Shown: positions 1 to 64,000 of the stretch, one piece after another
Layout of the letters: each line of letters opens with the position of its first letter
Numbering within the stretch: the stretch's first letter is position 1
Assembly (NCBI GenBank): GCA_027080725.1
Contig: JALWRC010000040.1
Span: 1 to 64,000, forward strand
Reading direction: 5' to 3'
Source: Saprospiraceae bacterium
Lineage (GTDB): Bacteria > Bacteroidota > Bacteroidia > Chitinophagales > Saprospiraceae
DNA length: 64,000 nucleotides
Notes under the pieces: model-generated
What the model was told of the DNA's origin: nothing
Databases searched by the model: none
The model's input: only the letters and a program-made list of their open reading frames with translations
Position numbers and translations under genes: made by a program

Positions 1-268
1 CGGTGAAGTCATCGGGTTGGCTTTTGTGTTCCAGGATAATGGAAATGTAAGCCTCCTTATTGTTTTTACGCGATACGGAAAAAACAATATCCGAGAAGAC
101 CTCTTTCAAGTCCGGAAGCACAAAATCGGTTTCGGAATACTTTAAGGTTTCCATATCTATTTGCTTCTTGACGTGTGCCGGCAGAAAAGAAGCTAAGAAC
201 TCTTTGGCAAGGGAAAGGTTGCCAAGGATGGTCTTCATGTATTTGTCGTGTATATTATTGATGTTCAT
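1..268 (-). CDS. Rpn family (YhgA-like, PD-(D/E)XK) nuclease/transposase-like protein, partial
   Basis: The C-terminal part lies outside the window; about 89 N-terminal residues are visible, starting at the ATG at 266-268. The order HDKYMKTIL, LAKEFLASFLP, a conserved Asp in FSDIVFSV and then ISIILEHKSQ matches the N-terminal nuclease core of the Rpn / transposase_31 family. The Asp and the Glu-x-Lys of LEHKSQ would be the PD-(D/E)XK catalytic residues. Rpn proteins are DNA endonucleases that promote RecA-independent recombination; they are often multicopy and mobile. The gene is divergent from the YheT-like gene with an 86-bp gap. Family call is good; whether the full gene is intact cannot be seen. 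Confidence 0.72.
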   Translation of the reverse strand, partial: MNINNIHDKYMKTILGNLSLAKEFLASFLPAHVKKQIDMETLKYSETDFVLPDLKEVFSDIVFSVSRKNNKEAYISIILEHKSQPDDFT

Positions 269-354
269 GGTGTAAAAATACAAAAATTTAACTCTTTTCC
301 GGCAGACACTAATAAAAAAATCGCACTTTTACATCTCAAATTGATACCCCAAAA

Positions 355-1323
355 ATGTTACAAACGTCCTATAAAGCCCCGTTTTTGCTTCGCAATGGCC
401 ATTTGAACACCTTATATGCATATTGGCGTTGTAAGGTCCCCATGCCCCCTTTTGTGCGGGAGGAAGTGGAAACTCGCGATGGAGATTTTTTTTCTGTGGA
501 TTGGTGGAGGGGCGGATATCAAAAAGTAATCTTGCTGTTACACGGGTTGGAGGGCTCTTCGAGTTCGACTTACATCCGGCGGGTGGCTACTTTGGCGCAT
601 GCGAAGGGATACGATGTGTGTGCAATTAACCACCGGTCTTGTGGCGGAAAACTCAATAGAAAGCCAGTCTTGTATCACAGTGGATTCACGCAAGATCTTC
701 ATCAAATGGTACAGCAACTCGACAGGGACTACGAATCCATTTTTGCTGTGGGATATAGTCTGGGAGGCAATATTCTGTTAAAGTACCTGGGAGACGGCGT
801 TTTTGAGGTTCCCGGTCATTTGAAGCAGGCAGTGGCGGTATCCACGCCCGTACATTTGCAAAGTTGTGCGAAAGCCATATCGCAACCTTCAAATTTTTTG
901 TATGAAATGGGTTTTTTACGGGGCCTCAAGCAAAAAATGGAGGAAAAAGCCGTTGAATACCCGGAGCTAATTGATTTGGAGCAAGTCAAATCCATACGGC
1001 GGCTTGTCCAATTTGATGACATGATGACGGCACCTATCCATGGGTTTGCTAACGCAGTAGATTATTATACCCAATGTAGCAGCCTTCCTTTTTTGGACAA
1101 AATAACTATTCCCACCCTCTTGGTCAATGCACAGGACGATCCCATGCTCAGGGCCCCTTCTTTTCCGTATGAAATGGCTGAATCCAATCCTTTCTTTCAC
1201 TTTCTGGCTCCCAAGTATGGAGGACATGTGGGATTTGCGGATTTCAAAACGCGCTATTATTGGATTGACCGGCTCATTCTCTCCTTTTTCGATAGAGGAA
1301 TACCGGGTGATAAATCCTATTGA
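355..1323 (+). CDS. YheT family alpha/beta hydrolase
   Basis: 322 residues, usual length for the YheT/EMB8 (AB hydrolase-4) family of cytosolic esterase-like enzymes. The family N-terminus ([12 protein letters not shown]) is present, followed by the oxyanion region [12 protein letters not shown] near residue 61, nucleophile elbow GYSLGGN (Ser135), an acid in NAQDDPM (Asp261 or Asp262) and the catalytic His in YGGHVGF (His291). No signal peptide, so cytoplasmic. The physiological substrate is unknown for most members. Its stop codon overlaps the end of the convergent sdhB by 7 bp, leaving no room for a terminator between them. ATG start has only an A-rich leader, normal for Bacteroidota. Confidence 0.9.
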
Positions 1324-2063
1324 TCACCGGCGAAAGCAGATGAAAAATACCAGCGATTCATCCTTGCGATGTTAATGAGCTGGATATCTTTCGGGCACTC
1401 CACTTCACAAGCACCGATATTGGAGCATGCTCCAAAGCCTTCTTTTTCCATCCGGTCTATCATCTTGTGCGTACGCTCGAGTTTTTCGACCTCCCCTTGG
1501 GGCAATAAGTTGAGATGATTGAGCTTGGCAGACACGAATAACATGGCTGCGCCATTGGGACAAGCGGCCACACAAGCACCACATCCGATACAGGCCGCTG
1601 CGTCCATTGATTTTTCTGCAATAGATTGGGCGATAGGGATATTATTGGCATCTTGAGCGCCTCCCGTATTTACAGATATGTAGCCTCCGGTCTGTATCAC
1701 TCTATCAAATGCAGTTCTATCCACCATCAAATCTTTGATAACAGGAAAGGCTTTAGCGCGATAGGGTTCGACATGAATCGTATCTCCATCTTTAAAGTGA
1801 CGCATATGCAATTGGCAAGTCGTTGTTTTCCTCAACGGACCATGCGGTTTTCCGTTGATCACCATACTACAAGCACCACATATACCCTCTCTACAGTCGT
1901 GGTCAAAGACCACCGGCTCTTCTTTTCTATTAATCAACTCTTCATTGAGGACGTCCAGCATTTCAAGGAAGGACATTTCCTCATTGGCGACAACATCGTA
2001 TGACTTGAAGTGTCCTTTATCGTTGGCACCATTTTGTCTCCAGATTTTAAGTGTTAACTTCAT
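1317..2063 (-). CDS. sdhB: succinate dehydrogenase/fumarate reductase iron-sulfur subunit
   Basis: 248 residues. Electron-transfer subunit of complex II, linking the flavoprotein to quinone in the membrane subunit. All cluster ligands are visible: the [2Fe-2S] set Cys57, Cys62, Cys65 and Cys83 ([10 protein letters not shown]...TCQ), the [4Fe-4S] set Cys158, 161, 164, 168 ([11 protein letters not shown]), and the [3Fe-4S] set Cys213, 219, 223 ([13 protein letters not shown]). Last gene of sdhC-sdhA-sdhB on the minus strand, 30 bp after sdhA. The set with one cytochrome b subunit resembles the Bacteroides/Wolinella type; direction of catalysis (succinate oxidation or fumarate reduction) cannot be read from sequence. 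Confidence 0.96.
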
Positions 2064-2093
2064 ATATTATATCTTTTAAAGATGAAGGTCCTG

Positions 2094-4118
2094 TTATTTA
2101 TAGCTTCGCGTTGTAGGTTTGACCACTTCAAAATTGAGGTCTTCCTTATGCAGAATAGGTTCTTCATTTGTATTTGGCCACTCCCAGGCAGCGATATATG
2201 CAAATTCATCATCCATTCGAAGAGGTTCTCCCTCTTCTGTTTTAAACTCTTCCCGGTAGTGCCCACCACAGGATTCATTGCGGTGAAATGCATCTGTCGC
2301 CAGGAGTTCGCCGAGTTCTAAGAAGTCTGCTACGCGATTGGCCTTTTCGAGTTCGGGGTTGTATTCGTCCATAGACCCGGGGACATATACATCCTCCCAA
2401 AACTCTTTGCGCAGTGCCCGTATTTCTTCCACGGCTTTGGATAAGTTTTCTGCCGTCCTGCTAATACCGGCGAGGTTCCACATGATTTTACCCAATTTTC
2501 TGTGAAGGCTTTCTATGGACTGATTTCCCTGAATAGAAAGCAGTTTTTCAAATCTTTCCCTTGTTGACTTTTCTGCTTCTTCAAAGGCCGGGTGATTAAT
2601 ATCAGCCTTAGGAACTTTAATCTTATCGGCCAAATAATTGGTAATGGTATATGGTATTACAAAGAAACCATCTGCCAAACCTTGCATCAATGCAGAGGCC
2701 CCGAGTCGATTGGCGCCGTGATCGGAGAAGTTGCATTCTCCTATGGCGAAAAGCCCCGGAATATTGGTCTGTACATTGTAATCCACCCAAAGGCCTCCCA
2801 TGGTATAATGGACAGCCGGATAAATCATCATCGGAGTGTGGTAGGGGTCCACGCCGGTGATTTTTTCATACATCTCAAACAGGTTGCCGTATTTGGCTTC
2901 CACTATTTTTTCTCCCAAGCTGCGGATAGTGCTTTTATCCGGATTACTAAGGCCTTGCTGATGTGCTTCGGACTTGCCGTATCTCATTATAGCGTCTTCA
3001 AAGTCCAGGAACACCGCCCTTCCGGTGGCATTGACTCCCCGGCCTTCGTCACAGACCTTCTTAATCGCCCTTGCGGCAACGTCCCTGGGTACGAGGTTTC
3101 CAAACGCGGGGTACATCCTCTCCAGGAAGTAATCCCTGCGGTCTTCCGGGATATCTTTGGGTTGTTTTGACTTATTGCGAATGGCTTGCACATCGTCTTC
3201 TTTCCATGGTACCCAGACCCGTCCGTCGTTGCGCAAAGACTCTGACATCAGAGTGAGTTTGGATTGGTATTCTCCCGATTCCGGTATGCATGTGGGGTGA
3301 ATCTGTACATAACACGGATTGGCCATATAAGCACCGCGTTTTACTGCTTTCCATGCTGCACTCGCATTGGAGTTCATCGCATTGGTAGAGAGGTAGTAGA
3401 GGTTGCCATACCCGCCTGTCGCCAATACGACGGCATGGGCGCCATAACGTTCGAGTTTTCCGGTCAACAGGTTGCGGACGATAACGCCTCTGGCTTCGCC
3501 ATCTATTTTCACGAGGTCCACCATTTCATGGCGATTGTACATGGTCACGGTCCCTTTTGCAATTTGGCGGTTTAGGGATTGGTAGGTCGCCAAGAGGAGT
3601 TGTTGTCCTGTTTGGCCTCTTGCGTAGAAGGTGCGTTTGACCTGGACCCCGCCAAAAGACCGGTTTTCGAGTAGTCCTCCATAGTCTCTGGCAAAGGGCA
3701 CTCCCGTGGCAACACAGTGATCTATGATATCCACACTCGCTTCTGCCAACCGGTGCACGTTGGACTCTCTGGAGCGATAATCGCCTCCTTTTATGGTATC
3801 GTAAAACAACCGGTAAATCGTGTCTCCGTCATTTTGGTAGTTTTTGGCTGCATTGATACCTCCTTGGGCTGCTATACTATGGGCACGGCGTGGACTGTCG
3901 TGAAAAGTAAAGCATTTGACGATGTATCCCAGCTCTCCCAATGCTGCCGCCGCACCTCCTCCGGCCAAACCGGTTCCTATTACGATAATCTCTACATTTC
4001 TTTTATTGTTGGGAGCTACCAGTTTTTGTTTGTCCTTGTATTTATTCCATTTCTGATCCAAAGGTCCGGGAGGAACATTCCCTTTCAATTCATCTCCTAT
4101 TTTCCATTTTATTTCCAT
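2094..4118 (-). CDS. sdhA: succinate dehydrogenase/fumarate reductase flavoprotein subunit
   Basis: 674 residues, the long form usual in Bacteroidota. Catalytic subunit interconverting succinate and fumarate with covalently bound FAD. The FAD-binding dinucleotide motif [17 protein letters not shown] is at residues 45-61 and the flavinylation His is in [12 protein letters not shown] (His80). The substrate-site region HPTCIP and the flavoprotein signature [12 protein letters not shown] are intact. It lies between sdhC (39 bp upstream) and sdhB (30 bp downstream), clearly one operon. The short gap before it contains a partial copy (GGTATGAAA) of the 13-mer described under findings. No disruption seen. 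Confidence 0.97.
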
Positions 4119-4157
4119 AATAGCGTTTTTTGGTATGAAAAAGATACGTAGATCCTT

Positions 4158-4850
4158 CTATTTTTGATGTGTCAAGAAAACAACAACGGGTATCAACGCA
4201 AATAACAACGGGACTATGATCGAATACAGCATCCCCAGTTTTTTGATAAAGGGTGAGTATTTTTCATTGTTGACTCCGAGGGTTTGAAATGCGCTTTGAA
4301 AGCCATGCGCCAAGTGAAAACCCAAGGATATCATCCCTATAACATAGAGCACGACATAAACGGGATTTTGGAAGGCCGCTATCACCTTGTGATATAATTG
4401 ATGGTGACCGTATTCCTTTAAGACCTTCATGGGAATAAAAAAGTCCATAAAGTGAATGATGAGGAACAAGAAAATAATAGTCCCAAGTAAAGCCATGTTC
4501 TTGGAGGCCCAGGTAGCGTTGTCCTTGGCGATTACGGCATATTTGCCGCCTTTCGAATGGCGATTCTTAAAGTACAACAATATCCCCTGTATGATATGGA
4601 TAACAAAACCCAGTATCAAAACAATGGACATCACTTTGATCACGGGATTGGACTCCATGGCTTCGACAAATCCGGAAAATGATGCACCTTCATCCGGTAT
4701 TAATATCATGATGTTGCCCGTCAAATGTATTAACAGAAAGACTATTAAAAACAATCCGGTCAAGCTCATCACCAGCTTTCGACCAATGGCAGATGTTAAA
4801 AAATTAGATAACCAGCTCATACTGTATGATTTAATCGTTTGTTTTAGCAT
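4158..4850 (-). CDS. sdhC: succinate dehydrogenase cytochrome b subunit
   Basis: 230 residues with about five hydrophobic helices; single membrane anchor of the Bacteroides-type complex II, binding heme b and quinone. The N-terminal stretch IGRKLVMSLTGLFLIVFLLI followed by HLTGNIM is typical of the family (TIGR02046-like), and later histidines (IIHFMDF, HHQLYHK, GFHLAHGF) are likely heme ligands. Two starts are possible: 4850 (used here) and an internal Met at 4820 giving MSWLSNF, which fits the family N-terminus better; neither has a well-spaced ribosome site. First gene of sdhCAB, with a TATATTTG -7-like element about 40 bp upstream. Confidence 0.92.
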   Translation of the reverse strand: MLKQTIKSYSMSWLSNFLTSAIGRKLVMSLTGLFLIVFLLIHLTGNIMILIPDEGASFSGFVEAMESNPVIKVMSIVLILGFVIHIIQGILLYFKNRHSKGGKYAVIAKDNATWASKNMALLGTIIFLFLIIHFMDFFIPMKVLKEYGHHQLYHKVIAAFQNPVYVVLYVIGMISLGFHLAHGFQSAFQTLGVNNEKYSPFIKKLGMLYSIIVPLLFALIPVVVFLTHQK

Positions 4851-4890
4851 TCCTCCACCCGAATACTAAGCATTCGGCAGTTACAATTCG

Positions 4891-4898
4891 CAAATATA
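4891..4898 (-). promoter_or_regulatory. -7-like promoter element before sdhCAB
   Basis: On the minus strand this reads TATATTTG, an exact fit to the Bacteroidetes -7 consensus TANNTTTG. No good TTTG at the -33 position was found, so only half of the promoter is supported. A start site just downstream would give a leader of about 35-65 nt depending on the sdhC start. Confidence 0.4.
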
Positions 4899-5111
4899 AC
4901 CGCTCTGTAAGTTTCAGGACCTAACAAGTATCAGTTTTTAGCATTACTTGTATATTTTTTGTGTTTTTTTTATGATTCATATACACATTTTGGTGTTTCG
5001 CCGCATCTAAGGTAAAAGTAACCATCTCATTAACTGATGTATCTTTGGGTCTATTTCGCAAATAGTCATGACGCAAACGGTTTAGCATTAGAATCATTAA
5101 TCGCCTCTATT

Positions 5112-6485
5112 ATGAATTACAATTACTCGATTGCCTTATTATTGTTGACGCTGTCCGGCGTCCTGATGTTTCATCAAGCGGAAGCACAACGCATAGAAAA
5201 AGACGCGCCTCATGTCGTGGAAATAGCCGGAGCGAAGTGGGTCATAGATTCGAGTTATACCTATCGTTGGGATCGTGACAACTGGAACTGGGAGCTCGCC
5301 CGGCGCACAGTTAATGTCGAACGGTATAACGACGGGTATCTCAAAACGAAAATCACCTCCTCTTGGGATCCGGCGAGCGAAATTTGGACTCCGGTATCGA
5401 GATACCATCAACCCAATGCTATAGTAGTCCCCAATGCGGTAATTGTCGACTCCTCAGATATCTGGGATGCAGTCAATGAGAAATGGGAGAAAAGTGAAAA
5501 ATCCATCACTCGTTTTAATCAAGATGCGAAGTATGCCCATTACACCGTCTTTGATTGGGACAAAGTCAAACAAAAGTGGCATGCCAACTACAAAAACGAC
5601 ATAGAACACACCGATTCTGCTACAACCAATTCTAGCTACTTTGTTGACCCTTTGGACGACACTTGGGTGGGGAACAGAAAATCCATATCGTATCACAACC
5701 CCAAAGTTATCGACCGCTATAAATGGGACAAAGAAAATAAAGAATGGTATTTATCCAACCGATCGGACTACTCCGAGCCTCCTTATAGCACCCTGTACAA
5801 ATGGGACAGGCAAGCTGCACGCTTTATCCCCTTTAATCGTTCGTACTTAGATACTATTGGGGCTATTGTAAAACGGATTACCCAGGTTTGGGACTCTAAG
5901 CAAAAGGATTGGGTGAATAACAGCGCTTCATATCGGGTCACTTCCACCTCCGACCCGATATCTACCGCCTATATCCAAGCGTGGGATATTCAAAACAACC
6001 TATGGTTTACCAGAAGAAAGACCGAGAAGTATCAACAAGACAAAGATGGGATTCGCAAAAGTATCACCTCCTCCCGCACCCTGTCCGATACCACCTGGAA
6101 AGCCGTTTTACAGAGTTTTCAAACTTATGACGAAGCCAATCAATTACTCCTTTCTGAGGTATATAGTTGGTCGGAAAATATAATGCAATGGAAGGGTACG
6201 AACAAATATCAAAATTTTTGGGGCCAATTTGTATCCACCTCCACGAAAGCAACAGACCAACCCTCCTTTACCGTATTTCCAAATCCCTGCACGGACTATC
6301 TCTATATCAGTGCAGAAGAATTGGAGGGAAAACCCGCTCAACTATGGAGTTTAGACGGGCATCTGACCGTACGCCCAATTCGAAATCAATCCATCAATGT
6401 ATCGAATTTGAAAGCGGGAATGTATCGGATTGTAGTGGTCTTGGACAAGGATCGGGAGTGGACCATTTCATGCATTAAAAAATAG
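5112..6485 (+). CDS. T9SS-exported protein with WD-spaced aromatic repeats
   Basis: 457 residues from the ATG at 5112; an open frame runs upstream to 5037, but 5112 begins a proper signal peptide (MNYNYSIALLLLTL ... EAQ). The body is about ten loose repeats of roughly 30-40 residues, each with WD or WS and a second Trp 6-8 residues later (WDRDNWNW, WDAVNEKW, WDKVKQKW, WDKENKEW, WDSKQKDW, WDIQNNLW). The C-terminus has the T9SS type A sorting domain (FTVFPNPCTDYLYIS ... GMYRIVV). So it is exported across the outer membrane and probably surface attached. The repeat spacing suggests a beta-propeller or beta-solenoid fold; I do not recognise a named family. It stands alone. Confidence 0.8.
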   Translation: MNYNYSIALLLLTLSGVLMFHQAEAQRIEKDAPHVVEIAGAKWVIDSSYTYRWDRDNWNWELARRTVNVERYNDGYLKTKITSSWDPASEIWTPVSRYHQPNAIVVPNAVIVDSSDIWDAVNEKWEKSEKSITRFNQDAKYAHYTVFDWDKVKQKWHANYKNDIEHTDSATTNSSYFVDPLDDTWVGNRKSISYHNPKVIDRYKWDKENKEWYLSNRSDYSEPPYSTLYKWDRQAARFIPFNRSYLDTIGAIVKRITQVWDSKQKDWVNNSASYRVTSTSDPISTAYIQAWDIQNNLWFTRRKTEKYQQDKDGIRKSITSSRTLSDTTWKAVLQSFQTYDEANQLLLSEVYSWSENIMQWKGTNKYQNFWGQFVSTSTKATDQPSFTVFPNPCTDYLYISAEELEGKPAQLWSLDGHLTVRPIRNQSINVSNLKAGMYRIVVVLDKDREWTISCIKK

Positions 6486-6839
6486 CCCACTTCGAAGAGT
6501 TTCTGTGTGGTGGCAGGTCGCCCTTTTAAGCGGAATTTACCAATCAAGTAGGGGAAGGAACCTGCACAAGTATTCCTCATCCCTTACCCAACTCTCTATA
6601 AGAGTATGCACTCACCATCGAGAAGTAGGGACTGGAAATTTACACCGGTTGGTCGTGCTCCAATAATGGAATTATTGCCTTGATAATTATGCTTAACCGT
6701 TAAGTTATCCGTATGGTCCTTTAAGACAGCCTCGATTCAATGGAAAAGAGCAAGCTTATACTTAATTTGTTCTTGGAGCACTCTTGTGTTGTTACACAAG
6801 CATGCCGGGAATGAGCTACCTTTAGGCTCCACCTTCATT
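6486..6839. other. 354-bp gap between convergent genes, with two small hairpins
   Basis: No gene is supported here. Two perfect short inverted repeats lie in the middle: CAATAAT-gga-ATTATTG (6661-6677) and CTTAAC-c-GTTAAG (6692-6704). They sit between the 3' ends of the T9SS protein gene and the histidine kinase gene and may help end transcription, but neither has a clear T-tract. Confidence 0.35.
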
Positions 6840-7895
6840 TCATGCCTCCCGATACTCCTTCCTCAAAGTAAAATAAAAGCTCGTCCCTTGCCCAGGAGCG
6901 CTTTCCACCCAAATGGTCTGTCCGTGTGCCTCGATGATATGCTTGACAATAGAGAGACCGAGGCCGGTGCCTCCTTTTTTACGGGAACGAGCGGTATCTA
7001 CCCGGTAAAATCGCTCAAACAACCTTGGTAAATGTTGCTCCTCTATACCGATGCCGTTATCGGCGACTATAACCGTAACGTTTCGTTCCTTTTCTTCAAC
7101 GGAAATCGTCGTCTTACCTCCCTCTTTGCCGTATTTTATCGAGTTGGACAGCAGATTGGTCAATACTTGCTCGATCTTTTCGCGATCCATCTCCACCATA
7201 ATCCTCTCCGGTGCATCCCCGGACAATTCCAACAGGATGCCCGCTTCCTCCGCCCGGATCTCCAAGGCGTCGATCACCTCCTCGATCAAGGCGGTAAGAT
7301 TATGCGATTGCAATGACAATTGCAACATCGCGTGATCGCTTTGAGCGATAAAGGTCAGGTCATCGATAATCGCGTTGAGGCGCTTGATGTTCTTGGCCGT
7401 ACGCTTCAAGTATTTTCTGTTGATTTTTTTGTCTTCAAGTCCTCCGTCCAGGAGGGTTTCGATATAGCCCTGGATATTGAATGCCGGGGTCTTGAGCTCG
7501 TGCGATACATTGCCGAGAAACACCTTGCGATAACTTTCCAATTTCTCCAATCGCGCGATTTCGCCTTTTTCTTTTTCCACGTTTTGTTGGACAAGGGCCA
7601 TAATTTGATCCAAAATATCTCCATCCATAGGCGCTCTTGTCCCAAGGGGAGCATGGTCCTCTCCCAATAATGTCCGGTAAACTTCCTCGAGGCGGGATTC
7701 ATACCTCCTTTTAATCCAAATCTTAATCCCCCAATAACTAACGATACCCACCGTTAATCCGGCGACCAACGCTCCGGTCAACACAGAGAGATGGATGCTC
7801 TCCTGATGGAATACATACCAGATCAGAGCCGTCACTAATCCAAGCAGGACCGCTATGTACCCCTCGGTGTAGGTCTTTTTATTTGCTTTTGTCAT
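6840..7895 (-). CDS. sensor histidine kinase, PhoR-like
   Basis: 351 residues. Two membrane helices at about 12-29 and 37-55 with almost no periplasmic loop between them, then a linker and the kinase core: H-box FLGNVSHELKTP with phospho-acceptor His132, N-box TNLLSNSIKYG, G1 DNGIGI, F-box FERFYR and G2 GGTGLGLSI. With so little outside the membrane it probably senses through the membrane or a partner, as PhoR-type kinases do with the phosphate transporter. It follows the response regulator by 25 bp and is co-transcribed with it. Phosphate sensing is inference; no pst or phoU gene lies in the window. Confidence 0.92.
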   Translation of the reverse strand: MTKANKKTYTEGYIAVLLGLVTALIWYVFHQESIHLSVLTGALVAGLTVGIVSYWGIKIWIKRRYESRLEEVYRTLLGEDHAPLGTRAPMDGDILDQIMALVQQNVEKEKGEIARLEKLESYRKVFLGNVSHELKTPAFNIQGYIETLLDGGLEDKKINRKYLKRTAKNIKRLNAIIDDLTFIAQSDHAMLQLSLQSHNLTALIEEVIDALEIRAEEAGILLELSGDAPERIMVEMDREKIEQVLTNLLSNSIKYGKEGGKTTISVEEKERNVTVIVADNGIGIEEQHLPRLFERFYRVDTARSRKKGGTGLGLSIVKHIIEAHGQTIWVESAPGQGTSFYFTLRKEYREA

Positions 7896-7920
7896 TCATT
7901 CGGATGATTGCGGGTTGGGT

Positions 7921-8610
7921 CTAATAACTAAACGAATAACCGACCCCTTTGCTTGTTTTTATGTATTTTTTGCCGAGCGCTTTGCGCAATTTGCGGATAT
8001 GAACATCGATGGTACGCTCGCCGACATAGACTTCTGTCCCCCAGATCTTATTGTATATCTCATCCCGGGTAAAGACGCGTTCGGGTTGGGAAGAGAGAAA
8101 CAATAACAGTTCAAACTCCTTGCGCGGGAGATAAATCGCCTTTTCCCCGAGTTTTACCACCCGTTTGACGGGAAAGATACGTATTTCTCCCCGCTCGATG
8201 ACTTCATTGACAGAAGGGCCCTCTTCCTTTCTTTTCCGGTTTAACAGGGACTGCACCCGTGCCAAAAGGGCCCGGAGCCGTATGGGTTTCGTGACGTAAT
8301 CGTCCGCACCGGCTTCAAACCCCGATATCTCAGAAAAGTCCTCGCTTCGAGCAGTCAAAAATAAGATGATGGCATGAGATAGCGAAGGGTTCTTGCGAAG
8401 GATTCGACAGGCCTCCATTCCATCCAATTCCGGCATCATCACATCCAGAATAATCAAATCCGGACGGTGTTTTTCCGCTTCTTGCACCGCTTCCACTCCA
8501 TTGGTTGCAGTAAATGTAGTATATCCTTCCTTATTGAAGTTGTACTGCAAAAACTCGAGGATATCGGGCTCATCATCGGCAATAAGAATTTTCGTTTTAT
8601 CCTTTTGCAT
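7921..8610 (-). CDS. OmpR/PhoB family response regulator
   Basis: 229 residues. Receiver domain (about 7-120) with the acidic pair ADDE, phospho-acceptor Asp56 (LIILDVMMPE), Thr86 (FLTARSE) and Lys108 (DDYVTKPI). The C-terminal part (about 130-229) is an OmpR-type winged helix ending in VHIRKLRKALG and YIKTSKGVGYSF. DNA-binding transcription factor phosphorylated by the kinase encoded 25 bp downstream. The first gene of the pair; it is divergent from the PorE-like gene. Confidence 0.94.
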   Translation of the reverse strand: MQKDKTKILIADDEPDILEFLQYNFNKEGYTTFTATNGVEAVQEAEKHRPDLIILDVMMPELDGMEACRILRKNPSLSHAIILFLTARSEDFSEISGFEAGADDYVTKPIRLRALLARVQSLLNRKRKEEGPSVNEVIERGEIRIFPVKRVVKLGEKAIYLPRKEFELLLFLSSQPERVFTRDEIYNKIWGTEVYVGERTIDVHIRKLRKALGKKYIKTSKGVGYSFSY

Positions 8611-8709
8611 AAATAATAGCTTTCTGATAAACTATGCACTATTGCTCCGTGAACAAAATAACGGCGCTTAATATTGCAGGAATTCTATTCCCGGAGCACT
8701 ATAGCCTCA

Positions 8710-8736
8710 CAAAGGTACGTTTCCAATGTTAACAAA
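8710..8736 (-). promoter_or_regulatory. candidate promoter of the two-component operon
   Basis: Minus strand reads TTTG (8736-8733), 15 bp, then TACCTTTG (8717-8710), matching the Bacteroidetes TTTG / TANNTTTG elements, though the usual spacer is slightly longer. The leader to the start at 8610 would be about 95 nt. Confidence 0.4.
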
Positions 8737-8798
8737 TCATTATCTTGTGCGTTTTAAGCAGTAATCGCGATTTCTTTTCCTTAAATAATCCATATTTC

Positions 8799-10787
8799 AT
8801 GGGCATTTATCCCGCATTGAAGCATATTGCTCTCTTTTTTTTCATACTACTTTCTACTACCCTTCCGGCCCAACACCGGTGTTTGTCCAAAAAGCAAATG
8901 CCAGACAACGCCAAACGGTATTGTGCCAAAGCAAAGAAAGCTTTGAAGAAAGACCACCGTTCCAAAGCCATATCCTACTACAAAAAGGCCATCAAAAAAT
9001 GCCCGGACTGCCTGTATCCCCGGCTACAACTCGCTATGATGTATTACCGCAGCGGCCAATTTGAACCCGCAGCCGAACAGTTGGAATGGCTCACTTCCTG
9101 CTCCTCCGGCAGCAAACCGGAGTGGAACTACTATCTCGCTAAGTGTTATGAGCGGAGTGGCAGGTATGAAATGGTGGATTCTCCGGCACAAAAGTACCTC
9201 AACTCCAACACCAAGAGCTCTCAACTCCAAAAAGCCGCCGAAAAACTTCTCCGCGATGCGGCCTTCGCTGCACAGGCCACCCGCGCACCTGTCGCCTCCC
9301 ATCCGGTGATGATGGGACCGGAAATCAATACCGATAAAAACGATTACTTTCCCATCCTCACCGCAGAGGGCAACGAACTCATCTTCACTTCCCGTATCGG
9401 ACAAAAAGAATACCTCTTTCACAGTTATCGAAAAGACGGCAAATGGTCCCCGGCTCAACCCCTTAATATCATCGAAAATTATATTGAAAATGGGGCCCAC
9501 ACCGTCTCTCCTTCCGGAAAGTACATCATCTTCTCCTCCTGTGACGCCGCTACCGGATACGGTCACTGCGACCTATACCACATCTGGAAAAAATCAAACG
9601 GGCAATGGACCAAACCGGCCAATCTCGGGAGTATTATCAATAGCCCTTATTGGGAGGCACAACCGAGTCTTGGAGAAAACGGAAGGGTACTCTATTTTAC
9701 CAGCAGACGACCCGGAGGACTCGGCGGCAATGACCTTTATGTAAGCCGGAGGGATTCGTTGGGACATTGGTCTCCCCCGGTCAATGTCGGCGCTCCCATT
9801 AACACCCCGGAAGATGATCAGGCGCCTTTTTATCACCCGGACGGCCAAACCCTCTATTTTGCTTCTTCCGGACATCCGGGTATGGGCGACCTCGACCTGT
9901 TTATTGCCCGTAAGGACAGCACGGGACATTGGCAAAATCCGGTCAACTTAGGATACCCCATCAATACTACCGGTCATGAAGGGTGCGTCAGCATCTCCCT
10001 CGATGGCAAAGAGGGCTTTCTCGTGAGCGACCGCAAATACCACACCCAACTCCAAAGGGGAGTCAAAGAGGGCGCCGAGACCAATATCTACCATTTCATA
10101 CCCTATCCCGATATACGTCCCAAGCCGGTCACTTATGTAAAAGCCATCATCACGGATACCGCTAACCGACCCATTAAAGGGGCGACCATCACCATGGTCC
10201 AACTGCCGGGTTTGCACCTGCATTTTATAGGCGTCACGGACTCTTTAGGGGAGTCCCTGGCCTGCCTTCCGGCCGGAAAAGAATATGCCTTCTATGCCGC
10301 AAAACCCGGATTTATCCCCCACTCCGAGCATTTTGCCCCCGTGGCTAATCACGGCATTATCAAGCCCTATATATTGCCTATTTCTATGGATGCCTTACCG
10401 CAGACGGACACCCTTCTTCCGGCAAGAGATACCACTCAGTACGCACGCCCCATCGTGCTGAAAAATGTGTTTTTTAATACCGGTTCCTCAGATTTAAAAC
10501 CCCAATCCTCTTTTGAACTGGATAAACTCGTAGATTTGCTCCTCCGATATCCGAAAATCAAAATTAGGATAAGCGGACATACCGACAATACGGGTTCGAA
10601 TGCCATTAATCTACCCTTGTCCCGGGCACGTGCAAACACCGTTTGTGCCTATCTGATATCCAAAGGAATCGACCGGGAGAGGCTTCGCTGTAAAGGGTAT
10701 GGCGCATCCCTTCCCATCGGGGACAACAATACGGCGGAGGGTCGGAGAAAAAACAGAAGAACAACATTTGAGATTCTAAAAAACTAA
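8799..10787 (+). CDS. PorE-like OmpA family protein (TPR, beta-propeller, CRD, OmpA)
   Basis: 662 residues from the ATG at 8799, chosen because it starts a signal peptide (ALKHIALFFFILLSTTLPAQ); the open frame extends to 8745. Domain order: TPR-like helices (about 35-140), PD40/WD40-like propeller blades (about 175-430, e.g. PDGQTLYFASSG), a carboxypeptidase regulatory-like domain (about 440-530), and OmpA C-terminal peptidoglycan-binding domain (from VFFNTGSSDL to the end, with SGHTDNTG). This is the architecture of the T9SS component PorE of Porphyromonas, but that protein is a lipoprotein and no lipobox is evident here. Paralogues of this type are common, so a T9SS role is inference. Holds two exact 13-mer copies. 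Confidence 0.85.
   Translation: MGIYPALKHIALFFFILLSTTLPAQHRCLSKKQMPDNAKRYCAKAKKALKKDHRSKAISYYKKAIKKCPDCLYPRLQLAMMYYRSGQFEPAAEQLEWLTSCSSGSKPEWNYYLAKCYERSGRYEMVDSPAQKYLNSNTKSSQLQKAAEKLLRDAAFAAQATRAPVASHPVMMGPEINTDKNDYFPILTAEGNELIFTSRIGQKEYLFHSYRKDGKWSPAQPLNIIENYIENGAHTVSPSGKYIIFSSCDAATGYGHCDLYHIWKKSNGQWTKPANLGSIINSPYWEAQPSLGENGRVLYFTSRRPGGLGGNDLYVSRRDSLGHWSPPVNVGAPINTPEDDQAPFYHPDGQTLYFASSGHPGMGDLDLFIARKDSTGHWQNPVNLGYPINTTGHEGCVSISLDGKEGFLVSDRKYHTQLQRGVKEGAETNIYHFIPYPDIRPKPVTYVKAIITDTANRPIKGATITMVQLPGLHLHFIGVTDSLGESLACLPAGKEYAFYAAKPGFIPHSEHFAPVANHGIIKPYILPISMDALPQTDTLLPARDTTQYARPIVLKNVFFNTGSSDLKPQSSFELDKLVDLLLRYPKIKIRISGHTDNTGSNAINLPLSRARANTVCAYLISKGIDRERLRCKGYGASLPIGDNNTAEGRRKNRRTTFEILKN
9163..9175 (+). 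repeat. GGTATGAAATGGT 13-mer, exact
   Basis: Exact copy inside the PorE-like gene, read as R-YEM-V. Followed by GGA, fitting the extended form GGTATGAAATGGTNGA. Confidence 0.9.
10090..10102 (-). repeat. GGTATGAAATGGT 13-mer, exact
   Basis: Exact copy on the minus strand in the PorE-like gene, read as YHFIP. Followed (in its own direction) by AGA. Confidence 0.9.
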
Positions 10788-10789
10788 CT

Positions 10790-12199
10790 GTGGCGAAGAA
10801 AAGAAAAATTGAAGAGAACGTTAGCGTTATTGCCATCGCTGATAAAGGTAATTGTATCGGTAAAAACCCGGTGGGCAAAGTGTTTTTAGTCGAAAAAGCC
10901 GTGCCCGGGGACGTGGTGGATCTCTTTGTTAGGAGAAAGAAAAAGGGCCTTCCCTTCGGAGCTCCTGAGCGCATTCTCCGGCATTCGCCTCACCGTATAG
11001 CACCCGTATGTGCGCACTTTGGAGATTGTGGAGGATGCAAATGGCAAAACCTGGATTACAAGGAGCAACTGGCACAAAAAGACACCTTGGTGCGCGATGC
11101 TATCACTCGTATCGGACGTCAGGAAGGAGTCCTGTTTGAACCCATTCTGGGCTCCGGGGAGATCTATCATTACCGCAACAAACTGGAGTACTCCTTTTCT
11201 TCCAAACGCTGGATATCCTCCCGCTTAATCGCCGAAGCCAACGGAGCCAAGCTGGAGAAGGCCAATGCGCTGGGATTTCATGCTCCGGGAGTCTTCGACA
11301 AAATCGTGGATGTAGAGACCTGTCACTTACAACCCGAACCTTCCAATAAAATCAAAAACCTGCTCCGTTCCTTTGCCCTGGAGAACCAACTCAGTTTTTA
11401 CGATTACAGAGCACATAGTGGATTGATGCGGGGATTGATAATCCGTACCGCTTCCACCGGACAGGTGATGGTAACCGTTATTTTCGGTCAAGCGGATAAC
11501 GCAAACATCGAGGCGGTCATGCGTTTTCTTACCGGTAATAAACCGGAGATCACCACTTCGGCATATATCATCAACACCAAGCACAACGACTCCTATTTTG
11601 ATTTGGATTATGCGGTATTCTCCGGACCCGGTTACATCATCGAACAACTCGGAGAGGTCCAATACAAAATCGGACCAAAATCTTTTTTCCAAACCAACAC
11701 CCGTCAAGCCAAACGACTGTACGACATCATCATAGAGTACGCCGGTATCCAACCGTCCGATACCGTCTATGACCTCTATTCCGGCGTGGGAAGCATCGCC
11801 CTTTATCTCGCCCAAAAGGCCACTAAAGTGGTCGGGATAGAGACCGTAGATACTGCCATAACGGATGCAAGAGAAAATGCGGCATTAAACGGCTTTGATC
11901 ATGTGCATTTTGTTAAAGGGGATGTGGAAGATGTGTTGGCAGACGCGTTTAGGGAAAAACACGGGGATCCGGACGTTATTATCACCGACCCGCCCAGGGC
12001 AGGAATGCATCCCGGCACGCTGGAACACCTTTTGGAACTCTCTCCGAGGCGTATCGTATATGTGAGTTGCAATCCCGCAACCCAAGCACGGGATATCCTT
12101 CGTCTATCAGAGAAATATCGCGTGGACAAAGTGCGCCCGGTAGATATGTTTCCCCATACGAGCCATGTCGAAAGTATCGCTTTATTATCTTTGCGGTGA
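10790..12199 (+). CDS. rlmD: 23S rRNA (uracil-C5)-methyltransferase, RlmD/RumA type
   Basis: 469 residues from a GTG start only 2 bp after the stop of the PorE-like gene. A TRAM-like N-terminal domain is followed by an iron-sulfur site (CAHFGDCGGC: Cys74, Cys80, Cys83, fourth Cys in VETCHLQ), the SAM-binding motif DLYSGVGSIALYLA, DPPRAG, and the catalytic Cys in YVSCNPAT. Uses S-adenosylmethionine to methylate C5 of a uracil in 23S rRNA. Which uracil (RlmD or RlmC-like site) cannot be fixed from sequence. The tight spacing implies co-transcription and probably translational coupling with the upstream envelope gene. Confidence 0.9.
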   Translation: MAKKRKIEENVSVIAIADKGNCIGKNPVGKVFLVEKAVPGDVVDLFVRRKKKGLPFGAPERILRHSPHRIAPVCAHFGDCGGCKWQNLDYKEQLAQKDTLVRDAITRIGRQEGVLFEPILGSGEIYHYRNKLEYSFSSKRWISSRLIAEANGAKLEKANALGFHAPGVFDKIVDVETCHLQPEPSNKIKNLLRSFALENQLSFYDYRAHSGLMRGLIIRTASTGQVMVTVIFGQADNANIEAVMRFLTGNKPEITTSAYIINTKHNDSYFDLDYAVFSGPGYIIEQLGEVQYKIGPKSFFQTNTRQAKRLYDIIIEYAGIQPSDTVYDLYSGVGSIALYLAQKATKVVGIETVDTAITDARENAALNGFDHVHFVKGDVEDVLADAFREKHGDPDVIITDPPRAGMHPGTLEHLLELSPRRIVYVSCNPATQARDILRLSEKYRVDKVRPVDMFPHTSHVESIALLSLR

Positions 12200-12236
12200 T
12201 TAACGCTATTTATAGGTTGCTTCAAATGCCAATCCA

Positions 12237-12635
12237 ATGAACTATACTTTCGACGAATCTTCAGGAGTAGAGGGCACCGCTTCGCAATTCTTTAGATTAC
12301 AAGAAGAACTCGACACACTAAAACCCCTTTTGTCCAAAGTCGTAGATGAAGTCCTCAAGAGTGCGGTCAGCAAATACCCCATTCTGGTCATTCATCAGGA
12401 GAAAAATCTCGATTTGGGAGTCCCCGTGTACAATGCCGTAGGAACCGGCAACAAATGGAATGTCCACATCTCCACCTTAGAAGACTTCTACAAAAAAGGC
12501 CTTATCAAGCCGGACAAAATTGACGCATTTAGACGGCTTTACAAGGACCCCAAAGACTGGTTTACCCTCTTTGTGTTGAGCGACCTCGGCGCCCAATTTA
12601 TCTTCATCTCCCGGTCGAATGCTAAAAAGAATTAG
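12237..12635 (+). CDS. conserved hypothetical protein, 132 aa
   Basis: 132 residues, predicted cytosolic: no signal peptide or membrane helix. It has an N-terminal helix-rich part (FFRLQEELDTLKPLLSKVVDEV) and then a mixed alpha/beta stretch with PILVIHQEK, KWNVHISTLEDFYKKGLI, and the end DWFTLFVLSDLGAQFIFISR. It looks like a small conserved Bacteroidota protein, but I cannot name its function. It follows rlmD by 37 bp in the same direction and is probably the last gene of the PorE-like / rlmD / 132-aa transcript. Codon usage is like its neighbours, so I take it as real. Confidence 0.75.
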   Translation: MNYTFDESSGVEGTASQFFRLQEELDTLKPLLSKVVDEVLKSAVSKYPILVIHQEKNLDLGVPVYNAVGTGNKWNVHISTLEDFYKKGLIKPDKIDAFRRLYKDPKDWFTLFVLSDLGAQFIFISRSNAKKN

Positions 12636-12946
12636 CAAAACCTGGAACATAAACAGGTGTATTCCAAAATCTATTCGTTGCCATTATCCGTCAGCTCGAA
12701 CTTTTTCCGTCCGTTTTAACGGACGGATTAAAGATACAACATATTGTTATTCTCCGCTTCCAAGTCTTCCTTCGTCAGCTTTGGAGTCGGAGTTTTTACG
12801 GCATGATAGAGCAACTGCCAACCCTTCCCACGGTTAAAACCGTAGCCTATGTCAGCCCATGTTTGACGCCCCGGTACAGTTAAAGATCGCTTCGGTTAAT
12901 AGGGGCGGAGCTTCGTCCCTGTAGCACTATTTTTACACACTCCACA
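12636..12946. other. 311-bp convergent gap with three hairpins
   Basis: No gene seen. Three inverted repeats: a perfect 10-bp stem with 2-nt loop, TCCGTCCGTT-tt-AACGGACGGA (12706-12727); ACGGTT-aa-AACCGT (12830-12843); and a near-perfect 10-bp stem with two G-T pairs at 12901-12920. The first two share a GTTTTAAC core. They lie between the ends of two convergent genes and probably stop transcription from both sides, although T-tracts are weak. Confidence 0.5.
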
Positions 12947-14764
12947 TCATTCTCCCACCACCACCTTCACGCTCTTTATCCCCGTCTCGTAATGCGCCAC
13001 CACCACATAGAAGCCGGCAGGCACTCCGGACAACCGGAACCGGTACTCCCCGGGGTTTTCTCCCGGCTCAGCCCGGCGCACCACCTTGCCGGACAGGTCA
13101 TACAGCCGTACCTCTTGCGGAGACTCCGGCCCGCTCACCCACGCCTTCAACAGGCCGGGAGTATAGCTCGCACGCATCCCCTTATATCCCTCCGGCACAT
13201 CAATCACTCCGTTCTTCGGGTCGATCTTTACCCGCGCCACAAAGATATTAAAGGGCTTACCATACTCCTCCTTATCTCCATATGGATTGGTTAGGGTATG
13301 GCCTGCTAAATCAAATTCAGTGGAGCCATAATAACCCGTCATTATGATTTCATTCTTTCCAATTATTCCTGTAGGGCTGGGGTCATCATGTCCGGCGCCT
13401 CCATAGCTGTATGAGAAATCCAGCTTTCCATCTTTAGAATAACGGGTAAGTACCGCATCGTAATCCCTATCAGAACTATTCTGATATTTCCGGTACAAGG
13501 TATCCCCCTGGATGATGATCGTATCCCGGTTAAAACTCGACTTGAGATAGATATTATCTTCGTCGTCAATAGCAATCTCTTCTCCTAAATAAGCATTGCC
13601 AAGTGCCAGGGTATGGGCCCAAACCACATCTCCATCCGGAGTTAGTTTTGCCAGATACGAGGTATAGTACCAGTATTTTTCATTTCTATTATAAATCGTA
13701 TCCCCATCCAATATCATATAATGGCCTCTAAATGCACCATTGAGATATACATTGTCCTCGCTATCCACACGGGTATCATAACTGATTTGGGTACTAATTA
13801 TCTTCTCCCCCACGATGAGGAACTTTGACCATTGGTATTGGCCGTCGGCATTGAGGTAGATGACAAAGCCGCTTTCGTTTTGATCCGGTGGTACGAAGTC
13901 GTACTCCAGTACCGTGTCCTGGAGGTATATCCGCTTATCCGGTCCATCATTTAAGACCGTACCGGTTATCCACACATCTCCCTTGCGATTGGTCCCGATC
14001 GAATACGGTGCAAAAAAATTTTGACCTTTGTACGCCCGCCCATATAGAGCATAGGACCAGAGGGGAGTTCCGTCCAAGGTCCATTTGACCAAATAGACCC
14101 CATAGAAAAAGGTGGTGTCCCGGGGCCTCCGGATGATATAATCCCCAAAACGGATTTGCTTGGAGTAACTTTTAATTACTGTATAAAGACAGTCGTGAAA
14201 GGTATCCACCTTGATAGCTTGCATAGAGTTAACCGAAAATCCGGTGTCCACCTCCTCCGATACCCGCGAATAGAGCAAACGGCCGGTAGGGTCGAATTTG
14301 ACAAATACAGCTCGCTCCTTATACTCGCTGGTGTCCTCTCCGCGAACCGTATCCCGCCCGTACAACAAATAACGCCCTCCAAGAAACCCGGCTAAATAGA
14401 GATTCCCCTCCTTATCCGTATCAACATAGGTGTATCCGGGTAACGCATTGCGGCTGTATATGGACTTGGCATATAGGACCCGTCCTTCCGGTGATATCTT
14501 GGCGACATAGGCAGCAATAGAAATATCCTCACTTGACAGTACAGAGTCCTGAATCAAAAGAGGATAGTCAAAAAAATTTCCCGTAATATAAGCATTATTG
14601 TAAGGATCCACAGCCATGCTATTGATAAACTCATGGCTTTTGCCCTCCGACTGGAGCACCCATCGTACATCTATCTGAGCCGGGACGGAGGTGGAAAGTA
14701 GAGAAAGTAAGAAGAAGAGAAATAGCGCGGCCTCCCAGCGGAGTATATTGTTTTGTTTTTTCAT
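12947..14764 (-). CDS. T9SS-exported SBBP-like beta-propeller protein
   Basis: 605 residues. Signal peptide (ALFLFFLLSLLSTSVPAQ), then repeating blades of about 50-60 residues with the pattern 'D...N.Y.TG.F' and 'G....W....' (DPYNNAYITGNF, DKEGNLYLAGFLGG, NRKGDVWITGTV, DSEDNVYLNGAF, DDEDNIYLKSSF), as in SBBP/NHL-like repeat proteins. It ends in a T9SS sorting domain (EVRLYDLSGKVVR ... GFYVVVAHYETGIKSVKVVV). Probably surface-exposed or released; function unknown, with no catalytic motif seen. A terminator separates it from the large gene upstream, so the two may be independent units. Confidence 0.82.
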   Translation of the reverse strand: MKKQNNILRWEAALFLFFLLSLLSTSVPAQIDVRWVLQSEGKSHEFINSMAVDPYNNAYITGNFFDYPLLIQDSVLSSEDISIAAYVAKISPEGRVLYAKSIYSRNALPGYTYVDTDKEGNLYLAGFLGGRYLLYGRDTVRGEDTSEYKERAVFVKFDPTGRLLYSRVSEEVDTGFSVNSMQAIKVDTFHDCLYTVIKSYSKQIRFGDYIIRRPRDTTFFYGVYLVKWTLDGTPLWSYALYGRAYKGQNFFAPYSIGTNRKGDVWITGTVLNDGPDKRIYLQDTVLEYDFVPPDQNESGFVIYLNADGQYQWSKFLIVGEKIISTQISYDTRVDSEDNVYLNGAFRGHYMILDGDTIYNRNEKYWYYTSYLAKLTPDGDVVWAHTLALGNAYLGEEIAIDDEDNIYLKSSFNRDTIIIQGDTLYRKYQNSSDRDYDAVLTRYSKDGKLDFSYSYGGAGHDDPSPTGIIGKNEIIMTGYYGSTEFDLAGHTLTNPYGDKEEYGKPFNIFVARVKIDPKNGVIDVPEGYKGMRASYTPGLLKAWVSGPESPQEVRLYDLSGKVVRRAEPGENPGEYRFRLSGVPAGFYVVVAHYETGIKSVKVVVGE

Positions 14765-14793
14765 ATTGAGTCTGTTTTTATGTCAGAGTAAAA

Positions 14794-14821
14794 GACCAAG
14801 GGAGCTTCCACTCCCTTGGTC
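14794..14821 (-). terminator. intrinsic terminator after the 1469-aa protein gene
   Basis: A perfect 11-bp stem GACCAAGGGAG / CTCCCTTGGTC with a 6-nt loop. Read on the minus strand it lies 16 bp after the stop at 14838 and is followed by TTTTA. The T-run is short, so some read-through into the next gene is possible. Confidence 0.75.
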
Positions 14822-14837
14822 CTATCACAAAAGGTAT

Positions 14838-17800
14838 TTATCTCACGATGACGGCTCTCGAACTGAGCACTTGATCCCCGGTCGATACCCGGATGATGTA
14901 CACCCCTTCATCCCATGTATGTGTATCCAATACATGCGTGCGGCTGTCTTCAGTCAGCTTCTTGTTGAGGAGGAGCTGTCCGCGGGTATTGTAAACGGCG
15001 TATCCGGACAAAAAGGCGTCCTTCCCTCCGGCCAGTTGGAGGCGAAGTGCATCTTGTGCCGGGTTGGGGACAAGCCGCAGACGGAGGTGGCTAAAATGCT
15101 CCACCAATGCAGCTCTGCGCTGTCCGTCCTGACATTCGTAGAGGGGTACGTAGGTATCCATCATTCCTGCCGACAAACCCCGGGCGATGGCCACGGCACG
15201 GCCGTACTCTTCCGGGCATAGGTGTGCGATGTTGTCAATATCGCTATAATCAGCCGGGTCGAGTGTCGTGCCCGATAGGGCCTTGTTGAGGATGCCTATC
15301 ATCTTGTACTCCTCTGCATCCCATGGGGTAGCAGGAGTAGATAAGCTGCTAATAGAAGCATCGATTTGCTGCAACAATATCTGGTCCGATGCATCATCGA
15401 GGCCGGTTTGGAGCTCGATGGATTGTTCGAGCGTGGTGATTTGGTCGTAAAGTACGTCCAGTTCGGCGGTGTACTGTCCCTGCTCCACCGGGTCCGAAGT
15501 GGACGATAGCAATGTTTCGAGGCTGTCTGCAGCATCGGACCAGGATTCGATTTGGTCGTAGTCCGCCTCCAGGGCAAGGGCATGCTCCTCCTGTAGCCGG
15601 CTCAGACTATCCATGAGCAGATAAATATCCGTGACCTGTCCCATCCATCCGGCTTGGTGCACTTGATAAAACGAATCCAACGCAGGGTAACTCGTCCTCC
15701 ACTCCGGATGCGTGGCGACCAATAGATAAATAGAGCTCTCGAGATTGGCCCGCTCGGCGGCGGTCATCCCGTTCATCGCTGCGCTGTCTGCAAGGGTGAC
15801 GGCATAACCGGCGGCAGCCTCCAGCGGAGTCATCAGCTCTATGAGATGCTCTTCGCTTCCTCCTCCTCCACCGCCACCGCCGGATTGGCATGGGTCCTGG
15901 AGATTGGGGGCCGTTCCGTTAGCCACAACCATATCTTCCGGATGCCTATATGGAAAGTGCACATGGCCGGAATTGGTGCCGGAGGGGGCTGAGAAATAGC
16001 AGTCTTTAACTTTACCAGGGTTCAAATGCTTTACTTCCACATCTGTAGGCTCTTCGTCATGAATTTGTTTTAACCACTCGTTGTAATCGGTATGCGTCTG
16101 AGCACCCGTCTCTGCATCTCTGTTGTAAAGGTTAGAAAAGTCTATACCCAGATTAAAATAGTTGCGTGCAATATAGGACCCTGTCGTACCCTTACAATTG
16201 TCATTGATTTGCATGGATACCAGGTTCTTCGTAAGGGTATTGCCGATGACATTATTGCGGGGTGATTCTACCAGTCGTATGCCGGCACTTCCCTTGGAGA
16301 CATTATTGCATTTGATCCGGTTGGCCTGTCCGTTGAGCAACTCGATACCCGGCTTGTTGAGACTAAGTACGATTGTATTCTTTTCTATAAGCGAATATCG
16401 TATCTGACTGAACAAAATGCCTGCCCCGATATCATTGTTTTGATTAGTGATGTTATTCTTGGTGACCTTTATCCTTTGTCTGCGGTCCACCCCACTGGTG
16501 ACGGACACTCCCATGGTCGATACTCCACCGCTTACGGTGATATCATTGTCATAGACCGACAAGCCGTTATTGGAGCTCGAGCCAATTTTAAGGGACACTC
16601 CGAAACAGGTGGCTTCCGTACCGGACATATTCATCAGATTTCTTTTGATACTCGAGCGCCGGTGCAGTCTGGTGGGGCCTTCCAGGTTAATCCGATAACC
16701 CATCGCCACTGTAGTATGGGTGATGGAGGCTTTGTCCTGGCTGGCATCCGCACGTAGTAAGACCTGACCTCCTCCCGAGAGCTCCATATCCACAGAGATC
16801 TTCATGTTGTCAAACCACATATAGTCCATGTTGAGGTATTTGTACGCAGAAACATCCCGAACAAAGTATATCCCGGTCCCCCGCTCCAGACCTTGTGCGG
16901 AAACCCTGAGGTTTTGCAAAAGGAAGTTGCGTACTTTGAGTTTGGTATTAAACACATCAAATCCATGTGAGTATCCATAGATCAGATTATGGGGATGCTC
17001 GACATTATGTGGAAACGAAACACCATAACTCACATTGTCCAGAGTAATCGCTGTGCTGTAGCAACATCCACATACCTGATTGCAGTTGTCCGGATTAATT
17101 ATCTCGTTATTATAGAAATTATGGATGACTCCATGCTGATCTTCCCAATAAATGCACTGTTTGTTTTCCAAAAAAGTACAATCCGTGATATCGAGATGGG
17201 TCAGCTGGGCTCCGGATATAGGCAATCTAAGCATTGTCTCTGCATCATCAATATCCGCATTATGCCAATTCAAAGTACTTCCTGCCTTGGCGATAATACC
17301 GGTCCACCTGCAGCATTGAAAGTCTGTTGAATACCGTTGTGCGCTTTGGATTAATGCGCCTTCGAGTTGAAACAAATGGCGATCGACCGTAATGGTGGCC
17401 CCTTGGCCCATATTCCAAATACCCCCCTGGAATATGGCATCTTCATTAATAATCAGATTTACTCCCTGTTCGATAAAAATAGGTATATCAGCATCTGAAG
17501 CTCGATCGAGCAGGTCGTGTATCGTTTCATCTTGAACGAATTCAAAATCCGACCCTACGAGGTGATTGCGCACCAGGTCGGTTAATTTGACCTGCGCTCC
17601 GGCTACCCCAATATGTGCACCTCCCGGATAAGGTAGACAATCAGAATAAGAATCAATTAGGTCGTCTTTACAATATACCTTATGGGTAATGCATACCTCA
17701 CCGTTTGAAATAAAATCTGTAAAAATATAAGGAGGAGGTTGGTAGCCTCTATAAATAGTCCCGTCACTATATATCCAAACATGGTGAATATCCGGATCAG

Positions 17801-19247
17801 TAGGAGGAGGAGTACAAGTTGGATCCGGTTGGATGGCGTACTTTATACATGTAATCGGTGAAGTAATAATAATATCAAAGTCAGCAGATATCGTACAGCA
17901 TTCGCACGTTTCATCATTAAATTCTTCGGTAAAACAGCATTTAAATGTTCTTCCATCTTCAATAGTTACGGTAATACAGATTTTAAACTTACCAGTACCT
18001 CTGTACTTAAAGTCCAAAAAATTTTGGTCTGTAGTGGCATTAAATGGCGGAGGAGGATCTTGTAAATTACTATTCAAGGCGGTAATCACCCAATCATAGG
18101 ACACCGCTATATCCTCCAGGCTGTGCGAAAAGATCAGCCGCCTGCAACAGTCACTCTCATCAAAATCTGGTCCCAGATTGAGATCCGAACACTCCTCGAT
18201 GGCAAGATCACCACAAGGATCACAAGGAGGGGTTATCACCTTACAGCACTCGATGAGTTTGCCATTGGCCAAGAAAGACACACAGACTTTATACTCTCGA
18301 TTGTCAATAAACAAATAGTGTACGCTTGGCTCTGAAGTAGTGGTTGTAATAACTTCCTCCCCCGTGCTGTTGATGGTAAAATGCCAATTATAGCTGGTCA
18401 CGCCTTCATAGGGATGGGTGACGAGCACTTCATCACAACAGGCTTTACCATCGGGGTAAGGCTCACAGAGACTGATGTTCACTTCGTCACAGGGGTCACA
18501 CGTAATATCCACGGTTTGGCAGCACGTATGATAACATCGATCTCCTGAGCCCTGCTCTTGAATGCCCTCGATATTACAGTCCATGCAGTTGTCACTCCAT
18601 GTTAAGCACACCTCAAAGGTGCCGGACATCGAGTAAGTATGAACAGTATTAGCAGACCATGTGTCATCAAACTTCGATATGGTGCCATCCCCCCAGTTGA
18701 TGACGATATCATCTATCTCTACATCACATGAGGGCTGCGCGAAATAAGCCACCAGTTTGCAGCCGGAAGGGGTTAGATTAAACAGCCATTTATCACAGTA
18801 AGTTTCACAGGTGAGCTGATGAACGAAATTCGAACACACAAAATCTCCGCATACCAGCTTCACTTCTATTCCTCCCGTTCCGGTAATGGTCATGCAAGCC
18901 GTTTGGCCGGAAGCGGAGGCTATAACCTGATTATTCCGCAATATGGTCCACTGTGGGGTACATTCTCCACTGGTTCCCGCAGAAACACATATTTCAAACT
19001 GCGGTGGATTGGCATCAGGATCAAGACACTTAACCTTGGTTATAAAGTTAGGACAAGGAGCCGAAGCGCTCATATACGCTTTTTCTGTAGCAAAGGAGGC
19101 GTATTCTTTACATTCCAGGAAAGAACACCATTGCTTTGCAGGGTTCACTCCCTCTCCTGTATTAACAATGGGAGTAACACCATATATAGGTGGCACCCCG
19201 GACGCAAATGAGTATCCGGTATTCCAAATACACATTACAATAATCAT
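14838..19247 (-). CDS. large T9SS-exported Cys-rich PKD / parallel beta-helix protein
   Basis: 1469 residues. A short signal peptide (MIIVMCIWNTGYSFASG) is followed by a long Cys-rich region (about 40-520) with several PKD-like blocks (VNWGDGTISKF-like, SYNWHFTIN, SYDWVITAL) and CC pairs, then a right-handed parallel beta-helix region (about 560-1010) rich in N-x-I/F turns (YSLIEKNTI, NNVIGNTLT), a Gly8 linker near 1130 and a helical region. It ends in a T9SS sorting domain (LRLVPNPAQDALRL ... GVYIIRVSTGD). Probably a surface adhesin- or lyase-like protein; no active site is identifiable. The many Cys suggest disulfides. An (AT)7 tract abuts the start codon. Confidence 0.85.
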   Translation of the reverse strand: MIIVMCIWNTGYSFASGVPPIYGVTPIVNTGEGVNPAKQWCSFLECKEYASFATEKAYMSASAPCPNFITKVKCLDPDANPPQFEICVSAGTSGECTPQWTILRNNQVIASASGQTACMTITGTGGIEVKLVCGDFVCSNFVHQLTCETYCDKWLFNLTPSGCKLVAYFAQPSCDVEIDDIVINWGDGTISKFDDTWSANTVHTYSMSGTFEVCLTWSDNCMDCNIEGIQEQGSGDRCYHTCCQTVDITCDPCDEVNISLCEPYPDGKACCDEVLVTHPYEGVTSYNWHFTINSTGEEVITTTTSEPSVHYLFIDNREYKVCVSFLANGKLIECCKVITPPCDPCGDLAIEECSDLNLGPDFDESDCCRRLIFSHSLEDIAVSYDWVITALNSNLQDPPPPFNATTDQNFLDFKYRGTGKFKICITVTIEDGRTFKCCFTEEFNDETCECCTISADFDIIITSPITCIKYAIQPDPTCTPPPTDPDIHHVWIYSDGTIYRGYQPPPYIFTDFISNGEVCITHKVYCKDDLIDSYSDCLPYPGGAHIGVAGAQVKLTDLVRNHLVGSDFEFVQDETIHDLLDRASDADIPIFIEQGVNLIINEDAIFQGGIWNMGQGATITVDRHLFQLEGALIQSAQRYSTDFQCCRWTGIIAKAGSTLNWHNADIDDAETMLRLPISGAQLTHLDITDCTFLENKQCIYWEDQHGVIHNFYNNEIINPDNCNQVCGCCYSTAITLDNVSYGVSFPHNVEHPHNLIYGYSHGFDVFNTKLKVRNFLLQNLRVSAQGLERGTGIYFVRDVSAYKYLNMDYMWFDNMKISVDMELSGGGQVLLRADASQDKASITHTTVAMGYRINLEGPTRLHRRSSIKRNLMNMSGTEATCFGVSLKIGSSSNNGLSVYDNDITVSGGVSTMGVSVTSGVDRRQRIKVTKNNITNQNNDIGAGILFSQIRYSLIEKNTIVLSLNKPGIELLNGQANRIKCNNVSKGSAGIRLVESPRNNVIGNTLTKNLVSMQINDNCKGTTGSYIARNYFNLGIDFSNLYNRDAETGAQTHTDYNEWLKQIHDEEPTDVEVKHLNPGKVKDCYFSAPSGTNSGHVHFPYRHPEDMVVANGTAPNLQDPCQSGGGGGGGGSEEHLIELMTPLEAAAGYAVTLADSAAMNGMTAAERANLESSIYLLVATHPEWRTSYPALDSFYQVHQAGWMGQVTDIYLLMDSLSRLQEEHALALEADYDQIESWSDAADSLETLLSSTSDPVEQGQYTAELDVLYDQITTLEQSIELQTGLDDASDQILLQQIDASISSLSTPATPWDAEEYKMIGILNKALSGTTLDPADYSDIDNIAHLCPEEYGRAVAIARGLSAGMMDTYVPLYECQDGQRRAALVEHFSHLRLRLVPNPAQDALRLQLAGGKDAFLSGYAVYNTRGQLLLNKKLTEDSRTHVLDTHTWDEGVYIIRVSTGDQVLSSRAVIVR

Positions 19248-19259
19248 ATATATATATAT
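19246..19259. repeat. (AT)7 dinucleotide tract at a start codon
   Basis: Seven AT units; on the minus strand the last unit plus the next G forms the ATG start of the 1469-residue protein. Copy-number change would not shift the frame but would alter spacing between the leader and the start codon. Confidence 0.7.
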
Positions 19260-19270
19260 GAGTTACTGCT

Positions 19271-19292
19271 ACTTAGACTAAGGCGTCTAAGT
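19271..19292. other. 8-bp inverted repeat in the leader of the 1469-aa gene
   Basis: ACTTAGAC-taaggc-GTCTAAGT, a perfect palindromic hairpin 24 bp before the start at 19247. It could be an operator or an mRNA hairpin close to the ribosome site. The rest of the gap up to 19785 is AT-rich; the only other structure I see is an 8-bp inverted repeat TAACATAT / ATATGTTA at 19463-19491. Nothing in the gap looks like a gene. Confidence 0.45.
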
Positions 19293-19785
19293 CTTCCGAA
19301 AATCTTTAAATTGGTCAACATAGTAAAACAAGTTTAGGGTTAAAAAATAATAATTCCGTGCCGGACAAATACGGATCAGAAGGGGGGATAGGATGTTTTT
19401 CTACGTATTTGTCGTTATTTAACCGCCAAGATAAGGTTATATTCCGAACTAACCAAAAACTTTAACATATAATATTACAAATAATATGTTATTACGGGGT
19501 AATGATGCCTGCATTTTGTGTCGTTTTGTGCTATACACAGAAGTAAAAATACGAACGTCATACAACGTTCTCCTCCGGATAGATTGTAAAAAAAAACACC
19601 TTCACAAGCAGCATTTTTGTAACTTGTGGTGTCTAATTATATGTGGATTCTTTAGGTATGTTGCGCTGAGGGGAGAGTATGGTTATTGTGCATTGGTACA
19701 CGTTTAATGCTAAAATAGTATGACCTTATGTATTCATCTCCTTGCAACTGATACGTCTCTGATTATTAATATAAACCGTTGCGAA

Positions 19786-21417
19786 ATGAAGTTGCATTCC
19801 CTTTTACTTGCCTTTATGGTCACCCTGCTCTCTTCCCCCACATCCGCTAAGGTGTTTTATGTGGATCCGGCACATGGCAGTGCCTCCGGAGACGGGAGCG
19901 CGTCACGTCCCTGGAAAACATTGGAGGAGGTCGTGCACAACAACCTGATTGAAAGCTTTAGTTATGTCCTACCTTACGACCCGAAAAATCCGGCGACAAA
20001 GGTGAAAAACCCGGGAGCACCGGTAAAAGCCGGTGACACGATCCTGTTGTACAATGGGCTGCATGGCACCCTCGAACTCCAGGATTACATCAATTCGAGT
20101 ACCATCACGATTATGGCGTTCCCCGGTCAGATACCGGTATTAAAGCGAGTCCACCTTCAGGCGTGTAAGAACTGGGTGTTGGACGGGTTATTGGTGAGTT
20201 CGGAACCCTACAGCACTTATATTAAGAGTACCCTCGTTTTCCTGGAATCACACAAATGGCATGGACCGGTTCATTCTGTTACCGTCCAAAATTGTATTAT
20301 CTACAGTGCCCGGCAACCATGGACAAAAGCATCCGACTGGAACAGCAAAATGAGTAACGGCATAATAGCCAGCGGGGACTCTATCCGCATCCTCAATAAC
20401 ACCATTTCAAACATCAACTTTGGAATAGCGCCTGTCGGTAACCATACTCAGGTTATAAACAACACCATTACCAATTTTGCCGGCGATGGTATTCGCATAT
20501 TGGGTTCCAACGGAATTTACCGCAACAACATCGTAATGAACTGTTATAAAGTCAATAGCAACCACGATGATGGCATACAGTCTTACACCACCGGAGGACT
20601 ACGCGTTGACTCCAATATCATCGAGGGCAACATCATTCTCAACTATACCGACCCGGATCAGCCCCTTTTGGGTCCATTACAGGGAATTGGGTGTTTTGAC
20701 GGGCCTTTCAACGATTGGATCATCCGGAACAACATTGTAATCGTAGATCACTGGCACGGGATTTCCCTGTACGGAGCCCATCGATGTACCTTTGTCAACA
20801 ACACCGTTTTGGACCCATCACCCGGTGTACGTCCCGGCCCGGCCTGGATAAAAATCGAAAACAACAAAAACGGAACAAACAGCGATCACTGCATTGTCAA
20901 GAACAATATTACCAATACCCTTGCCATCAATGCGAAGACGACAATAGTGGGAAACAATATCCTTATGCGCACCAATCAACAATACCAACGCAATTTTGTG
21001 GATTACACGGCCTTTGACTTTCACTTGCTGAAAAACAGCATTTGTGTGGACAAAGCCGATGATCTTTATGCTCCGGCGGTTGACCGGGACGGAACCCCAA
21101 GGCCACAAGGGCAACATGCCGACATCGGAGCCTACGAGTATCAGGTACCCACCGGCATCTTTCACATCAAAAACAGGGGATTTCACGTGTCTCCCAACCC
21201 CGCATCTGACCGGATTTATATATCCGGAAGCGAGGGGCAGTTTGATGTGACTATGGTGGATCTTTCCGGGAGAATTGCCCTCGTTAAAACGGGCGTTTCT
21301 TTGCCCGGATATTTAGACGTAACTGCGTTAAAACACGGGGTTTATGCCGTAAACATAGCTTCTCATGGAAGGAAGATAGCCGGCAATTTCATCTGTTTGC
21401 TTGTTATTGTATTTTAA
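19786..21417 (+). CDS. T9SS-exported right-handed parallel beta-helix protein
   Basis: 543 residues from the ATG at 19786, which begins a signal peptide (MKLHSLLLAFMVTLLSSPTSA); the open frame extends to 19720. The mature start KVFYVDPAHGSASGDG, followed by PWKTLEE and AGDTILLYNGLH, is typical of DUF1565-type beta-helix proteins (polysaccharide-lyase-like). Helix rungs follow (SIRILNNTISNI, THVI-like NNTITNFAGDGIRILG, IYRNNIVMNC). It ends with a T9SS sorting domain (FHVSPNPASDRIYIS), but the last strand reads GNFICLLVIVF rather than the usual basic end. Carbohydrate binding or cleavage is possible; catalytic residues are not identified. Confidence 0.82.
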   Translation: MKLHSLLLAFMVTLLSSPTSAKVFYVDPAHGSASGDGSASRPWKTLEEVVHNNLIESFSYVLPYDPKNPATKVKNPGAPVKAGDTILLYNGLHGTLELQDYINSSTITIMAFPGQIPVLKRVHLQACKNWVLDGLLVSSEPYSTYIKSTLVFLESHKWHGPVHSVTVQNCIIYSARQPWTKASDWNSKMSNGIIASGDSIRILNNTISNINFGIAPVGNHTQVINNTITNFAGDGIRILGSNGIYRNNIVMNCYKVNSNHDDGIQSYTTGGLRVDSNIIEGNIILNYTDPDQPLLGPLQGIGCFDGPFNDWIIRNNIVIVDHWHGISLYGAHRCTFVNNTVLDPSPGVRPGPAWIKIENNKNGTNSDHCIVKNNITNTLAINAKTTIVGNNILMRTNQQYQRNFVDYTAFDFHLLKNSICVDKADDLYAPAVDRDGTPRPQGQHADIGAYEYQVPTGIFHIKNRGFHVSPNPASDRIYISGSEGQFDVTMVDLSGRIALVKTGVSLPGYLDVTALKHGVYAVNIASHGRKIAGNFICLLVIVF

Positions 21418-21436
21418 AGGTCAGATGGAACCTTTG

Positions 21437-21485
21437 ATGATTAAAACAATCATTTCTCTGTGTGTTTAATAATTGTTTTAATCAT
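21437..21485. terminator. 14-bp inverted repeat between convergent genes
   Basis: Perfect arms ATGATTAAAACAAT (21437-21450) and ATTGTTTTAATCAT (21472-21485) with a 21-nt loop. It lies 20 bp after the beta-helix gene and 35 bp after the esterase gene, in position to be a bidirectional terminator. It is AT-rich with a large loop, so it may act differently. Confidence 0.5.
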
Positions 21486-21519
21486 GTCGGTTTCATACTG
21501 ATAAAAAAGTAAAACACCC

Positions 21520-22800
21520 CTACTTGACCAACTTGGTAACATAAGTATTGGCCGTGTTGTCCGTTATCTTCAGGATATAAAACCCCTCCGGAAGCGAAGA
21601 CACATCTATCAATACTTCCGAATTGGACATGCCGGTTTCGTAGGCGGGAGTGTAGTGTGCCGCATGAAGCCCGACCAATTCCACTGACTTTATTGCGACC
21701 CCATCCGGTAAGATAATCCGGGCCCATGTCTGTACGGGTTGTGGAAAAACCCGGATAGAGCCCACAATGGGACCCGCGTTTTCGACGGCGGTCGTTTGAC
21801 AGAGGACTTGCCCCAAAAAGACATGAATACTGTCCAAAAGCGCCTCCATGTCATGTACTCCGTGTTCGACGCCCTCGACGATAAAAGGCATAATTACTTT
21901 TCCATCGGAACCGTGTTGGTCAAAATAGTCCAACATAGAGCATCCCCCGCTAATTTTCGGGTAGTTATCCTTGAGAACCGGAGCCAACCAGTATCCATTA
22001 TGGGTCTCACATGGGACGATAGGATCCAGTGTCTGATGGTACAAAAAATAGTGTTTCGGGTAGCTGCTTCCTAGAAAATCCGTGTTGATGATACCACCAA
22101 ATATACTGATAACCGCCTCTACCTTTGCGTCGTACCCATTGCGGTTAAATTTGCCCTCCACCGGACCTAAATCGGGCCTCTCGTAGGATGCATCCAATCC
22201 CTTGACCGGCTCCAGGTCCTTGCACGCATCGTACTTGTCTTGCGGATGGATGATGTTGGCAGCTGTTACGGCGGCGATACCTCCGGCACTGGCTCCGGAT
22301 AGTATGAAATGGTCGATATCTGTCGAGTCTTCAGCATGGCGGGCCTTCAAAAACCGGATAGCTGCTTTGGTGTCTTGCATCGCCCGGTATCCTGCCCGGA
22401 TGGGCTCAGCGTCATCATAAGAAAACGGCGGAGAGGTATTGCCAATCTGCGGCGGGTAAAACCCCAACCGGTATGAAATGGTAGAACAGGCAAATCCTTC
22501 GGCAGCAAACTGCTTGCAAAGATCTCTAAAATACTCCTTGTTGCCTCTAAAGAATCCGCCTCCATGGATCCATACGATCATGGGCCTTGCCGGATTGGCA
22601 TCTCCTACGGGCGTATAAATGTCCAGATACAATGAATCCAATGTCCCGTCAAATGCCGTGTCAACGGCGTAAAGGAGGTCTTCTTTGGCATGGACTTCGT
22701 AAGAGCGCCCATCCATGGGACATTGGCCCTGTACAACAAATCCGGTAAGTAGTAATAGCAGATAAGTACAATACTTAATAAAGCAAGATTTTATTGGCAT
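21520..22800 (-). CDS. T9SS-exported carboxylesterase-like alpha/beta hydrolase
   Basis: 426 residues. N-terminal signal peptide (YCTYLLLLLTGFVVQGQ), then a type-B carboxylesterase/BD-FAE-like fold: oxyanion motif IVWIHGGGFF, nucleophile motif SGASAGG, and a likely catalytic His in EGVEHGVHDM. It ends in a T9SS sorting domain (VGSIRVFPQPV ... GFYILKITDN). Expected to hydrolyse ester bonds outside the cell, possibly acetyl or feruloyl groups on polysaccharides; the substrate is inference. Convergent with the beta-helix gene, which might act on related glycans. The coding sequence carries one exact 13-mer and one single-mismatch copy, 157 bp apart. Confidence 0.85.
   Translation of the reverse strand: MPIKSCFIKYCTYLLLLLTGFVVQGQCPMDGRSYEVHAKEDLLYAVDTAFDGTLDSLYLDIYTPVGDANPARPMIVWIHGGGFFRGNKEYFRDLCKQFAAEGFACSTISYRLGFYPPQIGNTSPPFSYDDAEPIRAGYRAMQDTKAAIRFLKARHAEDSTDIDHFILSGASAGGIAAVTAANIIHPQDKYDACKDLEPVKGLDASYERPDLGPVEGKFNRNGYDAKVEAVISIFGGIINTDFLGSSYPKHYFLYHQTLDPIVPCETHNGYWLAPVLKDNYPKISGGCSMLDYFDQHGSDGKVIMPFIVEGVEHGVHDMEALLDSIHVFLGQVLCQTTAVENAGPIVGSIRVFPQPVQTWARIILPDGVAIKSVELVGLHAAHYTPAYETGMSNSEVLIDVSSLPEGFYILKITDNTANTYVTKLVK
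22301..22313 (+). repeat. GGTATGAAATGGT 13-mer, one mismatch
   Basis: AGTATGAAATGGT followed by CGA, in the esterase gene (read from the other strand as DHFIL). Only 157 bp from the exact copy at 22470. Confidence 0.65.
22470..22482 (+). repeat. GGTATGAAATGGT 13-mer, exact
   Basis: Exact copy, antisense to the esterase gene, which reads it as TISYR. Followed by AGA. Confidence 0.9.
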
Positions 22801-22973
22801 GAAAAGGATACTTTAGCGTTGAAAAAATTTAGCGACCACAAAAAAATACATCATTTTCTAACCGACAACTTGAGAATAAAACAAGACGCACGCAAAGCTA
22901 CACAATAAATGGCGTTGAAGGTGTTCTTGGTAAGGTTATTCTAATGCTCTAAGAATTTCATGCCCGGAGCACT

Positions 22974-22992
22974 AATTACAAATTTTGTAATT
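22974..22992. other. 9-bp palindrome just before uppS
   Basis: AATTACAAA-t-TTTGTAATT, arms of 9 bp around one base, ending 10 bp before the uppS ATG. Candidate operator, or just AT-rich leader sequence overlapping the promoter. Confidence 0.35.
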
Positions 22993-23002
22993 TTACCCCT
23001 TG

Positions 23003-23764
23003 ATGAAAGACATAGATATACAAAGTAAATACCCCACTATTCGGCTTGATGCGCTGCCAAAGCATGTCGCGATTATTATGGATGGCAATGGGCGATGGGC
23101 AAAAAAGCGGGGAAAACCGAGAGTTTTCGGACATAAAAACGGGGTTAAAGCCGTACGGGAAGCTACGGAGCTTGCCGCAGAGTTGGGTATCGAGTACATA
23201 ACGTTATACGCGTTTTCGACGGAAAATTGGCAGCGACCTAGGCTTGAAGTGAATATGCTGATGTCCTTATTGGTTGACACGATCGGTAAAGAGATAGCTA
23301 CTCTCAACGACAACAACATCCGTCTAAAGGCCATCGGAGATATCAATGGACTACCGGATAAAACACGCGAAGCGCTCCTCGAGGGGATAGAAAAGACCAA
23401 AAACAACACCAGGTCCACCCTTATTCTTGCACTTAATTACAGCGGGAAATGGGAAATCACCCGTGCCGTCCGGCAGATTGCCTCCGGGGTTTTGGATGGC
23501 ACCCTTACTATAGACCAAATCTCTCAGGATACCATAGGAGCACATTTGAATACGCAAAATATACCGGACCCGGAGATTCTCATAAGGACCAGTGGCGAAC
23601 ACCGCATCAGCAATTTTTTGCTGTGGCAAATCGCATATACGGAGTTGTTTTTCCTTCCGATATACTGGCCGGAGTTTACCAAACAGCACTTCGTCGAGGT
23701 ACTCGAAGACTACCAAAACCGGGAGCGCCGATTTGGCAAGACCAGTGAGCAATTGGAAGGTTAA
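23003..23764 (+). CDS. uppS: isoprenyl transferase (undecaprenyl diphosphate synthase)
   Basis: 253 residues from the ATG at 23003; a TTG one codon earlier is in frame but less likely. Condenses isopentenyl diphosphate units onto farnesyl diphosphate to make the C55 carrier lipid for peptidoglycan and O-antigen. Family motifs are intact: HVAIIMDGNGRWAKKRG with catalytic Asp27, LYAFSTENW, LNYSGKWEI, and IRTSGEHRISNFLLWQ followed by AYTELFF. Cytosolic, membrane-associated homodimer. It usually precedes bamA/porD-type genes in this phylum, but here it stands alone with 530 bp of non-coding sequence after it. Confidence 0.95.
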   Translation: MKDIDIQSKYPTIRLDALPKHVAIIMDGNGRWAKKRGKPRVFGHKNGVKAVREATELAAELGIEYITLYAFSTENWQRPRLEVNMLMSLLVDTIGKEIATLNDNNIRLKAIGDINGLPDKTREALLEGIEKTKNNTRSTLILALNYSGKWEITRAVRQIASGVLDGTLTIDQISQDTIGAHLNTQNIPDPEILIRTSGEHRISNFLLWQIAYTELFFLPIYWPEFTKQHFVEVLEDYQNRERRFGKTSEQLEG

Positions 23765-24294
23765 CCAATCTTTTATGTTGTAATGACATAAGTCCCCAAA
23801 GAGAAACTCGATACCCAGACAGCACACGATAAGTAATAAAATTTGGGCTTTGGGGGGGTTATTTTTGGGGCCATAAAGACGACCATCGAAGAAATAAGAC
23901 CTTTTTTTGTATAAAAGAAACCGGACAAGAGGGTGTGTTTTTGGGATGATGTTAAACGGTATGAAATACTTCTCAGTCCAAATCAAACCCCGGGAATTTA
24001 AACATAAACATGCCTTTGAAATTTTGGATAAAATCAACTATACTAACTATGAATTCAAAGGAAACACGTAAAAAATAATGCTCATTTCTCATCAAATTAT
24101 TCTAATTTTATTGGCAGGAACTTCCGTTGTTGAATATCTTGACTCTTCTCCTCTTCTCAATTACAAATAGTTTAGTATATTTCCAACTTAAATGAATATG
24201 TTCCGAATGATACAGTTTTCGGCGTGAATTCAGGAATTAATTAAAGTGCTATCTCTGCGTAGGTACCAAACATTATAGAAGAAAAAACGAATAT
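23765..24294. other. 530-bp gap without a convincing gene
   Basis: The only open frame is a 41-codon one at 23946-24071 (+) whose second Met lies in a partial 13-mer copy (GGTATGAAAT at 23959). It has no homology I recognise and may be a gene remnant. The last 230 bp are AT-rich and probably hold the antiporter promoter, but no clear TTTG / TANNTTTG pair is visible. Confidence 0.4.
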
Positions 24295-26217
24295 ATGAGC
24301 GAGTGGTCCGTTTGGATTAGTGTGATAAGTATTTTTGGTCTGTTGGCCTTGAGTTCGAATACAATATCAAAATGGTTGGCAAAATATAGATTTCCGCTGA
24401 TTACGGGGCTTTTGGTCACCGGGATGATCATAGGCCCACATGTATTGGGAATATTCAAGGTCTCTGATATACAGAAGTTGACATTTCTCCTGGATTTTTC
24501 TTTGGCATATATCGCGTTTGCTGCAGGGGCGGAATTTTATCTCAAGGATTTGAGAGGAGACTTGACGGGGATCAAATGGAACACGATAGCCCAAATAGTC
24601 ATAACATTTATCGTAGGAACATTGGGAGTTTATATTTTGGCCCCACATATCCCGATGTTGGAGGGACGCCCTCGGAGATTTGTCTGGTCGGTCTCCCTTT
24701 TATTTGCTACTATTTTTGTGGCGCGATCTCCTTCTTCTGCCATAGCCATCATACGTGAATTGCGCGCCAAAGGCCCTTTTACCCGTACACTAATGGGCGT
24801 AACTGTTATAATTGATGTTTTAGTAGTGGTATTATTCGCCATTATTTTATCCCTTGCGACGAGTCTATTGAGTGGCACATCCTTCGAATGGATGACTATC
24901 GTACAAGTCATTTTGGAGATCAGCGTCGCGATAGGGTTGGGGTTTTTATTGGGGCGTTTTTTGAACTTTGTACTCAAGCAGAATATCAGTCGACCGGTAA
25001 AGACAGCTATCGTATTGCTCAGTGGGCTTAGTGTTTATATTGCCGAGCATGATGCGGTACATTTTGCATTGCAGCACTACGGGATACATATGCATTTGGA
25101 GCCTCTATTAATCTGTATCGTTGCTTCCTTTTATGTGACGAATTTTACTCCCTCCAGACCGGAATTTCACGAGATTCTTGACAAAAACGGACCCTGGATT
25201 TTTGTAGTATTTTTCACCTTAACGGGAGCCACATTGTCATTGGATGTGATAATCAAAGTGTATTGGATAGCGATAATCCTTTTTGTTATACGGATGATAG
25301 GACTGGTGTTAGGCTCGTATATCGGTGGATTTCTTGCCAAAGACCCGCCTAAGACACGTCATTATGGGTGGATGCCCTATGTGACACAAGCCGGTGTAGG
25401 GATCGGTCTTGCCGCTGAGGTCGAAGAGTTGTTTCCCGAATGGGGCAATACATTCTTTACGATTATCATAGGGATGATTATCATCAGCCAAATTATCGGT
25501 CCAATACTATTTAAGCGTTCGATCACAGCGGTCGGAGAGGATCATACCCGCGCCAACTCCCAAGACCTCGGTGGGGAAAGAAGGGTTATTATTTATGGAT
25601 TTGAAGATCAAGCAATCCTATTGGCCAGACGTTTTCAGGCTTCCGGATGGGAAGTGAAGATAGCCACCAAGCTGGACCGCCGTCAAATCAGGGAAGTTAA
25701 GGGGGTTGAAATTATCCACTATTCGAGGATATCTGAAGAGGAGTTGCGGAAACTCGGTTCGGATAAAATCGAAGGGGCAGTACTCTTTAATTCGGATGAA
25801 AACAACGTAAAGTTGGCTGAGTTGCTCTACGAAAAGTTTGGTGTGGAGAATATCGTCACCCGGGTGACGGACCGGAAATACATGGAGGCTTTTACAGCAT
25901 TAGGGGTAAAAGTGGTCGAACCCGTAGGGGCTTTGGTCAACTTAATCGAACACTATGTTCGATCGCCTCAAACCACTGCTTTGGTATTGGGTGAGGAAGA
26001 GGGCCAAGATTCGATGGATATCGAAGTGAGAGATAAGATGTTGCACGGTGCATTGCTTCGACATCTTCGTTTGCCCTCAGACGTACTGATATTGTCCGTC
26101 AAAAGAAAAGGACAAGTACTCATTACACACGGATATACCCGGCTTCGGCTTGGGGACATCTTGACGGTAGTGGGTTCAAAGGAGAGCTTGGAAGATATGA
26201 AAAGAATGTTGGGTTAG
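24295..26217 (+). CDS. cation:proton antiporter with TrkA (RCK) domain
   Basis: 640 residues. About twelve membrane helices in the first 400 residues (monovalent cation:proton antiporter fold, with PSSAIAIIRELRAKGPFTRTL-type core region split by charged residues) followed by a cytosolic TrkA-N domain (about 430-545) and a TrkA-C domain (about 560-640, ending RLGDILTVVGSKESLEDM). Exchanges Na+ or K+ for H+ across the inner membrane. The dinucleotide motif is degenerate (IIYGFEDQAILLARR instead of GxGxxG), so NAD(H) binding is uncertain. First of two antiporters, 89 bp apart, likely one operon. Confidence 0.86.
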   Translation: MSEWSVWISVISIFGLLALSSNTISKWLAKYRFPLITGLLVTGMIIGPHVLGIFKVSDIQKLTFLLDFSLAYIAFAAGAEFYLKDLRGDLTGIKWNTIAQIVITFIVGTLGVYILAPHIPMLEGRPRRFVWSVSLLFATIFVARSPSSAIAIIRELRAKGPFTRTLMGVTVIIDVLVVVLFAIILSLATSLLSGTSFEWMTIVQVILEISVAIGLGFLLGRFLNFVLKQNISRPVKTAIVLLSGLSVYIAEHDAVHFALQHYGIHMHLEPLLICIVASFYVTNFTPSRPEFHEILDKNGPWIFVVFFTLTGATLSLDVIIKVYWIAIILFVIRMIGLVLGSYIGGFLAKDPPKTRHYGWMPYVTQAGVGIGLAAEVEELFPEWGNTFFTIIIGMIIISQIIGPILFKRSITAVGEDHTRANSQDLGGERRVIIYGFEDQAILLARRFQASGWEVKIATKLDRRQIREVKGVEIIHYSRISEEELRKLGSDKIEGAVLFNSDENNVKLAELLYEKFGVENIVTRVTDRKYMEAFTALGVKVVEPVGALVNLIEHYVRSPQTTALVLGEEEGQDSMDIEVRDKMLHGALLRHLRLPSDVLILSVKRKGQVLITHGYTRLRLGDILTVVGSKESLEDMKRMLG

Positions 26218-26306
26218 TGAAAATACATCGGAACCCAATACCGAACTCTGCTGTTTAAAACCCTAAGCGGTAGTTTTTAACAAAAGAAAAGGATTAATCA
26301 TCTAAT

Positions 26307-28220
26307 ATGGTAGAGTTAGCTTGTATTGTAATATTGGGAATATTCGCACAGTGGATAGCATGGAAAACAAAAATACCGGCTATTCTCCCATTAATTATTA
26401 TCGGATTATTGGTCGGACCGATATCGACCTATCTCACGCATGACGGGTTAAAATGGATAGATCCCATTTTCCAACCGGATAAAGAGAGTGGATTATTTCC
26501 TGCAGATGTGTTGTTTTACTTCGTGACGCTTTCTATTGGGATTATCCTTTTTGAAGGTGGATTGACACTCAATTTGAAAGAAATACGAGGAATGACCCCC
26601 ACCATCTTTGGTTTGTTGACCGTCGGCGCATTGATTACTTTTGTTGGTGCGGCAATTCCCGCGCACTATTTGCTGAACCTGGATTGGCGTTTGTCCTTTC
26701 TGTTTTCATCGTTGATAATAGTGACGGGCCCTACGGTTATCGGACCTATTTTACGGCATTTGCCCATTAAAAAGAATGTTGCGGCAATACTAAAGTGGGA
26801 GGGAATTCTCATCGACCCGGTAGGAGCATTAGTTGCCATCTTGATGTTTGAGTTTATTGTTGCAGAGGCCAGTGATGCAATTTTGGCTGAACATGCTTTA
26901 AAGACCTTTGCTCAGATACTCATTATAGGTACAAGTATCGGTTTTAGTGCTGCGTACGCCTTTTATTATGCCCTTAAGAACAATTTGATCCCCAAGTATC
27001 TTCTCAATGTGGTCGCATTGGCGTATGTCTTATTCATTTTTGTGGTGTCCGATGTATTGGCGCATGAATCCGGATTATTGGCTGTCGTGGTGATGGGTAT
27101 GGTATTGGCCAACTTTAAACTCAAAGTGCTTCATGAGTTGCTGGACTTTAAAGAGTCTATTAGCATTTTACTCATATCCATATTGTTTATTGTACTATCT
27201 GCCAATATGGACATGAATCAACTCATTTTTCTATTCGACTGGCGGATTCTAATCCTGTTTCTGGTAATATTATTGGTGGTGCGCCCTTTGTCCGTCTTTG
27301 CCAGCGCGCGAAAGTCAAGTTTGACAGCTAAAGAGAAATGGTTCATATCCCTTATCGGACCGAGAGGAATAGTAGCTGCCGGTATCGCTTCATTATTTGG
27401 TATGAAATTGCAGGGTGTCATACCGGGAGCGGAATACATCACCCCAATAGTATTTATGGTGGTCTTGGGCACCGTATTATTTACCTCTATAGGATCCAAA
27501 TGGTTAGCAAAGGCATTGGGTGTGTGGGTGGAAAAATTTGAAGGAATTTTAATTGTAGGGGCTAATGATGCTTCCCGTCTTATCGCTTCGTATTTGAAAA
27601 GAATGGGCAAAAACGTGGTTTTACTCGATCGCAGCCCCGAAAAAATACAAGAAGCCAAACAGCTGGGCTTAAATGCCATCCTGGCAGATGTTTATACGGA
27701 TGACCTTACGGATATTGTCGACCTCAACGAAATGGGGTACCTGATAGCAATGACAGAGAATCCCCGTGTCAACCAATTTGTAATGGATAAATTCAAAGAG
27801 CGCTATGGTGAAAATGGTCATTTCAGGATATTGAGCCCCGAAGAGATCCTGATGCGCAAGGAAAAGGTTCCCCATGAAGGATTGTTTTCTTGTACGGATG
27901 ACTATTTTAATCTGCATAAAGTGGCCAAGAAATACCCCCATGTACACGAAATCCATTTAGAAGAATCGAGATTAGACATCATGGACATACTCAATGCCAT
28001 TAACTGTGACAAAGACACCATCCCACTTCTGATTAAATACAAAAACGGACAAATAGCCTTTATCTCTTCCCATATTGAAGATTTGAAAACCCAAGAAGTC
28101 GAATCTGTAGTGTATTTTGGCAAGAAACTCGACCTTAAAAAGGCTCCAACTCCCGATAAAACCCCGAAAGACGAGCTCTCTCCTCCTCCGGAATTGGACT
28201 CGGGGGAACAACACCTCTAA
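26307..28220 (+). CDS. NhaP-type sodium(potassium)/proton antiporter with RCK-like tail
   Basis: 637 residues. About thirteen helices (1-410) of CPA1/NhaP type, with the core VTGPTVIGPILRHLP and the ISLIGPRGIVAAGIAS motif, then a TrkA-N-like cytosolic domain from EGILIVGANDAS with a degenerate glycine motif, and a tail rich in Lys and Pro. Inner membrane. It is not a close copy of the antiporter upstream: the membrane parts belong to different branches, so the pair probably differ in ion preference or pH response. Its stop overlaps the stop of the convergent GT39-like gene by 4 bp. Confidence 0.86.
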   Translation: MVELACIVILGIFAQWIAWKTKIPAILPLIIIGLLVGPISTYLTHDGLKWIDPIFQPDKESGLFPADVLFYFVTLSIGIILFEGGLTLNLKEIRGMTPTIFGLLTVGALITFVGAAIPAHYLLNLDWRLSFLFSSLIIVTGPTVIGPILRHLPIKKNVAAILKWEGILIDPVGALVAILMFEFIVAEASDAILAEHALKTFAQILIIGTSIGFSAAYAFYYALKNNLIPKYLLNVVALAYVLFIFVVSDVLAHESGLLAVVVMGMVLANFKLKVLHELLDFKESISILLISILFIVLSANMDMNQLIFLFDWRILILFLVILLVVRPLSVFASARKSSLTAKEKWFISLIGPRGIVAAGIASLFGMKLQGVIPGAEYITPIVFMVVLGTVLFTSIGSKWLAKALGVWVEKFEGILIVGANDASRLIASYLKRMGKNVVLLDRSPEKIQEAKQLGLNAILADVYTDDLTDIVDLNEMGYLIAMTENPRVNQFVMDKFKERYGENGHFRILSPEEILMRKEKVPHEGLFSCTDDYFNLHKVAKKYPHVHEIHLEESRLDIMDILNAINCDKDTIPLLIKYKNGQIAFISSHIEDLKTQEVESVVYFGKKLDLKKAPTPDKTPKDELSPPPELDSGEQHL

Positions 28221-30274
28221 TCCGTTTTATAAATGCTAAACCCGATATCATCCATGAGGATTTTACGTTTCTTTTCATTCCAAATATAGACGCTCAAGGA
28301 ACAATCTGTCCTGGATATACTCGGCTCCAAGGGGATTTTCAATGCGATAGATCGCCATTTTTTGAAGGGATACAATTGCTGTTCGATGCTTTTGGCCTTG
28401 TAGAGGGTATCATTGGTGATAAACCGCCCATACGTCGTTACAATAAAAATTTTGTCAGGGGTAAAGGCTTTAAATTTTCCCTTAAAAATCAACATGGAGT
28501 AGTCTGAAAGAATCTCGGGACAGGAATGCTCCCATTTCATACCAAACTCTTCTCCTTCTTTGAGGTACATGATATGATTATTGGCCCTATCCGGGTCGGG
28601 GACAATTCTGGGGAACTCCCACGGAGACAAGTAAGTGGTGTCTTCACCATGCTCGAAGTTTTCCTCCGTATGAAATACGCGACGAGTCGTATCTAAGCCC
28701 AAGAAAGTCTCTAAATTCCCCACATAACTCTTAGGGGCTCTTTTGTAGAAATTGACTTTCCCATTGGAGGCTATCTTTTTAAACCGGTGGATGATATTGG
28801 GCGCATTGGGGTAGATATCAGAGAGTATAAAGGTATCCTGTAAAGCCAACAGGTCAAACTTCCACTTCATTGCTTCATCGAGATTACGCACAGTCGTGGA
28901 CATGATCGCCATGCCTTTTCTATCCATCAGCAGAAAGGGAAGATTAGGGGCATAAGCGTCCATTACCAATATCTTGGCATCTTTGGAAATGCCCAAAGAG
29001 TCTAAAAAAGCTCCGGTACCAATAAAATTCCGATAGGTAGCGTAGGTTCTCGAATGCATATTGATATTGGCCCGGTCTGCTTTTGCTCTTTGTGCGTAAA
29101 CAGCAGTGTATATACCGGACAATAGTATGCCCCCAACGATGGCTAATCTCTTCCAATGAGTCCATTCACGCAATGGGATTTGAGAAAAAGCAAGTGCCAC
29201 CAGTAATAATGTAGGCATGTAGAAGGTATCATTGAGGTAGTAGTCGTGATGCTCCCATTGTTTCATCATCATCCCAAAGAAAATGAAATCCCCCAACAGC
29301 ATGAGAGATAGTATCATTAAAACCGCCCGGTGTAAAGGGTTTTTCTTTGAAATAATCGATTTAAAATATTTGATAATAAGGACAATGCTTGTCATGAGTA
29401 GTAAATAATGAAAAGGCGAACCAAAGGTGAGTAGCCATTTGTCCCGAATGATGGTGAGCAGGTTTTGAACTTCTACAGAGTTGTGCGGTGGTAAAAAGTA
29501 ATTGAGAAATACCGAGCCGTAGTTGTAGAAAAGGTAGTGATTGTACACTTGGTAACTCAAAAATACGAGCAGCATTAGAATATAAGTCGCAATCTTATAC
29601 GAGTTGGAAGACTTGTTCTGTTTAAAAGTTCCAAAAATTTCATACACCCCGATAGCCACCAGAGGAATGGCAAAGGTCTTTCGTGTCAGAGCGGCAATGG
29701 TGAGGAAAATAATAGCGGTAATAAACGGCTTGCGCTCTTCGGTTTCTACATGGTGAAAGTAATAGTACATCCCTATAATCATTAGGGAAAGGGAAGGAAT
29801 AGAGGGCATAAAACTTCCCTGAAACAGGGCGTATACCGGCACGGTAGAGGACCACAAAAGAATCGCCAAAGACCAGATTTCGTCTCCGGTTATCAGAAGA
29901 GCTAACCGAAATAAGTAAAATAGCCCGATGATACTGAGCAGCAACACGTAAACCCGGAAAACCATGGGAGAACGGGTGCCCAACAGTTTCATAAATATGG
30001 CTGGAATGTATTCGTGTACCGGAAAGTCCACGGAGGTGATGCTATTCTTTGCCGGCCGTAAAAAATTGTAGGGAAACTGGTGATTGAGGATGTAGGTCTC
30101 CGGCTTAAAAAAGTTAAGCCCATTCCGTTCAAACCCCAGAGCCAGAGAGAAGTGGTCGGTCTGTGCCCAGGCATGTGCTTCCATGGGAAGCTCCCCTAAC
30201 CTTTTGTGATTTAAGAAAAGGGTAAGGAGCAAAATAATGGCTAAAGCTGTCCAATATGGCCATCGTGTATTCAT
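28217..30274 (-). CDS. GT39-like multispanning membrane protein
   Basis: 685 residues. About ten to twelve hydrophobic helices in the first 400 residues, with the acidic first loop (HAWAQTDHFSLALGFERNG) expected of GT-C glycosyltransferases (PMT/ArnT/GT39 type), and a C-terminal periplasmic domain of about 280 residues that may form a beta-sandwich. Such enzymes transfer sugars from a lipid carrier to protein or lipid on the outer side of the inner membrane. The donor and acceptor are unknown. Begins 12 bp after the M20 gene, so the two are probably co-transcribed. Contains a single-mismatch 13-mer copy. Confidence 0.7.
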   Translation of the reverse strand: MNTRWPYWTALAIILLLTLFLNHKRLGELPMEAHAWAQTDHFSLALGFERNGLNFFKPETYILNHQFPYNFLRPAKNSITSVDFPVHEYIPAIFMKLLGTRSPMVFRVYVLLLSIIGLFYLFRLALLITGDEIWSLAILLWSSTVPVYALFQGSFMPSIPSLSLMIIGMYYYFHHVETEERKPFITAIIFLTIAALTRKTFAIPLVAIGVYEIFGTFKQNKSSNSYKIATYILMLLVFLSYQVYNHYLFYNYGSVFLNYFLPPHNSVEVQNLLTIIRDKWLLTFGSPFHYLLLMTSIVLIIKYFKSIISKKNPLHRAVLMILSLMLLGDFIFFGMMMKQWEHHDYYLNDTFYMPTLLLVALAFSQIPLREWTHWKRLAIVGGILLSGIYTAVYAQRAKADRANINMHSRTYATYRNFIGTGAFLDSLGISKDAKILVMDAYAPNLPFLLMDRKGMAIMSTTVRNLDEAMKWKFDLLALQDTFILSDIYPNAPNIIHRFKKIASNGKVNFYKRAPKSYVGNLETFLGLDTTRRVFHTEENFEHGEDTTYLSPWEFPRIVPDPDRANNHIMYLKEGEEFGMKWEHSCPEILSDYSMLIFKGKFKAFTPDKIFIVTTYGRFITNDTLYKAKSIEQQLYPFKKWRSIALKIPLEPSISRTDCSLSVYIWNEKKRKILMDDIGFSIYKTD
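28531..28543 (-). repeat. GGTATGAAATGGT 13-mer, one mismatch
   Basis: GGTATGAAATGGG (last base differs), sense in the GT39-like gene, read as GMKW. Confidence 0.6.
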
Positions 30275-30286
30275 ATAGGGAGCACG

Positions 30287-31600
30287 TTATTTTTTGAGTA
30301 AGTCAACCAAAGCGGCACTCATAGCCTCGATGCCTGTTAGGATGGTAGGCCTTCGATCCGGCAAGAATTTGGAAGAATGCAGAGAGGGAAGTGTTTTGCC
30401 TTCTTTTTTGTATTCGTTGTACATTTCTACCGGCACGGCACCCAATCCAAACATAAAAATAGGCACATGGTCATCTGTCTTGCCATATCGTGCAAAATCT
30501 TCTCCCCCCATTACCGGCTTTTCTTGCTCTACGTTTTTCTCCCCGATTTCACTCCGGATGGAGGTGACCACTTTACTGATAAGATCCGGATTGTTATAGA
30601 GAGCGGGAGTGAATTCATCTGCCAATGTGACCTTTGGCCAGAGATTCTCAGGAAGTCCTGCAGCGATGGCCTCCCCTTTGCAAATGCGCTTAATCTTTTG
30701 GACGATACCTTGTCGGGTGGCTTCAGTATAGCTTCTGAGGGTCAATTGGAGATGTACCCGGTCTGAAATAATGTTATGCTTTGTACCTCCATGAATCGAT
30801 CCGACGGTGATGACAGCGGGTTCGAGTGGGGATATTTCACGGCTGACAATCGTCTGAATATTGAGTATAATCTTGGCTGCCAATACTACGGGGTCGATGG
30901 TAGTATGTGGATAAGCGCCGTGACCACCACGCCCAAAGACATCGATATCCATCGACTCCACATTGGCCATAGCATATTCCGGGATGTATGAAATCTTTCC
31001 TGCGGGCAAGTTGGCGTTTACGTGTAGAGCCAAGGCGTAGTCCGGAACCATGAACCGCTGATATAGTCCATCTTTTAGCATATTGCGGGCTCCACCTCCC
31101 CGCTCTTCTGCCGGCTGGCCTATGAACATCAAGGTTCCGCTCCATTTGTCTTTGTTTCTGGCCATGGCTCTGGCCGTACCGGTCCAGACTGTCATATGCA
31201 CATCGTGTCCGCAGGCGTGCATCACTCCGACATCATTGCCCTGTTCATTTTTTACCGTTACTTTGCTCGCATAATCCGCTCCGGTTTGCTCCACAATGGG
31301 CAAGGCATCTAAATCTGTGCGGACCAGTATAACCGGCCCGGGCCCATTCTTTAAAATCCCCACAATCCCAGTCCCTCCTACGTGTTCGGTTACTTCAAAA
31401 CCGGCCTTTCTTAGCTCATTGGCCAAATTTGAAGCCGTGCGGTCTTCGTGAAAAGACAATTCAGGATGCTGATGGATGTCCAGATACAAGTTTTCCAAAT
31501 ACGGAAAGTCCTTTTCAATATCTTCTCTGTTTATGTGATTTTGGGCTTGTGTAATGGAGATACACAAGAGTAAAACAAACCAAGTAGTCGACCATTTCAT
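30287..31600 (-). CDS. exported M20 family amidohydrolase
   Basis: 437 residues with a signal peptide (WFVLLLCISITQAQ). M20D-type metallopeptidase/N-acyl-amino-acid amidohydrolase: metal motif MHACGHDVHM, catalytic acid in GQPAEERGGG, the dimerisation region with GRGGHGAYPHTT, and the C-terminal metal His in PVMGGEDFARYG. Cleaves N-acyl amino acids or similar amides, in the periplasm or outside. Unlike the neighbours it lacks a T9SS domain. The start codon region reads ATGAAATGGTCG, overlapping an 11/13 match to the 13-mer. Upstream of the GT39-like gene in one unit. Confidence 0.9.
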   Translation of the reverse strand: MKWSTTWFVLLLCISITQAQNHINREDIEKDFPYLENLYLDIHQHPELSFHEDRTASNLANELRKAGFEVTEHVGGTGIVGILKNGPGPVILVRTDLDALPIVEQTGADYASKVTVKNEQGNDVGVMHACGHDVHMTVWTGTARAMARNKDKWSGTLMFIGQPAEERGGGARNMLKDGLYQRFMVPDYALALHVNANLPAGKISYIPEYAMANVESMDIDVFGRGGHGAYPHTTIDPVVLAAKIILNIQTIVSREISPLEPAVITVGSIHGGTKHNIISDRVHLQLTLRSYTEATRQGIVQKIKRICKGEAIAAGLPENLWPKVTLADEFTPALYNNPDLISKVVTSIRSEIGEKNVEQEKPVMGGEDFARYGKTDDHVPIFMFGLGAVPVEMYNEYKKEGKTLPSLHSSKFLPDRRPTILTGIEAMSAALVDLLKK

Positions 31601-31749
31601 AAACTAAAATTTTGTTGTTTTATAAAGGTTGCTTGAAATAAATGCAATACAGCGTATTAAATAACCACGGTAAACCCTAAAGGCATTTGATAAATAATAA
31701 TTATCCTAAAGATGGGCATCAAATAATCCTCAAATATACAAAAGAGATA

Positions 31750-32730
31750 TTAATACAACAGCCAATGCCATTTAATATCTCCGGTTGTACGGTATTCCAA
31801 AGCAGGAGCAGGGAGTTTGAAGATATTCAGCACCATAAATAAGCGCTTCAACCAAATATTCCGGACGTGTATGGCTGTCCAATCCAGGTCCGGTGATAGA
31901 TAGATAGAAGAATATCGGGGGAAGCTATGACTTGACAACTCAAATTGCTCACCATCAATGGTCCATTCATTTTTATATCCCCCGTACAGATTTCCGGCAC
32001 CGAGCCCGACTGCGATACTCAACCACTTAGGCCAACGGGAATTTTTGGAAAGTAATGTAGAGGGATTAATGGATAACCAGACGTGAGTCGCGTTGTAGTT
32101 CTTCAACAGCTGCTCGGGAAGGCTGGCTCCAAATAGGTTTTCTTCTCTTTCAGACAAAGAATACCGGGTACCTTTTGACCCTACAACGGTGTAATTTGTC
32201 CGGGTCCACCCCACACTGGACCATTTGACGCGTAACAATGGATGTTTCAGCCAAATGGCTTGACTCGCAAACAGAGCCGTACCGAGTAGGTTGGCACCCA
32301 TATCGGGAAAAGAAAAGCCCCATCCGGAAGAATAACCATCCATCACCTCTATGGTGCTTAGGAAGAGTAATGATAGCCCGGAAGAGGCCACCAAACTCTT
32401 CGTTTTACCCAGCCCCGTCCATCTAGCCCCTTCATAGAGTAGGGCCGTTTGAAAAAAAGCGCTGTAGAGATGCCCTGCTTTGTCCATATTTCTCCATTCT
32501 AACCAGTCGTTGTAGATATGAAATCGTGAAGTTCTGTAGGGGGCATACCACGTTTGGTACAAGCCATAAGAAAAACCGGCATATCCGGTAGCAATTAAGG
32601 ATACGGCTGGAATAAAACGCTTTGGTATGACTGAATCAATTGACGGCGGAGGGGGAGAGGACCAAACTGCATGTAGTTTACCCAAAGAAAGCAGGCAAGA
32701 GAGTAACAATACATTCAAAGTGTGAGCCAT
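31750..32730 (-). CDS. DUF2279 family protein
   Basis: 326 residues. A signal-peptide-like N-terminus (VLLLSCLLSLGKLHAV), then two or three hydrophobic stretches and the conserved DUF2279 core WRNMDKAGHLYSAF, LFLSTIEVMDGYSSGWGFS and PDMGANLLG. Predicted periplasmic or membrane-bound; the family has no known function. Lies 13 bp after the Rrf2 gene at the end of the run DUF4175 - ATPase - ybeY - Rrf2 - DUF2279. Confidence 0.82.
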   Translation of the reverse strand: MAHTLNVLLLSCLLSLGKLHAVWSSPPPPSIDSVIPKRFIPAVSLIATGYAGFSYGLYQTWYAPYRTSRFHIYNDWLEWRNMDKAGHLYSAFFQTALLYEGARWTGLGKTKSLVASSGLSLLFLSTIEVMDGYSSGWGFSFPDMGANLLGTALFASQAIWLKHPLLRVKWSSVGWTRTNYTVVGSKGTRYSLSEREENLFGASLPEQLLKNYNATHVWLSINPSTLLSKNSRWPKWLSIAVGLGAGNLYGGYKNEWTIDGEQFELSSHSFPRYSSIYLSPDLDWTAIHVRNIWLKRLFMVLNIFKLPAPALEYRTTGDIKWHWLLY

Positions 32731-32743
32731 AGAGCTATAATTT

Positions 32744-33187
32744 TCAAACCTGTCTTTTGAGGGTCAGAAAATACCCGTTCTCATAAACTTCCCGGGCGAC
32801 CTCCTCAATGGTATCGATGCTAAACTTTTTTATCAGTTCGTTTTTAAAAGGAACTACAATGTGGTGTATTGGACAAGGATTATTGTCCCCGCATTTGGGG
32901 AGTCCCATCATACAGGAGTTGAGGATATTCTCTTTTTCGATGACAAATAAGATATCAGAAATGTGCATTTTTCTATTTTTATCCGAGAGATAAAAGCCAC
33001 CACCCGGTCCTTTTGAGGAGGAGATAACCCCTTTTCTCGCTAATTTTTGGAGGAGCTTTGCGAGAAAGGGATTTGGGATATCCAACGCTTCGGCGATATG
33101 CTTTGAGCCAAATTTTTGATCGGATGATTTTTTCTGAGCGAGAAAGAGCACCGCTCTGATAGCATATTTTGAAGCACTAGATAACAT
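32744..33187 (-). CDS. Rrf2 family transcriptional regulator
   Basis: 147 residues. N-terminal winged helix (MLSSASKYAIRAVLFLA, IAEALDIPNPFLAKLLQKL, KGPGGGFYL) followed by a Cys cluster: NSCMMGLPKCGDNNPCPIH (spacing C-x6-C-x5-C). Members with this cluster, such as IscR and NsrR, usually bind an Fe-S cluster and respond to iron-sulfur status, nitric oxide or redox state. It is 3 bp downstream of ybeY, so tightly coupled. It may regulate its own operon or a distant set; no isc/suf genes are in the window. Confidence 0.92.
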   Translation of the reverse strand: MLSSASKYAIRAVLFLAQKKSSDQKFGSKHIAEALDIPNPFLAKLLQKLARKGVISSSKGPGGGFYLSDKNRKMHISDILFVIEKENILNSCMMGLPKCGDNNPCPIHHIVVPFKNELIKKFSIDTIEEVAREVYENGYFLTLKRQV

Positions 33188-33190
33188 GGT

Positions 33191-33637
33191 TTATTGTTTA
33201 TGTTCCGGTAGGGTTTTGGGGTATAACGATTCGAAAAGGAGAATGGTTTTGTTTTCTTGTCTTGTCATTTCATCTCGCTCCTTCTCCGTTTTATCGTTAT
33301 AACCCAGCATATGCAGCAAACCATGGGCTATAACCCGAAGGTACTCTGATTCAAACGATACCCCGAAACGCATTGCATTTGCCCGGACAGTAGGGATGCT
33401 AATGTATATCTCCGCCTCTACAGGATGGTATTCGTAGGGAAAGGTTATAATATCTGTTGGGTAGTCATGTTGAAGAAACTGGCGGTTTATACTGGTGATT
33501 TGGGCATCATCACAAAATACGTAACTCAAATCCGAGAGGGTATTATCCTCCTTTGAGGCAATCTCTTTCAGCCAAGGCCCTAATTGCGCTTCATACAAAA
33601 TATCAAACTCCTCCATATCAGAATAAAGATGAACCAT
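33191..33637 (-). CDS. ybeY: endoribonuclease YbeY, rRNA maturation factor
   Basis: 148 residues. Zinc-dependent endoribonuclease needed for 16S rRNA 3' end maturation and ribosome quality control. The metal site motif is HGLLHMLGYND: two His are present and the third ligand position is Asp, as I recall from other Bacteroidota members. An internal Met at residue 8 (MEEFDILYE) could be the true start. Located 12 bp after the RsbW-like gene and 3 bp before the Rrf2 gene. Confidence 0.93.
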   Translation of the reverse strand: MVHLYSDMEEFDILYEAQLGPWLKEIASKEDNTLSDLSYVFCDDAQITSINRQFLQHDYPTDIITFPYEYHPVEAEIYISIPTVRANAMRFGVSFESEYLRVIAHGLLHMLGYNDKTEKERDEMTRQENKTILLFESLYPKTLPEHKQ

Positions 33638-33649
33638 AGTGAAACTTGT

Positions 33650-34051
33650 CTATTGGGGTACGGTTTTGATTTTATAAATCATCTCTATGGTTTTACCTTC
33701 GTCTTTGAAGGAGACATAATCCGAAAGTTGGTGGATGATAAACACCCCCCGTCCTCCGGATTTGTAGATGTTTTCCGGCAATGTCGGATCCGGGATGGCA
33801 CAAGGGTCAAATCCTTCGCCTTCATCCGTTATCTGTACATACAGATGCTCCTTTTCATATTTTGTAGTAACGGAAACATACTTATTCTCGTTGCGCTCAT
33901 TGCCGTGAATGATAGCGTTGGTGATGGCTTCCGTTATACAGATAAGGATATTTGGGAATGGGGTCAAATCCAACTGATACTGTTCAAATATCTTTTTCAC
34001 CAATTGTTCGGTGTTTTGCAATTGACTCAGATCAGAGGGTATCTTCAACAT
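33650..34051 (-). CDS. RsbW-like ATP-binding anti-sigma/serine kinase
   Basis: 133 residues forming a single GHKL-type ATPase domain: N-box ITEAITNAIIHGNE, G1 box DEGEGFDP, G2 box GGRGVFII. These are the hallmarks of RsbW/SpoIIAB-type serine kinases that bind a sigma factor or an anti-sigma antagonist. In Bacteroidota such small proteins occur without a sigma-B system, so the partner is unknown. Only 12 bp from both DUF4175 and ybeY. Confidence 0.88.
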   Translation of the reverse strand: MLKIPSDLSQLQNTEQLVKKIFEQYQLDLTPFPNILICITEAITNAIIHGNERNENKYVSVTTKYEKEHLYVQITDEGEGFDPCAIPDPTLPENIYKSGGRGVFIIHQLSDYVSFKDEGKTIEMIYKIKTVPQ

Positions 34052-34063
34052 GATGAAGTACAG

Positions 34064-37000
34064 TTAGGATTTAAGAGATTTATAATATTGCTCTACAAGA
34101 TACTTGTAATAGGGCCTCAAATCAGGAGGAATATTATCGTAAAGCTCTACGTCTTTTTCCCGCTTCTTGAGATATTCCTTCAAAGAAGGGGGCAATTTTC
34201 GTTCCATTTCTTGTGCCGTCTCTGATTTTCTTTTCTCTTCGTATTTTCTCTGTCTTTCGGCGCGGTCTGATTCGAGCAAACGGGTCAGGATATCTTGTTG
34301 TCGTTTGAGCATTTCATGGGTGAGGCGTTTGTTGACGAGATCCTCTTCGATCTTGTTCATTTCGTTGATGATTTTTTGCAACTCCTTTGAACCCTTACCC
34401 TGTTCTTGTTTTTCCCTTTGCAGCTGTTCCAGTGCTTTGCGCATGGCCGCCTGTCGTGCTGCCGCTTGTGCAAACTCCTTACTACCACCCGGCTTTTTGC
34501 CCTGTTTGGCCTTTTTCATCATCTTGCCGAGATCTTCCTTTAGTTTTTTCTGTCCGGAGGTGATTTTATCCATTGGGACGTTGCCGGGTTTGCCGCTGCC
34601 GCCGGGCTTGTTGCACATCTGATTACCGGGCATTTTCTTGGCCATTTGCTTTTGCATTTGGTTCATTGCTTCGCTGAGCATGAGCGCCAATTCGTTAAGG
34701 GCAGTCAAGGCCCGGTGTTGGTGATTGGAGGCCACCGGTTTGTTGCGGGCTTCCAGGTTATCTATACTGTTATCGATGTGGGTATTGACTTTGCCTACCT
34801 GATCCAGGATAAATTTCTCGATTTGAACCACCCTCTTACTCAAAGCCACCAGACTGTCTTCTACAATTTGAAACTGGCGCTTGATGTCAAACTGTTTTCT
34901 GGCATTATTGACAAACCCGGGAGAGGAGACATCCTGTTTATCCAATAAGACAATCAAATCCTCTTCATCAAAGGAGAGTGTAAGTATATTCTCCAATATT
35001 TGTCGAAGGGCCTTGAGGTCTTCGACCTGTTGGTCAGACTCTTGACTTTGCATTTGCATCTGCATTTGCTCGGCCATATCCTTCATTTTTTTAGCTGCGC
35101 TCTTTTGAGACTTAGACGCTTTGCTGTTATTGCCGGCCTTCATCTCTTTTTGGCTCTTTTGCATATCCTCCTTTGGCTCATCGAGTTTTTCGGGCTTAAT
35201 ATCCACTTTTTTGGGGTGTTCGAGTTGCTCATTTTTCTCTTTGAGCTTTTCCATCTCCTTTTTGAGATTATCGAGTTTCTTTTCGATATCCTCTTGCTTT
35301 TTCTGAAGAGCTTTGTTGGGCTCTTTCTTATCTTCAGTTTCTTTGGAGAGTTTTTCTTCTTCTTCTGCGAGTTTTTTTAAGGCGTCAATTTTGTCTTTCA
35401 ACTCTTTTTCCACCTCGAGTTGCTTGAAGAGTTCCAATAGTCTATCCATGTCTTTTTCTGACTGAAGCGTTTGTTTTTCAAACTTTTCCGTCATTTCAAG
35501 CGCTTGATCTTTGTTGAGCTCCTGGAGAAGGTCTTCGATTTTTTTCATGAGATCTTTCATCTCGTCACTCATGGCATCTTTAAACTGTTTTTGGAGTTGC
35601 TCTTCCTTTTCTTGCATCTCCTTATTCTCCGGATCGGTCTTCTGATTGTTTTTTAGATTTTCATCCAGTTTTTTCTTGATGCGGTCAAACTCCTTTTGTA
35701 GTTCTTTTTGTTTTTCAAGAAGTCGCTCCAGATCCTTTTTGTCCTGCCAATTGAGGTCTTTCTTTTGAAGAAGTTTTTCGCGAAGCTTTTTGAGTTGACG
35801 GCGTATTTTTTTGGAGGCCTCCATGTTTTTCTGAAGGGCTTTTTTGATGTCTTCCGAGTTTTTTTCGGACTTCTTTTTGAGCTCTTCCAGTGTCGGTAAG
35901 GTTATTTTCTCCACACTGGTCTTAGCAGATTTAGAGCCATTTACCGCATCATTGTCCCACACTTCAAAGTAGTACTCTACAACATCTCCCGGGAGCAAGT
36001 GCAAGCTGTCTACCACCCATCGATAGTCGTATAGTGTACTTCGCTTGCCTTTTACCGGAAGGGCCTTCAGGCCCTTTTCGGTAGTATGATCTTTGGACCG
36101 GTGGATGGTGTATTTAAAAAAGAGTTTGTTTATGCCGTAGTCATCTGTCGCTTTTCCGGCAAAATAACGTTCTCCAAGTGCGGCACTATCCACATAAGAT
36201 TTTACCTCTATCACCGGATATTGATCCGGAATGACCTGAATGCCGAATGCCGCAGAATCCCCCCTTACGACCTCCTTGTTGGAGATGTATATCTTGTATC
36301 CTTCATTGCGAAGCACCCGGTGTTTCATCTCATAGATGTTTTCTCCTCGTTGTTCGAGTGATACGGGGTCTTTTTGGGTGTCAAAACGCATTGTTACCCC
36401 ATCGGTATGTTCTGTTTCAAAAGTCCATAATATGCGGGTGCCTGCCGGAACAATAAAGTCCCCGACATTGTGTAGTATCTCTGACTTTCTACCGGTATAT
36501 CGCGGATACTGGAGACGAGCTTCAAAGTTTTGTATATGTGGCTTGGGGATAACCTTAAGCGTATATGTTTCGCTTTCCACCTCTCCGGAAGTAAGCTTAA
36601 AAGGTACGTCTTTCGAGACATTGTGAAAGCGGTAAGAGAATCTACCCGGAGCTGACGATTTCATACGGTAGGCATACCCGTTGATATGGATAAATCCCCG
36701 GTCGGGCACCTCTTCTCCGGTGGTCTCCACCTCTAAGGTATAGTCATCAAACTGAATTACGCGGGGATGGCTTTGCTTCAATTTAAAATGAAAAGGAAGC
36801 GGCTTTTCGAAGCTTTGGTTGTTGGCGATTATCCGCGCCGTACTATCCCGGATAATACCCGGAGCCAAAGCCAGTATTCCGAGTATGAAGAGAAGTGGTA
36901 TCAAGGCGTATTTGAGGTACTTTTTGTTACGCGTCAAATCAATTGCAGATTGGAATGAAATGGGCTTTATTTGTTCGGACTTTTGCCGGATGCTGGCTTC

Positions 37001-37393
37001 GATGAGCTCCGCTTCTTCCATCCGGCTGACCATCTGTTTTAATTGCAATATATTGAGCAATTTGTCCTTTACATCGGGAAAGTGCATCCCAATGATTTGG
37101 GCGGCTTGTTCATGCGAAATCACCTTGCCGAGGTGATAGTAGGCCAGAAGATGTTGACCCACCCAATACCCGAAAGCCCCTAAGCTCGTCAATATAAAGG
37201 AGTAGTACAGCCCCTTGCGTACAAACCGGCCAAAGTAAAAGTAATGCTCCAAGACATTAAACAGCAAGAACAACGAGCCCACTAAAGCAAGGGTATATAG
37301 TGCCCCTCGAATGATTTTATTGAGATAAAATCTACGGATAAAAGCATCAAGCTTTTGTATTAATAAGCCGTAATTGTCTTTAGTTTTTATCAT
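34064..37393 (-). CDS. DUF4175 family membrane-anchored coiled-coil protein
   Basis: 1109 residues. Two N-terminal membrane helices (about 28-47 and 60-82) and a third near 155-175, then a region with Ig-like beta content (about 200-500), then a very long Lys/Glu/Gln-rich coiled coil (about 520-790 and 940-1090), with a Met/Gln stretch (QMQMQMQSQ). Matches DUF4175 as known in Bacteroidota, and is of the usual large size. Predicted to sit in the inner membrane with a long helical domain; the role is unknown, possibly envelope stress or structure. First gene of the five-gene run. Confidence 0.82.
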   Translation of the reverse strand: MIKTKDNYGLLIQKLDAFIRRFYLNKIIRGALYTLALVGSLFLLFNVLEHYFYFGRFVRKGLYYSFILTSLGAFGYWVGQHLLAYYHLGKVISHEQAAQIIGMHFPDVKDKLLNILQLKQMVSRMEEAELIEASIRQKSEQIKPISFQSAIDLTRNKKYLKYALIPLLFILGILALAPGIIRDSTARIIANNQSFEKPLPFHFKLKQSHPRVIQFDDYTLEVETTGEEVPDRGFIHINGYAYRMKSSAPGRFSYRFHNVSKDVPFKLTSGEVESETYTLKVIPKPHIQNFEARLQYPRYTGRKSEILHNVGDFIVPAGTRILWTFETEHTDGVTMRFDTQKDPVSLEQRGENIYEMKHRVLRNEGYKIYISNKEVVRGDSAAFGIQVIPDQYPVIEVKSYVDSAALGERYFAGKATDDYGINKLFFKYTIHRSKDHTTEKGLKALPVKGKRSTLYDYRWVVDSLHLLPGDVVEYYFEVWDNDAVNGSKSAKTSVEKITLPTLEELKKKSEKNSEDIKKALQKNMEASKKIRRQLKKLREKLLQKKDLNWQDKKDLERLLEKQKELQKEFDRIKKKLDENLKNNQKTDPENKEMQEKEEQLQKQFKDAMSDEMKDLMKKIEDLLQELNKDQALEMTEKFEKQTLQSEKDMDRLLELFKQLEVEKELKDKIDALKKLAEEEEKLSKETEDKKEPNKALQKKQEDIEKKLDNLKKEMEKLKEKNEQLEHPKKVDIKPEKLDEPKEDMQKSQKEMKAGNNSKASKSQKSAAKKMKDMAEQMQMQMQSQESDQQVEDLKALRQILENILTLSFDEEDLIVLLDKQDVSSPGFVNNARKQFDIKRQFQIVEDSLVALSKRVVQIEKFILDQVGKVNTHIDNSIDNLEARNKPVASNHQHRALTALNELALMLSEAMNQMQKQMAKKMPGNQMCNKPGGSGKPGNVPMDKITSGQKKLKEDLGKMMKKAKQGKKPGGSKEFAQAAARQAAMRKALEQLQREKQEQGKGSKELQKIINEMNKIEEDLVNKRLTHEMLKRQQDILTRLLESDRAERQRKYEEKRKSETAQEMERKLPPSLKEYLKKREKDVELYDNIPPDLRPYYKYLVEQYYKSLKS

Positions 37394-37836
37394 ATTTATT
37401 CCTTAAAAAGCAGAGTCTATCTCCTATAACGATATGTTTTGGCATACAAGTCTATGTGTTCGCATACAAACACAAATCTTACAACTCAATCGACTTAACC
37501 CGAAGAACTACAACCTATAAACTCAAACGAGGAATAATTGTTTAACAGCGTGAGGCACATACTGGAAATCAAACCTCAGGGATGCTTTCCAATAAAAGGG
37601 GTGACATTGTTTTCCTTTTGTTATCCATTCCGGAAAGTCTTCAAATATAAAGCATTTTAATATGGGAAATTTTCTCACCTTTGATTCCTCAGCGATTTAG
37701 CAAGTTTATATGTTTTTCCAAAGCTTCCTCAAAAAATCATAAAAGGTGCATTAAAAAAGCCCGGAAGTTACTTCCGGGCTTTATCTTTTGTGTTAGTAAT
37801 ACCTGATGGAGCGGACTCCCGGACTAATAACAGGAT
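37394..37836. other. 443-bp gap before DUF4175 with a 20-bp-spaced direct repeat
   Basis: No gene. On the DUF4175 side the octamer GCATACAA occurs at 37442-37449 and again at 37462-37469, exactly 20 bp apart (about two helical turns), which is the layout of a dimeric activator or repressor site. The terminator for the OmpA lipoprotein gene is at 37756-37782. The middle (37480-37740) shows nothing I can name. Confidence 0.4.
37756..37782 (-). terminator. intrinsic terminator after the OmpA lipoprotein gene
   Basis: Perfect 12-bp stem AAAGCCCGGAAG / CTTCCGGGCTTT with a 3-nt loop; on the minus strand the stem runs into TTTTTT. It lies about 55 bp after the stop at 37837. The strongest terminator in the window; it may also work from the plus side. 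Confidence 0.9.
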
Positions 37837-38604
37837 CTATTTCTTCATACCTTTATACACTTTGTAAAGTGCTTCGGCATCGGGATCCAAGACGAAATCC
37901 ACTCTACGCTCAATAGCATTGGCATCTTTGCCTTCTACCACAATACCCATTTTGTCGAGATCAGCACGTCCTGCGGCAGTCATTTGAGCGGCGGGAACAC
38001 CGTCTTTCAACAAATCTCTAACCACGGTAGCTGCGCGTGCAACACTTAAATCCCAATTGTCCTTATAAAGGTAACGGGTTCTTCTAATGCGGTCGGAGTC
38101 GGTGTGACCCATGACCAAAATGCGCATATCCGGATGTTTTTTGAATACGTCAGCGAGTGTTGCGACAACATCCCTTCCGGACCGGGAAAGGTCTGCGCGA
38201 CCTTTTCTAAATAGTACATTGTCTGTCAGTGACAAAATCAGATGGCCGTTCTTTGTAGTAAAGTGGAGATTGGGATCATCTAATCCGGAAAAAGCTTTTT
38301 TAATCTGCATTTTGATATTAGCAATCTCTTTTTCCTTTAATTTTTGCATTTCCAGAGCAGAAGCAGCATCTTTTTTAGCATTCATAGCTTCTGCTTTTAG
38401 TCTGCTGGCTTCTCCTTTGAGATTGGCCACTTCTTTCTGTGTTTCAGAAAGCTCACTTTTAAGCATTTCAAGGCGCTTTTTATGTGCCATTTGTGCTGCA
38501 TCGTACTCCTCTTGTAGTGACTTATATTTTTTGGAAGACACACAAGAGGACAATAGTCCGGCTAATAAGAATAACGAAAGTAAATGTTTAAAATTCATTT
38601 TCAT
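37837..38604 (-). CDS. OmpA family lipoprotein with coiled coil
   Basis: 255 residues from the Met at 38604 (an open frame extends to 38640). Lipobox LLAGLLSSC marks a lipoprotein, followed by a coiled coil (about 25-100, KSLQEEYDAAQMAHKKRLEML ... broken by Ala/Lys repeats) and the OmpA peptidoglycan-binding domain (about 115-240: LVMGHTDSDRIR, LSVARAATVVRDL, AAGRAD). Anchors the outer membrane to peptidoglycan. Single-gene unit between its own promoter region and a strong terminator. A -7-like TAACTTTG on the minus strand at 38767-38774 could drive it. Confidence 0.9.
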   Translation of the reverse strand: MKMNFKHLLSLFLLAGLLSSCVSSKKYKSLQEEYDAAQMAHKKRLEMLKSELSETQKEVANLKGEASRLKAEAMNAKKDAASALEMQKLKEKEIANIKMQIKKAFSGLDDPNLHFTTKNGHLILSLTDNVLFRKGRADLSRSGRDVVATLADVFKKHPDMRILVMGHTDSDRIRRTRYLYKDNWDLSVARAATVVRDLLKDGVPAAQMTAAGRADLDKMGIVVEGKDANAIERRVDFVLDPDAEALYKVYKGMKK

Positions 38605-38899
38605 ACTGTACATTTTTACGGGTTGATGAAATGCAACCATTTAGAATGGTCCGATTGAGTTGTAGTATTTCTTTTTCAACCAAAATTAATTAGTTTCAAC
38701 AGGATGATAAAGCCTAATTACAATCACAATGTACCATATCTTAATAGCTACGATAAAATATAGCGCCAAAGTTATAACAATCTATGAAATATTATAAAAT
38801 ATTCAAGGCGCTTTATCACCGAAGGGCTAAGATACTGTTGTATAAATGACAGGGATATAGATTTCTGTTAGAGAATGAAGATAAATATGAATACAATCT

Positions 38900-38929
38900 T
38901 TTGAAATAGGCTTAAGATACCTATCTTTG
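38900..38929 (+). promoter_or_regulatory. Bacteroidetes-type promoter of the metalloprotease genes
   Basis: TTTG (38900-38903), an 18-bp spacer and TATCTTTG (38922-38929), an almost ideal -33/-7 pair. A start site near 38936 would give a 30-nt leader before the ATG at 38967. The rest of the 362-bp gap back to 38605 holds the opposite promoter and no gene. Confidence 0.75.
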
Positions 38930-38966
38930 GCACCAATTTTACAGTTATCTTAACAGTATTCCATTT

Positions 38967-41900
38967 ATGAAGCGATTGTTTCTCTCTTTTTATGCCGTAT
39001 TCTTTTTTGGATTTTCACTCTTGTTTGGACAATCGAATCGATTATATGAGGAAATTCAAGCGATAAAACAATCCGGTCAAAGGGCCACACATGTCCAACC
39101 ATTTCATACCTCCCAATGGAGAAGCACGCCGGGTGCACTACAATCCTATGTTAAAGAGGCGACCATCTTATCCGTAGACAAAGGCGTTTTACAAACTATC
39201 CGTAATACGGCACCGGATTTTATCGCTTTTGATATCCCCTCTATGGATGGAGCACCTCCGTATGAATTGGAGTTGATGAAGGAATCGCCCTTCATGCCTT
39301 CCTTTGAAGTGGTCGACGCAGATAGTCGTCCGGTGGACTATCATCCCGGAGTGTATTATCGCGGCATAATCAAAGGGGACAGACAGTCGGTCGTGGCCAT
39401 CAGTTTTTTTGAAGACGATGTAATAGGGGTAATGAGCCCACTCAGTGGAAATTTGGTGATAGGAAAATGGAAAACTAATAACCGGGAAGAGGTTTTCCTC
39501 GTTTACAAGGAGAGAGATCTTTTGCTTCCCCACTTGTCAAGTTGTGAAGTGGACGATACATATGAAGTGGCGTACGGCGAAATGAGGGAAGATAACCGGG
39601 AAGGATTATTAGCACGTGAATGCAAAACAATAGCAGTGTATCTCGAAGCTGATTATTATGTATTCCAAAAGAAAGGGCGTTCGGTCCAAAGTGCGACCAA
39701 TTATATCACCGGATTGTATAATGTCGTATCCACCCTGTACGCCAACGAAGGGATAAATACCAAAATCAACAAATTGAAGGTATGGAATAAAAGAGACCCA
39801 TACAATTATTCCAGCAGTAATGCCGCACTGAGCTCATTTGGCTCTAGGGTCGGCAATAATTTTGATGGAGACTTAGCGCACTTGCTGTCTTTATCCCCAA
39901 ATAATTTGGGCGGATTGGCTTGGGTGGATGTGCTGTGTAAGAATCAACGCAGACACGCATTTTCGAATATTGGGGCCGGATATACGGAGTTCCCTACCTA
40001 TTCATGGAGTGCAGAGGTCGTAACCCATGAGATGGGACACAATGTGGGTTCACGTCATACCCAACACTGTTCATGGGGTCCTCGCCACAATCAGGCGCTC
40101 GACAACTGTGTAGCGACGGAAGGCGGCTGTCCGAGAGGTCCTGCGCCTAAAAACGGAGGAACGATTATGAGCTATTGTCACCTGACCAGGTATGGGATAA
40201 ATTTTAGAAATGGTTTTGGTCCCGAGCCCGGAGATCTCATCCGCAACCGGGTGAGGGGAGCGTCTTGTCTCGGGACAGCCTTTGTGGCAAGTATTGCTCC
40301 CAAAGGCACAGTAAATGTCTATTATGGAGACAGTACGGTGTTGTCCGCCTCTCCTACCGGCAGCAAGTACACTTACCAATGGTATCGTTCGGGACTGGCA
40401 CTCCCAGGTGCGACCAATTCTACTCTTGTGGTTAAGGAAAGTGGCATCTATTTTGTCGAGGTAACAACAACATGCTCTGTAATCGCATCGCCTGTCAAAG
40501 TGGTCAACAGCGAATTTCTCGCCAGTATTAATTATCCTCCCGTACAAGGGGGACGGGACAGCGTCAGGGAAGAGGTGATGGATACGATTATCGGTGGCAA
40601 AACACAGCACTATGAAGTAAGCTTTGGCCCGGAGGTTTATCGCAATATTCCCGATGGCTCCCATCAATGGTATATGCAGATGATTATCCAATTAAAAGGC
40701 GGATTTCCCACTTATCTCAACCGTCTAAAGATGACCGTCAGAGGCCCGGCAAATAGCGGTATTTTATTGGAAGATTTTTATCCGGCAGATGGTGTAGATA
40801 TACTTGTAGCTGAAGATACGTTTAATTATAACTTGGGGAGGACCAATCCTACAGGGACATGGCAAATTGATGTCACAAATGAAAACAAAAATAGCTCAAC
40901 GGTCAAACCGATTGTATTTGATATTGACCTGGCATTTGTATGGGTCTTGAAAAGTCGACCTTCTGATCAGAATGTAAGAACCTGCGCTCAGGGCAAAGTC
41001 ACGTTGGATGCAGGAGTAAAAGCAGATAGTTATCTATGGTCAACCGGAGAAAAAACAAGGCAAATCATAGCTCTCCAACCCGGTAATTATGCCGTTACTG
41101 CGACGAAGGGTTCCTTGGAATCATCGGATGATATTGATGTCATAATTGCTCCGACAGATTATGAGATTAGCCAGACTATTTGCGAAGGGGAAACGTATTT
41201 ATTTGGGCAGCAATCTTTGAGTCAAAGCGGGACTTATCACGGAAGTTTTACTTCTTCTGCGGGGTGTGATAGTGTCGTGACCTTGCATTTGGAGGTGAGC
41301 CCCACTTTTTATAAGGAAGAGTCTCTTTTGCTTTGTTTCGGGGACGAATTTCAAGGGAAAAAATACTACAGAAGTGATACCTTAGAGCAGTACTTGCACA
41401 GTGCTGCAGGGTGTGACAGTACGCGCATATACTACATTAGGGTCAGTCCGCAGATTATTGCGGCGGTCGAGGCAGATACGAGTTGCCCTAATGTGGGTTC
41501 GAGAGTGAAGGTTTTTTCCAACAACCCCGATGACACCTACTTGTGGTCCAATGGAAAGACCAAGAGTAAGATTTATGGCGTAAAAGAGGATAGCATTTCG
41601 GTTACTATCACCAATCCGGATGGGTGTCAACTTGAAAAGACTGTGGAAGTACCTCATTATCCCGTTATCTCATTGGAGGCGGAAGTGCGCCCTATTTCGT
41701 GCTTTGGAGACCGGGATGGAAGTATCCGGTTAATCATTGATGGAGGAAGTGGCAAAAAAACGATTAGGTGGAATGATGGGTTTACCGGATTGAACCGCAG
41801 CGCTCTTGGCGAGGCGGAGTATCTCATTATGGTAGAAGATGAAAAAGGGTGTAAGGAGGAGAAGACTGTTCGTTTGGTAGAGCCGGATTCGTTGTCCTTG

Positions 41901-42386
41901 TCGGCACAAGTGCAAGATACCAGGAAAGGATTAAAGGAGGGCAGCATTGTACTTACGGTAGATGGAGGCACTATGCCCTACAAATATCAATGGAGCAATG
42001 GCGCTACCACCAAAGATCTCCAAAATATAGGAGACGGGAAATACAGTGTCCTGGTCACAGATAACCACCAATGCCAAAAGAACCGATCCTATATTGTGGG
42101 AGTGGACAATGCCGTAAAAGCATTGGTTCATTCTCCAATGCTTTTGAAGGCTCGTCCTAGTCCTGCTCATTCTGTACTGTACATCGAAGGAAGAATACCC
42201 GGTATCGGACTGACAAAGTTGATTATCACAGAGGTATCCGGCAAGCCTATTTTTGAAAAGACTTATAAAAACAGTACGGAGATACAGCTATCGATGGATG
42301 TTTCCCATTGGGCAGAAGGGGTTTATCTCATACAGTTGAATCAATCGGGCAAGCGCATTATCAAGCGGATATCCATCGTTCATTGA
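38967..42386 (+). CDS. T9SS-exported reprolysin-like metalloprotease with SprB repeats (copy 1)
   Basis: 1139 residues. Signal peptide (FYAVFFFGFSLLFGQ), propeptide-like region (about 25-200), M12B-type zinc protease domain with HEMGHNVGSRH at His354 and a downstream MSYCH Met-turn, an Ig/PKD-like region (TYQWYRSG), a proprotein-convertase-P-like sandwich (about 520-680), a Ser/Thr-rich 'gliding motility' region, two SprB-type repeats (ISCFGDRDGSIRL, GTMPYKYQWSNGAT), and a T9SS sorting domain (LLKARPSPAHSVLYIE). Exported endopeptidase. The next gene is a clear paralogue in the same domain order, 74 bp away. Contains one exact 13-mer. Confidence 0.9.
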   Translation: MKRLFLSFYAVFFFGFSLLFGQSNRLYEEIQAIKQSGQRATHVQPFHTSQWRSTPGALQSYVKEATILSVDKGVLQTIRNTAPDFIAFDIPSMDGAPPYELELMKESPFMPSFEVVDADSRPVDYHPGVYYRGIIKGDRQSVVAISFFEDDVIGVMSPLSGNLVIGKWKTNNREEVFLVYKERDLLLPHLSSCEVDDTYEVAYGEMREDNREGLLARECKTIAVYLEADYYVFQKKGRSVQSATNYITGLYNVVSTLYANEGINTKINKLKVWNKRDPYNYSSSNAALSSFGSRVGNNFDGDLAHLLSLSPNNLGGLAWVDVLCKNQRRHAFSNIGAGYTEFPTYSWSAEVVTHEMGHNVGSRHTQHCSWGPRHNQALDNCVATEGGCPRGPAPKNGGTIMSYCHLTRYGINFRNGFGPEPGDLIRNRVRGASCLGTAFVASIAPKGTVNVYYGDSTVLSASPTGSKYTYQWYRSGLALPGATNSTLVVKESGIYFVEVTTTCSVIASPVKVVNSEFLASINYPPVQGGRDSVREEVMDTIIGGKTQHYEVSFGPEVYRNIPDGSHQWYMQMIIQLKGGFPTYLNRLKMTVRGPANSGILLEDFYPADGVDILVAEDTFNYNLGRTNPTGTWQIDVTNENKNSSTVKPIVFDIDLAFVWVLKSRPSDQNVRTCAQGKVTLDAGVKADSYLWSTGEKTRQIIALQPGNYAVTATKGSLESSDDIDVIIAPTDYEISQTICEGETYLFGQQSLSQSGTYHGSFTSSAGCDSVVTLHLEVSPTFYKEESLLLCFGDEFQGKKYYRSDTLEQYLHSAAGCDSTRIYYIRVSPQIIAAVEADTSCPNVGSRVKVFSNNPDDTYLWSNGKTKSKIYGVKEDSISVTITNPDGCQLEKTVEVPHYPVISLEAEVRPISCFGDRDGSIRLIIDGGSGKKTIRWNDGFTGLNRSALGEAEYLIMVEDEKGCKEEKTVRLVEPDSLSLSAQVQDTRKGLKEGSIVLTVDGGTMPYKYQWSNGATTKDLQNIGDGKYSVLVTDNHQCQKNRSYIVGVDNAVKALVHSPMLLKARPSPAHSVLYIEGRIPGIGLTKLIITEVSGKPIFEKTYKNSTEIQLSMDVSHWAEGVYLIQLNQSGKRIIKRISIVH
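39098..39110 (-). repeat. GGTATGAAATGGT 13-mer, exact
   Basis: Exact copy antisense to metalloprotease 1, which reads it as QPFHT. Partly homologous to the copy at 42577, so not fully independent. Confidence 0.85.
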
Positions 42387-42431
42387 TGGGTGTTGTCGTT
42401 ATTATCTCATTCACCACAGCCGGATTTTTCC

Positions 42432-42444
42432 GGTATGAAATTGT
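42432..42444 (+). repeat. GGTATGAAATGGT 13-mer, one mismatch
   Basis: GGTATGAAATTGT in the 74-bp gap between the two metalloprotease genes; no coding constraint here. Confidence 0.65.
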
Positions 42445-42460
42445 AAAATAAAACGTAAAT

Positions 42461-45400
42461 ATGAAAATTTTCCTGTACCTATTCACATTCTTGTTTCCTT
42501 TTATGTCCTATGGGCAAAAACCACTCTACGAAAAGGTTATGATCTGGCAATCGGTCCACCAACCGGAAAATATCCAACCATTTCATACCATAGAGAAGAG
42601 AGGCTATTCTGTAATCAAAAAGGGCGTAGTAAAGGATTATGCCCTCTTCGGGTTAAATCCTCGCCAGGTGGACAAAATGGTAACGAATAAGCCGGAATTT
42701 GTACGGTTGGAAGTGCCGGTAGAGTCCGGAGAACCGGTACATCTATTGATGGTATTGGAGGATGTGGTGACGCCCTCCTTCAAGGCGGTCACCAGTGCCA
42801 ATCCGGAGCGAGCATTTGAGTTGCCTTCCGGCAGCCACTACCGGGGGATTATCGAAGGTCAGCCGGAATCTTTTGCCGCTGTTAGTTTTTTTGAAAATAA
42901 TATCATAGGGGTATTCTCGGGCGACGACACCGGCAATCACGTTATCGGCAAACTCGAAGGCGAAAACATATTCATCAGTTATAATGATGCAAACATCACC
43001 AATCCTCCGGTGATGGAGTGTTGGAATGAGTATTTGTCGGGCCTGATGCCATTGGAAGAGGCAACTGATGGTACGCGGCGGGGCCTGTCGATATCTGAAG
43101 CGCCTCCATGTAAACAGATTAAAATATATGTCGAAGCGGATTATCTCATGTACCAAGAGAAGGGACGATCTAAGACCCGGGTGATACAGGATGTAAATGG
43201 AATGTTTAACGTTGTCGCGGCGCTTTATGAAAATGAAGGTATCAATGTGAAAGTAAATAAAATCGTCGTTTGGACCAGCAAAGATCCCTATAACACGCAG
43301 AATTCATTCCAAGCTATCCGGGATTTTGGTGCTCGAGTGAGGGATAATTTTGATGGGGATCTGGGGCATTTACTCAGTCGCTCCCCCAATAATTTAGGGG
43401 GAGTGGGATGGATAGATAAATTGTGCACCCGGTACAATTCCGGTACCGGTCAAGGTAGAGTTGCATATAGCAATATCGGTACAAGTTACCGAAAATTGCC
43501 CACCTATTCCTGGAGTGTGAATGTGTTGACGCATGAAATGGGACACAACCTGGGTTCGTACCACACCCATAGTTGCCGATGGAATGGAAATAATACCCAA
43601 ATCGATGACTGCGGCAACATCTTTGCTTCTAACAACGGTAACACACCGGAAGGTCAACGCTGTTTTGACAAGCGTAATCCGATTGTTCCATCCCGGGGAG
43701 GCACCATTATGAGTTACTGTCATTTGAACCAAGTCGGCATCCGGTTTAGCAATGGATTTGGGGAGCAGCCTGGTGATGTCATTCGTGGAAAGGTGGCTCG
43801 TGCAAGATGTTTGGGAGGAGCGTTTAATGCCGAAGCCTTCCCAAAAGGGCCGGTAGATTTGTATTATGGGGATTCGACATTGTTGCGGTCTACCCCTTCC
43901 GGTGCGGCTTATACAAGACAGTGGTATCTAAACGATGAACCCATAGCCGGGGCCACCAAATCTACGATAAAAGTCGGGCAACCCGGCAAGTACCGGGTAG
44001 AGGTGGTGAAGGATTGTAGTGTCTTTAGTAATGAGGTTAACGTTGTCGGCAAGGAGTTCATTGCAAGTATTAATTACCCTGCCATCAAGGGAGATTCGGG
44101 TGAGGTTAAATTTGAATCTACACTATCACTTCCTTCCGGAAAGAAAGATACGATGATAATAGATGTTCCTGTCGATGTTCTTGAGATGCTACAACAGGAT
44201 TTGTTGCATTGGGATGTCGAGATGAAGACGTATATCAAATACGGACGCCCCGGTGATATCAGTATTTTGAAAATGGGTGTACTGGGCCCCATGGGATCGG
44301 GTATTTACCTTCCCAATTACGACCCAACCAAAGACGAAAAACCCACTCAGAGATCGGTGCGGTATTACAAGTTCTTCGATCGTATTAATCCGGGAGGTAT
44401 ATGGCGATTTCCGTTGTACAACCCCAATGATTCTAACAAGGTATCAAGAAAAATGTCCGTAAATGTAACCCTCACTCTTAGATGGAAAGCTAAAAGTCGC
44501 CCATCTGATCAAGATATCTTCCAGTGTGACGGACCGGATATGGTCACCTTGGATCCCCGGCTCTCGGGGGATAGTTATCAATGGAGTACAGGAGAGACCA
44601 CCCGGACGATTACGGTTTCTGAAGGGGGGTATTACGCAGTTACAGTGACAAAAGGTGTCTTAATCTCCAACGATGATGTCAATGTCACCTTCAAACCGGA
44701 AGCTGTCAATAAAGATACGACGATTTGTCAGGGAATGGAAATCTCTTTTGGACGATTGAATATAGACGAGCCCGGAGATTATACCCAGAGTTTTACCGAT
44801 ACTTCGGGATGTGAACAGGTAGTCAACTTGCATGTGGAGGTTTTGCCGTCGAGTACTTCGTCACAATCTCTTGCGCTTTGTTATGGCATGATGTTTTTAG
44901 GGGAGGAGCGCATTGTTGATGATACATTGGAGGAGACCCTTGTCGCGGCAAATGGTTGTGACAGTGTCGTAACCTATTATATCGAGGTTCAACCCGAGAT
45001 TGTGCCCAAGGTGCGTTATGATACGGGCTGTTATCAAGCCGGCACAAGGGTCGTACTTTCGTCACCGGAGGGAAAAGCCTATTCGTACCGTTGGCAAGAT
45101 GGGATATCGGGAGATAGTGTGGCGATGGTTTCCGATACACAAGCCAAGGTAGTGGTGGTTTCCGGCGATTGCGAGCGAGAGGTCATTTTGCAGATTCCAC
45201 ATTTTCCTAAAGTCTCTTTTGATGCCAAGGCGAGTGATGTACTTTGTTTTGGGGAGGATAACGGATCGATAGTATTGGACCGTTTGCATGGGGATTGGCC
45301 TTTTACATTTTATGTTAATGGAGAGGTTAATCATCTACAAGACGGGAAAATCCGGGTTGGGAGAGGAGAGTATGAGGTCTATGTGGAAGATGCCAATAAT

Positions 45401-45937
45401 TGTAAGAGCGACACTACCGTATTTAAGATCAACCAACCGGATTCACTCCAACTCAGCCCGACGATTACGAATACAAAGCCCGGTAAAGAAGTGGGTTCGA
45501 TAAGCATTGAGGTTCGGGGAGGAGTGGCTCCCTATTCGTATAAGTGGAGCACCGGAGATACTACAGCTATCATTGACCATTTGGCCAAAGGGATTTATAC
45601 TGTAAAGATTACGGATGCCAATAATTGCATGAGAAGCTATGATATTGAAGTAAAGGAATCCGTTGCGACGGTGACCCCCGGAATTTTTGAAAGCATAGGC
45701 ATATTCCCAAATCCGGCAAACGACGTATTAAATATTCGGATGACTTTATCCCAACCTCAAGAGGTCAATTTCCGTCTTTACGATGCAAGGGGAGCGGTCA
45801 TAAGACAAGAGAACCTTAGAGCTAAGGTAGATTTTGGTATGAAATGGTACACATCGGATCTGGATAGTGGAGTATACTATATTCAAATCACCACGAATCA
45901 AGGTTCCACGACACGCAAGATATGTATAGCCAAATAG
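42461..45937 (+). CDS. T9SS-exported reprolysin-like metalloprotease with SprB repeats (copy 2)
   Basis: 1158 residues, the tandem paralogue of the gene before it. Signal peptide (FLYLFTFLFPFMSYGQ), propeptide region, catalytic HEMGHNLGSYH (His358) and MSYCHLN Met-turn, an insertion with extra Cys after the active site (NNTQIDDCGNIFASNNG) not found in copy 1, the same sandwich and Cys-rich modules, SprB-type repeats (VLCFGEDNGSIVL, GVAPYSYKWSTGDT) and the T9SS domain (IGIFPNPANDVLNI). Divergence is well beyond a recent duplication. Holds two exact 13-mer copies, at residues 39-43 and in the sorting domain. Confidence 0.9.
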   Translation: MKIFLYLFTFLFPFMSYGQKPLYEKVMIWQSVHQPENIQPFHTIEKRGYSVIKKGVVKDYALFGLNPRQVDKMVTNKPEFVRLEVPVESGEPVHLLMVLEDVVTPSFKAVTSANPERAFELPSGSHYRGIIEGQPESFAAVSFFENNIIGVFSGDDTGNHVIGKLEGENIFISYNDANITNPPVMECWNEYLSGLMPLEEATDGTRRGLSISEAPPCKQIKIYVEADYLMYQEKGRSKTRVIQDVNGMFNVVAALYENEGINVKVNKIVVWTSKDPYNTQNSFQAIRDFGARVRDNFDGDLGHLLSRSPNNLGGVGWIDKLCTRYNSGTGQGRVAYSNIGTSYRKLPTYSWSVNVLTHEMGHNLGSYHTHSCRWNGNNTQIDDCGNIFASNNGNTPEGQRCFDKRNPIVPSRGGTIMSYCHLNQVGIRFSNGFGEQPGDVIRGKVARARCLGGAFNAEAFPKGPVDLYYGDSTLLRSTPSGAAYTRQWYLNDEPIAGATKSTIKVGQPGKYRVEVVKDCSVFSNEVNVVGKEFIASINYPAIKGDSGEVKFESTLSLPSGKKDTMIIDVPVDVLEMLQQDLLHWDVEMKTYIKYGRPGDISILKMGVLGPMGSGIYLPNYDPTKDEKPTQRSVRYYKFFDRINPGGIWRFPLYNPNDSNKVSRKMSVNVTLTLRWKAKSRPSDQDIFQCDGPDMVTLDPRLSGDSYQWSTGETTRTITVSEGGYYAVTVTKGVLISNDDVNVTFKPEAVNKDTTICQGMEISFGRLNIDEPGDYTQSFTDTSGCEQVVNLHVEVLPSSTSSQSLALCYGMMFLGEERIVDDTLEETLVAANGCDSVVTYYIEVQPEIVPKVRYDTGCYQAGTRVVLSSPEGKAYSYRWQDGISGDSVAMVSDTQAKVVVVSGDCEREVILQIPHFPKVSFDAKASDVLCFGEDNGSIVLDRLHGDWPFTFYVNGEVNHLQDGKIRVGRGEYEVYVEDANNCKSDTTVFKINQPDSLQLSPTITNTKPGKEVGSISIEVRGGVAPYSYKWSTGDTTAIIDHLAKGIYTVKITDANNCMRSYDIEVKESVATVTPGIFESIGIFPNPANDVLNIRMTLSQPQEVNFRLYDARGAVIRQENLRAKVDFGMKWYTSDLDSGVYYIQITTNQGSTTRKICIAK
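42577..42589 (-). repeat. GGTATGAAATGGT 13-mer, exact
   Basis: Exact copy antisense to metalloprotease 2 at the position matching 39098, read as QPFHT. The same protein segment, different flanking DNA. Confidence 0.85.
45836..45848 (+). repeat. GGTATGAAATGGT 13-mer, exact
   Basis: Exact copy in the sorting domain of metalloprotease 2, read as GMKWY. Copy 1 has no match at the corresponding place. Confidence 0.9.
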
Positions 45938-46052
45938 GCTATACATTGGGGATAAAGAAGAGACAGTTGTACTGAATACGGTTTAGGCTTTCCGCGAAAT
46001 AGTTTAGTAAGTATCGGGACGAGGGGGATAAAGGAGAATAGCAAATAAACAG

Positions 46053-46060
46053 TACCTTTG
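46053..46060 (+). promoter_or_regulatory. -7-like element before the outer-membrane barrel gene
   Basis: TACCTTTG, an exact TANNTTTG match 85 bp before the ATG at 46145. No TTTG at the -33 position. Confidence 0.4.
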
Positions 46061-46144
46061 TGTCTCGAGCAATGGGAAGAGTAATTAGGTGCTCTGTAAG
46101 TTGATTATAAGTTGTATTGTGAGAACGAAGAAACGAGTAAAAAG

Positions 46145-47026
46145 ATGAAGAATTTTGTTATCATTTTAGTATGGTTTTTAGGGATTGTAACGATGGTTTC
46201 AGGTCAGAAACCATGGGGATTTGGTTTTAAAGCCGGAGGCAATTGGACGACGATACAAGGACCTGTTGACGAAGGAGAAAAAGTAAATTATCAAGGAGGA
46301 ATTCATTTGGGATTGGAGGTTTCATGGAAAGCACTTCCCAATTTTGGAGTTTTTTCGGGGTTTGGGTACAATCAAGCAGGAGCAAAGTATGATTATGATG
46401 GTGATGGCTACTTCGTGTTTAGAAGTATTGTGAAAGATGCAGTGGTCACCGGTCATACGACAACAAAACTATTGGTGGAGCACTCCTATTTAGAAATACC
46501 ATTGGGCATCTATTACAAACCCATTAAGAAACTCGAACTAACCGGTGGCATCAGCGCAAATATTTTGGTGGGTTCCATTGCTAAAGGGAATATGACCTTT
46601 ACCAGCCCGTCCAATGGGGGGATTGATTTTTCTGTTTTACTGGACTATGACTATCTAAAGGACAATGCCGGAGAAGTGGGAGGTAGGCCGACGCTCAAGC
46701 GGTACGTTCCAAATATTTATTCTAAGCTAATCCGGGGGGTGAAGTATGACGTTCCCCAGACATTAGGCGCTTATTACTTCTTGGATAAACAGGTAGAAAA
46801 ACGGAAGTACAATATCTTTGATTACGGAGGATTTGTGGGGATAAAATACTATCTGAATTCCGCCCTTTATTTGTCCATTAAGGGATACTGGGGGCTGACA
46901 GATATCACCAATACTTCGACGGACTTTCGGTACCAACTCGATCCGACAAATCCCAATGCTCTACCCTCGTCTGACGATGTTGACAAGAATGTCATATATC
47001 AAATGTCTTTGGGATTTGCCTTTTAG
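46145..47026 (+). CDS. outer membrane beta-barrel (porin family-like) protein
   Basis: 293 residues from the ATG at 46145 that begins a signal peptide (MKNFVIILVWFLGIVTMVSGQ); the frame is open from 46112. The mature part alternates polar and hydrophobic residues in strand-length blocks (GFGFKAGGNWTTIQG, IHLGLEVSWKALPNFGVFSG, YLEIPLGIYYKPIKKL, YYLNSALYLSIKGYWGLTDI) and ends in Phe (SLGFAF), as outer-membrane barrels do. PF13568-like (outer membrane protein beta-barrel). Transported substance unknown. Downstream of the metalloprotease genes, but with its own promoter-like element. Confidence 0.82.
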   Translation: MKNFVIILVWFLGIVTMVSGQKPWGFGFKAGGNWTTIQGPVDEGEKVNYQGGIHLGLEVSWKALPNFGVFSGFGYNQAGAKYDYDGDGYFVFRSIVKDAVVTGHTTTKLLVEHSYLEIPLGIYYKPIKKLELTGGISANILVGSIAKGNMTFTSPSNGGIDFSVLLDYDYLKDNAGEVGGRPTLKRYVPNIYSKLIRGVKYDVPQTLGAYYFLDKQVEKRKYNIFDYGGFVGIKYYLNSALYLSIKGYWGLTDITNTSTDFRYQLDPTNPNALPSSDDVDKNVIYQMSLGFAF

Positions 47027-47205
47027 AATACCGCAACATATTTCAATGCTTTTTCTGTAAAACCACAAAACAGAGTCTTTTTTCATATGTTCTTTATGCA
47101 TAAGATGGGAGGCGTTCAAGTATGGTGATAGGATAAATCGATCTCTTTATGCCCTCTGTGTCATCTCCGGTACGTACCCAAAATGGAGTAGAAAGGGCCG
47201 GTAAA

Positions 47206-47213
47206 TACTTTTG
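47206..47213 (+). promoter_or_regulatory. -7-like element before the EEP-family gene
   Basis: TACTTTTG fits TANNTTTG; a start about 7 bp on would leave a leader of about 15 nt before the TTG at 47235. This supports the TTG start. Confidence 0.45.
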
Positions 47214-47234
47214 ATACTATAAAACGGCAAGCGC

Positions 47235-48293
47235 TTGATTCATAAATTATTATTTAGGCTTAATTTACTTTGGAGTATTGGGTGTATTCTGGCGCTATGG
47301 TCGCCTTATGTTTCTCCCGAGAGGTTTTGGCCGGTTTCCATTGCCGGCTTGCTTTTTCCTATATTTTTTGCCGGCAATCTATTTTTGCTGTTGTATTGGT
47401 TTTTTTTTAACTGGAAACGAGCATGGTTATCTATCCTTGTACTTTTGATTTGCGTACCTAAGATACCATTCTTTTATGGGTTTAATAAGGGAGGAGATGC
47501 TGCCTCGGAAAGAAATAGTTTTGATTTAGCCGTCACCTCACACAATGTGTTTGGGTTGAGCTATATAAAAAAGCTGTTTGATACAGACTCGAAACTTGGA
47601 ATTGCCAAATTAGGAACCATGGTCAAGCATATGAGTACTTCTGATGTGCTTTGCTTACAGGAGGTCAATCCTTATAGTTTGCAATTGCTTTCCAGATATT
47701 TAGATTTTCCGTACAAACATCAATACGGCACTCAGGGCGCATTGCTGATGTCAAAATTGCGTTTTTTTGACAAGGGAAGCATTCCATTTTCCAATCAAAC
47801 CAACTCTTGCGTGTGGGCGGATTTAGAAATGGGCAAGGATACGATTCGTGTATTCTGTCTTCACTTACAATCCAATCGCGTCAGCCGGACCGCTGAATCC
47901 ATCAATGAAGAAAACATCGGCCAAACAAATACCTGGAGAAAAGTACTTTCCATGTTTAAGCGTTATAAGAACTATGCACAATATCGCGCCGAAGAAGTTC
48001 ACAAAGTGAGAAAGGCGGTGGATAAAAGTCCGTTTCCCGTAGTGATTACGGGCGATTTTAACGACCAACCACTATCCTATGCTTATCATATTTTGAGCCG
48101 GGAAATGCACGACGCCTTTGTCGAAAAAGGAAGAGGTCCGGGCTCAACATATAGAGGAGCGCTCCCTTTTTTGCGAATAGATTACATCCTTGCAGATACC
48201 AATTTTGTGGTCCGGTCGATGCATTTGGTACGAAGTGATATCTCTGACCACAATATGATAAAAGCCGTAATACGCCCGACCACCTCCAAGTAG
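47235..48293 (+). CDS. membrane-anchored endonuclease/exonuclease/phosphatase family protein
   Basis: 352 residues from a TTG start; a stop codon lies five codons upstream and the next Met is far inside, so TTG is the best start. Two or three N-terminal membrane helices (about 12-75), then the EEP fold: CLQEVNPYSLQ (metal-binding Glu), ITGDFNDQPLSYAYHIL, RIDYILAD and the catalytic SDISDHNMI at the C-terminus. The family includes nucleases, sphingomyelinases and phosphatidylinositol phosphatases. With membrane anchoring, a phospholipid or an extracytoplasmic nucleic acid is likely, but the substrate cannot be told. Confidence 0.86.
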   Translation: MIHKLLFRLNLLWSIGCILALWSPYVSPERFWPVSIAGLLFPIFFAGNLFLLLYWFFFNWKRAWLSILVLLICVPKIPFFYGFNKGGDAASERNSFDLAVTSHNVFGLSYIKKLFDTDSKLGIAKLGTMVKHMSTSDVLCLQEVNPYSLQLLSRYLDFPYKHQYGTQGALLMSKLRFFDKGSIPFSNQTNSCVWADLEMGKDTIRVFCLHLQSNRVSRTAESINEENIGQTNTWRKVLSMFKRYKNYAQYRAEEVHKVRKAVDKSPFPVVITGDFNDQPLSYAYHILSREMHDAFVEKGRGPGSTYRGALPFLRIDYILADTNFVVRSMHLVRSDISDHNMIKAVIRPTTSK

Positions 48294-48337
48294 GTTTTTA
48301 CCCCCACTGGAGAATCGTTAGAAAGTTATTGGTTTTC

Positions 48338-48350
48338 CGTATGAAATGGT
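48338..48350 (+). repeat. GGTATGAAATGGT 13-mer, one mismatch
   Basis: CGTATGAAATGGT in the 130-bp non-coding gap between the convergent EEP and S41 protease genes. Confidence 0.65.
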
Positions 48351-48423
48351 AAAGTGGTGGGTCCTACTCAGAAAGATGCTCTGTCCTCAGATACATCTTA
48401 GTAATATGGTAGACGTTTAAGAT

Positions 48424-50508
48424 TTACTTCAGTTTTATCATATCTTCTGCGATATGTACCGTTTCATATAAGTAAACATCCTTTCTAACCCGCTTGATCC
48501 AGTCTTCATTGCGTGCAATACGAGAGCTATCCATATGGATGAATGCCGTATCAACATCCAGGTTTTTAAAGGTCAAATCTTTAAAGTTGTGCATGAGTTT
48601 TCTATACTCTTTAGACTTTTCTTTTCTCTTGTCCAATTTGGCCTTGAGGCTATCCAGTTTTAGAGGATAGATGGATTCGTCTCTGGTTTTCTTGTACCAT
48701 TTTGCGTAATCATCAATTTGGTTAAAGAGATGCATCGTATCGGTTCGTGATTTGCTGAGTCCAATCAACTTTGATTTGATATCGCTGACATTGTAAACAT
48801 TCTGGCTATACTTGGTAGGTGCGATGACATCCCAGGGCAATGCATAGTCGTATTCTTTTTCCCCGGTTTTGACATAAGCAAATCTATCCGGCAATTGGAT
48901 ATCGGGGACAACGCCTTTGAGTTGTACGGACTGTCCGGAAATTCGATAATACTTTTGGGTAGTCATTTTGACTTGACCGAGAGGTTTAATCTTATTGTTA
49001 TAAACCATCCTGTCGAGATCGAAGAAACGCTGTACGGAGCCTTTACCAAAAGTGGACTTTCCCCCCACAATAATGGCGCGGTCGTAGTCTTGGAGTGCCG
49101 CTGTAAGTATTTCGGAAGCAGAAGCACTAAATGAATTGACCATTACTACCAGGGGGCCATCATACGAGACAGCGTTGTTGCGATCCTTATAGATAAATGG
49201 ACGGTCTTTTCTGGCTTTTACCTGAACCACGGGACCTTTTTCTATAAAAAGGCCGGCCATATCGACCACTTCCCTCAAAGACCCGCCGCCGTTGTTTCTC
49301 AAATCCAAAATGACGGCTTGAGCGCCATCTGCTTTTAATTTGTTTAATTCTCTGTCTACATCTCTAGCGCATTTGGGTCCATCGGGAGAATTAAAATTGG
49401 TATAGAATTTTGGAAGGAGCAAATAGCCAATTTTAGTGCCGTTTTTGTCCTGTATCATTAAGGATTTGGCCAGTCCTTCATCCAATATCACTTCATCTCT
49501 TACGATTTCGATATCTTGAACAATACCACTTTCTTTCTTTACAGTAAGCGTAACCTTTGTACCTTTTTTACCACGTATTTTTTTTACTACGTCATCTATA
49601 CGCATTCCCTTTACATCCATGGGTTCTCCACCCTCTTGAGTGACTTTAGTAATCAGGTCGTTGACTTCGAGCTGTTTTTGTTTCCACGCCGGACCCCCGG
49701 GTATAATCATCACTACCTTGATATAGTCTTTGTCTTGTGACAACCTAGCGCCAATACCTTCTAATCTTCCGGACATATTGATATCGAAGTCTTCCTTTTC
49801 CTTGGGAGAAAAGTAATTGGAATGCGGGTCCATCACCATGGTCATGCTATTGGCGTAATTGCCAAAGCGGTCGGATCGTCGCACCTTATGCAGGCGGTCA
49901 AAGTAACGTTCAAAGGTCTTTTTGGTATCCGCAATAGCCTCCAATTTTAATGAGTCTAATGGTTTATCGGCATTTACGGTATCTTTCTCCTGTTTTTCAA
50001 GTGCGTCGATGACATCGGTTAGGACTTCGTATTTTAGGATTTTTCGCCATCTGTCTTTTAGTGCGGCATCATCCTTTGCCCAATCGATATGTTTTCCTTC
50101 GAAGTCTAAATATTCCATTTTATCGAGTTGGAGATCACCATCCAATAGGGATTTATAGAAACGTTCCGTCTTAGACACGGCTTGCTCCAATAATTTTGCA
50201 GATAGATCAAAGAACACGAGCTTACCCTCCTTCGCCTGGTCGTCTAAGTCAAAGCGATATTGTTCGAGTTGTTGGTAATCCTCTTTCGTGAGAAAGCGCT
50301 TCTGAAAATCGATAATTTCGATATACTTCTTAAATACGCGGTTAGAGAAAGAGTCATCTATGGGAGGATTAGCGACATGTACTTGGTCCTTTAACCGGAT
50401 GAGGTTTTGGATAACGGCGGTTTCTCTTTCCTGTTGAATTTGAGAGACAAAATACCATCCGGTACCAAATAGTAAGCTTACAAAAACCAGTATTTTCATA
50501 TATTTCAT
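48424..50508 (-). CDS. C-terminal processing (tail-specific) peptidase, S41 family
   Basis: 694 residues. Signal peptide or anchor (ILVFVSLLFGTGWYFVSQ), N-terminal helical domain, a PDZ domain (about 235-330, GRLEGIGARLSQDKDYIKVV), then the S41 core with catalytic Ser in VNSFSASASEIL and Lys in GGKSTFGKGSVQ, and a C-terminal DUF3340-type extension (about 550-694). Resembles the long Prc/Tsp family. Cleaves C-terminal tails of periplasmic proteins, often linked to peptidoglycan hydrolase control. Single-gene unit, convergent with the EEP gene; one 12/13 copy of the 13-mer lies in the 130-bp gap. Confidence 0.93.
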   Translation of the reverse strand: MKYMKILVFVSLLFGTGWYFVSQIQQERETAVIQNLIRLKDQVHVANPPIDDSFSNRVFKKYIEIIDFQKRFLTKEDYQQLEQYRFDLDDQAKEGKLVFFDLSAKLLEQAVSKTERFYKSLLDGDLQLDKMEYLDFEGKHIDWAKDDAALKDRWRKILKYEVLTDVIDALEKQEKDTVNADKPLDSLKLEAIADTKKTFERYFDRLHKVRRSDRFGNYANSMTMVMDPHSNYFSPKEKEDFDINMSGRLEGIGARLSQDKDYIKVVMIIPGGPAWKQKQLEVNDLITKVTQEGGEPMDVKGMRIDDVVKKIRGKKGTKVTLTVKKESGIVQDIEIVRDEVILDEGLAKSLMIQDKNGTKIGYLLLPKFYTNFNSPDGPKCARDVDRELNKLKADGAQAVILDLRNNGGGSLREVVDMAGLFIEKGPVVQVKARKDRPFIYKDRNNAVSYDGPLVVMVNSFSASASEILTAALQDYDRAIIVGGKSTFGKGSVQRFFDLDRMVYNNKIKPLGQVKMTTQKYYRISGQSVQLKGVVPDIQLPDRFAYVKTGEKEYDYALPWDVIAPTKYSQNVYNVSDIKSKLIGLSKSRTDTMHLFNQIDDYAKWYKKTRDESIYPLKLDSLKAKLDKRKEKSKEYRKLMHNFKDLTFKNLDVDTAFIHMDSSRIARNEDWIKRVRKDVYLYETVHIAEDMIKLK

Positions 50509-50650
50509 TGCTGTTTAAAATGTCCTTTTGAAATGATGTAACCCTCACATCTTCTAAATAACTGTGAAAGCGATTAAAAAAGTATGGAGCGTCTTTCTAA
50601 TGTCGTGATTTGACCGAAAGTCTCGTAATAGAAAGGTATGAAGCAAAAGA

Positions 50651-50680
50651 AGCACATCTGATATTCGGGTTAGATGTGCT
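50651..50680 (-). terminator. intrinsic terminator after hppA
   Basis: Perfect 9-bp stem AGCACATCT / AGATGTGCT with a 12-nt loop, 37 bp after the hppA stop on the minus strand, followed by TTCTTTTGCTT. The T-rich tail supports termination. Confidence 0.7.
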
Positions 50681-50716
50681 CCTATTGCAAAATTTTACTG
50701 TAAGAATAATGACCTT

Positions 50717-52882
50717 TTAGCTAATCAGTGGTGCGATAACCAATGCGACAACGGTCATGAGTTTTAAAAGTATATTAAGTGAAGGACCGGAAGTGTCTTT
50801 AAAAGGATCTCCTACGGTATCCCCCACCACAGTGGCTTTGTGTACCTTCGAACCCTTGCCATATACCTGACCATCTACTTCAAAGCCCTCTTCTACCATT
50901 TTCTTGGCATTATCCCATGCACCTCCGGCATTGGATTGGAATATAGCCATCATCACACCGGTAACGGTAACACCCGCTAAGAGTCCTCCGAGCATCTCCG
51001 GTCCTCCGGCAAATCCGATTAAGACAGGGGTAATTACCGCGATTAACCCGGGCAATACCATCTGGCGAATCGATGCTTTGGTAGATATTTCAACACATTT
51101 GCTGTATTCTGCTTTGCCCTCGGCATTTTCAAAAGTCTTGCGGTCTGCATCGGACCAGTCCTTTGAGTCTTTCCCTTCGTTTTTGATCATAACATCCAGG
51201 GCTGCTCTTAATTCCGGGATGCTCTTAAACTGTCGTCTCACCTCCTTAATCATGTCATTGGCGGCCTTTCCGACGGCATCCATAGACAGGGATGAGAATA
51301 AGAAGGGCAGCATCCCACCGAGTAGAAGCCCTGCCATAACAGTAGCTTTGGAGATATCAATCGAAGTGATGTGTGCCGTTTGCATATATGCTGCGAATAA
51401 TGCCAAGGCGGTTAGTGCCGCAGATCCGATAGCAAATCCTTTACCAATGGCCGCTGTGGTGTTACCTACTGCGTCCAATTTGTCTGTGCGCTCTCTTACC
51501 TCTTTGGGCAATTCACTCATTTCGGCAATTCCCCCGGCATTGTCGGCTATCGGGCCATAAGCATCAACGGCTAGTTGGATACCCGTGTTGGCCAACATCC
51601 CAACCGCTGCAATGGCAATCCCATAAAGTCCGGCGAAGTGAAAAGCACCTAAAATGGCAGCCGCCAGAATGACAATCGGTATCGCGGTGGACTGCATGCC
51701 AACTCCCAGACCGGCAATGATGTTGGTGGCAGAACCTGTAACGGATTGTTTGACGATTTTGATGACCGGGGCTTTACCTGTTCCGGTGTACATCTCTGTG
51801 ACCAATCCGATTAATAACCCTGCAACCAATCCGATAATTACCGCCATAAATACTCCAAAAGAGGTAAAAGTGGTACCATTAAATGTCCACTCTTTTGGAA
51901 GCATAAAGTCTACTGCAAAATATGTCAATACAATCATAATAAATGCGGCGATAAACTCTCCCGTATTCAGTGCTTTTTGTGGGTTGGCATTGTCGTCCTT
52001 TACCCGCACGAAAAACGTACCTATGATGGAGGCGAGAATGCCAATACTGGCAAGTACGAGGGGTAAAAGCACTCCATTGAGCCCATCGAAGCCGGAGTCG
52101 GCAAAGCCGGGTAGCTTAACAAATGCAGCACCCAGGACCATTGTCCCTATAATAGATCCGACGAAGGACTCAAAAAGGTCAGCTCCCATACCGGCTACAT
52201 CTCCTACATTGTCCCCCACATTGTCCGCAATAGTAGCAGGATTGAGGGGGTGATCTTCCGGAATGCCGGCCTCTACCTTACCCACGAGATCCGCTCCTAC
52301 ATCTGCTGCCTTCGTATAAATACCACCACCCACTCTCGCGAATAGCGCTATAGAAGAAGCACCAAAAGAAAATCCGGTAATTACGGTGATGACTTTATCT
52401 ATATCCCAATCCAACACATCTTTGTAAATAACGAATAAGGTCCCAAGTCCGAGTACGCCCAGTCCGACTACTCCCAGTCCCATCACGGCTCCCCCCGAAA
52501 AAGCGACTTCTAAGGCTCTTCCAAGGCTCTTTCGGGCAGCATTTGTGGTCCTTACATTGGCTTTGGTAGCGACTTTCATTCCGATAAATCCCGCTAAGGC
52601 CGAACAAAGAGCCCCGACAATGAAAGAAACTCCAACCAGCCATGAAGAGGTCTGCGCATCGGCAGAAACACTCAACAAGATAAAAACCGCTAAAACGAAA
52701 ATAGCTAAGAAGCGATATTCTGCTTTTAAGAAAGCCATAGCACCACTGGATATGTGCTGGGCAATCGCTTTCATCTTATCACTTCCTGCGTCTTGGTTGC
52801 TTACCCATTTTGATCTCCAAAAGGTGTAAATCAAAGCAAGTATTCCAAACGCCGGAATAGCGTATAGTAAGTTTTGTGTCAT
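50717..52882 (-). CDS. hppA: membrane-bound pyrophosphatase, K+-dependent type
   Basis: 721 residues with about sixteen helices. Hydrolyses cytosolic pyrophosphate and pumps H+ and/or Na+ out. Active-site motifs are intact: [43 protein letters not shown] and the C-terminal [30 protein letters not shown] has Ala where K+-independent enzymes have Lys (and Gly three residues on), so it should be K+-dependent. Whether it pumps Na+, H+ or both is not decidable by eye; Bacteroides enzymes pump both. Promoter and terminator flank it as a single-gene unit. Confidence 0.95.
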
Positions 52883-52912
52883 AGTTATAATTTTTTAGGT
52901 TTTATTAGCCCG

Positions 52913-52941
52913 CAAAGATAATGAAGTTATGTTAATACAAG
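52913..52941 (-). promoter_or_regulatory. candidate hppA promoter
   Basis: Minus strand reads CTTG (52941-52938), 17 bp, TATCTTTG (52920-52913): one mismatch from TTTG, exact TANNTTTG. The leader would be about 24 nt. Confidence 0.6.
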
Positions 52942-53007
52942 CTTATTCGCTTCCAAAAGATATAGAGTGGTACTTTCTTCTACTAGAAATATCCTTCTCT
53001 TTTTGAT

Positions 53008-53015
53008 TATATTTG
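53008..53015 (+). promoter_or_regulatory. -7-like element before the N-formylglutamate-amidohydrolase-like gene
   Basis: TATATTTG, an exact TANNTTTG match 29 bp before the ATG at 53045; no -33 TTTG at the usual distance. Confidence 0.45.
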
Positions 53016-53044
53016 TTCTTTGATAAAGTAAAGCATTGGTAAAT

Positions 53045-54250
53045 ATGGTAATCAGGTGGACTATTTTTGGGCTGTTTTTCCTCTATTTTGTTCCTGTCGG
53101 AGGCCAGACGTATGAGTCCGGCAAAACCTATTATGGTTCGAATCAATACATCGAGTATAAAGCCGGGCATTTGCCGGTTATTATTTCAGCTCCGCATGGA
53201 GGAAACTTGCACCCGGAAAGTATTCCGGACCGGTCTTGTACCGGCTGTGTCTATGTCAAAGATGCCTATACTCAGGAACTCATCAGGCAAATGTACGATG
53301 AGATATTTCAGGTATTCGGTTGTTATCCCCATGTAATTATTAATCGTCTGCACCGCAAAAAACTCGATGCCAACAGGGCATTGGGGGATGCGGCGGACGG
53401 CAACAAAGAAGCGGAAGAGGCCTGGATGGATTATCACCATTTCATACAAATAGCCATAGACTCGGTCTTAAGACAATACGGTCGTGGTTTGTACATCGAT
53501 TTGCATGGTCATGGGCACTCGGTCCAAAGACTTGAGCTGGGGTATTTGATTAGTAAAAAGGACTTGCAACACGATGACGAATGGTTGAATCAGACCCGGA
53601 TAATCCACAAATCAAGTATCCGCCATCTGGCGGGATACAACGAGGAAGACTTAACCTTTGCCGAACTCTTACGCGGCGCACTTAGTTTGGGCCAAATGTA
53701 TGAAAATGGCGGATATCCTGCGGTCCCGAGCAGAAACCAACCGGCTCCCAGCACATCAGAGTCCTACTTTAGCGGGGGATATAATACTCGACGATACGGA
53801 TCGGTCAAGGATGGAACCATCGACGGCATCCAAATGGAATGCAACCGCCAAGGAGTCCGGGACACCGAGGAGCACAGACAGGATTTTGCCGCTACTACCG
53901 CTAAGGTATTGAAAGATTATCTCGAAATGTATTACTTTAAGCATGGGGAGCTGGGACAATATTGTAGTACGTTATCAGCTAACACTCCGGAAAAGGGTTT
54001 TCTTCCGAAGATTTCACTATCTCCCAATCCGGTATTGGACAAATGCAGGATATCTTTTATCCATACGAATCCATCCCCCGTCAATGTGACAGTAATGAAT
54101 TCTGTGGGGACTATATTGTATGAAAAAGAGACCGGGCAGAAGCAGCTAAACTTAAATCTAAACGGTTATCCGGGAGGCCTTTATGCCATCATCATACAAA
54201 GCGGTCAAAACCGGATCATCAAACGATTTGTAAAGCTGGGCTATCAGTGA
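53045..54250 (+). CDS. T9SS-exported N-formylglutamate amidohydrolase-like protein
   Basis: 401 residues from the ATG at 53045; an in-frame TTG at 53036 is less likely. Signal peptide (MVIRWTIFGLFFLYFVPVGGQ), then a fold with the FGase (PF05013) signature: VIISAPHGG with a metal His, ANRALGDAAD, YIDLHGHGH, and IQMECNRQGVRD with a catalytic Glu. It ends with a T9SS sorting domain (KISLSPNPVLDKCRISF). FGases are metal-dependent amidases related to carboxypeptidase-like enzymes. An exported version would act on an extracellular amide, perhaps a peptide or poly-gamma-glutamate; this is inference. Contains one 12/13 copy of the 13-mer. Confidence 0.78.
   Translation: MVIRWTIFGLFFLYFVPVGGQTYESGKTYYGSNQYIEYKAGHLPVIISAPHGGNLHPESIPDRSCTGCVYVKDAYTQELIRQMYDEIFQVFGCYPHVIINRLHRKKLDANRALGDAADGNKEAEEAWMDYHHFIQIAIDSVLRQYGRGLYIDLHGHGHSVQRLELGYLISKKDLQHDDEWLNQTRIIHKSSIRHLAGYNEEDLTFAELLRGALSLGQMYENGGYPAVPSRNQPAPSTSESYFSGGYNTRRYGSVKDGTIDGIQMECNRQGVRDTEEHRQDFAATTAKVLKDYLEMYYFKHGELGQYCSTLSANTPEKGFLPKISLSPNPVLDKCRISFIHTNPSPVNVTVMNSVGTILYEKETGQKQLNLNLNGYPGGLYAIIIQSGQNRIIKRFVKLGYQ
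53436..53448 (-). repeat. GGTATGAAATGGT 13-mer, one mismatch
   Basis: TGTATGAAATGGT on the minus strand in the N-formylglutamate-amidohydrolase-like gene, which reads it as HHFIQ. Confidence 0.6.
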
Positions 54251-54262
54251 TGGAGCGGTGTT

Positions 54263-54868
54263 TTATCTGGATTTTGGGCGACGTCTCTTACCACCGGGCT
54301 GACGGAACCCTCCTTGATGACGCATTCCGGGATTTCGAAGTACGCCCCGGTTTTGAAATGCTTTATCAAACTGTTGTATTTGATCTTTGATCATCTTTTG
54401 GGTGACATTGAGTTTTTTGAGTTCGCGATAGTAGCGTTGGGCGGTATTCCATTTGTTTTTTGAGGCATTGATGCTGGCTAACTGTAGCAGCACCATTGCA
54501 CGCTCATTGTCGGTAGGTAATTTGATTTTCTGGGCTTCTTTGAAAAGGGTCTCTGCCCCTTCTTTGTCCCCTTTAAACAGTGCAATACTGCCCTTGATGA
54601 TATAGTAAAAAGCGCGGTTGGTACTGTAAAGAAATTTGGGATTGAGGGTAAGACGAAGTCGATTTTCCGCTTCTTCAAACTGTTCTTTCTGCACCATATC
54701 GGCAGCGGATTGAATCGTACCGAGCATGATATAACTCACCAGCAGGCCGATTCCGATCAGCAAGATGGGAAATGCGTACCAAAATCCAAATGCATAGGCC
54801 AACACGGTCCCCCCGATGAGGGTCAGGGCGATTAGGGCTAATTTTAAATATATGTTTATCGTGTACAT
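54263..54868 (-). CDS. membrane-anchored TPR-like protein
   Basis: 201 residues from the Met at 54868 (the frame is open to 54892). Two close hydrophobic helices (about 5-22 and 25-48), a helical repeat region with the shape of TPRs (AENRLRLTLNPKFLY, YYIIKGSIALFKGDKEGAETL, ALINASKNKWNTAQRYYREL-like), and a very basic Gly/Arg/Pro tail (GGFRQPGGKRRRPKSR). Predicted inner-membrane scaffold with the repeats in the cytosol. Function unknown. It follows mutY by 94 bp on the same strand. Confidence 0.75.
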   Translation of the reverse strand: MYTINIYLKLALIALTLIGGTVLAYAFGFWYAFPILLIGIGLLVSYIMLGTIQSAADMVQKEQFEEAENRLRLTLNPKFLYSTNRAFYYIIKGSIALFKGDKEGAETLFKEAQKIKLPTDNERAMVLLQLASINASKNKWNTAQRYYRELKKLNVTQKMIKDQIQQFDKAFQNRGVLRNPGMRHQGGFRQPGGKRRRPKSR

Positions 54869-54962
54869 GTTACTCTTTATATTTGGGTGCAAAGTTAACG
54901 CCTTTATTCGTTCTTCTCCGGATTTGGAGGGGATTAATGTCGAGGCTGAAGCAGGTCAGTGC

Positions 54963-56060
54963 TCAAGGTATTTGCAGGTGGCGGCCGATCAGCGTCTTCA
55001 TCAGCTTTGGTAAAGGGAGTCGTGTGAGTTCATCCACAGAGGTGTGGATCCAGTTGTCTTGCCAACTTTGAGGGGGAAAGTTATCCAGCACAAACAACCG
55101 TGCATGGATGTGCCGGTGGGAAAGCGTCTGTTTTTCCTCTGCTATAGGTTGAAGATGGTTTGGGAGATAGTTCCACTCTTTGGAGATTCTTTTTTGGAGG
55201 TATGAAATGGTGGAGTATTTTCCGTTATCTTCAAGTAGGGGAAACTGATACATTTTTTTCCAGAAGGCAGTACTGTCCCTTTGTGTCAGGGCAAATGTAC
55301 CGGAGTGACCGGGGATATAAAAGTAATTGTAGTAAAGCGATTTTTTCTTTAAGGTTTTGCTTTTGACGGGGAGTAAATCTATTAGTTGGTCTCTATAAGC
55401 GCGGCAGTATTTCCGGACAGGACAAATGGCGCATTTGGGTTGTTTGGGTGTGCAAACCGAGGCCCCGAGGTCCATGATGGCTTGATTGAAGATGGCCGGA
55501 TCGGTTTTGTTGTCCATCAGAGTGCAGGCTATATGGCGTATAGCGCGGACGGTAGATGCTACATCGACGGGGGCCGTTATTCCGAAAAGCCTGGAAAAGA
55601 GCCGGAGTACATTGCCATCTACCACCGGATACCTCAGACCGAAAGCAAAGGAGGCGATGGCGGCTGCCGTATAGGGACCGACGCCTTTGAGGGCCAGAAT
55701 TTCTTCGTAAGTGTTGGGGAATGTGCCTTGGTGGTGCTCCATCATATACCGGGCAGCGGCAAGCATATTTCTGGCCCGGGAATAATACCCCAACCCTTCC
55801 CAATCTTTTAAGAACGGTTCTTCCTTAGCTTTTGCCAGACTGGGTATGTCCGGGTATTTTTGTGTGATTTTTAGATAGTAGGGTAGGCCTTGTTCGGTAC
55901 GTGTCTGTTGGAGGATAATCTCCGAAAGCCAAATCTTGTAAGGGTCTTGCGTCTCCTTCCATGGGAAAGAGCGGGCGTGTGCTGTATATCCCTCTATAAT
56001 AGCAATACGGATTTGCTTTGCCTGCTTTTTTTCCAATGGTATCTCTTCCGGTATTTTCAT
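54963..56060 (-). CDS. mutY: A/G-specific adenine glycosylase
   Basis: 365 residues. Removes adenine mispaired with 8-oxoguanine. Catalytic Glu in LSEIILQQTRTEQ, helix-hairpin-helix GVGPYTAAAIASFAFG, catalytic Asp in PVVDGNVLRLFSR, Fe-S ligands CTPKQPKCAICPVRKYC (C-x6-C-x2-C-x5-C) and a C-terminal NUDIX-like 8-oxoG recognition domain. Complete, and 65 bp downstream of the Wzi-like gene, with the direction of a shared transcript. One exact 13-mer lies in the NUDIX-like domain as TISYL. Confidence 0.95.
   Translation of the reverse strand: MKIPEEIPLEKKQAKQIRIAIIEGYTAHARSFPWKETQDPYKIWLSEIILQQTRTEQGLPYYLKITQKYPDIPSLAKAKEEPFLKDWEGLGYYSRARNMLAAARYMMEHHQGTFPNTYEEILALKGVGPYTAAAIASFAFGLRYPVVDGNVLRLFSRLFGITAPVDVASTVRAIRHIACTLMDNKTDPAIFNQAIMDLGASVCTPKQPKCAICPVRKYCRAYRDQLIDLLPVKSKTLKKKSLYYNYFYIPGHSGTFALTQRDSTAFWKKMYQFPLLEDNGKYSTISYLQKRISKEWNYLPNHLQPIAEEKQTLSHRHIHARLFVLDNFPPQSWQDNWIHTSVDELTRLPLPKLMKTLIGRHLQIP
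55199..55211 (+). repeat. GGTATGAAATGGT 13-mer, exact
   Basis: Exact copy antisense to mutY, read as TISYL, followed by GGA. Confidence 0.9.
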
Positions 56061-56125
56061 GTTTTTAAGCGCCTTTTTCCGATGTTTTGCCGGTAAATGA
56101 GGATATAATGAAGTATCAACAGGGG

Positions 56126-57850
56126 TTAATAATCGATGGTCGAAAGCCCGGTATTGGCTCTTATACCGATAGAGCCGTAGAAGAACCCGGGGGATGGCCG
56201 GGCGGGGTCTTCAACCATTTCATACCTTCTCAAGAGCCTAACATCCAGATAGTACTGTTGGAGAAACATATAACTCAGATCAAGGGACAGAATATTGACC
56301 TTATGCAGGTCGCCCTGACAGGTGTAGTTGCCATATTGGGATACTCCGGACTTATGGCTGTTGAGAATATTGGCGCCATTATTTTCTCCGCGGAGATCCA
56401 GGCCTCTACATCCGGATATCCACCCGGCCCGGAAGGCCCATTTGTCAGAGGGCCGGTAGCTCGCTTGAAAGATCAACTCTTTGAAGTTGGCTCCCCAGGG
56501 ATGCGCCAGGGGTTGGTTGTAATGGGCATAACTGCGGATGCTATCCCTGTGCGTGTAGGTATAGGGGCGTACGGTATTGTATTCTACCCGAAGGTCAAGA
56601 TGCGCGATCCCCAATGCATCCGGATAAAACAAGCCGAGCTGTAGGCCGAACTTGTTGCCCCACCAACCTTTCTTGAAGTGGCGTATTTCGGGCAGGTTAA
56701 ATTCGTCGATCATAAGCTGCCCATAGAAGGTAAATAGGTGTGCGATATCCCAACGGGCATCTCCACCAATCAGGATATTGTCCGGGCTGCCGAGATTAAA
56801 TTCTACTGATCTGTAGAAAATAATCGGGTTGAGGTAAGAGAGTTCAAATCGGTTATTTCTGGAGTGGATGACCGCTTCGTAGAAGGCCACTTGCATCCCA
56901 AAAGGAAGGTTAAAGCCGAGGAGGTGCGCTGCCATGTATTTTTTGGGGAGTAGGGCATCATGGTTTAAATCCTGGCGGGTACGCGCAATCATGGAGGTGT
57001 AGAGGTTGCGATAGAAGACCGGACCAAAGGACCAATCCAATTGGCCGTAGAAGTAACTCTTGCCAAAATCCGATAAGAGCAAAGAGCGATATCCACTCCC
57101 GATAAAATGACGTCCTTGTCCGATTTGAACCCGGAAAGAAGGGGATAGCTGATACCCAAAATAGCCTTCGGAGTTGTTAAAATCTATGGCTCTTTGGTCC
57201 TTGAAGGGCCGGATGGTGAATTCTTTAAAAGAACCGGCAAATGGAACGGACTTGGTCTGCTCAAGGACAGCCCTTTCGTTGGGAAGAAGATGGCGTTGGG
57301 TCTCTACAATCCTCGAATAAAAGAAAAAACGGTGATCTACCGCTCCTTCGATCACAAAACCACGGGTGTTTTCTATTAAAGTGGACGGATCATTCTCTTG
57401 TACTATACCCGCGGAGGCTCTTAGTAAGGGATTGAGCTGAAAGGTATAGTTTTTTTCCTCCCATTGGAACATCGAGCCGTTGTAGGGATAAAAGTAGGAT
57501 CGCCAGCCTGTTCTTCTATCGGTATAAGGAGGATTCTTGAGCTTTCCTCCCAAGTAGAGGTTATACGATGCGAGGTTTTTGCTCCAATGGGCCAATGTGC
57601 TGTCCTTACCCCGGGAGGGCATTGACATCTGGTCCACAAAGCCATCATCTGTCAAGGTGCGGTAAAGGTTTTGATACTCTATTTCGCGTGAAAAGCCGGG
57701 AGGTGTTCTCTTGGTTTTTCCCTGTACAATCCATCCTCTCATCAGGTCAAAACCCCGGTTATACTCAGGGAGGAGGGGTGTTTGGGCATGCATGGCAGTC
57801 CACCATTTCATACCAAAAAAAAGAAGGAGCATCACTCGCCGAAGGTACAC
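56126..57850 (-). CDS. Wzi-like capsule assembly outer membrane protein
   Basis: 574 residues. Signal peptide (LRRVMLLLFFGMKWWTAMHAQ), then an outer-membrane barrel of about 550 residues rich in aromatic strands (GYFGYQLSPSFRVQIGQGRHFIGSGYRSL, in pieces; FKKGWWGNKFGLQLGLFYPD), as in the Bacteroidota 'capsule assembly Wzi' family. Wzi binds group 1 capsule at the surface; in Bacteroidota the substrate is unknown. Starts 2 bp after the end of lpxK, so it is translated from the same message as a lipid A gene. Two exact 13-mer copies: one in the signal peptide (GMKW), one near the C-terminus (RYEMV). Confidence 0.82.
   Translation of the reverse strand: MYLRRVMLLLFFGMKWWTAMHAQTPLLPEYNRGFDLMRGWIVQGKTKRTPPGFSREIEYQNLYRTLTDDGFVDQMSMPSRGKDSTLAHWSKNLASYNLYLGGKLKNPPYTDRRTGWRSYFYPYNGSMFQWEEKNYTFQLNPLLRASAGIVQENDPSTLIENTRGFVIEGAVDHRFFFYSRIVETQRHLLPNERAVLEQTKSVPFAGSFKEFTIRPFKDQRAIDFNNSEGYFGYQLSPSFRVQIGQGRHFIGSGYRSLLLSDFGKSYFYGQLDWSFGPVFYRNLYTSMIARTRQDLNHDALLPKKYMAAHLLGFNLPFGMQVAFYEAVIHSRNNRFELSYLNPIIFYRSVEFNLGSPDNILIGGDARWDIAHLFTFYGQLMIDEFNLPEIRHFKKGWWGNKFGLQLGLFYPDALGIAHLDLRVEYNTVRPYTYTHRDSIRSYAHYNQPLAHPWGANFKELIFQASYRPSDKWAFRAGWISGCRGLDLRGENNGANILNSHKSGVSQYGNYTCQGDLHKVNILSLDLSYMFLQQYYLDVRLLRRYEMVEDPARPSPGFFYGSIGIRANTGLSTIDY
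56214..56226 (-). repeat. GGTATGAAATGGT 13-mer, exact
   Basis: Exact copy, sense in the Wzi-like gene near its 3' end, read as RYEMV, followed by TGA out of frame. Confidence 0.9.
57802..57814 (-). repeat. GGTATGAAATGGT 13-mer, exact
   Basis: Exact copy, sense in the signal peptide of the Wzi-like protein, read as GMKWW, followed by GGA. Confidence 0.9.
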
Positions 57851-57852
57851 TG

Positions 57853-58920
57853 CTATATCTTATATTGAGTTAAAAAATCTTTTATGTATTGATCAAACCG
57901 GGGGCCATCATCAAATAAAAACGCCACTCTTAGAGGAAGTACAAATATAGGCAGATCTGTCTTTTGGAGAAAATCGTGATGTAAAAAGAGCCGGACGGCA
58001 TCCTTCTCCGTAGTGAGAATAATCTTATTTTCGGAGGGGATAGCATCAAAAGTATCCTTGATGTATTGCATATCCCGCGAAGTGTAGTAATGGTGGTCTT
58101 CGTATTCCAATGCTTTGACGAACCCCGCATTTTCAGCGATATAATCCATCAGATAATCCGTCCTGGCAATGGCAGTCACCAACAGGATATCCGTGTTTTG
58201 GTCGATGGGAATACGGTTTTCTGGGTGATACATGGCGTACGGTTGCTCGTATTGATACCGGCTAAAGAACACCTCCTGTCGGGGTGCTACGGACAGGGTC
58301 TCTTTCATCTTATTTGCATCTGCCCGGGTTAAATCGTGGGGACATTTGGACACAATGATAGCATCTGCCCGGGCGGCACCTGCGGGCCATTCGCGGAGCC
58401 GGCCTGAGGGAAGTAAAAAGTCGCGGGTATAGGGTCTGGCATATTCGGATAACAGCAAGTTGAGTGCGGGTTTGACCTCGCGATGTTGGAAGGCATCATC
58501 TAAGAGAACTACCTGAATATCCGGATGTGTACCCATTAGTTTGGGGATACCAAACACGCGGCTTTCGGAGACGGCGACTTTTACGTCATGAAACTTGAGT
58601 TTGTACTGCAGGGGTTCATCCCCTACTTCTTCGGCATTATGGGTAGGCAATACTTCGAGGTATCCGGAAGTCTTTCGCTTGTACCCCCGGCTAAGAATGG
58701 CGATAGAGATATAATGATTGAGCAGGTGGGTGAGGTATTCTACGTGTGGGGTTTTGCCCGTCCCACCGATGGCCAGGTTGCCGACACCGATAACGGGAAC
58801 ACTAAATGATACACTGTTAAGCAATTTTGCTCTGTAAAGCAAATTACGTATGGTTATCCCAATTCCGTACAATATGGAGAAAGGGGCAAGAAGGATTTTG
58901 ACGATGTAAGACCCGATCAT
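57853..58920 (-). CDS. lpxK: tetraacyldisaccharide 4'-kinase
   Basis: 355 residues. Phosphorylates the 4' position of the lipid A disaccharide at the inner membrane, using ATP. N-terminal membrane helix (about 5-22), P-loop VGNLAIGGTGKTPH, and the conserved LLDDAFQHREV and SKCPHD motifs. Length is typical. Leads an lpxK - Wzi-like (2-bp gap) - mutY - TPR run. The Wzi-like partner links lipid A synthesis with surface polysaccharide export. Confidence 0.94.
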   Translation of the reverse strand: MIGSYIVKILLAPFSILYGIGITIRNLLYRAKLLNSVSFSVPVIGVGNLAIGGTGKTPHVEYLTHLLNHYISIAILSRGYKRKTSGYLEVLPTHNAEEVGDEPLQYKLKFHDVKVAVSESRVFGIPKLMGTHPDIQVVLLDDAFQHREVKPALNLLLSEYARPYTRDFLLPSGRLREWPAGAARADAIIVSKCPHDLTRADANKMKETLSVAPRQEVFFSRYQYEQPYAMYHPENRIPIDQNTDILLVTAIARTDYLMDYIAENAGFVKALEYEDHHYYTSRDMQYIKDTFDAIPSENKIILTTEKDAVRLFLHHDFLQKTDLPIFVLPLRVAFLFDDGPRFDQYIKDFLTQYKI

Positions 58921-58982
58921 AACATGTTGATACTACTCCGAAATAATTCTTTTCGATGGGTATTGTTAGCTTAATTAAAAGA

Positions 58983-59013
58983 AAACCGCAGAGAAACAAA
59001 TCCTCTACGGTTT
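58983..59013 (-). terminator. terminator after the dodecin gene
   Basis: Stem AAACCG-c-AGAG / CTCT-a-CGGTTT (10 pairs and one mismatch) about 25 bp after the dodecin stop on the minus strand, followed by TTTTCTTTTAATT. Confidence 0.7.
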
Positions 59014-59037
59014 AATACTTTTATAAACTCAGAGCGA

Positions 59038-59238
59038 TTATTTGACTTCGAAAGTCAATTTGAGGGTTACTCTAAATTCTTTTACGTTACCGGATTTAAC
59101 CGTAACACTTTGATCTTTGACCCAAGCGGATTTGATTCCTTTGACAGATTTTGAAGCAGTAGCAACGGCCTTTTTAGTAGCATCTTCCCAACCTGTGGTA
59201 GAGCTTCCCATGATTTCGATTACTTTCATTACAGACAT
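59038..59238 (-). CDS. dodecin family protein
   Basis: 66 residues, the usual dodecin length. The fold is one helix packed on a three-stranded sheet, assembled as a hollow dodecamer that stores flavin or a similar cofactor. Recognisable features: VIEIMGSSTTGWEDAT, AVATASKSVKGIKSAWV and the final strand FRVTLKLTFEV, with the flavin-stacking Trp in KSAWVKDQ. Met4 (59229) could also be the start. A single gene with its own terminator; stress response is a common context but is inference. Confidence 0.93.
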   Translation of the reverse strand: MSVMKVIEIMGSSTTGWEDATKKAVATASKSVKGIKSAWVKDQSVTVKSGNVKEFRVTLKLTFEVK

Positions 59239-59388
59239 AGTATTCTTTTTTAGTTATGAAATGTTGTTGTATAGAATACTTTATTAACACTCGTGCATTA
59301 ATAATGTTTTTTTGAAAATTAAAAGAGGGCTTATTAAGGCTTTAGTATCCGAAATAATTTGTTGAATCTACTAAAAACTCCCGTCACC

Positions 59389-60648
59389 TTACAGGTGTAG
59401 ATTGTTTTTATGAAAGGTACCCAACACATGGCCGGGAAAGGTTTGGCCGATGAGCGGGCTGTTTTTTGATAGAGAAGCGATGTGTTTTTCTTCAAAAATC
59501 CAATGGCTATTGGGTCTAAACAAGGTAATTTCCGCTGGACTACCTTCCTCTAATAAGGGGACCCGTAGGCCCAATGCTTTTCTCGGATTATAGGCCAGGA
59601 TAGAAATGAGATCATCCAAGGGTACTTTGGATTTTGTGGCTTTTCGCAATACGGGGAAAAGCGTTTGGAGCCCGATAGCTCCAAAGTCGGCATAGGGAAA
59701 TTCGACAGCTTTTCCTTCGATTTCCACCGGTACATGATTTGACACGACGATATCTATAATGCCGGATTGGAGTGCTTGGAGCAAAGAGGCCCGGTCTCTG
59801 CCGGTGCGAAGCGGAGGGAACACTTTCCAATTGGTATCAAAGTGTTTGTTTTCCTCTTCTGTATAGGCTAAATTAAGGACAGGGACAGAAGCATATACAT
59901 CGAGACCCTTTTGTTTGGCTTTTCTCAGGAGTGGGATGGAGTGGGAGGAAGATATATTGTGAATCAAACAGCGGGATTCGGTGTACTCCGTCAAAGCAAT
60001 ATTGCGGTAAACTCTAATTTGCTCAGATACCGCGGGCAGGCCTTTCAACCCGAGCATAGCACTGACTTTACCTTCGTTAATAGTGGCGGAAGGAGCGATA
60101 GATACTCCTGAAGCATTGTCTATTAACAAACCCTCCATGCGTTTGAGGTACTGTAGAGCTAATAGTATGAGTTTGTCGTTATCTATGGCATGGCAACCAT
60201 CCGAAAAAGCGACGGCTCCTGCCCTGGCCAAATCCAATAATTCAGCCATTTCCTTCCCTTGGGCACCTACGCTCACGGCAGCGATGGGAAAAACAGATAC
60301 CGGCCGGCTTGTAAATCGCTCTTTCAAATAACCGATGTCCGCTTTATTATCCACTACGGGAAGGGTATTGGGGAAAGGAGCGATAGCTGTAAAGCCCCCC
60401 AAAGCGGCAGCTTTGGAGACAGATCGGATGGTTTCTCGAAACTCATACCCGGGTTCACCGATTTGCGTTCCGATATCCATCCATCCTACAGATACATGCA
60501 AATCGCTCATCTCTATCACCTTCGCTCTGGAAGTAAGTCCCCTGCCGATTTTCTCGATGATACCATCCTTAATCTTAATGTCTCTCACTTTCCGATTCAG
60601 TTTTGAATTCGGATGGATGATGGTAGCTTTTTTGATGAGTAAATCCAT
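59389..60648 (-). CDS. dihydroorotase-like protein lacking metal ligands
   Basis: 419 residues aligned to bacterial dihydroorotases along its length (VSVGWMDIGTQIGEPGYE, GGFTAIAPFPNT, LIHNISSSHS). The usual metal motif HxH before the EPG triplet is Gly60-Thr61-Gln62, the His pair of the TPHHL motif is Leu258/Asn259, and the catalytic Asp of DHAPH is Asn304 (SNHVPV). So the site is almost certainly inactive as a zinc dihydroorotase. Such pseudo-DHOases can be structural partners of aspartate transcarbamoylase, and similar ones are, as I recall, common in Bacteroidota. It starts 6 bp after the BatA-like gene, clearly co-transcribed. Confidence 0.85.
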   Translation of the reverse strand: MDLLIKKATIIHPNSKLNRKVRDIKIKDGIIEKIGRGLTSRAKVIEMSDLHVSVGWMDIGTQIGEPGYEFRETIRSVSKAAALGGFTAIAPFPNTLPVVDNKADIGYLKERFTSRPVSVFPIAAVSVGAQGKEMAELLDLARAGAVAFSDGCHAIDNDKLILLALQYLKRMEGLLIDNASGVSIAPSATINEGKVSAMLGLKGLPAVSEQIRVYRNIALTEYTESRCLIHNISSSHSIPLLRKAKQKGLDVYASVPVLNLAYTEEENKHFDTNWKVFPPLRTGRDRASLLQALQSGIIDIVVSNHVPVEIEGKAVEFPYADFGAIGLQTLFPVLRKATKSKVPLDDLISILAYNPRKALGLRVPLLEEGSPAEITLFRPNSHWIFEEKHIASLSKNSPLIGQTFPGHVLGTFHKNNLHL

Positions 60649-60654
60649 GATGGG

Positions 60655-62670
60655 TCAAATCTTCCAAAAACGAATAATCAATTGCTCGATGGCCAAGGCA
60701 ATTAGCGCAAAGATAAGGGCCCATTTCCACAATGGCCTACCTTTTTCCTTTTCTTCGACATATTGTTTAATATCGGTTGCCTTATAGCTTTGCAATACGT
60801 TGTATTCTTTTGCCATATCCTTTGGAGCTACGACATGAATATCAGACTCTCTTCTGTCATAGTTCAGTGCGACCTTGCTCACGTGTTTATCTCTTAGGGT
60901 CAAATCATAAATCCCTGCTTTTTTGAGGTAGTCCGAAACATTTATTTGTACGGTATTATGACTGGTTATATGTTTTGGGATGATATCAACATTTTGGTTG
61001 ACCAAGTGATAGACATCGTCTTCCGTTAGGTCCGGGTTGGTGATTTTTATCCATTCGCTTCTTCCAATGGTATAGGATAAAGGCGCAGAGGCACCCCCTG
61101 AAATAGCGGATTTAAACATGACGGGGACAAACAGTTCGGCATGGTTGGCCAAGGTGCTGTAAGGGGTCTTCAAGGGAGCAGCAATGAGGTAAACAAGTCC
61201 CGGCAGGGCAGAAGACTTAACCATGAAAGGCCTGTGATCTCTATAGGATAAAACGGGTTCGATGAAAGGTGCCGCATTGGGATGATACTGCAGGGAAGTA
61301 TGCGTTTGGAAGAGGGAGAGGCTGGGTTTTATTTTTGTGAAAACGTCGGAGAATATTTGTTCTTTATCGTTAATGTGAGAGACATCGCGCGCTTGGATAT
61401 CCCCTTTGGAGAGGGCTCCGGCTTTTAATGTTTTCAGGAGGGAATTATACGAGTCTATGTTGCCATCTTCTCTTGGAATAATCAAGATATTTTTCCCAGA
61501 TTGTGCGTAATTGGAAAGGGAGGTAATCATCCCGGAGGAGAACGCAGGCAACTCTTGAAGAACGACTAAATTATAGTCGGAAAGATGGCTATAATCTACG
61601 GAAGAGGCAGAGCGAAAATCGGCTTGAAATCCGGACAAACCCCGGTATAATGCTTTTATTTTGGCATTGGGCTGTTGGTCAAAAACAACGAGAATGCGAA
61701 TCTTGTCCGGCACGTTAAAAGCGATATGATAGGTATCATCAAAATGAATGGGGTAGTCGTTGACGGAGAGTTTGGCCGTCTGCCAACCGGAGTGTATGAT
61801 ATTCATTTCAAAAGTATCCAACCGGTCGGCTTCCCCGGGAAGGTCCAAGACTCCTATCGGCAAATCTTGTCCATCAAATTGGATAGATAACCGGACGTTT
61901 TCGACGATATCCGGGCCGGCATTCTCGATACGTACGATGAGTTTGTTGGAATGCCCTTTAAGGGGGATGGGTGTCTCAAACCATGCGCTATCGATAAAAA
62001 CATTTTGTTGCTGATGACTTTGAATGGGAATAATATTGACATGGAGTCCGGTATCGCTGACGGAAAAATCACTGGTAATGCTATTCTGGAAGTCGGACAG
62101 CAAATAGCTTGTCCTGTTGACCACATCTTCGGATTTGGTTATTCTGGATTGCTGGCGCACGATACTTTTGAGGGATTGGACGACCGGGGTGTAGTTAATA
62201 TTCTGGATGATATCCAGCGCATCACTTTGCTCGACCAAAAAGGGGCTTTGCCCTTCAAGATCGTTCGTAATAATATGGAACTTATCTCCCTGGTTGTAGG
62301 CATTCACCAGCTCGATGGCTGATTGTTTGGCTTTTTCGAGAAGAGGAATATCATCCGGTTTCGCCTGCATACTAAAGGAGTTGTCTATGAAGATACTGAC
62401 CGCTTGAATCCCTTGTTTGAAGTGGTTTTCCGGGGATATCACCGGATATGCAAAAGCCAGAATCAATCCGGTAAAGGCGAGTAGCCGCATGAGGAGCGTC
62501 AATAGATTCTTGAGGCGGGAACGCGCGCTGGTCTCCTCTTTTATCGACTTGAGATACTTGACGTTAGAAAAATGTACCGTCTTGAATCGTCTAAAATAAA
62601 AGAGGTGTATGATTACCGGTATCACCAGCAATGCAAGGGCCCAAAGTATTGATGGATATAAAAAGTGCAT
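60655..62670 (-). CDS. BatA-like membrane protein with vWA domain
   Basis: 671 residues. Two N-terminal helices (about 5-25, 55-77) with YPSILWALALLVIPVIIHLF and HFSNVKYLKSI, as in the BatA N-terminal family (TIGR02226-like), a vWA-like domain with a partial MIDAS (SIFIDNSFSMQ), long beta-rich regions and a C-terminal helix (LWKWALIFALIALAIEQLIIRF). Inner membrane with a large periplasmic or cytosolic domain; function unknown. Co-transcribed with the pseudo-dihydroorotase 6 bp downstream. Confidence 0.85.
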   Translation of the reverse strand: MHFLYPSILWALALLVIPVIIHLFYFRRFKTVHFSNVKYLKSIKEETSARSRLKNLLTLLMRLLAFTGLILAFAYPVISPENHFKQGIQAVSIFIDNSFSMQAKPDDIPLLEKAKQSAIELVNAYNQGDKFHIITNDLEGQSPFLVEQSDALDIIQNINYTPVVQSLKSIVRQQSRITKSEDVVNRTSYLLSDFQNSITSDFSVSDTGLHVNIIPIQSHQQQNVFIDSAWFETPIPLKGHSNKLIVRIENAGPDIVENVRLSIQFDGQDLPIGVLDLPGEADRLDTFEMNIIHSGWQTAKLSVNDYPIHFDDTYHIAFNVPDKIRILVVFDQQPNAKIKALYRGLSGFQADFRSASSVDYSHLSDYNLVVLQELPAFSSGMITSLSNYAQSGKNILIIPREDGNIDSYNSLLKTLKAGALSKGDIQARDVSHINDKEQIFSDVFTKIKPSLSLFQTHTSLQYHPNAAPFIEPVLSYRDHRPFMVKSSALPGLVYLIAAPLKTPYSTLANHAELFVPVMFKSAISGGASAPLSYTIGRSEWIKITNPDLTEDDVYHLVNQNVDIIPKHITSHNTVQINVSDYLKKAGIYDLTLRDKHVSKVALNYDRRESDIHVVAPKDMAKEYNVLQSYKATDIKQYVEEKEKGRPLWKWALIFALIALAIEQLIIRFWKI

Positions 62671-62677
62671 AGGTGCG

Positions 62678-62685
62678 CAAAGTTA
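62678..62685 (-). promoter_or_regulatory. -7-like element immediately before the BatA-like start
   Basis: Minus strand reads TAACTTTG, ending 7 bp before the ATG at 62670. A transcript starting about 7 bp downstream would be leaderless. No -33 TTTG at the right distance, so this is tentative. The rest of the 330-bp gap up to 63000 carries the atpB promoter element, one exact 13-mer and no gene. Confidence 0.35.
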
Positions 62686-62908
62686 TGAAAGGGTATGAAA
62701 TCGCAGCCTTCCCAAGGCAATTATTTTATAATTAGCATAAAGTTACATTGGCTCTGGAAAGAGTTTATTACATTCAAAACACCGAAAAAAACCTCCGTCT
62801 TCTCAATAATTTTCAAAGGCATAATTGTCAGATGATAAGGCTTCTGGTATTCTAATAAATAAGTAAAATATTTTGAGTGATTTAAACGGCTAATTGGCAC
62901 TTTAATTA

Positions 62909-62916
62909 TACCTTTG
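62909..62916 (+). promoter_or_regulatory. -7-like element before atpB
   Basis: TACCTTTG, an exact TANNTTTG match; the leader would be about 78 nt and would contain the exact 13-mer at 62948-62960. No good -33 element. Confidence 0.45.
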
Positions 62917-62947
62917 CGCTGATTTTCTGAAGCCTGTTCATTTTTTA

Positions 62948-62960
62948 GGTATGAAATGGT
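62948..62960 (+). repeat. GGTATGAAATGGT 13-mer, exact
   Basis: Exact copy in non-coding DNA, 40 bp before the atpB start and probably in its mRNA leader. Confidence 0.9.
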
Positions 62961-63000
62961 AAATTTTTCATATCTAAAAAACCAACTATAAAACCGGGAA

Positions 63001-64000
63001 ATGTTGAAAAAGATATTGTCTATCATATTGTTAAGTATGTTTGTTTTTGGGCTGAATGCTCAGGAACATGGGTCTCATGAATCTCCCAATGGAGATGAAA
63101 GCCATGATTCCCACCATGCTTTTGATCCGGCGGAATCCGCCTTTCACCACATATCCAATCACAATGTGTACAGCATTGGCCCCTGGAATATCCCTTTGCC
63201 CTGTATTTTGTACGCTCCTGAAGAGGGATGGTCCATGTTTATGTCCGGGGTATTTGAACCCAGTGCAGAGCATCATGGCACCGGTCATAAGGCCTACAAA
63301 AAATATGTTTTGGATAAAGGCATTGTAAAGCATGTCGCGGACCCGTCCTTTCCCTCGGAAGAAGTTGAAATCGAAGATGTGGTCACAAGGGAAGAGATGG
63401 TAGATGGGAAGAAGAAGGATGTATCTTACGTCAAATACAATGGCAAGGAATACAAGCTGGATTCTAAGAGCACGATGGATGGCGGGGTATTTGGAGGAGG
63501 TATCACGTCTTTTTATGATTTTTCGATTACCAAGAATGTCGCCGGGATGATGCTGGTAGCCCTTTTTCTCATGTGGGTTTTTATAAGAGTTGCGCGCACA
63601 TATAAAGAACGGGAAGGAAAAGCACCAAAGGGAATACAAAACTTTCTGGAGCCTCTGTTCCTGTTTATTCAAGACGAAGTAACCAAGCCATTTTTGGGGG
63701 ATAAGTGGGAAAAATACAATCCGTTCCTCATGACCCTTTTCTTTTTTATTCTAGGATTGAATCTCTTCGGACAGATACCATTTTTTGGGGGATCTAACAT
63801 TACAGGAAATCTCGCAGTGACTATGGTCTTAGCTATCGTCACCTTTTTTGTAGTTAACTTAAATGGCAATAAAAACTATTGGGAGCATGTACTTTGGATG
63901 CCAGGAGTTCCGGCTTGGGTAAAAACCATCTTAACGCCGGTAGAAATCATGTCCATGTTTATTAAGCCCATGACGTTGATGCTGCGACTATTTGCCAATA
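63001..64000 (+). CDS. atpB: F0F1 ATP synthase subunit a, partial at the window end
   Basis: 333 residues visible from the ATG at 63001; the 3' end is outside. Membrane subunit forming the proton half-channels next to the c-ring. A signal-like first helix (ILSIILLSMFVFGLNAQ), then a long His/Glu-rich extension (about 20-165: EHGSHESPNGDESHDSHH), typical of Bacteroidota atpB, then the helices (MMLVALFLMWVFIRVA, LTLFFFILGLNLFGQIPFF-like) and the start of the key MSMFIKPMTLMLRLFAN helix that carries the essential Arg. First gene of the F0 operon as far as can be seen. Confidence 0.95.
   Translation, partial: MLKKILSIILLSMFVFGLNAQEHGSHESPNGDESHDSHHAFDPAESAFHHISNHNVYSIGPWNIPLPCILYAPEEGWSMFMSGVFEPSAEHHGTGHKAYKKYVLDKGIVKHVADPSFPSEEVEIEDVVTREEMVDGKKKDVSYVKYNGKEYKLDSKSTMDGGVFGGGITSFYDFSITKNVAGMMLVALFLMWVFIRVARTYKEREGKAPKGIQNFLEPLFLFIQDEVTKPFLGDKWEKYNPFLMTLFFFILGLNLFGQIPFFGGSNITGNLAVTMVLAIVTFFVVNLNGNKNYWEHVLWMPGVPAWVKTILTPVEIMSMFIKPMTLMLRLFAN

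Follow-up and report, generated by a model that had tools for sequence, protein, structure and literature searches.

The window analysed here is a stretch of 64,000 nucleotides from a Saprospiraceae bacterium, and the locus of interest consists of two genes on its minus strand. The first is a CDS that, read from an ATG inside an AT tract, encodes a T9SS-secreted beta-helix protein of 1469 aa (14838..19247), as identified by ORF and domain searches. The second, P0002 (12947..14764), encodes a 605-aa SBBP beta-propeller protein with a T9SS tag, identified by domain and homology searches. Folding revealed a strong terminator-like hairpin followed by UUUU between the two genes, at approximately 14795..14820 on the same strand (MFE of -30.3 kcal/mol over an 82-nt stretch, z -5.1); this hairpin is absent from a separate listing of terminator-like sites. 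Rfam gave no match at E <= 1 over 12500-20500. A sigma-70-type promoter scan was uninformative (16 sites against 13.1 in shuffles), and no promoter could be placed.

The preliminary description of this DNA had proposed a 1469-residue secreted protein with a beta-helix, a Gly8 linker and a T9SS tag, and all of these features hold. The frame of 1469 codons is confirmed, the Gly8 linker is found in the translation, and the T9SS type A C-terminal sorting domain (14847..15068, minus strand) is matched by two profiles, TIGR04183 with 37.6 bits (cut-off 23) and PF18962 with 34.1 (cut-off 27). With a C-terminal sorting domain above the curated cut-off, the protein is a probable T9SS type A cargo. Structure prediction supports a right-handed beta-helix domain at about residues 588-1032 (16152..17486, minus strand; model residues about 189-633). 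The best 50 matches listed by VIA-align against solved structures have Z values of 21.9-28.6, and among the matches listed are tailspikes, epimerases, lyases and the PfbA adhesin; as these share the fold, it cannot separate an enzyme from an adhesin. Foldseek against solved structures returned no match at E <= 0.001. PF05048 passes (31.6, cut-off 23.6), which is read as the common beta-helix fold and not as the NosD subfamily; the NosD model TIGR04247 itself reaches 29.2 bits against a cut-off of 300. The PKD-like blocks also proposed for the protein fall below the Pfam cut-off in the window (PF18911, 19.6 of 27) and are above it in 6 of the 11 large related proteins scanned.

For the partner P0002, TIGR04183 gives 27.4 (cut-off 23), and PF18962 gives 19.4, under its cut-off of 27. 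P0002 matches the partner at locus L226 but not the partner of the L222 type, which makes at least two types of partner; the view of the partners as a single homologous family was dropped for this reason.

The AT tract, start codons and reading frames

The (AT)7 tract (19246..19259, minus strand) is an exact repeat and the sole ATATATATATATAT in the window, with none in 100 shuffles. The chance figure of 2e-4 for the tract presumes uniform placement of AT runs, and the true chance is higher because AT runs favour intergenic DNA. As had been noticed before, the tract touches the start codon: the ATG of the 1469-codon ORF is the last AT of (AT)7 plus G. This ATG re-forms whatever the tract length, and therefore the tract cannot frameshift the ORF read from 19247. 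The mechanism first suggested, in which a tract touching the start codon acts through promoter spacing together with a nearby palindrome, is not favoured by these data, and the palindrome is ordinary. The latter does exist as an inverted repeat with 8-bp arms and a 6-nt loop (19271..19292, minus strand), 23 nt from the start codon, but the window holds 24 placements of such repeats (8-bp arms, loop 3-10, a longer hairpin scoring several times), against an average of 10.6 in Markov surrogates (range 4-21). On this count it was rejected as an operator. The preliminary description overlooked an upstream ATG on the other side of the tract, at 19321, and a TAA immediately ahead of the tract in the ORF's own frame.

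The upstream ATG (19319..19321, minus strand), 62 nt before the tract, is our proposed start codon, by analogy with 13 other array-bearing members of the family described below. In silico, with n of 4-12, the frame from 19321 opens at (AT)6, 9 and 12; at the sequenced (AT)7 it is out of frame and stops after 25 residues, so that the assembly seems to have captured a switch in its OFF phase. In the open frame the tract reads (YI)n. At 6, 9 or 12 units, the proposed basic n-region MLTNLKIFGRLRRLSLSSSNS (19260..19321, minus strand) would precede a hydrophobic core lengthened by (YI)n. Just upstream, 19322..19342 (minus strand) resembles the leaders of several homologues (TAAC..TAAA, then ATG). 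Of 20 family leaders, that of the window among them, 8 show the pattern, against 6 of 77 controls, and together with its spacing to an ATG it has 7 matches in the window, where 3.3 are expected; a stricter form has no match at 19321. We keep this motif as weak, post hoc support, since it was defined after the leaders had been seen.

The two starts predict different leaders. A reading without any switching would place the start at the in-tract ATG 19247 and treat the AT run merely as an AT-rich, unstructured ribosome-entry leader, a kind of leader usual in Bacteroidota. The ORF is open there at any tract length, and a cleavage-like S-F-A site follows the leader of its product. However, this leader, MIIVMCIWNTGYSFASG, has no K/R before the core, and the core has a 10-residue hydropathy of 1.89, as low as in only 2 of 73 controls. 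Although 6 of the 73 controls likewise have no K/R before the core, all of these have stronger cores, at least 2.18. The Sec signal peptide looks weak from the in-tract ATG and normal from 19321 at n = 6 or 9. Two further observations weigh against a plain leader: the 5' stretches taken from 40 other T9SS genes of the genome contain no array at all, and the family of the gene bears arrays at the same spot. We consider a start at 19247 unlikely, if still the strongest of the alternatives.

Elsewhere in the same genome, another sequence is present in two near-identical copies, one with (AT)11 and one with (AT)10; this is the sole length difference in about 475 aligned bases with four mismatches. 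We count it in favour of the switch proposed below, in which the window's own tract would slip in cells.

Repeat arrays in the Saprospiraceae family

Among close Saprospiraceae members, 11 of 18 (window included) begin the gene, at its 5' end, with an array whose units are 2, 7 or 8 bp long, against 4 of 346 other nearby ORFs (Fisher 1.3e-13) and 0 of 77 other T9SS cargo genes (4e-10). Adding the later-found L139 gives 11 of 19; leaving the window out and putting L139 in gives 10 of 18 (4e-12 and 4e-9, respectively). These Fisher values overstate independence because the species share ancestry: a tree covering 17 of the 18 close members requires 3 changes of the array label. Array thresholds were fixed after the first arrays had been seen and were identical for controls, with homopolymers outside the scan. 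Left out of the count of 18 were eight partial genes and ORFs lying no more than 60 nt from where a stretch ends. L096 is among those dropped, and its array enters the frame survey only; the count includes L077, scored as close, which matches in its C-terminal half only.

The 346 control ORFs were called greedily with a minimum of 120 aa and do not represent a curated gene set. The four hits among them comprise a 571-aa gene of genome G061 (contig C223), with a 9-bp array at the edge of its open frame, before the apparent ATG; a doubtful 160-aa ORF; and L087 (501 aa) and L091 (404 aa), where the array seemingly lies ahead of a normal-looking start. The T9SS controls were taken from the top of a ranked list, with open frames > 400 aa; of 80 stretches, three were cut by contig ends and 77 kept. 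The list omits three G061 genes (the 571-aa gene of C223 and two of C107, of 1006 and 684 aa), which lie in stretches already included in the comparison, and with these restored the T9SS controls stand at 1 of 80 by the criterion of the family count. In four G061 control stretches, arrays are found 130-360 nt before the open frame begins.

Seven of the 18 close members have no qualifying array, nor has L139, where (ATT)5 and eight consecutive T near the start both fall outside the criteria. In the 14 array-bearing members the units are of 2, 7, 8 or 11 bp, mostly 7- or 8-mers; the window's dinucleotide tract, (AT)7, is shorter than all the other arrays. Most unit pairs are no more alike than random pairs; the exceptions are G263 and G338, which differ at one of eight bases, and G338b and G404, which differ at two, and a blanket claim of unrelated units was given up on their account. 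Arrays of 7-9 bp also occur between genes in these genomes, so unit length by itself proves little, and its indivisibility by 3 was discarded as a stand-alone argument.

The one same-genus genome searched, G001, gave no match at E <= 1e-6, and thus offers no close comparison. Named relatives sought with P0001 in genome contigs were not found. With A2 as the query, seven loci were recovered, all from Saprospiraceae metagenome assemblies that stand behind some of the G handles, so the tract lengths of these relatives are consensus values.

The reading frames were surveyed in the 14 array-bearing members, window and three more distant members included. The unit is frame-shifting in every one of the 14 arrays, its length never being a multiple of 3, and an ATG lies 3-62 nt ahead of the array in every gene, the 62 nt of the window being the longest spacing. 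This ATG is in frame in four genes (five if the second ATG of L096 counts) and out of frame in the rest, which fits random phasing. No in-frame ATG is found at or before the core in 9 of 14 array genes, against 4 of 77 controls, the search for the core covering 160 residues from the N-terminus in members and 90 in controls; three of the nine have an in-frame GTG or TTG before it.

In the other 13 members an ATG precedes the array, which forms part of the protein's open frame. This placement counts against the possibility that the tract, with or without the palindrome, varies promoter or ribosome spacing and so tunes expression without switching the frame. The tract is located in the 5' region, and spacing effects are plausible for the genome's other three long AT tracts, found some 170-280 nt ahead of lipoprotein-like genes; but at the locus itself the palindrome is ordinary and no promoter is placeable, and we regard spacing as improbable. 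That the arrays are neutral junk tolerated in the n-region of signal peptides, which is loosely constrained, is very improbable: intergenic arrays of similar unit length do exist in these genomes, but none of the 77 T9SS genes, most with a signal-like N-terminus, has an array, and out-of-frame genes would be dead, yet the genes without an in-frame ATG keep frames open for 644-1474 codons.

Proposed phase variation and its relation to known systems

The gene is probably a contingency locus, in which a giant beta-helix surface protein secreted by T9SS is made phase-variable by a switch of frame from 19321. In this model the phase-variable gene would be the first of the two-gene pair, translation would begin at ATG 19321, and the AT tract between this codon and the hydrophobic core of the Sec signal peptide would decide the frame. 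Slippage to 6, 9 or 12 units would join a signal peptide with a basic n-region and a (YI)n-extended core to the mature protein, and the in-frame product would be exported and placed on the surface by T9SS. With the 7 units sequenced, translation would end after 25 codons, and the in-tract ATG would yield at most a product whose leader is short and uncharged.

The arrays argue with high confidence for translational phase variation of the T9SS-secreted beta-helix protein across the family; judged with moderate confidence, the short tract of the window would be its weakest example. Phase variation of a large surface protein, as suggested in the preliminary description, is well supported at the family level (11 of 18 against 0 of 77), more plausibly by another mechanism than the one proposed there. 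More tentatively, Saprospiraceae may have a family-wide phase-variable surface system: a two-gene T9SS locus pairing a beta-helix protein with a beta-propeller or another secreted protein, in which the first gene has gained slippage tracts time and again at a single site, between the start codon and the signal-peptide core. Since the tract of the window would encode part of the hydrophobic core, its length would both gate the frame and grade the strength of export.

Most known cases of phase variation by repeat slippage come from host-adapted pathogens, and the mechanism for which Bacteroidota are known is DNA inversion. The S-layer lipoprotein of Bacteroides thetaiotaomicron is switched by such inversion, not by repeat slippage, and is not known to be a T9SS cargo. 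In Neisseria, the opa genes carry CTCTT repeats in the signal-peptide coding region. The family resembles them in having frame-shifting repeats in the leader of a surface protein and, as proposed here, in being turned ON and OFF by translation frame; it differs in phylum and in the T9SS route, and its units are of 2-11 bp, mostly differ between orthologues and lie mostly before the signal-peptide core. The accessible text of PMC2651432 describes simple-sequence contingency loci of Haemophilus influenzae, in which simple repeats likewise switch surface genes; those are mostly tetranucleotides in a host-adapted pathogen, whereas here 7- and 8-mers and dinucleotides occur in environmental Saprospiraceae. 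The B. thetaiotaomicron lipoprotein (cited in the accessible text of PMC12578637) is, as proposed here, a phase-variable surface protein in Bacteroidota. According to the accessible text of PMC4679880, TAACTGA heptamer repeats precede start codons in Beggiatoaceae, Cyanobacteria and some Bacteroidetes, are mostly intergenic with no gene-function pattern, and were proposed as sites of a translational regulator. They share with our arrays the form of short tandem repeats near start codons, but are one fixed heptamer, whereas here the unit varies by gene and the array lies within the frame of one protein family. Among the titles and abstract openings listed from the freely accessible literature, and in passages of PMC4679880, PMC7014623 and PMC12578637, with subscription papers and preprints outside the scope, no case was found in which a T9SS cargo, or any gene of Saprospiraceae, varies in phase by slippage.

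If true, phase variation would account for the lack of an in-frame ATG in several assembled genes of this kind (9 of 14), to which automated gene calling may assign a shortened frame or a wrong start. Slippage tracts placed at a single site, yet different from species to species, would indicate that selection strongly favours the switching of a T9SS cargo outside a host; the benefit could, speculatively, be protection from phages or predators, or attachment.

Tandem arrays at the 5' end of the beta-helix gene family

Short tandem repeats were scanned for across 672,981 bases and 407 ORFs. Eleven of the 18 close members of the family, the window counted, carry an array at their 5' end, compared with two of the 15 distant relatives (p = 0.02) and four of 346 other ORFs. 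Leaving out the window and adding the partial member L139 gives 10/18. In several relatives the repeats lie between the ATG and the hydrophobic core of the signal peptide. The control set held 80 other T9SS cargo genes, 40 from the window's genome (G000) and 40 from G061. The 5' stretch was complete for 77 of these, and none of the 77 has an array in its coding 5' end; four G061 genes have arrays farther out, at over 130 nt upstream. A further three T9SS genes of G061 were excluded because they lie in stretches already used for the scan. One excluded gene has a 9-bp array directly before its apparent start (counted within the 4/346), and restoring all three gives 1/80. We consider it very probable that the arrays at this position are switches favoured by selection.

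The close-member arrays consist of (AT)7 in the window, 8-mers in G217, G061, G263, G338, G404, G398 and G225, and 7-mers in G139, G396 and G179; the distant relatives have an 11-mer in G056, (TC)15 in G061 and an 8-mer in G060. By sequence, the majority of unit pairs are as unlike as random pairs; the units of G263 and G338 are nearly equal. This dissimilarity suggests that the site has gained new arrays on several occasions, if not in every species. Turnover is also seen between sister species, with 11 copies in G404 and no array in G200, and the array label requires three changes on a tree of 17 members. Near its start L139 (from G441) has (ATT)5 as well as T runs of six and eight, and a stop codon separates its in-frame ATG from the core. 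In L087 (3847-4000), a transporter-like gene with a 501-aa frame has 7-bp and 9-bp arrays right ahead of its apparent start.

Each of the 14 array-bearing genes has an ATG 3-62 nt ahead of its array. In four of them (five if a second ATG in L096 is counted) this ATG shares the frame of the mature protein, and in the others it does not; random phasing predicts one third in frame (binomial p = 1.0). Nine of the 14 lack an in-frame ATG at the core or ahead of it, compared with 4/77 controls; three of the nine do contain GTG or TTG in frame in this part. The frames of these nine genes are open for 644-1474 codons, three ending at contig ends, and to judge from this the genes appear to be in an off state and not dead.

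The (AT)7 tract and leader of the window gene

The minus-strand ORF at 14838-19247 encodes 1469 residues, as in the preliminary description, and starts at an ATG (19247) formed by the final AT of an exact (AT)7 (19246-19259) plus G. The tract occurs once in the window (0 in 100 shuffles), is the sole simple repeat above the scan thresholds across the 64 kb, and belongs to four tracts of (AT)7 or more in the 3.80-Mb genome. Assuming uniform placement, the chance of such a tract within 100 bp of this ORF start is about 2e-4; the value is too low, since AT runs tend to lie between genes. The 8-bp palindrome described upstream is present but ordinary by count. The earlier proposal that the tract alters the in-tract start does not work as written, since the ATG re-forms at any tract length.

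With (AT)7, the frame from an upstream ATG (19321), the proposed start, shuts after 25 codons; with 6, 9 and 12 AT units it is open in silico. When open it encodes MLTNLKIFGRLRRLSLSSSNS, the tract-derived (YI)n and MIIVMCIWNTGYSFASG in that order, and its predicted leader is a basic n-region with a lengthened core. The leader from the in-tract ATG has no basic residue, as in 6/73 controls, and a core whose weakness is equalled in 2/73; no control (0/73) combines both features. On balance we favour the window's (AT)7 as a working member of the family of switches, with some reserve: the tract is short, its distance from the ATG is longer than in other members, the leader motif is weak, and the one same-genus genome searched gives no match (E <= 1e-6).

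Two near-identical copies of another sequence in the window's genome carry (AT)11 and (AT)10, with four mismatches and no other length difference over about 475 aligned bases. The pair supports only by analogy that AT tracts can change length in this genome, because the sequence is different and the tract longer than (AT)7. The pair belongs to the genome's three other tracts of (AT)7 or more (L019 1501-1522, L025 1501-1521 and L024 1501-1514), which stand some 170-280 nt ahead of lipoprotein-like genes, in related intergenic sequence.

Known switches, partner gene and protein fold

Slippage switches in surface-protein leaders are already known, and that of Neisseria opa is of the same kind as proposed here. 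A literature search for slippage switching of T9SS cargo, or within Saprospiraceae, found no report. Heptamer repeats occur near starts in Beggiatoaceae and some Bacteroidetes (PMC4679880), and their pattern differs from that of the Saprospiraceae arrays.

In 31 of the 35 loci examined, several of them partial, the next open frame downstream on the same strand begins no more than about 60 nt away or overlaps; of the other four, three are near a contig end and L084 has no downstream frame. The three downstream proteins profiled (window, L063 and L070) all match the T9SS tag above a cut-off. P0002, a 605-aa beta-propeller protein, is the partner in the window, and a strong terminator-like hairpin (14795-14820; MFE -30.3 kcal/mol, z -5.1 for an 82-nt stretch) lies between the genes, which may therefore be only partly co-expressed. 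The partner gene is apparently in tandem duplicate in L078, L099, L079, L074 and L081. A reprolysin-domain T9SS protein (L087 13560-17855) has the same two-gene arrangement, with (TC)15 following an ATG that is out of frame as assembled.

Of 398 genomes from the taxonomic family, 28 have matches to the window protein (E <= 1e-10), the window's own counted, some through the C-terminal portion only; the seven matching genomes identified are Saprospiraceae metagenome assemblies. In G191, the start of L099 and the end of L078 are contig breaks at an identical point inside the beta-helix gene, which suggests two gene copies with an identical upstream part. The window's genome (3.8 Mb) has 143 T9SS sorting domain matches (E <= 1e-5).

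The window protein has a T9SS sorting domain scoring above the cut-off and, by profile search, a NosD/beta-helix repeat-like region. The model of residues 400-1180 (mean pLDDT 71, 8 sequences) contains a long right-handed beta-helix. Among the structures that match it best are phage tailspikes, mannuronan epimerases, polysaccharide lyases and the PfbA adhesin. The modelled fold would allow attachment, glycan binding or cleavage, and phage or predator escape alike.
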